DNA from: Planctomycetaceae bacterium
Lineage (GTDB): Bacteria; Planctomycetota; Planctomycetia; Planctomycetales; Planctomycetaceae
Length of the DNA stretch: 32,896 bases
Assembly: GCA_015485495.1 (NCBI GenBank)
Contig: WFTL01000047.1
Location: 1-32,896, forward strand
Direction: 5' to 3'
Of the stretch, positions 1 to 32,896 are shown piece by piece; position 1 is the stretch's first letter, and each line of letters begins with the position of its first letter. Position numbers and translations under genes: made by a program. The notes beneath the pieces were generated by a model that was not told where the DNA came from, ran no database searches, and saw nothing but the letters and a program-made list of their open reading frames with translations.

Positions 1-1
1 G

Positions 2-535
2 ATTCAGGGTTCACCGTCTTTCATGTGCCCGGAACAGGCGTCCGGGCTGAATCCGGACTGTCGCGGCGCTCTGTATTCTCTGGGAGCCGTCGCCTGGTTT
101 CTTCTGGTCGGACATCCGCCGTATCAGGACGACAACCCCGTGATGCTCATTGTCGCTCATGCCACCGAATCGGTGCCCGACATTCGGACTACGGGAGACG
201 ATGTCCCGGACGACCTGGCGGCCGTGATTATGAAATGCCTGGCGCGAAACCCGGATGACCGCTTTGACAGTCCACGCGAACTGCTGCTGGCTCTCGAAGC
301 ATGCCGCGATGCGCAGGCCTGGACATGGCAGGATGCCGAACACTGGTGGCTGACCAGTATGCCCCGCCGGGGAGAACACGTCCTGCCGGAAACCGCCGGC
401 CGGAAAAAACGGGAACCCATGAATGCCGTGGACCTGGCGGTGGCCGGAGGCATGGCGCGGGCGGAGCTGCTGGACGACACTCAGATATTCGATGCGGCTG
501 CCGAAAGCATGGGCGCAGCGGTGCCGGCCGGCTGA
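2..535 (+). CDS. Serine/threonine protein kinase, C-terminal part (5' end outside window)
   Basis: The frame is open from base 2, so the gene begins before the window; only the last 177 residues are visible. It opens in the kinase activation segment: GSPSFMCPEQ fits the GTPxYMAPEQ pattern. YSLGAVAWFLL-GHPPY follows (subdomain IX), then the C-lobe ending CLARNPDDRF, which matches CLxKxPxxRF. After the kinase fold comes WTWQDAEHWW, a tail I associate with planctomycetal PknB-type kinases, and a short acidic end without transmembrane helix or sensor domain. One oddity: the nearly invariant Asp before the YSLG motif (D in DIYSLG) is Ala here (GALYSLG, codon GCT against the expected GAT). That Asp stabilises the catalytic loop, so activity may be reduced. 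The HRD and DFG motifs lie upstream of the window and cannot be judged. Substrate unknown. Confidence 0.9.
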   Translation: MQGSPSFMCPEQASGLNPDCRGALYSLGAVAWFLLVGHPPYQDDNPVMLIVAHATESVPDIRTTGDDVPDDLAAVIMKCLARNPDDRFDSPRELLLALEACRDAQAWTWQDAEHWWLTSMPRRGEHVLPETAGRKKREPMNAVDLAVAGGMARAELLDDTQIFDAAAESMGAAVPAG

Positions 536-767
536 CCGGATCGGCCGCTGCCGCACGAATGACAGACGCGCGGAGGACAGGAGTCGCAGGCGATGAAGCG
601 GCCGCGCTCCGATTCCCGGCGGCGCGGCTGGCGGCCAGATGGTTGTCGCTCTTTCCAGTGCCCGCTGTGCACCGTGCCCGTTGTGTGTCAGAATCTCCTC
701 CAGCCGGGTTTGTCTCGACAGATCCGGCCGATGGATCCTGTCTTCTGCAAGCTGGAGAGTTGTCATC

Positions 768-1493
768 ATGCCGCTGCTCGGCGTCAACATCGATCATGTG
801 GCCACCGTTCGTCAGGCGCGTCGGACGAATGAGCCGGATCCGGTGCATGCTGCGGTTCTCGCGGAACTGGGCGGCGCCGATGGAATCACGGTGCATCTTC
901 GAGAGGACCGGCGACACATCCAGGACCGCGATGTGCATCTGCTGCGGCAGATGCTGCGGGTCGGCATGAATCTGGAAATGGCCGTGACCGACGAAATGAC
1001 GCAGATCGCTCTGGAAGTTCGTCCGGACCAGGCGACGCTCGTACCGGAAAAGCGTGAGGAACTGACGACGGAAGGGGGACTGGATGTGGCCGGTCAGGCA
1101 GAACGCGCTGGCCACTGCGTGCGGGCGCTGAAGGAAGCGGGGATTCGGGTGAGTCTGTTTGTCGATCCGGACGAACACCAGATCGAAGCATCCGCAGCGA
1201 CGGGCGCCGATGCCGTCGAGATTCATACGGGAACCTGGGCAGATGCCGCGACGGATGCGGAACGGGCTGCCGAATACGACCGCATTCTTCGTGCCGGCCG
1301 CCTGACAGTTTCACACGGGCTGCTGCTGAACATGGGGCACGGCCTGACGTATCGTAATGTTCGCGACATCGTGGCCATTCCGGATGTTCACGAACTGAAC
1401 ATCGGGCACAGCATCATCAGCCATGCAGTGATGGTGGGACTGGAACAGGCGGTGCGGGAGATGAAAACCCTGATCAGCAGTCCGGGACGATGA
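768..1493 (+). CDS. pdxJ: Pyridoxine 5'-phosphate synthase
   Basis: PdxJ condenses 1-deoxy-xylulose 5-phosphate with 3-amino-2-oxopropyl phosphate to pyridoxine 5'-phosphate, the last ring-closing step of DXP-dependent vitamin B6 synthesis in the cytoplasm. The 241-residue product has the usual family length and is recognisable end to end: [15 protein letters not shown] at the N-terminus, [16 protein letters not shown] (His43 as the catalytic His), NLEMA with Glu70, [18 protein letters not shown], and GHGLTY followed by [10 protein letters not shown] near residue 190. I chose the ATG at 768 because GGAGAG lies 9 bases upstream and the protein then starts as the family does; the frame stays open upstream but that stretch has no PdxJ similarity. 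It follows the kinase gene after about 230 bases and converges on the RNA methyltransferase gene. Confidence 0.97.
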
Positions 1494-1512
1494 ACGGACA
1501 GGAACGGGGCGG

Positions 1513-1540
1513 CCGGCCGGTCTTCCTGAATGCCGGCCGG
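1513..1540. terminator. Hairpin between convergent genes, possible bidirectional terminator
   Basis: CCGGCCGG at 1513-1520 pairs with an identical (self-complementary) CCGGCCGG at 1533-1540, leaving a 12-base loop. It sits in the 59-base gap between the stops of pdxJ and the convergent methyltransferase gene. No T-tract follows on either strand, so intrinsic termination is only a guess from position and symmetry. Confidence 0.3.
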
Positions 1541-1552
1541 TTGCGCCTGATC

Positions 1553-2494
1553 TCATCGGGGCCAGACGACAGGCGGGTCGCGCCACACATCGGCCGGTCC
1601 GTCGGCCCGCGATTTCAGCAAAGCAGCGAAGGTTCCGGCACCCACCGAATCGAACGGCCAGAGTCGATAGCACGCATGATCACTCCAGGGGCTGCGGAAT
1701 GCAGACAGATCGTCGACCTCGACCGCGGTCAGATGGGGGTGTGTTCGCAGGAGCCAGTCGAGATTGCGTTCGTTTTCGCGAAGGGAATACGTACACGTGA
1801 TGTAGGCCAGAAACCCACCGGGAGCCACCAGGCGGACGGAATGGGCCAGTATGCGCCGCTGCCGATTGGCACTCCGATTGATGACGGCCGGATGGAAACA
1901 TCCCGGTGCCGGTTTTCCACGTGCCAGAAGCGACTGTCCGGAACAGGGCGCATCGACAATCACCAGATCGGCCGAACGGCCCACACGGTCCGCCAGGCGG
2001 GAACTGTCCTGGGAGCAGACACGGGCGGAATCGATGGAACAGCGCCGCAGATTGGAAACGAGCGCTCCGATTCGCCGGCCGACAATTTCATTGCACAGCA
2101 GGTCCGGTCCGCCGAAATGGCGCCACGCCAGGATCGATTTGCCTCCGGGAGCCGCGCAGACATCCACGATGCGGTCCGGCCGCGGTACGCTGCGGAACAC
2201 CTGCGCGGCAAACACCGATGACGGATCCAGGCAGTAGATGTGACCGGCTTCATGCAGCGGATGACGGCCTGGCCGCTGACTGATGTCCACCAGATCGACG
2301 TAATCGGGAAGCCAGCCGGGCCGCGGCCGGGTGTCGAACACAGCCGAACCGGGCCGTTCCCGAAGCCAGACGACGGCCACCGGCCGACTGATCGGGGCCA
2401 TGAGCGATTCGATGAACCGTTCTTGCGCGGCCGGACAGTCGAACAGTCGGCGAGCCAGCCGACGCAGCGTGCCGGGCACGTCACGACCGGTCAT
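1553..2494 (-). CDS. SAM-dependent RNA (cytosine-5) methyltransferase, RsmB/NOL1/NOP2/Sun family
   Basis: The 313-residue protein carries the full motif set of RNA m5C methyltransferases. The SAM-binding motif I is DVCAAPGGKS near residue 113, motif IV is VDAPCSGQS near 183 with the Cys that releases product, and motif VI is ITCTYSLRENE near 237 with the catalytic Cys that attacks cytosine C6. It is shorter than E. coli RsmB (about 430 residues) and lacks the N-terminal NusB-like domain, as in many bacterial family members, so the exact target (16S C967, C1407 or another rRNA/tRNA site) cannot be told. The ATG at 2494 gives a compact start with no strong Shine-Dalgarno. It is transcribed towards pdxJ and away from the pseudouridine synthase gene, another RNA-modification enzyme. 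Confidence 0.88.
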   Translation of the reverse strand: MTGRDVPGTLRRLARRLFDCPAAQERFIESLMAPISRPVAVVWLRERPGSAVFDTRPRPGWLPDYVDLVDISQRPGRHPLHEAGHIYCLDPSSVFAAQVFRSVPRPDRIVDVCAAPGGKSILAWRHFGGPDLLCNEIVGRRIGALVSNLRRCSIDSARVCSQDSSRLADRVGRSADLVIVDAPCSGQSLLARGKPAPGCFHPAVINRSANRQRRILAHSVRLVAPGGFLAYITCTYSLRENERNLDWLLRTHPHLTAVEVDDLSAFRSPWSDHACYRLWPFDSVGAGTFAALLKSRADGPADVWRDPPVVWPR

Positions 2495-3006
2495 GACTCA
2501 CCATCTGGAGACATCGGGCCGGAAACGACGCGGCACCGGCTGCTCCGGGGCCGCGTGGCTGAACCAGGACGCGGTGATTCCTGTTTCGCCGGATGTCGGG
2601 TACAGAACGCGGCAGGGGCCGGTACGGCATGAGGAGTCGCAGGCGATGAACAGAGAAGATTCCGGACAGAGAGCCCTCTTCTGCCGTGTACAACGGACAC
2701 GGCAGAAGGGAAGAAACGCATTGCGTCCCTGGAAAACTTCGACAGCGTATCTTTGAACGGCCCACCTCCGGATGCAACGGTGTCTGTCTGCCGGAGACGG
2801 CATCGCCAGCTTCCGGAATTCTCAACAATCGCCATGCGCTTATGAAACGGCTCGATACAATGACGACTCTTTCTGACAAATCCGGATCCGCGAAACAGCC
2901 GGCAACCATCAGGCGGCTGTTTTCGGATGCCGGCTGTGGGGTACAGAACGGCGTCTGCGAGCGCGTGCCGATCGGGGAGGCGGACTGGTGATTTCGTATT
3001 TCTGCT
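2495..3006. other. Divergent intergenic region with a strong hairpin
   Basis: These 512 bases separate the divergent methyltransferase and pseudouridine synthase genes and should hold both promoters. I see no convincing coding sequence or RNA gene. The only clear structure is the perfect inverted repeat at 2678-2708, listed separately. Confidence 0.6.
2678..2708. repeat. Perfect 12-bp inverted repeat (hairpin), possible operator or leader element
   Basis: CTTCTGCCGTGT at 2678-2689 is exactly complementary to ACACGGCAGAAG at 2697-2708, with a 7-base loop. One further G-T and one C-G pair can extend the stem. No T-run follows on either strand, so it is not a standard intrinsic terminator. It lies about 300 bases from the plus-strand start and 180 from the minus-strand start. 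A regulator-binding palindrome, an RNA leader structure or the end of a small RNA are all possible. Confidence 0.6.
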
Positions 3007-3921
3007 GTGATTTTGTCTGCTGCGGTGTCTGAAACATCTGATTCATCGGGTTCTGCTGCGTCCGGTCCCGCCGGTTCCGCCGGTTCCGCATCCGGCCAGC
3101 GGCTGCAGAAATTTCTGGCGGCGGCCGGGACGGATTCTCGCCGCAACTGTGAGATTCTGATTCGTGACGGTCGGGTGACGGTCAATGGCGAGGTGGTGAC
3201 GGACCCCGCCGTTTCGGTACATCCACGCTCTGACGATATTCGCCTGGACGGAGAACGGCTGCGGATTCCGCGCCCCAGATATTTTCTTCTGAACAAGCCG
3301 AAGGGCGTTCTGTGCACGAATCGTGATCCGGCCGGACGGCCCCGGGCCATCGACCTGGTTCCCGTGAGGGGAATGCGTCTGTTCACCGTGGGGCGGCTGG
3401 ACGAACACACCGAAGGACTCCTGCTGCTGACCAACGACGGCGATCTCGCGCATCGTCTGGCGCATCCTCGTTACGAAGTTCTGCGGAGATATCGGGTTCA
3501 GGTCGCGGGGGTGCCGTCGCGGGAGACGCTGGCGGATCTGCGGCGGGGCATGCACTTTTCCGACGGTTTTTTTCGGTTTCGGTCGGTGCGTTTTCTGAAA
3601 CGCCGCGGCCGCAGTGCGTGGCTGGAAATCGAACTGCGGGAAGGCCGCAATCGGGAAATCCGGCGTCTTCTGGCTCGCGCCGGACACAAAGTGATCCATC
3701 TGGAACGGCTGGGTTTCGGCCCGCTGTCTCTGGGTCGGCTGAAACCGGGACAGTGTCGGGAGCTGCGCCCTGCTGAGGTGCGGGTTCTGCAGCAGTTTGT
3801 TCAGGGGGGAGAGATTCCTGACAGTGGCCGGTCTGCGCGGAGTCGTCGCAGGAGCGGCCGCAGGCGTTCCTCGGATGGGCAGCGACACCGCCGTTCCGGT
3901 GTCCGGAAACGATCGCACTGA
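3007..3921 (+). CDS. rluB: 23S rRNA pseudouridine synthase, RsuA/RluB family
   Basis: This enzyme isomerises a specific uridine in large-subunit rRNA to pseudouridine. Residues 31-75 form an S4 RNA-binding domain (RLQKFLAAAG, IRDGRVTVNG). The catalytic domain follows with YFLLNKPKG near 95 and GRLDEHTEGLLLLTNDG, where Asp132 is the catalytic Asp; EGRNREIRRL and the KVIHLERLGFGPLSLG segment are typical of the RsuA/RluB/RluE/RluF branch. RluB is the likeliest member but target specificity cannot be read from sequence. The N-terminus is Ser/Gly/Ala-rich and the last 40 residues are strongly basic (Arg-rich), a disordered RNA-binding tail. A stop at 2989-2991 limits the start to GTG 3007 or TTG 3013 or GTG 3025; a GGGGAGG at 2975-2981 is rather far from all of them, so the start is uncertain. 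Confidence 0.88.
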   Translation: MILSAAVSETSDSSGSAASGPAGSAGSASGQRLQKFLAAAGTDSRRNCEILIRDGRVTVNGEVVTDPAVSVHPRSDDIRLDGERLRIPRPRYFLLNKPKGVLCTNRDPAGRPRAIDLVPVRGMRLFTVGRLDEHTEGLLLLTNDGDLAHRLAHPRYEVLRRYRVQVAGVPSRETLADLRRGMHFSDGFFRFRSVRFLKRRGRSAWLEIELREGRNREIRRLLARAGHKVIHLERLGFGPLSLGRLKPGQCRELRPAEVRVLQQFVQGGEIPDSGRSARSRRRSGRRRSSDGQRHRRSGVRKRSH

Positions 3922-3937
3922 ATCGGACCGTCCGGGA

Positions 3938-5551
3938 ATGCGAACAGACAACGCAGAAACGATGATCTTTCCTTCGTCCCACTGGCACGAATCGGTGATG
4001 CAGCCTGATTTTTCCGAGTGGGCGGATCTGCTGGCGGCCGGCCGCCGCGCATGCCGGACACACGCTCGTCTGGAATCCCTGCGTGCATCGGCTCGTCGCC
4101 GAGCCATCGAAACGGCGCAGGCATCGAAACGGAGACTGTGCCGGAAGATTCGGGACGCCGGAGTGGATCTGCCGGCGGAAGTGGAGACCACAGACAGAGC
4201 CGCCGGCAGCAGCCTCGTCGTGACCGGGCACCAGCCGGTGCTGTTTCACGGGGGACTCGTCTGGAAATACGGATGGACGGAACACTTCGCCCGCGAACAG
4301 TCTGCCGTCGGTCTGGCGATCACGATCGACACGGATGCCGGTGACCCGGGAGCGTTCTGTTTTCCCGCGCCGGACCCGGCCGCCGGAGGCGATCAGATGC
4401 GGTGCGAATCGGCGACCTGGTGTGCGACGCCGGACGTGTTTCGGTATGCGGTGTTTCGTTCATCGCCGGAACGACAGTCGGAAACCGATCGGGTGGCCGC
4501 GGCTCTGCGGCAGACAGTTTCCGCGGACCAGGCAGAACGTTTTCTGGAAACGGCGGGAATCGTGCAGCGGCTGGCGGACGCCGGTCTGTCCGCGGCGGAC
4601 GCCGGTGTTGCAGCGCGCTGGCAGGCCGGAATCGGGTATGTTCTGCCGGAACTGTGTCTGTCGGACCTGTGCCGTTTTCCCGAGGCGATGTCTTTGACCG
4701 CCGACATCATCCGACAGGCGGAAGAATTCGCCGACGTGTACAACGCGGAACTCCATTCCTGGCGACGTGAGCGGTCGATCAAAAATCCGGCCAATCCCTT
4801 TCCGGATCTGCGGTGTGCAGACGACTGTCAGGAGGTTCCTTTGTGGCTGCTGGATGAATCGGTTCAGCAGCGTTTTCGCGTGCGGGTCTCCCGGGATGCC
4901 AGTGCCGCCGGTGTCACGCTGTCTGCGGACAACGGTCTGTCGTTATCTGTTCCCTCGAACGAACTGGAATCCCGCCTGGAATCGCTTTGTGCGCGGGGAC
5001 TGATTTTCGTTCCGCGGGGGGCATTCGTCAGTGCGATGCTGCGTCTTCTGCTTGCCGATCTGTTCATTCACGGCACCGGCGGCGGACGCTACGACGCGTT
5101 CACAGATCGGCTGATCGCCGCATGGTGGAACGTGACGCCGCCACCATTCGCTGTTGCCAGTGCGTCCTGTTATGCATTTCCCGATCGACGAAACCGGCTG
5201 CAGCGCCTTCGAAACCTGGAGTCTCAGCTGCGCGATCTGAGATTCAATCCTCAGCGATATTTCGGTCAGGGCATCTTTCCCGAATCCGTGGAATCCCGCC
5301 TCAGACAGCTCATGACGAACAAGAAGGTCGCCCTGGAACAGATGCAGGCGATGCGTGAGCAGGGACGGTCGGGCCGCGAAATCGGAAAACAGATTCAGCA
5401 GATCAGCAACGATATGAAGCGGCTGGTGGACGACTGCTTCGCAGAAGAACGGCTGGCACTGGAACAGATGACTCCCCAGACGATCGAAGCGATCGAATGC
5501 CGCACCTATCCGTGGTTCCTGCTTCCTGAAGAAGCGATGCCGTGCAGGTGA
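3938..5551 (+). CDS. Conserved hypothetical protein with weak BshC-like features
   Basis: I do not recognise this protein with certainty. From ATG 3938 it has 537 residues, no signal peptide and no membrane segment. Near residue 93 it has VVTGHQPVLFHGGLVWKY, which recalls the VVTGQQ-L-GG-Y signature of the bacillithiol ligase BshC, and like BshC it has a charged, probably coiled-coil C-terminal part (residues about 430-515). The middle holds HGTGGGRYDAFTDRL near 377. Lengths are comparable (BshC about 540). The resemblance is patchy, so BshC remains a hypothesis. Start choice: ATG 3938 lies 17 bases after the pseudouridine synthase stop; ATG 3962 is equally possible. The frame extends upstream into the preceding gene, where it is probably not coding. 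The tight spacing suggests cotranscription with the pseudouridine synthase gene. Confidence 0.75.
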   Translation: MRTDNAETMIFPSSHWHESVMQPDFSEWADLLAAGRRACRTHARLESLRASARRRAIETAQASKRRLCRKIRDAGVDLPAEVETTDRAAGSSLVVTGHQPVLFHGGLVWKYGWTEHFAREQSAVGLAITIDTDAGDPGAFCFPAPDPAAGGDQMRCESATWCATPDVFRYAVFRSSPERQSETDRVAAALRQTVSADQAERFLETAGIVQRLADAGLSAADAGVAARWQAGIGYVLPELCLSDLCRFPEAMSLTADIIRQAEEFADVYNAELHSWRRERSIKNPANPFPDLRCADDCQEVPLWLLDESVQQRFRVRVSRDASAAGVTLSADNGLSLSVPSNELESRLESLCARGLIFVPRGAFVSAMLRLLLADLFIHGTGGGRYDAFTDRLIAAWWNVTPPPFAVASASCYAFPDRRNRLQRLRNLESQLRDLRFNPQRYFGQGIFPESVESRLRQLMTNKKVALEQMQAMREQGRSGREIGKQIQQISNDMKRLVDDCFAEERLALEQMTPQTIEAIECRTYPWFLLPEEAMPCR

Positions 5552-5577
5552 CGATGCACGCTGCCAATACGAATCGT

Positions 5578-6873
5578 TCAGCGGTGAATGGCCCACAGAG
5601 CGTCGAATGTTCGCAGATACAGAGTGCCGTCGGCCGTCACCGGAGACGCGGATATGGCTTCGTCGAGGTCATTTTGAGCCACGATTTCGAAGGTGCGTCC
5701 GGCACGGACCACCGTGACACGGCCGTCGCGGGCTGTCAGATACAGGTAACCGTCGGCATACAAAGGAGAAGCCCGATGGCGTTCATTGTGCGTGCGTTCC
5801 ATGTAGACTTCTTCGCCGGTGGCGCGGTCCAGCACCAGCAGAACACCGTTTTCCCGGCACAGGTACACCAGATCATCCACGATCAGAGGTGAGGGGACAT
5901 CGGGAGTATTGCGACGACGGATCCACAGAACTGCATCCGTATCTGTCAGGTCTCCGTCCCGATCCGGCCGAACGGCGAAAACAGGACCGTTCTTGGCAGT
6001 CGGACAGACGATGATTCCCGGAGCCACAGCGGGCGATGCGACGAATCGCAGTGTGGGGTGGTACCGTCGCTGAGGATCATTTCGCGGATTCAGACCGCCC
6101 AGACGCCAGCGTTCGCGGCCCGTCTGCGGGTCATAGGCCACCGTATAGTCGGCTCCATGAGTGATCAGCAGAGTGAGTCCGTCGAAATCGTACAGCACGG
6201 GAGAAGCATACGCCTGTTCGTTTTCACTGGTGGCTCCGGTGATCCGGCCGGTTTTCCAGATCCCCGTGCCGGTGGCCGCGTCGACGGCTGCCACCAGAGC
6301 TTCCTGGGTTTCAGCGCGACCGTCGCCGTGAATGAACTGAAAGTACAGGCGCCCCTGGTAAAGAACAGGAGTCGATGACATCCCGAATGCGATTTCGAAC
6401 GGCCCGTAGCGCTTCTGAAGATCCACATGCCAGACCGGTGTGCCGTCCGTGCGGAAACACGCCACCGTGCCGTTGGCCATGGTGGCCCACACGTGTTTTC
6501 CGTCGGTGACAGGCGAAGGAGACGCATAATTGCCTTCGTCGCCCCGAACGGCCCGGTTTCCTGAAGACACGGTGCGTCGCCACAGTTCCTGACCCTGAGT
6601 GCTCACACACAGAAGAATCAGATCTTCGCCGTCGACGGATGTGACAAATATGCGGTCTCCCCAGACAACAGGCGTCGCTCCGGCCGGCCCTGGCAGCGGA
6701 CAGCGCCACAGGATGTTCTTTTCACGCGACCATTCCAGCGGCAGACCGGTTTCCAGGGAGATTCCGTTGCCCGCAGGTCCCCGCCACGCCCCCCAGGGAT
6801 CCGCGCACACGGTGGAGGTGAACGACACGAACAGGACAACGACAGGCAGCAGGTGACGGCCAGGAAGCATCAT
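5578..6873 (-). CDS. Secreted PQQ-repeat beta-propeller protein
   Basis: The 431-residue protein starts with a Sec signal peptide (MMLPGRHLLPVVVLFVSF, cleavage after TVCA) and continues with DPWGAWRGPAGNGIS, close to the W-x-WRGP-x-GxG opening of planctomycetal outer-membrane biogenesis/BamB-like propellers. Repeated blades follow with the PQQ-repeat signature, for example VWGDRIFVTS, VLYQGRLYFQF, YDPQTGRERWRL, VLDRATGEEVY and YADGYLYLTARDGR. It should fold as a 7-8-bladed propeller in the periplasm or on the cell surface; whether it binds a cofactor or acts as a scaffold is not shown. I chose the double ATG at 6873/6870 because the signal peptide begins there; the frame is open to 7290 but that extension is not protein-like. 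It converges on the BshC-like gene with 26 bases between stops. Confidence 0.88.
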   Translation of the reverse strand: MMLPGRHLLPVVVLFVSFTSTVCADPWGAWRGPAGNGISLETGLPLEWSREKNILWRCPLPGPAGATPVVWGDRIFVTSVDGEDLILLCVSTQGQELWRRTVSSGNRAVRGDEGNYASPSPVTDGKHVWATMANGTVACFRTDGTPVWHVDLQKRYGPFEIAFGMSSTPVLYQGRLYFQFIHGDGRAETQEALVAAVDAATGTGIWKTGRITGATSENEQAYASPVLYDFDGLTLLITHGADYTVAYDPQTGRERWRLGGLNPRNDPQRRYHPTLRFVASPAVAPGIIVCPTAKNGPVFAVRPDRDGDLTDTDAVLWIRRRNTPDVPSPLIVDDLVYLCRENGVLLVLDRATGEEVYMERTHNERHRASPLYADGYLYLTARDGRVTVVRAGRTFEIVAQNDLDEAISASPVTADGTLYLRTFDALWAIHR

Positions 6874-7275
6874 GATGGTTGCGCAACTCCCGACAGAGGG
6901 CGGATGAACACAGCAGGAAAAGTGATCTAACTTGTATCCATCTTCCGCAGACGAATCAAATCCTCCGGATCCCCTGATCAGCACACTGTCCGACTGCACC
7001 AACGGGCATCCGGGCCGCCGCGTTGCTGCAATCGGACAGATTTCCGGGGATTCCCTGATCGACAGGCCTGTCACGTTGAGAAACGGCAACGAAATCCGTC
7101 TCTGACAGGAGGTTTCCGACCGGCAGCTTCGGATTTCACGGCAAGTTCGAGAGTGGACACACGATGATCGGACCGCCGGCGGAACACTGTGGTTCCGTCG
7201 CATTCGTACCGTTGCCCGCCGACCGAATGGGCATAGGAAAGCCGTTTGCGGCCGTCTGATCACGGGAGCCCTGTC
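6874..7275. other. Divergent intergenic region
   Basis: About 400 bases between the divergently read propeller gene and the small FlgM-like gene. It must hold both promoters, but I can only point to a weak minus-strand candidate (TTGATT complement at 6954-6959 and TACAAG complement at 6931-6936, 17 bases apart). A perfect 12-bp palindrome is listed separately. No gene seen. Confidence 0.5.
7061..7072. promoter_or_regulatory. Perfect 12-bp palindrome GACAGGCCTGTC, possible operator
   Basis: GACAGGCCTGTC reads the same on both strands. It lies mid-way between the two divergent genes, where a dimeric regulator could bind. A GACAGG half-site recurs about 40 bases downstream (near 7103). No regulator is known for it and chance occurrence is possible. 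Confidence 0.25.
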
Positions 7276-7542
7276 ATGAACTGTCCTCATTTTCCAATGT
7301 CCGGACGGACTGCGGCAGGATCGTTCAGCAGCCGGACCGGGATGCCGGGACGGCTGATCGGTCCCGGGTCGTCTCGCACGGAAATCGAAAATCTGCGGCG
7401 GCTGATGAACGACGGGCCGGTTTTCACGGAGCGGATGCTGGCGGAATTTCGCGATCGCGTGGCCCGGGGCGTGTACTTCACGCGTTCGGCTGCAGAAGCC
7501 ACCGCATCCCGTCTGCTCGACGACAACATCGACCTGGACTGA
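7276..7542 (+). CDS. Small protein resembling anti-sigma-28 factor FlgM
   Basis: From ATG 7276, with GGGAG at 7264-7268 seven bases upstream, the product has 88 residues. The N-terminal half is Gly/Ser/Arg-rich and looks disordered. The C-terminal half is helical: IENLRRLMN, then ERMLAEFRDRVARGVY and AAEATASRLLDDN. The last part follows the FlgM C-terminal pattern (a charged helix ending in G-x-Y, then a helix ending in A-x-x-LL), the segment that holds the flagellar sigma factor. FlgM is usually 85-100 residues, so the size fits. No flagellar gene is near, and the match is short, so this could be any small helical regulator. The gene converges on the amino-acid kinase gene with 27 bases between stops. 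Confidence 0.6.
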   Translation: MNCPHFPMSGRTAAGSFSSRTGMPGRLIGPGSSRTEIENLRRLMNDGPVFTERMLAEFRDRVARGVYFTRSAAEATASRLLDDNIDLD

Positions 7543-7569
7543 ATCGCTGCGTCGGCCGGCTGGCGATCG

Positions 7570-8176
7570 TCAGCCGTCTGACGGTGGTACGGCTTTCGGC
7601 AGAACAACGGTCTGCACGGCCGCCTGGGCACGCCGAAGATTCATCCAGCCGATCGACCGGAGGGGAGCGGCTGCCTGGACGAACCAGGCGTCCACATGCT
7701 GCAGCGGGTTGTTTCCGGGATCGACGGACTTCAGCAGCAGAAGACGAGCGCGCCAGCGTGCGGCCACCCAGGCGGCGATGGAATCGCTGGTCACGTCCCA
7801 GGAAACAGGCAGATCGTGTTCACCATGCCGTCCGGAATGCTGACGCAGAAAGGTCCAGATGTCCAGAACGGCGACGCGGCCGTCCTGAATGGCGGCGTCC
7901 GCTTCGTTTCGATCGGAGACCATCTGAAAGCGGGCACTGCGGTCAGCGAGCTGCCGGGCATGGAACGTCATCGCCGCGATGGCCGTCCAGTGAGCTTCCG
8001 CATCGGAACACAGACCGCGACGATGCCACAGCCGCACGCAGTCCGCGGCCGACCCGCCGCCGACGATGATCACCGGTCCGGACACCTGGACGGCTGCGGA
8101 CAGCACACGCCGGGGGAGATCGGGCAGTCCCAGCAGGCTGCCTCCCAGACGAAGGACCGTGTGTGCGCAGGAGCGT

Positions 8177-8184
<8 letters not shown>
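7570..8184 (-). CDS. Amino-acid-kinase-fold protein, MfnE-like
   Basis: The 204-residue protein has the two glycine loops of the amino acid kinase superfamily: LRLGGSLL at residues 12-19 and [10 protein letters not shown] near 40-49 for ATP phosphates. [13 protein letters not shown] near 129 and LLLLKSVD near 150 follow, resembling the [5-(aminomethyl)furan-3-yl]methyl phosphate kinase MfnE and other short uridylate/aspartate kinase-like proteins. MfnE phosphorylates a methanofuran precursor; planctomycetes are known to carry methanofuran/tetrahydromethanopterin-linked C1 genes, which makes this reading plausible but unproven. The start is TTG at 8184, eight bases inside the 3' end of hisG, implying translational coupling; an internal start would cut off the first glycine loop. 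The link to hisG may be only positional. Confidence 0.75.
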
Positions 8185-9055
<871 letters not shown>

Positions 9056-9088
9056 CGCTGGTTCTCGGGTTCCATCAGAAAATCTGTT

Positions 9089-9484
9089 TCAGCCTGTCTG
9101 AGTGCCGTACACCTGTTCCGGATCGAAAACACGTTCGCCCTCGGTGACGACCTGTCCTGCATCATCGATGCGGCGAAAAAAACAGCTCCGATATCCCGTG
9201 TGACAGGCTGCTCCGCCGACCTGATGGACCTTCAGCAGCAGGGTGTCGGCATCGCAGTCGAAGTACAGGGCCTTCAGTTCCTGAACGTGACCGCTCTGTT
9301 CTCCCTTACGCCACAGCTTCTGCCGGCTGCGGCTGTAGTACACGGCCCGCCGGGTTTTCAGGGTTTCCTGAAAGGCTTCTTCATTCATCCAGGCCATCAT
9401 GAGGACATCGCCCGTGACGGCATCCTGAGCGATGGCGGGAATCAGAGGGGTTTTTGAAAAATCGGGCCGGTCGGCGTTACTCAT
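9089..9484 (-). CDS. hisI: Phosphoribosyl-AMP cyclohydrolase
   Basis: HisI opens the adenine ring of phosphoribosyl-AMP, the third step of histidine synthesis, and uses zinc. The 131-residue product is the monofunctional form without a HisE domain. It shows every hallmark: [12 protein letters not shown] near residue 29, [18 protein letters not shown] near 50, the metal-binding FDCDADTLL near 77, and the Cys/His site [15 protein letters not shown] near 90-104. ATG 9484 gives the normal family length; an upstream extension in the same frame exists but is not protein-like. AGGA just before the start may serve as ribosome-binding site. It is the first gene of the hisI-hisG-kinase unit; the other his genes are not in the window. 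Confidence 0.96.
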
Positions 9485-9861
9485 GTTCCTGCACCTGGTT
9501 GCAGCATCCGGGCAGCGTGGGTGGCGGCAGACTAGCAGTGAGAACCGTTCGTCTCCAGCACTGCCGGCTGCCGTCCCACCGAAATTTGAAGGATCACCGG
9601 CGGGAACCACCACAGACGGCGTTTTTCGCTGAAAACATGCCAGGAATCGGAATCGGACGGATGGGAAGTCCCGGACACAAAACCCGCAGGTGTTTCCGCC
9701 CCTGAGAATGTGCAGATGGGAAATCGGGCGCCTTGTCCGAAATTTCTCCTGTCCTATGATTTCCGCCGGCTTCCGCCGGCAGCAGGTCGGCTGGAAGGCC
9801 GCGGGGCCGCCGCTCGGTCGGCCCTTCCTGCAGACAGTTCAGATACCCGAAGAAACAGAGC
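9485..9861. other. Divergent intergenic region between hisI and cysC
   Basis: These 377 bases carry no gene that I can support. They contain a candidate promoter for cysC (listed separately) and a tandem duplication TTCCGCCGGC at 9761-9780. No histidine leader peptide with a run of His codons was seen before hisI. Confidence 0.5.
9733..9760 (+). promoter_or_regulatory. Candidate sigma-70-type promoter for cysC
   Basis: TTGTCC at 9733-9738 and TATGAT at 9755-9760 are 16 bases apart, matching the -35 and -10 consensus at 4 and 5 of 6 positions. Transcription would start about 95 bases before cysC. Planctomycetal promoters are poorly characterised, so this is a tentative match. Confidence 0.35.
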
Positions 9862-10473
9862 ATGACGGAACAGAAAGCAACGAACGTCACCTGGCATGAA
9901 CACAATGTCACCCGGGAAGAACGCGCCCGGCTCAATGGACACCGCGGCGCCGTGCTGTGGTTCACAGGACTGAGCGGCTGTGGAAAAAGCACGATTGCCA
10001 ACGCCGTGGACCGGATTCTCCACGACCGGGGTGTTCACACGTACGTTCTGGACGGCGACAATATCCGCATGGGACTGAACCGGAACCTGGGGTTCTCTCC
10101 TGAAGACCGGACAGAAAACATTCGCCGCATCGGAGAAGTGGCCAAACTGTTTGCCGATGCTGCCCACATTGTCACAACCGCCTTCATTTCTCCATACCGC
10201 GCTGATCGCGATGCCGTGCGGGCCCTGCTTCCGGAAGGCGAGTTCATTGAGATCTACGTGAATGCCAGCCTGGAAACCTGTGAGAGCCGCGATCCCAAGG
10301 GGCTGTACAAGAAAGCACGTGCCGGAGAAATCAAGGAATTCACGGGCATCAACGCTCCGTACGAAGAACCGGAATCCCCGGAACTGGTGCTGGATTCGGA
10401 CAATCGGGGCGTCGAAGAACTTGCCCAGGAAGTGATTCGTTATCTGGAAGAACACAACATTCTGACAGTGTGA
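9862..10473 (+). CDS. cysC: Adenylylsulfate (APS) kinase
   Basis: CysC phosphorylates APS at the 3' position with ATP to make PAPS, the activated sulfate used for sulfation or for reduction. The 203-residue protein has the usual stand-alone length. The Walker A loop is GLSGCGKS at residues 36-43, preceded by [20 protein letters not shown] follows and binds APS, then [30 protein letters not shown], and [20 protein letters not shown], the mobile lid region; [11 protein letters not shown] closes the domain as in other CysC proteins. It is not fused to a sulfurylase, and no cysD/cysN or sulfotransferase gene is visible next to it. PAPS use cannot be decided here, although planctomycetes are rich in sulfur-ester metabolism. 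A candidate promoter lies about 100 bases upstream. Confidence 0.97.
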
Positions 10474-10651
10474 CATCCCGGTTGTCCTGCTCCGGTACTG
10501 CTTCGTGCCGCCTGAATGCGGACACGGGACGTACCAGGAGGCTGCCGGATCCGCTGTCTCAGCCGGAACACATGACCCGCATCCGCGCCGAACGGCCGTC
10601 GCCGTTCATCGGAACCTCTCCCGTTCCGCGGATGCCATGAAAGGATGCAGT

Positions 10652-11599
10652 ATGTCGTCTCTGACTCTTGCCTGTCTGTCGTTTCTGTTCACCGCTGTCA
10701 CAACTGAAACCGATCGGTCTCTGGAGGCCGAGCGGAAGGTCCCGATTTCTGCCGAGACGCCGACATCTGTTTCGGTCGGCTGGGCGGAATCCTTCGAATC
10801 GGCTCGTCAGGCCGCCGCAGAACGTCAGGTTCCGATCCTGATGCACTTCGGCGCCCGCTGGTGCGGTGCCTGCCGGCGGATGGAGTCGCAGGTTCTGAAT
10901 CGGCAGGAGGTGCTCAGTCGTCTGGGAGCCGGATTGATTGCCGTCCGCATCGATGCCGATCAGCACCGCGATCTGATTTCGCAGTATCGCGTGACCACAC
11001 TTCCGACAGACGTCGTGGTACTGCCGGACGGGACGGAAACAGCCCGGTTCGTGGGTGCGGTTTCTCTGAACACGTACATCAGTCGGCTGGAAAAGCTGGC
11101 AGCTTCCGAACAGAACGATACCCGCATTGCCGATGCGTCCGGTGGCGGTACTGAAAACGGGACGGAGGACTCATCGGAAGAAAAGACGCGATCGTGTCTC
11201 ATTGTACGTCGTGACGGAAAGATGGTCGGCCTGGGCGGCTTTTCTCCGGTCGCACTGTCTGAGCAGCACGAATGGCACAAGGGCCAGGAAGAATTTGTTG
11301 TTGAACATCAGGGGGTGGAGTACTTTCTGTGTTCGGAAGACGAGGTGACACGATTCCAGGCTGATCCGGAACGGTATGTCCCGCATCTGCACGGCTGTGA
11401 TCCGGTGGAGCTTCATCTGAGCCGTCAGGCGCGGGCCGGGGCGATCGAATTCGGATCGTTTTATCGCGGTGAAGTCTTTTTCTTCGCCAGTCTGGAAAAT
11501 CGTCAGAGGTTTCTGAAGAATCCTGCATGGTATCTGAAATCCGATGAACAGCCGGATTCGGAATCGGAAGCTGTCGAACTGCTCGACATGATCCGCTGA
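10652..11599 (+). CDS. Secreted thioredoxin-like protein with two C-terminal YHS-like modules
   Basis: The start ATG 10652 has AAAGGA six bases upstream (10640-10645) and gives 315 residues. A short hydrophobic N-terminus (residues 1-17) suggests export. Residues 42-150 form a thioredoxin fold with MHFGARWCGACRRM, the active CxxC being Cys71-Cys74, and the cis-proline segment VTTLPTDVV. After an acidic Gly/Ser/Glu linker (155-180) there are two tandem modules with the YHS-like pattern: GGFSPVALSE to YFLCSEDEVTRFQADPERYV (about 193-243) and GCDPVELHL to FFFASLENRQRFLKNPAWYL (about 247-302). YHS domains often accompany metal handling or electron-transfer proteins. A periplasmic thiol-redox role for a metal or cofactor protein is inferred; no partner is evident beside it. 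Confidence 0.82.
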   Translation: MSSLTLACLSFLFTAVTTETDRSLEAERKVPISAETPTSVSVGWAESFESARQAAAERQVPILMHFGARWCGACRRMESQVLNRQEVLSRLGAGLIAVRIDADQHRDLISQYRVTTLPTDVVVLPDGTETARFVGAVSLNTYISRLEKLAASEQNDTRIADASGGGTENGTEDSSEEKTRSCLIVRRDGKMVGLGGFSPVALSEQHEWHKGQEEFVVEHQGVEYFLCSEDEVTRFQADPERYVPHLHGCDPVELHLSRQARAGAIEFGSFYRGEVFFFASLENRQRFLKNPAWYLKSDEQPDSESEAVELLDMIR

Positions 11600-11605
11600 A
11601 TCCTG

Positions 11606-11622
11606 ACAGCCGCCGGGGCTGT
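11606..11622 (+). terminator. Short hairpin after the thioredoxin-YHS gene
   Basis: ACAGCC (11606-11611) pairs with GGCTGT (11617-11622) around a 5-base loop, seven bases after the stop codon. Only TCC follows rather than a T-run, so termination is possible but not shown. Confidence 0.33.
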
Positions 11623-11782
11623 TCCGCCGTTCCCGGAGCATCAGTCGGTGCCCGGAGGCCGTCTTCTGCGGACGTCTGTCCGGTGAACCACGAGTCGGAC
11701 GGCGGTTTCCGACGTTCCGGCCGGGACTGTTCCGGCAGGCATCGGACAGACAACGCACTGGACACACCGGGAGACGCGCGTG

Positions 11783-12862
11783 ATGCGGCGGCCTGCAGCC
11801 GTCTTTCTGCTGGCAGCACCTGCGGTTCTGATTGTCATGACGCAGGCTGTTTCCTCGGGAGCCGTCCCACCGGCTCCCGATTACTCCGCTCCATCCTCAT
11901 GGGCGGCCCATCCGGATCGGAAGGACATGGCCGACCATGTGCCGACTCAGTCGAATCTCAAAGATCGGCAGTCGACCGCCCGGGCCGACGTGTTCTATGT
12001 CTATCCGACCATGTTTTTCCGTGAGGATCAGTGGAACGCGTCGGTGAACGATGCTTCGCTGAATCGTGAGATCGATCTGGCGTGTGTGCAGTTCCAGGCG
12101 ACGGTATTCAACGGATCGGCCAGGGTTTACGCGCCGCGTTATCGCCAGGCGACTGCCTATGCGTTTCTGGATGATTCCGGAGCCGGACAGCGGGCCGTGG
12201 AACGGGCCTGGAGCGATGTGCGGCGGGCGTTTCGCCATTACCTGAAACATGAGAACGGAAATCGGCCGGTGATTCTGGCCGGCCACAGTCAGGGCAGCAC
12301 GATGATCGTTCGTCTGCTGCAGGAATTCTTCGACGAAAAACCACTGTACGATCGCCTCGTTGTGGCTTACGTCGTCGGAGAATTCGTGGGGGAAGACACG
12401 TTTCGAGCGATTCCGGCCGGCCGCAGTCCGAGCCAGACCGGATGTTTCGTTTCCTGGTGCACAGTGCAGCGAGGAAAAACGCCGCGACTCGTGTGCGGCT
12501 GGAAAAAGTATGGCGGCTTTGCTCCCTTCACCGAGCACACCCGTCGTCCGGTCTGTGTGAACCCGCTCACCTGGACAACGGACGAAACGCGCGCCGATTT
12601 TTCCAAAAATCTCGGGTCCGCTCCCGACACCGGCATTTTCTCTCCGGCTCTGGAAGAACTGCTGCCTGGCCGTGTGGATGCTCAGTGCCGCGACGGCATT
12701 CTCTGGATCGACCCGTCGAAACTGGGGATTTACAAACTGGCCTTCGCTCACGATCAGGGCGACTACCATCCCTCCGACTATGAACTGTTTTACATGAACA
12801 TCCGGCAGAATGTGGCACAGCGTGTCGACGCATTTCTGCAGAACGCGTCGTCCAGGAAGTGA
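11783..12862 (+). CDS. Secreted DUF3089 alpha/beta-hydrolase
   Basis: The 359-residue product begins with a signal peptide (MRRPAAVFLLAAPAVLIVMTQA). The mature part matches the DUF3089 family of alpha/beta-hydrolases: ADVFYVYPTMFF near residue 70, YAPRYRQATAYAF near 117, the nucleophile elbow LAGHSQGST near 168 with Ser as catalytic residue, and a late HPSDYELFYMNIR that would supply the catalytic His. The SWCTVQRGKTP and RRPVCVNPLTW segments are also typical of DUF3089. Substrate is unknown; lipase or esterase-type activity in the periplasm or outside is expected. GGGAG at 11769-11773 serves the ATG at 11783 or the adjacent GTG at 11780. The gene stands alone, converging on the helicase gene with about 130 bases between. 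Confidence 0.85.
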   Translation: MRRPAAVFLLAAPAVLIVMTQAVSSGAVPPAPDYSAPSSWAAHPDRKDMADHVPTQSNLKDRQSTARADVFYVYPTMFFREDQWNASVNDASLNREIDLACVQFQATVFNGSARVYAPRYRQATAYAFLDDSGAGQRAVERAWSDVRRAFRHYLKHENGNRPVILAGHSQGSTMIVRLLQEFFDEKPLYDRLVVAYVVGEFVGEDTFRAIPAGRSPSQTGCFVSWCTVQRGKTPRLVCGWKKYGGFAPFTEHTRRPVCVNPLTWTTDETRADFSKNLGSAPDTGIFSPALEELLPGRVDAQCRDGILWIDPSKLGIYKLAFAHDQGDYHPSDYELFYMNIRQNVAQRVDAFLQNASSRK

Positions 12863-12990
12863 CCGTCTTCAGCATCCGGTGACCACGAATGAAGGATGCG
12901 GCCGGGCGGCCGCTGTCCTGTTTCCCGTTCGGTCGTTCGAAAAACAGTCGGAGCAGGCCCAGGTGCCCTGCTCTTTGACGATTCCGCTTT

Positions 12991-15195
12991 TCACCCGCGG
13001 CGCCGGCAGCGGACGGCGTTCCTGCCCGTGCCCGTTCGCTTCTGTCGGGAACGTCTTTGCCGGAGGCCGGTGGATGCACCGTTCTTCCGACGGGAACGGT
13101 TGCGAAAATCGCCCTGAACACGCTCCTGTTCATCCGTTGCACCGTGGTGATCCGGTCGGAGACACAGTCTGGTGCCACCGATGCAGGCAGCCTGCAGAGA
13201 CTCAATCACTGCATCCGGCAGATCGGCCGGAAGTTCAACGGTGCTCCAGGAGGCGTGGATCCGAATGGCTCCGATGGAACGGGCATCCAGACCCGATGTG
13301 TGAAGAAGGGCCTGAACAATGCTGCCAGGCCGAACGCCCTGCTGTCGCCCGACGGACAGGCGGTATTGTCGTCTGTCCGATTCTGTGACCGGTCTGCGGC
13401 GTCCTTTTTTCCGGCTTCCGAGGCCGGATGCCGATTCGGGCCGCGACGTTCTTTCTGACCGCCGCGGTGGCTGTTGCGGTCCTGCATTGCCGGAACGTTC
13501 CTGACGTCGGGGCAGTTCCGCGGCGAGAAAGGGACGTCCCTGGTGAAGCAGATGGGCCAGAGCTGCTGCTGCTGAGACAGCCGGCAGATCGTGGTCTCTG
13601 GTCAGTTCTTCGATCAGGCGGGAATAGAACTGCAGATCTTCGCCGGCGGCCGTCTGCAGAATCTTTTCACGAAATCGCTGCAGGCGTCCGGCATTCAGTT
13701 CCTCCACCGTGGGAGCGGTCATCATCGTGACCGGCTGTCGGGTGGCCCGTTCGATCTGCTTCAGCCGTCTTTTCTGAGAAGGACGCAGAAAGAGAATGGC
13801 TTCTCCCTGGCGTCCGGCACGGCCCGTTCGTCCCACACGGTGAATGTACGATTCGGAGTCCCGCGGCACATCGTAATTGATCACATGGCTGATGCGCGAC
13901 ACATCCAGACCGCGTGCGGCGACATCGGTGGCCACCAGGATGTCGATGTCGCCGGCAACGAGCTGCCGAATGGTCCGTTCCCGAACGGGCTGCGGAACAT
14001 CGCCGTTCAGAACGACAGCCGCCATGCCGCGACGCCGCAGATTCTCAGCGATGGACACGGTGGCATGCTTCGTTGCGGCGAAGACCACCACGGCATCCGT
14101 GTTTTCGGTTTCCAGCACGCGGGCCAGAACTTCCGGTTTGTCGCGATCGGAAACAACGACTGCCCGCTGCCGGATCGATTCGGCCGTCGCAGTGCGCCGA
14201 CGGATCGTCACGTGCACCGGATCCTGCAGCCACTGTTCGGACATGTGGCGGATTGCCGGCGGGACCGTCGCCGAAAACAGGGCGACCTGCCGTTCTGCCG
14301 GGGCCTGGCGGAGAACAAAAAGGACGTCTTCCAGAAATCCCATGTTGAGCATCTCATCGGCTTCGTCAAGCACCAGCGTGCGCAGGTCCGACAGACGAAG
14401 GGTGCCGCGTTTCAGGTGATCGATGATGCGACCTGGCGTTCCCGTGACGATCTGCACGCCGCGTCGAAACTGACGCTGCTGATCTCCATAGGACCTCCCC
14501 CCGCAGACGGCGGCGACGGAAACACCGTTCCGCTCAGCGCCGTAATCGCGAAACGACGCAGCTACCTGAAGCGCCAGTTCCCGTGTGGGAGTGAGCACAA
14601 GTGTCCGGGGACCACGAGACGCCCCGGGATCGGAAATCGTGTTCGACAGAATCGGCAAAGCAAACGCCGCCGTTTTGCCGCTGCCGGTCTGCGACTGTCC
14701 GAGAATGTCTCGTCCGTTCAGCAGATGAGGAATGATCTGCTGCTGGATTTCCGTCGGCTGACAGTACCCCGCCGCCGCCGCTGCCTGAACGATCTCGTCG
14801 GAAAGACCGAGTGCGGCGAACCCATCACGGCGCTGTTCCGCTCCGCCCGATGCACGCTTCATGGATTCCCGGTCCGGCAATCCATGAAGATCGGATTCAG
14901 AGACGGCACGGGAGGCAGATCCATCATCGGTGGCCCTCCTGTTCTGCTGATCCTGCCGTTCCGACTGTTCGGCTGCAGAATCCAGGAGATCTTCCGAAGG
15001 AGCCTCCTGGCCGGCGGGGGAATGAACGGGCTGTGCGGCATCCGAACGGCGGGCGGACGCGCGAAAATCGCGTGTCTCGAAACCAGCAGTCCCGAATTCT
15101 TCGGAGAGCGTGACGGTTCCCTGCTGAGGCACAGTCACAGGCAGCCGGGCAGACGAACGGGAAACGGACACAGGCGGTCTTTCTGAGTAACACAA
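12991..15195 (-). CDS. deaD: DEAD-box RNA helicase with DbpA-type RNA-binding domain (DeaD/CsdA-like)
   Basis: The protein unwinds or remodels RNA with ATP, probably in ribosome assembly, RNA decay or cold response. The helicase core starts with the Q-motif region near residue 122 (FAALGLSDEIV, GYCQPTEIQQQ), then SQTGSGKT (motif I), PTRELALQ (Ia), DEAD (II), FSATVP (III), ATDVAARGLDV (V) and HRVGRTGRAGR (VI). Residues about 625-700 form a DbpA-type RNA-binding domain (LSVGRQQGVRPGSIVQALL, GAIRIHASWSTVELP), and a basic Arg-rich tail of 35 residues ends the protein. The first 111 residues are acidic and of low complexity. With TTG 15195 the product has 734 residues; ATG 14862, with a weak GGGA before it, would give a 623-residue protein with a normal N-terminus. 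Start is therefore uncertain, function is not. Confidence 0.93.
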   Translation of the reverse strand: MCYSERPPVSVSRSSARLPVTVPQQGTVTLSEEFGTAGFETRDFRASARRSDAAQPVHSPAGQEAPSEDLLDSAAEQSERQDQQNRRATDDGSASRAVSESDLHGLPDRESMKRASGGAEQRRDGFAALGLSDEIVQAAAAAGYCQPTEIQQQIIPHLLNGRDILGQSQTGSGKTAAFALPILSNTISDPGASRGPRTLVLTPTRELALQVAASFRDYGAERNGVSVAAVCGGRSYGDQQRQFRRGVQIVTGTPGRIIDHLKRGTLRLSDLRTLVLDEADEMLNMGFLEDVLFVLRQAPAERQVALFSATVPPAIRHMSEQWLQDPVHVTIRRRTATAESIRQRAVVVSDRDKPEVLARVLETENTDAVVVFAATKHATVSIAENLRRRGMAAVVLNGDVPQPVRERTIRQLVAGDIDILVATDVAARGLDVSRISHVINYDVPRDSESYIHRVGRTGRAGRQGEAILFLRPSQKRRLKQIERATRQPVTMMTAPTVEELNAGRLQRFREKILQTAAGEDLQFYSRLIEELTRDHDLPAVSAAAALAHLLHQGRPFLAAELPRRQERSGNAGPQQPPRRSERTSRPESASGLGSRKKGRRRPVTESDRRQYRLSVGRQQGVRPGSIVQALLHTSGLDARSIGAIRIHASWSTVELPADLPDAVIESLQAACIGGTRLCLRPDHHGATDEQERVQGDFRNRSRRKNGASTGLRQRRSRQKRTGTGRNAVRCRRRG

Positions 15196-15726
15196 GAAGA
15201 CAGGGACGCGGGGAGACAGTGTCCGGCGGCTGTCTGTTCAGGAGGCGACGAGTGTGTCTGCTTCCGATGACCTTCGGCGGGAAACAGAACGGCACGTGCG
15301 TCAGCGGAAATGAAGGACGGAAGGCGATGGCACAGCATTCTCAAAGACTGTCAGCAACGGCGGCCATCGCCGGAGTAACACGGGCACCCGGTTCGGGAAG
15401 GTCCGTTCGCTGAGAAGACGGACCGGAGCGAGACGAGGCAGGACGTCCGACTGCTGTATCAGTCAGCCCGCCCGGTTCTTTGGGGAAGCAATGCTGAAGT
15501 CTCGCGTTCGAAGAGGCGTACCTTACGCGAGATCAGCCGGTCCGCCACAGCAGTTCCGACGATTTCCGAAGATTCTTCCAAACAACGGTGGCCGCTGCGC
15601 GGATGAGTGCGGATGCTGTGCCGGATTTCAGTTGTCCTGATTCGGGAAGCGCCTGAGGAAACTGCCTGGAACAGAACAGGAACACGTCGCACAATGCGGC
15701 CGTCTGTTCGGTAACACTCGAAAGCC
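15196..15726. other. Divergent intergenic region between helicase gene and larB
   Basis: About 530 bases with no gene that I can support. A 7-bp inverted repeat at 15400-15424 lies about 200 bases before the helicase start on the minus strand and could form in a long 5' leader, a feature known for cold-shock helicase mRNAs. GAAAG directly before ATG 15727 may act as the larB ribosome-binding site. Confidence 0.5.
15400..15424 (-). repeat. Inverted repeat in the presumed helicase leader
   Basis: GGTCCGT (15400-15406) is exactly complementary to ACGGACC (15418-15424), loop of 11 bases. Its position upstream of the helicase gene makes an RNA leader hairpin or regulator site possible. There is no T-tract. 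Confidence 0.35.
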
Positions 15727-16524
15727 ATGTCTGATTTTCCTGATCGCCACCGGATTCGTGCGGCTCTGAGCCGGCTGACAGATGACCGGCAGATTCTCGC
15801 TGCGGCCGTGGAGCTGATTGCCGGCTTTCTGACGAACGGCACCGACGCGCAGACAGGACCGGCGGGAGCCGACGTGGATCTGCAGCGCGCCGCACGCTGT
15901 GGGTTTCCGGAGGTCATTTACGGGGAAGGCAAACCGACTGATCTGATTGTGGAGATCCTGCGGAAGCAGGCGGATGCGGGACAGGTCGGTTTCGTCACCC
16001 GGGTCACAGCGGAACAGGCGGCCACGATCGAAAAGGCGTTTCCCGGATGTGTTTACAACGCGACCGCCCGGACGGTGGCTGCGGCGGCCGGCCGGCCGGA
16101 CACGTCCTGCGGACATGTGGCCGTGGTTTCCGCCGGGAGCTGCGACGCGCCGGTGGCTCAGGAAGCTCTGGAAACACTGCGCTGGATGAAGGTTCCCTGC
16201 CGACTGATCGAAGATGTGGGTGTGGCGGGACCGCATCGCCTGCTGCGTCATGTTCCGGCGCTGCAGACCATGGCGGCCGTCGTGGTTGTTGCCGGGATGG
16301 AAGCAGCGCTGCCATCGGTCGTGGGGGGACATGTGAGCTGTCCGGTGATCGGCGTGCCGACATCCGTGGGATACGGGGCATCGCTGGGCGGCATCACAGC
16401 GCTTCTGTCGATGCTCTCGAGCTGTGCCAGCAATGTTCTGACCGTCAACATCGATGGCGGGTTTCGCGGCGGATACACGGCCGGTCTGATCGCTCGCGCG
16501 TGCCATGACCAGGGAGAGTTCTGA
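15727..16524 (+). CDS. larB: Nickel pincer cofactor biosynthesis protein LarB
   Basis: LarB carboxylates and hydrolyses nicotinic acid adenine dinucleotide to pyridinium-3,5-biscarboxylic acid mononucleotide, the first step to the nickel-pincer nucleotide cofactor of lactate racemase. The 265-residue protein ends in the PurE-like catalytic domain: VAVVSAGSCDAPVAQEA near residue 130, VVVAGMEAALPSVVGGHVSCPVIGVPTSVGYGAS near 186-219, and LLSMLSSCASNVLTVNIDGGF, all hallmarks of LarB. The N-terminal part contains DLQRAARCGFPEVIYGEGK, also family-typical. LarC and LarE, needed to finish the cofactor, and larA are not in the window, so they must lie elsewhere or LarB serves another 2-hydroxy-acid epimerase system. 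The vsr gene follows after two bases. Confidence 0.95.
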   Translation: MSDFPDRHRIRAALSRLTDDRQILAAAVELIAGFLTNGTDAQTGPAGADVDLQRAARCGFPEVIYGEGKPTDLIVEILRKQADAGQVGFVTRVTAEQAATIEKAFPGCVYNATARTVAAAAGRPDTSCGHVAVVSAGSCDAPVAQEALETLRWMKVPCRLIEDVGVAGPHRLLRHVPALQTMAAVVVVAGMEAALPSVVGGHVSCPVIGVPTSVGYGASLGGITALLSMLSSCASNVLTVNIDGGFRGGYTAGLIARACHDQGEF

Positions 16525-16526
16525 CC

Positions 16527-16949
16527 ATGGCCGATGTCCATACTCCCGAACAGCGGTCGTACAACATGTCGCGGATTCGGGGACGGGACACGACACCGGA
16601 ACGGATCGTTCGGTCGCTCGTGCACGGCATGGGGTACCGATTTCGTCTGCACCGGCGGGATCTTCCAGGGACGCCGGACCTGGTGTTTCCCGGCCGGCGG
16701 AAGATCATTTTCGTGCATGGGTGCTTCTGGCACATGCACCGCTGTCGATACGGGCGTGTCGTTCCGAAAACGAACGCCGAATTCTGGCAGAACAAACGTC
16801 TGGCCGCGGTGCAGCGGGATCGACGCCACCGCCGGCAGCTCCGGGCAGCCGGCTGGGATGTCCTGACAATCTGGGAATGCTGGACCCGCCAGATCGATGA
16901 GCGGCTGATCGATCGTCTGCAGACATTTCTGGCAGCGGACGGAAAGTGA
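16527..16949 (+). CDS. vsr: Very short patch repair endonuclease
   Basis: Vsr nicks DNA 5' of a T:G mismatch that arises by deamination of 5-methylcytosine, starting very short patch repair. The 140-residue protein aligns almost residue for residue with the E. coli numbering: catalytic Asp51 in GTPDLVFPG, His64 in VHGCFWHMHRC, His69, and zinc ligands Cys66, His71, Cys73 with a late Cys118 in TIWECW. MSRIRGRDTTPE near residue 14 is the mismatch-recognition helix region. ATG 16527 lies two bases after the larB stop, so the two are surely cotranscribed. No C5-cytosine methyltransferase gene, the usual partner, is visible in the window, which is unusual for vsr in many bacteria. Confidence 0.95.
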   Translation: MADVHTPEQRSYNMSRIRGRDTTPERIVRSLVHGMGYRFRLHRRDLPGTPDLVFPGRRKIIFVHGCFWHMHRCRYGRVVPKTNAEFWQNKRLAAVQRDRRHRRQLRAAGWDVLTIWECWTRQIDERLIDRLQTFLAADGK

Positions 16950-16963
16950 GGAACGAATTCGGC

Positions 16964-16988
16964 TGCCGCGGGGTCAACCCCGCAGGCA
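16964..16988 (+). terminator. Intrinsic-type terminator after larB-vsr
   Basis: TGCCGCGGGG (16964-16973) pairs with CCCCGC-A-GGCA (16978-16988) with a TCAA loop and one bulged A. TTCTT follows. It begins 14 bases after the vsr stop and precedes the antiporter gene, so it fits a transcript end. Confidence 0.5.
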
Positions 16989-17072
16989 TTCTTCGCTATC
17001 GTTCGTCCACATGTTTTCCGTCGGCCGGCTCATTCCCGCGGATCCCATCCACTGACAGCAGATGAGAGTTTC

Positions 17073-18761
17073 ATGCTGGACGGTTCCAACATTCTGCTCA
17101 TGCTGGCCATCGTTCTGGTGGCCGGCACGGTGTCCGGCCTGCTGGTACGCATGGTGGGCCTGCCGTCGGTCACGGGACAGATCGTGGCGGGCGTTCTGCT
17201 GGGGCCGTCGGTCGCCGGCGTGATGACTCTGCAGAATCTTCACGCTCTCGATCCGTTCGTCGATTTCGCTCTGGGCCTGATGGCCGTGGCTGTGGGCAGC
17301 CATCTGAATTTTCGACGCCTGCGCGTGGCCCGTCAGCGTCTGGCCATGCTGCTGCTGCTGGAATCCGTTCTGACGCCTCTGTTCGTGTTCGGCGGTCTGA
17401 TGCTGTTCGGTGACGTGTCCTGGTCCACCGCCCTGCTGCTGGCGACCATCGCCATCTCGACTGCTCCTGCGACTGTTCTGGCCATCGTACGGGAAACCGG
17501 GTCGCGCGGCCCTTTCGTGACGACTCTCGTAGCAGCCGTGGCTCTGAACAATCTGGCCTGCATCATTCTGTTCGAACTGTCCCGCACGATCGCCGGAATC
17601 GGAATGACACCGCCCGGCATGCAGGCGGCGCCGAATCTGTGGCTGCCGTTCAGTCAGATCGCGCAGAGCATCCTTCTGGGAGCGGGAATCGGGCTGGCTC
17701 TGATACTGACGACGCTGCGCATCGTGCGAACCGACCGTCTGACCGTTCTGTCTCTGATCGCCATTCTGCTGACGACCGGTCTCACAGAACAGCTCGGGCT
17801 GTCCGTCCTGCTGGCCTGTCTGACTCTGGGCATCACCATTGCCAACGTGACACCGGACCGTGAAGAAATCGGTCATCGGGTGTTCGAAAGCTTCGAATCG
17901 GCCATCTTCGCCGTATTTTTCGTGGTGGCCGGAATGGAACTCCATTTCGAATCCCTGACTCATGGGGGTGTTCTGGCCGGCATCTGTTTTGCCGGGCGAC
18001 TGAGCGGCAAGGTGCTGGCCGGATATCTGGGAATGACACTTGCCGGTGCGACACTGCGACTGCGTCGCTGGATCGGCATGGCACTCACGCCCCAGGCAGG
18101 TCTGGCCGTGGGACTCATGCTGCTGGTCACAGAAGACCCCGCGTTCGTGCAGATTCACGAACTGTTCCTGGCGGTGGTACTGGCGAGTGTCCTGATGAAT
18201 GAGATGGTCGGCCCGGTGCTCACCCGCATCGGCCTGAAGTATTCCGGCGATGTGGGCCGGGAACGCAGCCGCGTGCTCGATTTTCTGTCGGAACACAACA
18301 TCACAACCGATCTGCGGGGACCGGATAAGGAATCCGCTATTCGTCAGCTTGTGAAGCTGACAGTCGACGTGCACCAGATTCCCATGGATGTGGATTCCAT
18401 TATGGAATCCGTCCTGCAGGCGGAAGCCGCGGCCAGCAGCTGTGTGGGCAGCGGTCTGGCACTGCCTCACGCCCGGCTTCCGTTCGGAGATCGTGTGATT
18501 GGTGCCATGGGCATCAGCCGGGAGGGACTGCATCTGGACGCCCCGGACGGCCGTCCGGTCCACTGCATGGTGCTGATTCTGACCCCGACATCGATGCCGG
18601 AACGCCACCTCCAGGTGCTGCAGGCACTGGCCGCTTCGATCGGCCGCGATCGGGCCATTCAGCAGCAGCTTTACCACATCGATTCTCCGGCCCATGCGGA
18701 TGAACTGATTCACGCCGATCGCTATTTCGAAACCTGGAACGACTATCTGGACGACGACTGA
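17073..18761 (+). CDS. CPA2-type cation:proton antiporter fused to a PTS EIIA (fructose/nitrogen-type) domain
   Basis: Residues 1-390 hold about 12 membrane helices of a Na+(K+)/H+ exchanger: MLAIVLVAGTVSGLLVRMVGLP, then GQIVAGVLLGPS near residue 35, the hallmark of CPA2 antiporters, and FFVVAGMEL near 285. From about 405 to 545 a cytoplasmic EIIA type-2 domain follows (ESAIRQLVKLTVDV, GSGLALPHARLPFG, APDGRPVHCMVLILTP). His466 in ALPHAR sits at the phosphoacceptor position of fructose- and nitrogen-PTS EIIA proteins. The antiporter should move cations against protons in the inner membrane, and the EIIA part may tie its activity to PTS phosphorylation or simply sense state. No EI/HPr gene is nearby. 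Start ATG 17073; preceded by the larB-vsr terminator and followed by tal after 255 bases. Confidence 0.9.
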   Translation: MLDGSNILLMLAIVLVAGTVSGLLVRMVGLPSVTGQIVAGVLLGPSVAGVMTLQNLHALDPFVDFALGLMAVAVGSHLNFRRLRVARQRLAMLLLLESVLTPLFVFGGLMLFGDVSWSTALLLATIAISTAPATVLAIVRETGSRGPFVTTLVAAVALNNLACIILFELSRTIAGIGMTPPGMQAAPNLWLPFSQIAQSILLGAGIGLALILTTLRIVRTDRLTVLSLIAILLTTGLTEQLGLSVLLACLTLGITIANVTPDREEIGHRVFESFESAIFAVFFVVAGMELHFESLTHGGVLAGICFAGRLSGKVLAGYLGMTLAGATLRLRRWIGMALTPQAGLAVGLMLLVTEDPAFVQIHELFLAVVLASVLMNEMVGPVLTRIGLKYSGDVGRERSRVLDFLSEHNITTDLRGPDKESAIRQLVKLTVDVHQIPMDVDSIMESVLQAEAAASSCVGSGLALPHARLPFGDRVIGAMGISREGLHLDAPDGRPVHCMVLILTPTSMPERHLQVLQALAASIGRDRAIQQQLYHIDSPAHADELIHADRYFETWNDYLDDD

Positions 18762-19016
18762 AAATCCACCGGATGTCATCATTGTGTCTGCCGGAACCGC
18801 CCGTCTGCCAGAGAGACGGACGTCAGGAAGTTCGCCTGGCGGAACATGACGGCGGAACTTTCCGCAGCACTGTGATCGGTTCGTCGAGCCGGGCCGGAAG
18901 AAGCCCCTCCCGTCGGCCTCCCGTCGCAATTCGTGCATCGCACTCGCATTTTTCGCCAGCAGGTGAGACACTGTCGGCCAATCTGCCCGTCCGTCTGCTT
19001 TTCCGGAAAAGGAACG

Positions 19017-20012
19017 ATGTCCGCTCTGGATCAACTGAAACAGCATACGGTGATTGTCGCCGACACCGGTGACATCGATGCGATTGCCGCGCACCGGCCC
19101 CAGGATGCCACCACGAATCCGTCTCTGCTGTGGAAGGCCGTGCAGATGCCGCAGTATTCGGATCTGGTCGACACGGCCATCCAAAGCGCACAGCAGTCCG
19201 TTCAGGACGGCGATCGGCTGGTCGACGACATCGTCGATCGACTGGCCGTTGTTTTCGGATGCCGCATTCTGGACATCATTCCGGGACGCGTGTCGACCGA
19301 AGTGGATGCCCGCCTGAGTTTCCAGGAAGAGGCCACCGTGGAACGGGCCCGGCGAATCATCGAACTGTACGCGCAGAGCGGCATCGATCGAAACCGGATC
19401 CTCATCAAAATCGCCAGCACCTGGGAGGGAATCCGGGCGGCGGAGCGTCTGGAACGGGAAGGCATTCACTGCAATCTGACCCTGCTGTTCGGCTTCGGCC
19501 AGGCGGTGGCCTGTGCGGATGCAGGTGTGACACTGATCAGTCCGTTTGTGGGCCGCATTTACGACTGGTACCGAGCCCGTCAGGGGGGCGACGACATTCC
19601 TGCCGAATCCGACCCGGGAGTCGCATCGGTCACCCGCATCTACAACTATTTCAAAAAACACGGCTACGACACGCAGGTGATGGGCGCCAGCTTCCGGCAT
19701 ACCGGCCAGATCATTCGTCTGTGCGGCTGCGATCTGCTCACCATCTCCCCGGCGCTTCTGCAGGAACTGGCTGCATCCGATGACAGAGTGCCCCGCAGAC
19801 TGAGTGCGGAGGCGGCGGCCGCTATGGAGATTCCCGTCGTGCCGATGGATGAAGCCACCTTTCGCTGGATGCTCAACGAAGATGCCATGGCCACTGAAAA
19901 GCTCGCAGAGGGGATCCGCAGCTTCGCAGCCGATCTGGAACGACTGCGGGAATGGGTGAAAGAACGATGCCAGGCCTCTTCGCTGTCCGCTTCCGAAGCG
20001 AGCGGAACCTGA
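19017..20012 (+). CDS. tal: Transaldolase
   Basis: Transaldolase moves a dihydroxyacetone unit between sedoheptulose 7-phosphate and glyceraldehyde 3-phosphate in the non-oxidative pentose phosphate pathway. The 331-residue length is that of TalB-type enzymes. [13 protein letters not shown] near residue 29 is the first signature, [16 protein letters not shown] near 128 contains Lys131, the Schiff-base lysine, and [18 protein letters not shown] near 156 and [13 protein letters not shown] near 174 are the substrate-site segments. [11 protein letters not shown] near 223 is also typical. I chose ATG 19017 with AAAAGGA just before it; a longer in-frame start at 18933 adds no family sequence. It precedes kdsB, which uses the C8 sugar KDO derived from pentose phosphates; a metabolic link is possible, not shown. 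Confidence 0.96.
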
Positions 20013-20096
20013 CGTGTCTGCTGCCAGGAAAGTCCTGCTGCCGGGGAGTGCTCCGGAAGAAATCACCGGCTGTCCGTCTGCCATCCTGTTGTACAC

Positions 20097-20849
20097 ATGA
20101 AAACCATCGGACTGATTCCCGCTCGCCTGCATTCCACCCGTCTTCCCGGCAAGCTGCTGCTGGCCGAAACGGGACAGCCGCTGCTGCAGCACACCTGGGA
20201 AACGGCTCTGCGCTGCCCGGTGCTCAGCGAAGTCATCATTGCCACCGACAGCGATGAAATCGCAGCGGCTGTCGAGGCATTCGGCGGCCGGGTGGAACGC
20301 ACGGGCGATCATCCCAGCGGAACAGACCGCATTGCGGAAGTCGTCCGTCGGTGCAGCACGGACGCGGACATCGTCGTGAACATACAGGGCGATGAACCGG
20401 AACTGGAACCGGACACGATCACACAGATGGTGCGTCGTCTGGAACAGTCTGACTGTGACATGGCCACGGCCGCGACTCCTCTGCGCAGTGCCCAGGCCGT
20501 CCGGGATCCGTCCTGCGTCAAGGTGGTTCTCAACGACCGCGGCGAAGCGATGTACTTCAGCCGCGCACCGATTCCTCATCCGCGGGACTGCAGTCTGGAG
20601 GACACTCTGGCCGATCAGCCGGACCGTTTTCTGCTGCATCTGGGAATGTATGCGTACCGGCGCGACTTCCTGATCCGCCTGACTCAGATGCCGCCCGGTG
20701 ATCTGGAACAGGTGGAAAAACTGGAACAGCTCCGGGCTCTGCAGGCCGGGGCCCGGATCGCCGTGGTGCTGGTCCCGGAAGCCACTGTCGGAATCGACAC
20801 CGCCGACGACTATCGTGCGTTTGTTGGCCGCATGACCGGGGCCGACTGA
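20097..20849 (+). CDS. kdsB: 3-deoxy-manno-octulosonate cytidylyltransferase (CMP-KDO synthetase)
   Basis: KdsB activates KDO with CTP to CMP-KDO for lipopolysaccharide inner-core assembly. The 250-residue protein has the classic start IPARLHSTRLPGK at residues 7-19, the nucleotide-binding loop, EVIIATDSDEI, HPSGTDRIAEVV near 77, NIQGDEPELEPDTI near 99 with the metal-binding Asp, CVKVVLNDRGEAMYFSRAPIP, and LHLGMYAYRRDFL near 187. ATG 20097 gives the family length. Its presence indicates a Gram-negative envelope with KDO-containing lipopolysaccharide. The tal gene ends 84 bases upstream and a candidate terminator follows the stop codon. Confidence 0.97.
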   Translation: MKTIGLIPARLHSTRLPGKLLLAETGQPLLQHTWETALRCPVLSEVIIATDSDEIAAAVEAFGGRVERTGDHPSGTDRIAEVVRRCSTDADIVVNIQGDEPELEPDTITQMVRRLEQSDCDMATAATPLRSAQAVRDPSCVKVVLNDRGEAMYFSRAPIPHPRDCSLEDTLADQPDRFLLHLGMYAYRRDFLIRLTQMPPGDLEQVEKLEQLRALQAGARIAVVLVPEATVGIDTADDYRAFVGRMTGAD

Positions 20850-20866
20850 GTCAACAGAAATCGGGG

Positions 20867-20907
20867 CGACAGGCTGCGGATGTCCGATCGTGATCGCCTG
20901 TTGTTTT
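20867..20907 (+). terminator. Candidate intrinsic terminator after kdsB
   Basis: CGACAGGC (20867-20874) can pair with GCCTGTTG (20896-20903), including one G-T pair, and TTTT follows at 20904-20907. The 21-base loop is long. Position 17 bases after the stop fits transcript end. Confidence 0.42.
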
Positions 20908-21120
20908 CGGGCAACACGCGATCTTCGACGGAAAGAACAAAACGGCGTTGTGTCGTCCTGACCGTTCCGTACAAAACACAGCTTTCCCGTGTGTCGAATT
21001 CGCCCGCACGTGTCCTGCCGGTTTCCGAAATCCGCGTCCGTCGGGACAGCGGAACCGGAAAGCGGAATGCGGGGCACCGTCCCCCCCCACCCTGTCCGCC
21101 GGCAGTCCGGTACAAAAACC

Positions 21121-21768
21121 ATGGAAACGGATCTGATCTCACAGCTTCCTCGCAACGGCCTGTTCTATCTGGCCTGCCGGGTGGCATTCGTTCGTCTGCT
21201 GGACCTGCTGCTGCAGGAATTCACGGAACCGGACGTTCTCCAGGAACGCGGCGGCTATCTGGATCGCGTGCCGCTCCTGAAGGGAACTGCCCTCCATGTG
21301 CAGCTTGAACGCCTGCTGAAAACCTGGCAGATTCTGCGATGCGGTGAATCCTCTGAGCTGACACTGGAAGAACAGGTCATCTGTTTCGCGGTGACCGACG
21401 AACTGACGGAAGTGGCCGAATCGAACGACCGGTCGCTGCTCCGACGAGCCTCCCAGGGGCCGCGGAGGGTCGACGAAGGACCGCTTCTGTGGCTTCCTTC
21501 CCGGGTGCGTCTGCTGCAGATCACCCTGCCTCTGGTGCCGCAGGCCGCCGTTCTGCAGGTGGAGTCGGGAATCGCCGCAGACGATCTCCTTTCCGTTCGC
21601 TGCGCCGGCGGGGCCGCTGAGGAAGATCTGGACGCACTGCTGGGGCTGCTGGGCCGCTGGCGTGTGTCATCCCGACTGTTCCATGACGCCGAAGGCCTGC
21701 TGACGCACGATGAGCTGGACATCGTGCGCGGGCTGTTCCGGGAACAGCCCGGACTCATCCTGAACTGA
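21121..21768 (+). CDS. Hypothetical protein, mostly helical, unrecognised
   Basis: I do not recognise this 215-residue protein. It begins METDLISQLPRNGLFYLACRVAFVRLLDLLL, is rich in Leu, Glu and Arg, has no signal peptide, clear membrane span or known motif, and is predicted to be mainly helical with an amphipathic Leu-rich pattern. A possible cytoplasmic soluble role is all that can be inferred. ATG 21121 is chosen because the protein-like composition starts there; the same frame is open upstream to 20989 but that part looks like non-coding sequence. No Shine-Dalgarno is obvious. It sits 271 bases after kdsB and converges on the operon of the Kelch gene with 64 bases between stops. Confidence 0.65.
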   Translation: METDLISQLPRNGLFYLACRVAFVRLLDLLLQEFTEPDVLQERGGYLDRVPLLKGTALHVQLERLLKTWQILRCGESSELTLEEQVICFAVTDELTEVAESNDRSLLRRASQGPRRVDEGPLLWLPSRVRLLQITLPLVPQAAVLQVESGIAADDLLSVRCAGGAAEEDLDALLGLLGRWRVSSRLFHDAEGLLTHDELDIVRGLFREQPGLILN

Positions 21769-21832
21769 CGCTGCATCACCAGCGGCCGCCACGTTGGTGG
21801 AATTCGTGTACAGGGGACAGGCCGTCCGTTCG

Positions 21833-23029
21833 TCAGTCGTCTTCGGTCATTCCATTCCAGTCCGGAGGCAGTTTCAGAACCCAGACGTCGCTGGTCAGAG
21901 GTCGTGCATGTCCGCCGGCGATCCAAAGCGCATCGTCGAATACGAATGCCGAATGTTCGTGCCGGGCCTTCCACTGCGTTCTGGTTCTCAGTTGCTTCCA
22001 GCGTTTTCCATCCCGCGAAAACCACGCGTCACCGTGATTTTCGGACGGATCTCCGGACCAGCCGCCCAGAACCCACAGGAAACCTCGATACGCCACGCTG
22101 GAAAACCAAAGGCGCGGATGCCAGGGCGCCGCACTGGTCTCCTGTCGCCACTTCCGTCCGTCGGGCGAACTCCACACGTCGCTGACGGCGTGATACTCCG
22201 GAACGTAGTTTCCGCCGCCCAGTACGTACATGCGATCGTTCAGCACGACCGCCTGATGGTAGGCCCGGGGCGACCAGGGAGCCGTTTTCGCCATCTGCTG
22301 CCACACGCGTCCATCGGACGAAGCCCACACATCGTTTCGCAGGCTGCTGCCATCACCGAAGTAATAGTTTTCTGTTCCTCCCAGAATCCACATCCGATCA
22401 CGGAAGACGACCGCTCCGGCAGCCAGCCGCGGAGACCAGCCGGCCTGCGCGGTTTCTTCCTTCCAGTGGACACCGTCTTCAGAAGACCAGACCGAATTCG
22501 ACGCGGAATGCCCCGGCAGACGTCCATTGTACCAGCCGCCCATCATCCACATCCGCCCGCCGAATGTCAGGGACATCGACAGATCGCTGTGTTTCCAGGG
22601 AGCCTCTTTCGTCACCTGCTGCCAGTGCACGCCGTCCGAAGAACTCCACACGTCCCGCGGCGGCGCTTCCCACGAAGTCATCCAGCCTCCCAGAATCCAC
22701 AGCCGATCGCCGAACACGAGTTCTCCCTGGGAATCGCGCGGCGACCATCCGGCTGCCGCCGTCACCTGCTGCCAGTCGATGGTCTCGTCGACCGCTGCTG
22801 ACCGATCTGCCGCCCGCGTCGATTCGCCGGACGGAATTCCCGCCAGCAGCACCGCACAAAACATGATCACCAGGCCGCTCGGACAAAGGTTCCTGGTGCA
22901 GCGAAGGGCACCGACTGACAAACCGACTGACAACCTGTGCAGAAGACGGGGCCGGAGATGCTTTGCGGGGGCGGCCGCAGAGAGCGTCTGGGGCGTTCCT
23001 GGTCGCATGATGTTGCGTATGAGAGGCAT
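21833..23029 (-). CDS. Secreted Kelch-repeat beta-propeller, last gene of the Idr-like operon
   Basis: The 398-residue protein has an unusually long basic N-terminus followed by a hydrophobic stretch (LVIMFCAVLLAGIPSG, near residue 52), so export by a signal peptide is likely. The rest consists of about six repeats of the form APW-x-PR, then V-x-x-DR-x-W-x-LGG, then DVWSSxDGxxWxxxT, a Kelch-type motif with conserved Gly-Gly and Trp. It should fold as a six-bladed propeller in the periplasm or outside. Start ATG 23029 has an AGGA eight to nine bases upstream. It lies 40 bases after the idrA-like gene on the same strand, so it is probably cotranscribed. No role in oxyanion reduction is known to me; a scaffold or sugar-binding function is conceivable. 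Confidence 0.83.
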   Translation of the reverse strand: MPLIRNIMRPGTPQTLSAAAPAKHLRPRLLHRLSVGLSVGALRCTRNLCPSGLVIMFCAVLLAGIPSGESTRAADRSAAVDETIDWQQVTAAAGWSPRDSQGELVFGDRLWILGGWMTSWEAPPRDVWSSSDGVHWQQVTKEAPWKHSDLSMSLTFGGRMWMMGGWYNGRLPGHSASNSVWSSEDGVHWKEETAQAGWSPRLAAGAVVFRDRMWILGGTENYYFGDGSSLRNDVWASSDGRVWQQMAKTAPWSPRAYHQAVVLNDRMYVLGGGNYVPEYHAVSDVWSSPDGRKWRQETSAAPWHPRLWFSSVAYRGFLWVLGGWSGDPSENHGDAWFSRDGKRWKQLRTRTQWKARHEHSAFVFDDALWIAGGHARPLTSDVWVLKLPPDWNGMTEDD

Positions 23030-23069
23030 GGAAACAGTTCCTGATGGCCGGAACGGCCGTGACGGGATT

Positions 23070-25784
23070 TCACATGATGTCGCGCTGCCGAAAACTCATC
23101 TGCTTCAGGTCATGCTTCAGCGGTGATTCCGAAAGACGCGTCACACGGCCCTTTCCAAGTTTGAAACGGTAGCGATTCGTGATGGGGTCCGGAACCCGAT
23201 GGACGACGCTGTTGGGAGGCTGCGTGGCGTTCAGCGCATTACTCCAGACAACTCCCGGCCGGATGGCGGTCGTCACGATGGCCACGCCTTCATACCGGCC
23301 GGTGCCGATGCGAATCTGTCCGGCGTTCATCAGCCCGCTGAAACTCTGACTGCCCTTCTCGACTCCCACGAAGCCGCCGGTCTGAATGAGAACATCCCGG
23401 TTTTCCACAGCGACCAGATCACCGGTTTCGATGCCCCGGGGCTGAGCGTCATCGGGATGGATCTCCACGAACTGCATCGGCCAGCGGTCGCGCAGGTACT
23501 TTGTTCTCAGAGCATCGAAGCCGGTCTGCCAGATTTCGTTGATCCGCCCCATGGTGACCCACAGTTCATCGCCCTGCGGACGAATCCGTTCATAGAAATC
23601 CGAAAACTCCTCCCAGGGGGTTTTGTGGAGCAGTCCTTTGCCGCTGTGCGAACGAAAGGCACTCAGCCATTTCATGTGAACGGTCGGCCCTTCCGGCTGT
23701 CCGAAGTCGGTCTCGGCATCGTGCAGCCGCTTCGTCCCGATGATGGCTCCCGCCACCGACGGATCATCCACATAACCGGCGTAGTCGCGGTACGCCTGCG
23801 ATTCCGTCAGGGTTCGGCGCCAGCGGACAGGAGTCTGAATGCCGGTTGTTCCCAGGCGTCGCAAAAGCTCATGTCCGGTCAGGCCCATCCGGTGCGCGTA
23901 CACGACCAGCGGGTGATAATTGAGAATGCTGCGTCGGCCGGAACGCGCCGCCTGATCGAAGACGTCACTGCCGGATTTCCATTCGTAGTCGCGAAATCCC
24001 ATTTTCTGAGCGAACTGAGAAATGATCCACCAGTCCGGCCGGGCTTCACCAGGAGGATCACAGAACTTCGGATACAGTCTCAGCCGACGTTCCCCGTTGC
24101 AGCGGGTGAAATCGTCTTCTCCCCAGGTGGCTGCCGGCAGCACCAGATCGGCAAATTCCGTCCCGATGGGTGCCACGGGATAGATGTCCTGATGCACCAC
24201 CACCATTCCGCCCGAATCCACGCGTCGCTTCAGGCTCTGCACGGCCTGGGCGACTCTGGCGGACGTGATCTGATGGTCCGATCCGCGGGTGAGGCGGCGG
24301 AAGGTGTCCATGAGTTCCTGGCTGGCGGCCATCGCCTGTGTCCAGGTGGTGCCGATCACCCAGGCGAAACGCAGGTGGCCCGATTCGACCCAGCGGTCCA
24401 GGTCGATTTCCTTTCGGCGCCGGCCCACCTGCTTTTCGGGAGAAAACACTCGCGGATACGCTTCGGCTCCATACCATCCGCGCTGGTGCCCGCCCATCCG
24501 CGAAACGACTCTTCCGGGACGATTCCCGGCACCGCACAAAAGAGCCAGACTGGAGTAACTGGCCGTGTTCAGGTAGTTGTTGCTCCAGTAGTTGCCTTTC
24601 TCCAGAGCGAACGATGCTTTGGGCCGGCGACCGTCGACGGGCCGGGCGATCATTTCCGCCGCCGCCAGAATCTTTTTCGCCGGTATGCCCGTGACCGATG
24701 CTGCTGAGGACAGTTCCGCGTCCGGATTGTTCAGGATCCAGTCCCGGTATTCCTCGAAGGACGCTCCGAACCGTCCCCACGTCGTGCGCCACTGCCACGG
24801 TGTGTTCCGTGTGCCGCGTCCGAATCCCGAATCGATCTCCCAGCGGCCGGCGATCCATCGATCGATGAATTCGGTGTCTTCCCAGCCGTTCTCCAGAATG
24901 ATGCGAGCCAGAGCCAGATGGAGGATCGTATCGGTGCCGGGAATGATCTGCAGAAACAGGCCGCCGCTGGCTTCGGCCCAGGCGACTCCCGTGGTTCGCC
25001 GCGGCAGCACATAGATGTGGCGGATTCCCGGACGCATCATCCATTCCGTCCAGGCCACGGTTTTCGTTTCGTACGGATCGGTTCCGGAAAAGAAGATCAC
25101 GTCTGCCTGCGACCAGTCGTCATAAGACGCGCTGAACGGCACGATGCCGGCATCATCCAGACCGGCGGTGTCGTTGCCCGGTCCGGGTTTGTCATGAGGA
25201 GCCCAGGCGGGTGTCTGAATCGTTTCGAATGCCAGACGGGAAATGGCCCACGTGTTTTCAAAGAACTGATACGAGTACGTCTTCATTCCCCAGGCCGACC
25301 GGCCATGCCGGTCCAGCACGTAGCGGCTGATCTGAGCGAGAATGTCGATGGCGTCGTCCCAGGAAATCGGCCGGAGCTTTCCGTGCACACGCAGCAGCGG
25401 GCGGGTCAGGCGATCCTGCGTGGCCCCTTCCGGATCCCATGGTTTCTGAGCCAGACAGCCACCGCGGATCGAATGATTTCCACCAGGGTTCACCACGGTC
25501 GCATCAGGATCCGGAAGGACCACCAGGTGATGGCGCCGGCCGTCCACCATGCAGTGACCGTGCTGATTGGGGCTGATCCAGCGGCCGGACGCTTCGTCCA
25601 CCGGATAATCGACTCCCAATGCATTCTCAGCGGCTGCCGGGCCTCCCTGAGTCCCTTCCGGCCACACCCAGACGCGGTAACCGCAGCCCACGATGCAGTA
25701 ATCACAGGCCGTGGACACACTGACCGCATCCGGCGGAGGCAGCGGAACGGAATCGGGAAGGACCGAATCATCCTGGCGGGACAT
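23070..25784 (-). CDS. idrA: AioA/IdrA-type molybdopterin oxidoreductase large subunit (candidate iodate reductase)
   Basis: A 904-residue enzyme of the DMSO-reductase superfamily that should carry Mo-bis-molybdopterin guanine dinucleotide and an iron-sulfur cluster. Cys27, Cys30, Cys34 and Ser105 give exactly CX2CX3CX70S, the 3Fe-4S motif of arsenite oxidase AioA and iodate reductase IdrA. Further family segments are TPAWAPHDKPGPGND near residue 191, SGTDPYETKT near 233, SRMGGHQRGW near 428 and TEFADLVLPAATW near 570. His197, Arg429 and His433 match substrate-site residues of AioA, but AioA's Glu is Asp205 here and the HQEG motif reads HQRG. No signal peptide: export presumably rides on the Tat signal of the Rieske partner 13 bases upstream. 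The nearby peroxidases favour IdrA over AioA. ATG 25784 avoids overlap with the Rieske gene. Confidence 0.85.
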   Translation of the reverse strand: MSRQDDSVLPDSVPLPPPDAVSVSTACDYCIVGCGYRVWVWPEGTQGGPAAAENALGVDYPVDEASGRWISPNQHGHCMVDGRRHHLVVLPDPDATVVNPGGNHSIRGGCLAQKPWDPEGATQDRLTRPLLRVHGKLRPISWDDAIDILAQISRYVLDRHGRSAWGMKTYSYQFFENTWAISRLAFETIQTPAWAPHDKPGPGNDTAGLDDAGIVPFSASYDDWSQADVIFFSGTDPYETKTVAWTEWMMRPGIRHIYVLPRRTTGVAWAEASGGLFLQIIPGTDTILHLALARIILENGWEDTEFIDRWIAGRWEIDSGFGRGTRNTPWQWRTTWGRFGASFEEYRDWILNNPDAELSSAASVTGIPAKKILAAAEMIARPVDGRRPKASFALEKGNYWSNNYLNTASYSSLALLCGAGNRPGRVVSRMGGHQRGWYGAEAYPRVFSPEKQVGRRRKEIDLDRWVESGHLRFAWVIGTTWTQAMAASQELMDTFRRLTRGSDHQITSARVAQAVQSLKRRVDSGGMVVVHQDIYPVAPIGTEFADLVLPAATWGEDDFTRCNGERRLRLYPKFCDPPGEARPDWWIISQFAQKMGFRDYEWKSGSDVFDQAARSGRRSILNYHPLVVYAHRMGLTGHELLRRLGTTGIQTPVRWRRTLTESQAYRDYAGYVDDPSVAGAIIGTKRLHDAETDFGQPEGPTVHMKWLSAFRSHSGKGLLHKTPWEEFSDFYERIRPQGDELWVTMGRINEIWQTGFDALRTKYLRDRWPMQFVEIHPDDAQPRGIETGDLVAVENRDVLIQTGGFVGVEKGSQSFSGLMNAGQIRIGTGRYEGVAIVTTAIRPGVVWSNALNATQPPNSVVHRVPDPITNRYRFKLGKGRVTRLSESPLKHDLKQMSFRQRDIM

Positions 25785-25797
25785 CAGATGCAGTCTT

Positions 25798-26376
25798 TCA
25801 GACGGGAGAGAGGAACTGGTCGTTGCGGGAACGTCCGTACAGAAGCCCGGCGATTCCCACGGCCACCACGTCGTCACCGTCCGATTCCAGAAGAATCTGG
25901 GGGAGCGCCTGCGTGGCATGGCCGGCCACCACCATCCCATGGCGGGTGACATCGAACGTCGTCAGGTGCAGCGGACAGGGACCCACCACTTTGTGCCGAG
26001 AACGGTATTCCTGTTCGAGTGATCCTCCCAGATGCGTGCAGCGGCAGCTGAACGCCACCACGTCCTGATCAGCGCCGATCCCGCCTCCGGAACGTTCTCC
26101 GGTTCGCACCAGCATGCAGACCGACAGATCGGAATCATCCGGATACCGGAAATACACGGGCTGGTCGATCTGCAGTTCCGACAGACGGCCCACCTTCTGC
26201 CGCGGCAGATGAACCACCCGAACCGACCGGTTCTCGTCTTCACTGAATACCCGGTTCGGAAACAGGACTCCCAGCGTCACCGTGGTCACAGCAGCGGATG
26301 CTTCCAGAAAATGTCGTCGTGAGCATCCAACACTGGTCGGCCGGCAGACGGAATGCGACTGATCGGGGGAAACCAT
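25798..26376 (-). CDS. idrB: Rieske iron-sulfur subunit with Tat signal (AioB/IdrB-like)
   Basis: The 192-residue protein is the small electron-transfer subunit of the AioA/IdrA-type enzyme. Its N-terminus has a twin-arginine motif (SRRHFLE, residues 19-25) and a hydrophobic stretch, so it is exported folded and probably carries the large subunit along. The Rieske boxes are Cys113-T-His115-L-G-G and Cys134-P-L-His137, ligating a 2Fe-2S cluster. The two extra Cys that form a disulfide in many Rieske proteins are Gly118 and Leu136 here, so there is no bridge, as in some AioB proteins. The end GIAGLLYGR is a hallmark of AioB/IdrB. ATG 26376 has AAAAGG eight bases upstream. It lies 21 bases after the peroxidase gene and 13 before the large subunit. 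Confidence 0.9.
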   Translation of the reverse strand: MVSPDQSHSVCRPTSVGCSRRHFLEASAAVTTVTLGVLFPNRVFSEDENRSVRVVHLPRQKVGRLSELQIDQPVYFRYPDDSDLSVCMLVRTGERSGGGIGADQDVVAFSCRCTHLGGSLEQEYRSRHKVVGPCPLHLTTFDVTRHGMVVAGHATQALPQILLESDGDDVVAVGIAGLLYGRSRNDQFLSPV

Positions 26377-26397
26377 GACAGGGCCTTTTGAGGGGAT

Positions 26398-27732
26398 TCA
26401 GAATCCGGATTCCTGCCGGGCGATCGGCTGCTGTACTTCGTACTCCGGAAGAATCGGCACATTCATGCGGATTTCGGAACCACTGAGCGAGTAGAGGAAT
26501 TCAGCCAGATCCGCCTGTTCATCGTTCGACAGGTTCAGCGGCCGGATGAGCGGGCTTTGGTTCGGATCGTCACCGCCGCCCCGATTGTAGAAGGCGATGA
26601 CTTCTTCGATTTCCGAGAAGACGCCGTTGTGCATGTACGGTGCCGTGTATTCCAGGTACCGCAGACCCGGAGTTCGGAAGCGTCCCCGGTCTGCGTCGCG
26701 CCCGGTTGTGTAGTACAGTCCCAGATCGCGGTCCGCGTGCCGATACACATCTTCAGGAACGCCGCGAATGGAGTGCTGGTATCGGAGCGACACCTGCCGG
26801 AGCGGATCCATGCGGAACACCTCATTCTGCGGCACGTCCAGGTAGTGGTAGTCTTCGTCACTCATCAAAGGCCCGTTGTGGCAGCGGATGCAGCCGGCAC
26901 GGCCTTCAAACAGGGCCAGGCCCCGGCGAGCCGCTTCAGAAAGTGCCTGTTCGTCGCCGGCCAGGAACCGGTCGAACGGACTGTCCCGCGAAATGAGTTC
27001 CTGCCGTTCAAAACTGGCAATCGCCCTGAGAACCAGAGGAAACGTCGGACGGTCCACACCGAACGCCTCCCGAAACAACGCCACGTATTCGGGAATCTGG
27101 GCCAGGCGTTCTTCAATCATGGCCGGATCCCCGTTGCCGGCCAGATTGCCCGTGATGGCGCTTTTCGCCTGAGCTTCCAGGCTGGGCGCTTCACCGGCCC
27201 AGAACAACCGGGAATAAAAGGCCGCATTGACCGTCGTCTGGGAGTTGCGCCAGTGCTGAGTCCCCGCATACCCGCGAGAAACTCCCTGACCGTCGCCCCA
27301 GCCCAGACGCGGGTCGTGACAGGACGCACAACTGGTCCCCAGATCGCCCGACAGGCGATTGTCGAAAAACAACAGCCGTCCCAGGGCAACCTTCGCTTCA
27401 TTCAGCGGGTTGTCGGCGGGCACCGGGACGTCCGGCAGTGGTGCCAGAGCCGGCCACGAGCCGGTCCGGCTGCCGTCAGAACCTTCCGACCGGTGATCGC
27501 TCCGTTCGGAAACGTCGCCGCTGTGGTCCGTGCGTTCGCCCGCAGATTCCGATTCCGACGGCCGTTCGGACTGCTGCGCCGCTGCGGCATCTTCGGAATC
27601 CGCCTGCGGCCCGGCCGCCGCGGTGTTGTTCTCGGAAGGTGGCGGCCCCGATTCCGATTCCCGACGTCCGCACCCTGATGCCGGAACGGACAGCAGCACC
27701 ACACAGATCAGCAGAAGGCGTCTTCCCGCCAT
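26398..27732 (-). CDS. Di-heme cytochrome c peroxidase lipoprotein (IdrP-like)
   Basis: The 444-residue protein begins with a lipoprotein signal (SVPASGC, Cys21), followed by an 80-residue acidic Ser/Glu/Gln-rich linker. The peroxidase domain has two heme c motifs, CASCH at 135-139 and CIRCH at 281-285, and TAPYMHNG near 367 with the Met ligand typical of the CcpA/MauG family. It should be anchored in the outer membrane or periplasm and reduce hydrogen peroxide with electrons from a small donor. In the described iodate-reduction clusters two such proteins, IdrP1 and IdrP2, are thought to remove peroxide released by iodate reduction; which of the two this is cannot be told. Its ATG shares an A with the stop of the preceding peroxidase gene (TGATG), implying translational coupling. 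Confidence 0.92.
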   Translation of the reverse strand: MAGRRLLLICVVLLSVPASGCGRRESESGPPPSENNTAAAGPQADSEDAAAAQQSERPSESESAGERTDHSGDVSERSDHRSEGSDGSRTGSWPALAPLPDVPVPADNPLNEAKVALGRLLFFDNRLSGDLGTSCASCHDPRLGWGDGQGVSRGYAGTQHWRNSQTTVNAAFYSRLFWAGEAPSLEAQAKSAITGNLAGNGDPAMIEERLAQIPEYVALFREAFGVDRPTFPLVLRAIASFERQELISRDSPFDRFLAGDEQALSEAARRGLALFEGRAGCIRCHNGPLMSDEDYHYLDVPQNEVFRMDPLRQVSLRYQHSIRGVPEDVYRHADRDLGLYYTTGRDADRGRFRTPGLRYLEYTAPYMHNGVFSEIEEVIAFYNRGGGDDPNQSPLIRPLNLSNDEQADLAEFLYSLSGSEIRMNVPILPEYEVQQPIARQESGF

Positions 27733-28937
27733 CAGTGAGTTTCCCCCGGTGAGCGCAGTTCGTACGAAGGCAGTTCAGGACGAGGTTCATCCGGCAGGGT
27801 TCCCGAAAGAGTTTCCAGAAACGCCACCAGGTCGCTTTGTTCCTCAGCACTCAGGTTCAGTGGTTTCAGAAACGGATCACGCGATGGACGCGGTCCGCCT
27901 CCCCGGTTGTAGAATTCCACCACTTCAGCCAGCGTGCCGATCTGGCCGTCATGCATGTAAGGCGCCGTGCGGGACACTTCCCGCAGTGTGGGTGTCCGTA
28001 TGCGTTCCATGTCTCCGGCGTCTTTGGTGACACACAGATGACCGGGATCCTGGCGGATGAGCCGGTAACCGGGAACTCCCAGAGTTCTCAGGAAACGGCG
28101 AAATGTGATGTGACGTTCCGGTTCCAGAAAAATGGCCGGTTCCGAAACAAGGCCCAGAGAATGGAAGCGGCCGTCTGACAGCATGGGACCGTCGTGACAG
28201 TGAATGCAGCGTGCCCTGCCGCGAAACAGTTTCAGCCCCCGCTGCGCCGATTCAGAAATCGCCTGGGTGTCACCGTTCAGAAACCGATCGAACGGCACGT
28301 CCTTCGAAGTCAACGAACGAACGAAAGCCGCCACGGCATTCAAAATCCGTCCGTAGGTCGGTTCGCCACCGAACACAGCACGGAATTCCGCTTCGTACAG
28401 CGGAACCTGACGCAGCCGTTCAATCACCAGCCGTCCGTCCGCCTGCATGAAATGCGCTTCGGAAATGTGGTCGCGGACCACCGTCGGCAGATCGTCGGCC
28501 GGCAGCCGCCCGTCCCAGTACAGAAAGCGTCCCAGAGCGGCATTCAGAACCGTGGGCGTGTTTCGGAAATACAGCGACCCGGGATACCCGCGGGAAAGTG
28601 CCAGACCGTCTGCCCAGCCGTGTTGCGGATCGTGGCAGGTGGCGCAGCTGATCGTGGCATCTCCGGAAAGACGAGGATCGAAAAACAGGCGTCTTCCCAG
28701 AGCCACCTGATCGGACGGCGGCGGCGGGATCACCTCAGGCAGCGGTGCCAGCGGACGCGGCTGAGCATGCGCCGGCGGGATCCCCCAGACAAGCCCCGCC
28801 AGCAGGGCTGTCAGCCAGACGGCCGGTCCCGGCAGAATATTCGTGCCACCGGCACGTCTGTGCTGTCCGATGATCGGACGAAAACGGACATGGCAGGTGC
28901 GAATGCCGCAAAAGTGTGACGAATGGCTGTCCCGCAT
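27732..28937 (-). CDS. Di-heme cytochrome c peroxidase (IdrP-like), second copy
   Basis: A 401-residue secreted protein whose hydrophobic signal core (GPAVWLTALLAGLVWGIPPAHA, residues about 37-58) follows an extended n-region. Two heme c motifs are CATCH at 98-102 and CIHCH at 244-248, and APYMHDG with Met328 is the family's extra axial ligand site. It resembles the product of the next gene over its whole peroxidase domain, so the pair is an old duplication or two specialised partners (IdrP1 and IdrP2). ATG 28937 overlaps the stop of the cupredoxin gene as TGATG. The frame remains open further upstream, but that extension lies inside the cupredoxin gene and is rejected. Hydrogen peroxide is the expected substrate; a role in the Idr-like system is inferred from the operon. 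Confidence 0.92.
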   Translation of the reverse strand: MRDSHSSHFCGIRTCHVRFRPIIGQHRRAGGTNILPGPAVWLTALLAGLVWGIPPAHAQPRPLAPLPEVIPPPPSDQVALGRRLFFDPRLSGDATISCATCHDPQHGWADGLALSRGYPGSLYFRNTPTVLNAALGRFLYWDGRLPADDLPTVVRDHISEAHFMQADGRLVIERLRQVPLYEAEFRAVFGGEPTYGRILNAVAAFVRSLTSKDVPFDRFLNGDTQAISESAQRGLKLFRGRARCIHCHDGPMLSDGRFHSLGLVSEPAIFLEPERHITFRRFLRTLGVPGYRLIRQDPGHLCVTKDAGDMERIRTPTLREVSRTAPYMHDGQIGTLAEVVEFYNRGGGPRPSRDPFLKPLNLSAEEQSDLVAFLETLSGTLPDEPRPELPSYELRSPGETH

Positions 28938-29836
28938 CAGTCTGAAAACACCAGGTCGTGGCGAGTCACCTGTCCGGCTGCGATGTCCACACGAAATCGC
29001 TGTCGTCCCAGAACAGAATGGCTCACCAATCCACGGATCTGCGTGCCGGGCGGAATTTCTTCGATGGTGAAGGAACCGTCTTTTCCCGACATGGCCACCA
29101 GTGGAGACCGGGCCACGTAGACCCATGATTCCATCCAGCCATGAATGTTGCAGGTGACCCGCATGAACGGAGTGCCGGAATACCGGATCTGCCGGCGAAT
29201 CGGCTGCCCGCCCGGCGACTGAAGAAGATTCCACGATCCCGTGTTCACATTGTGCTGCACGGGATCGTCGTTGTACACGGTCAGTTCAGCGCCGTCCCAC
29301 GCCAGCAGCAGCCGCGGGGAGAAGCGACAGTTTTTCTGCCGCAGCACAAAACCGCCTTCAGGAGTGACGAACTTTCCGGCCTCTGAACCGCGTACCGACA
29401 GTTCAATGATCGCTCCGGCCAGTCGGCCATCGTGAACCACGACATCCTGAACCTCACCGGCGCCGGCCGAACAGATTTCCGGATCCTTGTTCGGCTGAAT
29501 GATGCGAGGTTCCGGCAGAGTGCCTTCGAACGAAACGACGCCGGTCAGTGTTCCGGCAGGTGCGGCAGACTGCTGGTCATCGGAAGCAGGCGGCTGAGTG
29601 TCACCGGAAGCGGGCGCCGGATCATCCGGTCTGCCTGCACTGTTGTCCGCACTGCCTGGAACATCAACCGGTGTTCCGGCAGACGCCCGGTCCGCTGCCG
29701 CTGTCGACGAAGCTGTGTCCGAAGCGGAAGACGCAGATGCCCCATCACTCGGAGAGGAGCAGCCGACCATGCCAGCCAGGGCGATCAGGCCCGGCAGCAG
29801 CAGACAGTGCCGTCTGTTCACCGCATTCCTGTTCAC
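28937..29836 (-). CDS. Cupredoxin-like lipoprotein, first gene of the Idr-like operon
   Basis: The 299-residue product starts at GTG 29836 (GGGA eight bases upstream) and has a signal peptide with a probable lipoprotein Cys26 (AGMVGCSS). Residues 27-95 are a low-complexity Ser/Ala/Asp/Pro linker. The rest matches the methylamine-utilisation/carboxypeptidase-regulatory-like proteins found in planctomycetes. It has the ligand set of a type 1 copper site: His195 in DPVQHNV and Cys229-x2-His232-x2-Met235 in TCNIHGWM, the short loop known from amicyanin. An SFTIEEIPPGT segment near 255 is the following beta-sandwich. A blue-copper electron carrier for the Rieske/Mo enzyme is inferred. Gene order and TGATG overlap with the peroxidase gene show it belongs to the same operon. 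Confidence 0.85.
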   Translation of the reverse strand: MNRNAVNRRHCLLLPGLIALAGMVGCSSPSDGASASSASDTASSTAAADRASAGTPVDVPGSADNSAGRPDDPAPASGDTQPPASDDQQSAAPAGTLTGVVSFEGTLPEPRIIQPNKDPEICSAGAGEVQDVVVHDGRLAGAIIELSVRGSEAGKFVTPEGGFVLRQKNCRFSPRLLLAWDGAELTVYNDDPVQHNVNTGSWNLLQSPGGQPIRRQIRYSGTPFMRVTCNIHGWMESWVYVARSPLVAMSGKDGSFTIEEIPPGTQIRGLVSHSVLGRQRFRVDIAAGQVTRHDLVFSD

Positions 29837-29943
29837 TGGTGGTCCCGCAGAAAAAGAGCATCGCCGGAGACGAACCGTCTGTTCGTCCCGTCAGTGTATC
29901 CGGTCCGGACGCATCTGTCACTGCCGTGGAGAACCGGGCGGAA

Positions 29944-29961
29944 CCCTTCGGTCGCGAAGGG
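29944..29961. terminator. Hairpin between the upstream gene and the Idr-like operon
   Basis: CCCTTCG (29944-29950) pairs perfectly with CGAAGGG (29955-29961) around a 4-base loop. It sits in the 153-base gap between the stop of the minus-strand gene at 29990 and the operon's first start codon at 29836. No T-run follows on the minus strand, so it may mark a transcript boundary or just be a stable leader hairpin. Confidence 0.35.
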
Positions 29962-29989
29962 AAAACGGAAAACAGGCCAGACAACATCG

Positions 29990-30499
29990 TCACCGGGGTG
30001 CCGGAGCTGTAGCGAGAAAATCGTCCTGTCGCTGCAGAATGCGATTCAGCATGTTCAGCGTTCCTTTCGGAAGCGTTCCGGCCTGCGTCACACCGCGAGA
30101 AATGCGAAAGGCGTTCCTGGACAGACAGCCCTGCAGCCGGCCGATATGCCGTCTCATCCGTTCCCGGAACCCATTCAGTTCCTCGGGGGTCAGATCCCGC
30201 CGCTGCAGACGCACCTCACGGGGATGTTCTTCGGTTGAAGGGATCCGATGGCGCTTCAGGCAGGACAGTGTGTGTCCCTGGCTGCGGTACAGCAGGCCGG
30301 CTTCGAAACAGCGGCGCAGTCTCCCGTTCCGGTCGAACTGATAAAAGGGATCCTGATCGATGTAGATGCTGCACCGTCCGTCTCGAAAAAAGCCGATCGT
30401 GATGACAGCCGGCCAGTTGTCGCACGACAGTTCCACCCGTTCGTGCAGAGCCAGGGCGTCGCGGATCAGGTCTTCTTTGTCTTCTTCGATGCGGGCCAT
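29990..30499 (-). CDS. Hypothetical protein, unrecognised
   Basis: The 169-residue protein from ATG 30499 has no signal peptide or membrane span and I cannot name its family. It has an acidic helical start (EEDKEDLIRDALALHERVEL), a strand-rich middle (VITIGFFRDGRCSIYIDQDPFYQF, FEAGLLYR), and a basic C-terminal half that is Arg/Gln-rich with several predicted helices. The GRCSIYIDQDP segment could be a small sandwich-like domain, and the Arg-rich end could bind nucleic acid; neither is proven. It is transcribed divergently from the M24-like gene and lies upstream of the Idr-like operon on the same strand, separated from it by about 150 bases and a hairpin, so co-transcription is uncertain. Confidence 0.72.
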   Translation of the reverse strand: MARIEEDKEDLIRDALALHERVELSCDNWPAVITIGFFRDGRCSIYIDQDPFYQFDRNGRLRRCFEAGLLYRSQGHTLSCLKRHRIPSTEEHPREVRLQRRDLTPEELNGFRERMRRHIGRLQGCLSRNAFRISRGVTQAGTLPKGTLNMLNRILQRQDDFLATAPAPR

Positions 30500-30636
30500 C
30501 CGGTCGTTTCCTCCGGCAGAGATTCCGTAACGGGCGGTCAGGTCGCAGCGATTCTGTCGGCCGCAGGCATTTTCGAATGCGGTTTCCGAACGGCGAATCG
30601 CATGAAATCCACTGCCCTCAGAGAAATCCTGCGCAG

Positions 30637-30665
30637 TTCACAGAACGATCAGAATAGGATAGAAC
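30637..30665 (+). promoter_or_regulatory. Candidate sigma-70-type promoter for the M24-like gene
   Basis: TTCACA at 30637-30642 (5 of 6 consensus positions) and TAGAAC at 30660-30665 (4 of 6) are spaced by 17 bases. Transcription would begin about 70 bases before ATG 30743. It is a weak prediction only. Confidence 0.3.
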
Positions 30666-30742
30666 CGAAAGTTCGTTTGCCACCGTCGATTCGAATCGAA
30701 ATCATTCGATGTCCCCAATGGTGGTCATTCGCGGAGTTTCCG

Positions 30743-32077
30743 ATGTGTCCGACTGAACGGCAACCCGATTCGCCCAGGCGGCTGCTTGTGCAGGATGCCG
30801 CCCGCCGGGCCGACGTGGACCACAAACAGCAGCTCGTGGCCGGGCTGATCGCTCAGGGAAAGGCAGAAGCGGTCCTGCTGCAGGATCCGGTCAACATCGC
30901 CTGGTTCACAGCGGGTGCCGATCTGTTCCGCTGCACCACGGATACCAGTCGCACGAGCATTTTTGTCACTCCCGAAGCGCGGCTGTTCGCCACCAATGCG
31001 GTTGATTCGGCTCAGATTTTCGAACGGGAGGCATTCGGACTCGGATTTCAGCTCAAGCAGCGGGAATGGTTTCAGCCACATGGAGAACTCATTGCCGATC
31101 TGTGCCGGGGCCGCCGTGTCCTGACCGATGTGCCCATTCCGGAAGCCCTGGCGGCTCCCGACCGAATCGCATCGCTCAGACAGCCTCTGACGGAACTGGA
31201 CGTGAGCCGTCTGAGACAGCTTGCCCGCGTTGTGACGTACGCCGTGGAAGCCACCGCAGCCCGGGTGCGGCGGGGAATGAAAGAATCAGAAATCGCCGGA
31301 GAAGTCAGCCATCGGCTGATCAAGCGAACGGTCACCCCGGTCCGCATTCAGGTCTGTGCGGACGGACGCAACGAACGATTTCGCCACTGGATGTACAGCG
31401 AAGACCGCGTTCAGAAATACGTCGTCGTTTCCTGCATGGCCCGACGCTGGGGACTGCATGCGGCCGTTTCCCGGACCGTCTGCGTGGGATCGGTTCCTGA
31501 GGAACTGGCTGCTGCCTGGAACAATGTGGTGCTCATGCACGCCACCGGTCAGTTCTTTTCCCGCAGCGGCAGCGAACTGGGAGATGTCTGGAAAAAAGTG
31601 CACCGCATTTACGAAAAATTCGGTCTCGACAGCGAATGGCAGAAATCGGACCAGGCGGATGTCATCGGATTCACGCCGAATGAATGTCAGATGGTTCCGG
31701 AATCCACAGTTCCTCTTCAGGCTCCCACGGCGGTCTACTGGCATCCTTCCGTGGGGCCGGCAATGACCGGCGATACAGTGCTCGTTCAGGAACATTCCGT
31801 GGAGCTTCTGACCACGCGCGGCCTGTGGCCCGTCATGACCGTGCAGGTCAAAGGGCAGCCAGTGCCCTGCCCGGGCATTCTGCGTCTGAAAGACCGGCAG
31901 AGCGACGAGTTTCAGAACGGCACAGAACGGATGGACGAAACCGCCGCGGATGCCGACCTGTTCGACGAACACACCGACAGCCGCGTCGAATCCGTCTGGG
32001 AACTCGACCTGGCCTCGCAGCGTTCCGTCCTCGAAGACGATGACAGCGGCTGGCCGGACGAATCGGTCTTTCGCTGA
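30743..32077 (+). CDS. M24 (aminopeptidase P/creatinase-fold) protein, probably without metal site
   Basis: The start ATG 30743 has GGAG six bases upstream (30733-30736) and gives 444 residues. The N-terminal third looks like a creatinase N domain (AEAVLLQDPVNIAWFTAGADLF; SIFVTPEARLFA) and the rest like the pita-bread fold of M24 peptidases (RGMKESEIAGEVSHRL, then GDTVLVQEHSVELLT where active enzymes have an Asp/Glu-rich end). The metal-binding residues of M24 peptidases are not at their expected places: where Asp-x10-Asp is expected the sequence reads CMARRWGLHAAVSRTVCVG (near residue 231), and the His and two Glu near the C-terminus are also missing. I therefore expect a non-peptidase, perhaps a binding or structural homologue. 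The last 70 residues are acidic. No export signal seen. Confidence 0.82.
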   Translation: MCPTERQPDSPRRLLVQDAARRADVDHKQQLVAGLIAQGKAEAVLLQDPVNIAWFTAGADLFRCTTDTSRTSIFVTPEARLFATNAVDSAQIFEREAFGLGFQLKQREWFQPHGELIADLCRGRRVLTDVPIPEALAAPDRIASLRQPLTELDVSRLRQLARVVTYAVEATAARVRRGMKESEIAGEVSHRLIKRTVTPVRIQVCADGRNERFRHWMYSEDRVQKYVVVSCMARRWGLHAAVSRTVCVGSVPEELAAAWNNVVLMHATGQFFSRSGSELGDVWKKVHRIYEKFGLDSEWQKSDQADVIGFTPNECQMVPESTVPLQAPTAVYWHPSVGPAMTGDTVLVQEHSVELLTTRGLWPVMTVQVKGQPVPCPGILRLKDRQSDEFQNGTERMDETAADADLFDEHTDSRVESVWELDLASQRSVLEDDDSGWPDESVFR

Positions 32078-32091
32078 CCGTTCCCGGTTCC

Positions 32092-32111
32092 GTGGCGGAC
32101 CATCGCGCCAC
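32092..32111. terminator. Hairpin between convergent genes
   Basis: GTGGCG (32092-32097) pairs with CGCCAC (32106-32111), 8-base loop, in the 84-base gap between the stops of the M24-like gene and the FkbM-like gene. Neither strand has a T-tract after it. Terminator by position only. Confidence 0.3.
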
Positions 32112-32161
32112 CTGCGCCGACCCAGGCATCCCGGCGGACGATTCTCGAAGGTGTCTGCTGT

Positions 32162-32896
32162 TCAGACTGTTTCGTAGGGCCAGTCACGGATCGGTTCGAA
32201 CAGCTTCCGGCGTTCTTCATTGCGCGGATGGCGAAGAACGGATTCTACCGGCACGGCCGGAAGCACGTCTTCACCAACACCACTGCGGACGAAGATCATG
32301 TTGAACCCGTACTGACCGGCGCCGACCAGACGGTACCCCTTCCGTTCGGCCAGTTTCTGCATCGCCACGGGCGAGGCTCCGTGATACTGAGGGTGTTTCC
32401 CGGGATAGACATAGTTCCGGTCGTAAGGAACAACAATGCTCTGCATGCCGAATTCCACATGCGTTTCAATGATCACGACCCGCGGTTCGATGACTTCCAG
32501 AGCGTCCCAGATCCAGTAGTCGTTGCCATTGATGTCGATCGACAGCAGATCCACCGGACCGCTGATACCGGCCTGCTGAATCACATCGTTGACGTTTTCG
32601 CGGCACACCAGAGCTTCCACGAACTGCGGCGGCCAGGCCCGCGTGTCCGGATGGTTCTCGTAAAACGATCGCCCCCGCCTGATCTGTTCGCCGTCTCCGT
32701 CGATGAACAGTCCGTGCCAGCCGAAGTTGATGGCCAGGTTGGCACAATTGCTGTTGATGCCGTCCGCAGACCCGATGTCCACGAAACAACGCGTCTCCGT
32801 TCCGATTGCTGCAAAGATATACAGAAGCAGGCCATCCTCTTCGAACTGGGAGTACACCCGCAGTCCCGTATCCGCGAGAGATCGGCAGCGTCCGGC
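32162..32896 (-). CDS. FkbM-like methyltransferase, C-terminal part (5' end outside window)
   Basis: The reading frame is open to the window edge at 32896 without a stop, so the start codon may lie outside; a GTG at 32857 is possible but the reading continues before it. The visible 244 residues begin ...VYSQFEEDGLLLYIF, then CFVDIGSADGINSNCANLAINFGWHGLFIDGD, a Rossmann-like SAM-binding pattern (VDIGSxDG), and later LLSIDINGNDYWIWDAL and PRVVIIETHVEFG. These match FkbM-type SAM-dependent methyltransferases that often modify surface sugars; the typical acceptor is not known. The C-terminus GYRLVGAGQYGFNMIFVRSGV is the closing strand region. It converges on the M24-like gene. Enzyme activity is inferred from family only. 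Confidence 0.8.
   Translation of the reverse strand, partial: AGRCRSLADTGLRVYSQFEEDGLLLYIFAAIGTETRCFVDIGSADGINSNCANLAINFGWHGLFIDGDGEQIRRGRSFYENHPDTRAWPPQFVEALVCRENVNDVIQQAGISGPVDLLSIDINGNDYWIWDALEVIEPRVVIIETHVEFGMQSIVVPYDRNYVYPGKHPQYHGASPVAMQKLAERKGYRLVGAGQYGFNMIFVRSGVGEDVLPAVPVESVLRHPRNEERRKLFEPIRDWPYETV

Follow-up and report, generated by a model that had tools for sequence, protein, structure and literature searches.

The closest described systems are the idrABP1P2 loci of Denitromonas iodatirespirans IR-12, Pseudomonas sp. SCT, and Azoarcus sp. DN11. The gene order idrP2-idrP1-idrB-idrA is known from iodate reducers and is missing in aio loci (PMC8692401), the motif CX2CX3CX70S was given for IdrA of Azoarcus DN11 (PMC10149662), and IdrP1 and IdrP2 have been described as relatives of cytochrome c peroxidase with unclear function (PMC11445184). 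A deep-branching IdrA of Planctomycetaceae has already been published, and it falls in the same clade as the protein studied here although it belongs to another species; the text of that study mentions neither a residue signature nor a cupredoxin gene (PMC8692401).

Here, we analyzed a stretch of 32,896 nucleotides from a Planctomycetaceae bacterium (contig WFTL01000047.1, hereafter the window). The product of its idrA gene is probably the catalytic subunit of IdrAB, a molybdenum iodate reductase of the periplasm, and is encoded in a five-gene cupredoxin-idrP2-idrP1-idrB-idrA operon. It adds to the Planctomycetaceae IdrA already known, and what is added is a residue rule, a misannotation through TIGR02693, and a conserved cupredoxin gene.

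Organization of the idr operon

The five genes are listed in operon order, which on the minus strand runs from high to low coordinates.

28937..29836, minus strand: first operon gene, putative secreted or lipid-anchored cupredoxin in a transthyretin/CarboxypepD_reg-like domain
27732..28937, minus strand: idrP2, di-heme protein with two CxxCH motifs (PF03150, 9e-43), TGATG overlap at both ends
26398..27732, minus strand: idrP1, di-heme protein with two CxxCH motifs and a MauG-type axial Tyr382 (PF03150, 6e-45)
25798..26376, minus strand: idrB, Rieske [2Fe-2S] small subunit (TIGR02694, 110 bits)
23070..25784, minus strand: idrA, catalytic molybdopterin subunit of 904 aa (family matches, AF2 fold, and tree)

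The first two junctions are 1-base TGATG stop/start overlaps, and the other two are gaps of 21 and 13 bases. The idrP2 start was set at 28937 and not at 29234, the GTG of the longest ORF. The idrA frame is open across 23070..25952 (minus strand), and its start is most plausibly at 25784 (MSRQDDSV...), 13 bases past the idrB stop. No signal peptide was seen on IdrA itself; IdrB, as read by eye, carries a putative Tat-type signal, SRRHFLE followed by a hydrophobic stretch. The idrA-idrB-idrP1-idrP2 synteny is complete in the window, and the P2-P1-B-A order is as in known idrABP1P2 loci, which the putative Tat-type IdrB signal would also match. The window operon differs from them in starting with a cupredoxin gene and in the approximately 55% identity of its IdrA to that of IR-12.

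As a further difference, neither sigma-54/sensor kinase genes nor moaA nor a gene for cytochrome c were recognized adjoining the window operon. In some relatives from Nitrospinota, KSB1, and Desulfobacterales, the region downstream of idrA holds Rieske/cytochrome b genes, which fits a quinol electron source. A Kelch-repeat protein gene (21833-23029, minus strand) begins about 40 bases past idrA; it was rejected as a conserved operon part, no relative being found near idrA in any other locus. The idrA of L023 (JANSXP010000020.1) was at first sight an orphan, and this reading was rejected as well, with idrB, P1, P2, and the cupredoxin gene found on the same strand of that contig at a distance of about 12 kb. 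In L023 and G438:C73, the nearest relative, the operon is thus split, with cupredoxin-P2-P1-B about 12 kb from an idrA that adjoins an ABC transporter gene.

Family, fold, and phylogeny of IdrA

Window IdrA passed the NCBIfam model for the arsenite oxidase large subunit, TIGR02693, scoring 412.7 bits (cut-off 359), and it matched NT-26 AioA with an E value of 1.4e-81; no dedicated IdrA model was among its NCBIfam matches. Superposing a predicted structure on AioA had been proposed in the earlier note. The AF2 model (mean pLDDT 87.7) found A. faecalis AioA as its best structural match (Z 36.5, 2.2 Å, 763 residues, 30% identity), with the same overall fold, and nitrate reductases and formate dehydrogenases as weaker matches (Z about 30). 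Because of the E value, the TIGR02693 score, and the Z score, the likeness to AioA is not attributable to chance. The structurally solved AioA proteins (A. faecalis, 1g8k; NT-26, 4aay) share the fold and the [3Fe-4S] ligands with window IdrA.

A tree of 63 rows was built by the quick method of IQ-TREE and drawn with a midpoint root. Window IdrA paired with L023 (support 99) within a planctomycete IdrA clade and outside the AioA clade, all AioA rows lying on one side of a single branch (support 94). The IdrA clade includes the confirmed iodate reducers D. iodatirespirans IR-12 and Notoacmeibacter marinus, which sit in other subclades than window IdrA. Identity was 75-80% to other planctomycete IdrA proteins, those of metagenome bins included, about 55% to the confirmed Denitromonas IdrA, and about 30% to AioA.

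The idrA gene was not found in two genomes of the same genus, and only 3 other matches were obtained among 392 genomes of the phylum. A very divergent AioA/IdrA-like protein (L012, G016:C1104), from a genome of the same taxonomic family as the window, has a very long branch, combines His-Asp with Ser205 and HQKG, had no P1/P2 seen, and was left unplaced; it may be relevant to the transition between AioA and IdrA. A complete planctomycete genome holds an apparent remnant of an idr operon (L011, G020:C1:5655602-5659273), in which P2 and P1 are pieces interrupted by stops and idrA is reduced to its C-terminal quarter; idrB was not found in that genome.

Asp198 and Arg435 distinguish IdrA from AioA

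The cluster and pocket residues of window IdrA are encoded as follows.

25683..25706, minus strand: Cys27, Cys30, and Cys34 of the [3Fe-4S] motif, kept in 85/85 IdrA and 7/7 AioA
25470-25472, minus strand: Ser105 of the [3Fe-4S] motif
25191..25196, minus strand: His197-Asp198 (AioA: His-Asn), Asp198 in 86/86 and 14/14 IdrA, Asn in 16/16 AioA
25170..25172, minus strand: Asp205 (AioA Glu203), Asp in 76/86 and 2/14 IdrA, not diagnostic
24480..24500, minus strand: Arg429 ... His433-Gln434-Arg435 (AioA R..HQE), Arg435 in 85/86 and 14/14 IdrA, Glu in 16/16 AioA

The AioA-type cluster spacing claimed in the earlier note, Cys27-X2-Cys30-X3-Cys34-X70-Ser105, is exact in window IdrA, and all residues named there (the cluster Cys and Ser, His197, Asp205, Arg429, His433, and HQRG) are present under the numbers given. 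The note lists four substrate residues of A. faecalis AioA, His195, Glu203, Arg419, and His423; they were not found named together in the literature searched, and their positions rest on alignment, in which the 3-residue offset of the solved chain was taken into account. Window His197, Asp205, Arg429, His433, and HQRG (433-436) align with H195, E203, R419, H423, and HQEG, so that both enzymes have three of these four pocket residues in common.

Two samples were compared at these positions. The first comprised 86 IdrA-clade and 7 AioA proteins, aligned; the second was a family-profile draw, blind to these residues, from 369 genomes of the class that includes Denitromonas and yielded 9 AioA and 14 IdrA. 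In the first sample, IdrA had Asp198 in 86/86, Arg435 in 85/86 (one Cys), and Asp205 in 76/86, and AioA had Asn, Glu (position 435), and Glu (position 205) in 7/7. The second sample gave Asp198/Arg435 in all 14 IdrA, with Asp at 205 in only 2 and Ser in 12, and Asn/Glu/Glu in 9/9 AioA. When pooled (about 100 IdrA and 16 AioA, a few species possibly being common to both samples), Asp198 was found in 100/100 against Asn in 16/16 and Arg435 in 99/100 against Glu in 16/16. At the level of sequence, the pair Asp198 and Arg435 is diagnostic of IdrA versus AioA, and its role in a substrate switch is putative. Asp205 was rejected as a marker of iodate reductases, with Asp in 78/100 IdrA and Ser, Ala, or Pro in 22 of about 100. 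The proposal that the protein is not an AioA and fits iodate is therefore borne out by clade, operon, and residue signature but not by the Glu-to-Asp change on which it had leaned; the neighboring Asp198, overlooked there, is the better discriminator. An AioA with Asp and HQRG, which would have spoken against that proposal, was sought and was absent from the 16 AioA proteins and from the A. faecalis and NT-26 structures. In the 369-genome draw, P1/P2 were present in the 1.5-kb flanks of 11/14 IdrA-type matches and of 0/9 AioA.

Comparison with confirmed iodate reducers, also proposed in the earlier note, showed Asp198, Arg435, His197, Arg429, and His433 to be identical there; with the IdrA of the known idrABP1P2 systems, window IdrA shares the [3Fe-4S] motif, Asp198, Arg435, and Arg429/His433, as checked in IR-12. 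Since the tested isolates belong to other subclades, iodate activity of the window enzyme is something we infer. The same distance leaves room for an IdrA-like reductase of a deep subclade that would act, from the same operon, on another oxyanion or a non-iodate iodine species; the residues near position 205 are variable across the family and many of these lineages carry an extra operon gene, but the five residues shared with confirmed iodate reducers and the published synteny rule, which counts every carrier of idrABP1P2 as a likely iodate reducer (PMC8692401), make such a substrate unlikely. An arsenite oxidase of the AioB/AioA type, with a pocket that is slightly changed and with incidental neighbors, is a highly improbable reading: TIGR02693 and TIGR02694 are passed and the cluster motif is retained together with His197, Arg429, and His433, but the protein is far closer to planctomycete IdrA than to AioA, lacks Asn198/Glu205/Glu435, adjoins P1/P2, and lies outside the AioA clade.

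The public name "arsenate reductase (azurin)" is carried by these proteins because both AioA and IdrA pass TIGR02693. RefSeq names the plasmid IdrA of Azonexus (L018, NZ_CP151407.1) "arsenate reductase (azurin) large subunit".

A conserved gene for a predicted cupredoxin upstream of idrP2

Because of its TGATG overlap with idrP2, the first gene is translationally coupled to the idr island. Its product is predicted, from alignment and model, to be a cupredoxin with a type-1 copper ligand set, His195, Cys229, His232, and Met235, invariant in 28/28 aligned family members. In a profile search, the matches were a purple cupredoxin at E 0.0001 and amicyanin at E 0.001. In the AF2 model (pLDDT mostly >90 from residue 91), a cupredoxin domain (about 156-242) interrupts a transthyretin-like sandwich made up of residues about 90-155 and 243-299, and residues 156-242 matched known cupredoxins with Z 9-11 and rmsd 1.6-2.5. 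The His/Cys/His/Met cupredoxins amicyanin and plastocyanin resemble it, whereas that of the window is nested in the transthyretin-like domain.

Clustering of neighboring ORFs in 80 idr loci placed this family second after two-component regulators (30 loci, always on the idr strand), and in 27 of the 63 loci with enough sequence it was the gene immediately upstream of idrP2, these loci coming from Planctomycetota, Nitrospinota, Rokubacteria, Lindowbacteria, Hydrogenedentota, KSB1, Lentisphaerota, and Proteobacteria bins. The cultured iodate reducers lack it at this place, and no member adjoins the idr genes of Denitromonas, Azoarcus sp. Aa7, Notoacmeibacter, and Aliiroseovarius. Chance placement beside idrP2 is unlikely because only four other members occur in the 4.67 Mb genome of the window. 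Distances of IdrA and cupredoxin were correlated (Mantel r 0.71, 0/2000 permutations), which fits shared inheritance, to which host relatedness may contribute. Such a gene was unmentioned in the text of the open-access iodate papers searched.

Two further ideas were rejected. The family as a general partner of MauG-type genes found no support, as the four genomic paralogues had no P1/P2-like gene in their 1.5-kb flanks, and neither did an either/or relation between cupredoxin and small c-type cytochrome genes beside idr (cupredoxin alone in 23, cytochrome alone in 9, both in 5, neither in 22; Fisher p 0.37). Three loci with the upstream gene (L035, L097, L101) have another, shorter cupredoxin-like gene downstream of idrA, and three others have the downstream gene only (L079, L094, L100).

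The di-heme proteins IdrP1 and IdrP2

Both di-heme proteins have a MauG-type axial Tyr (FYNRGGG) and not the peroxidase Met; Tyr382 of IdrP1 aligns with Tyr294 of MauG, and a bacterial cytochrome c peroxidase has Met at the aligned position. A motif scan of P1/P2 homologues found Tyr in 134/140 and Met in 0/140, with one more FYG recognized by eye. The axial Tyr is shared with MauG/MbnH di-heme enzymes, and on these alignments it suggests a chemistry of the MauG/MbnH type and not of the cytochrome c peroxidase type. No methylamine dehydrogenase was seen with the window operon, unlike in MauG/amicyanin systems.

Proposed electron route and implications

As an iodate reductase, IdrAB would receive electrons from the quinol pool through a periplasmic carrier, perhaps the cupredoxin of the operon, and pass them from the Rieske cluster of IdrB through the [3Fe-4S] cluster of IdrA to the Mo-bisMGD, which would remove oxygen from iodate. 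His197, Arg429, and His433 are retained from the AioA pocket, and Asp198 and Arg435 in place of Asn and Glu would alter the pattern of charges around the substrate. Reactive by-products may be handled by IdrP1 and IdrP2. A tentative reading, to which we give slightly less than even weight, is that the idr operons of many uncultured lineages have an undescribed fifth part, a transthyretin-nested cupredoxin that delivers electrons to IdrAB or to the MauG-type IdrP1/IdrP2, and that the four-gene model describes only the cultured subclades, in which this part is missing.

The rule of Asp198/Arg435 versus Asn/Glu would correct how much arsenite oxidation and how much iodate reduction are estimated from metagenomes. 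The axial Tyr of IdrP1 and IdrP2 offers a lead on the role of the di-heme proteins, and the conserved cupredoxin gene is a testable lead on the electron route to iodate reductase.
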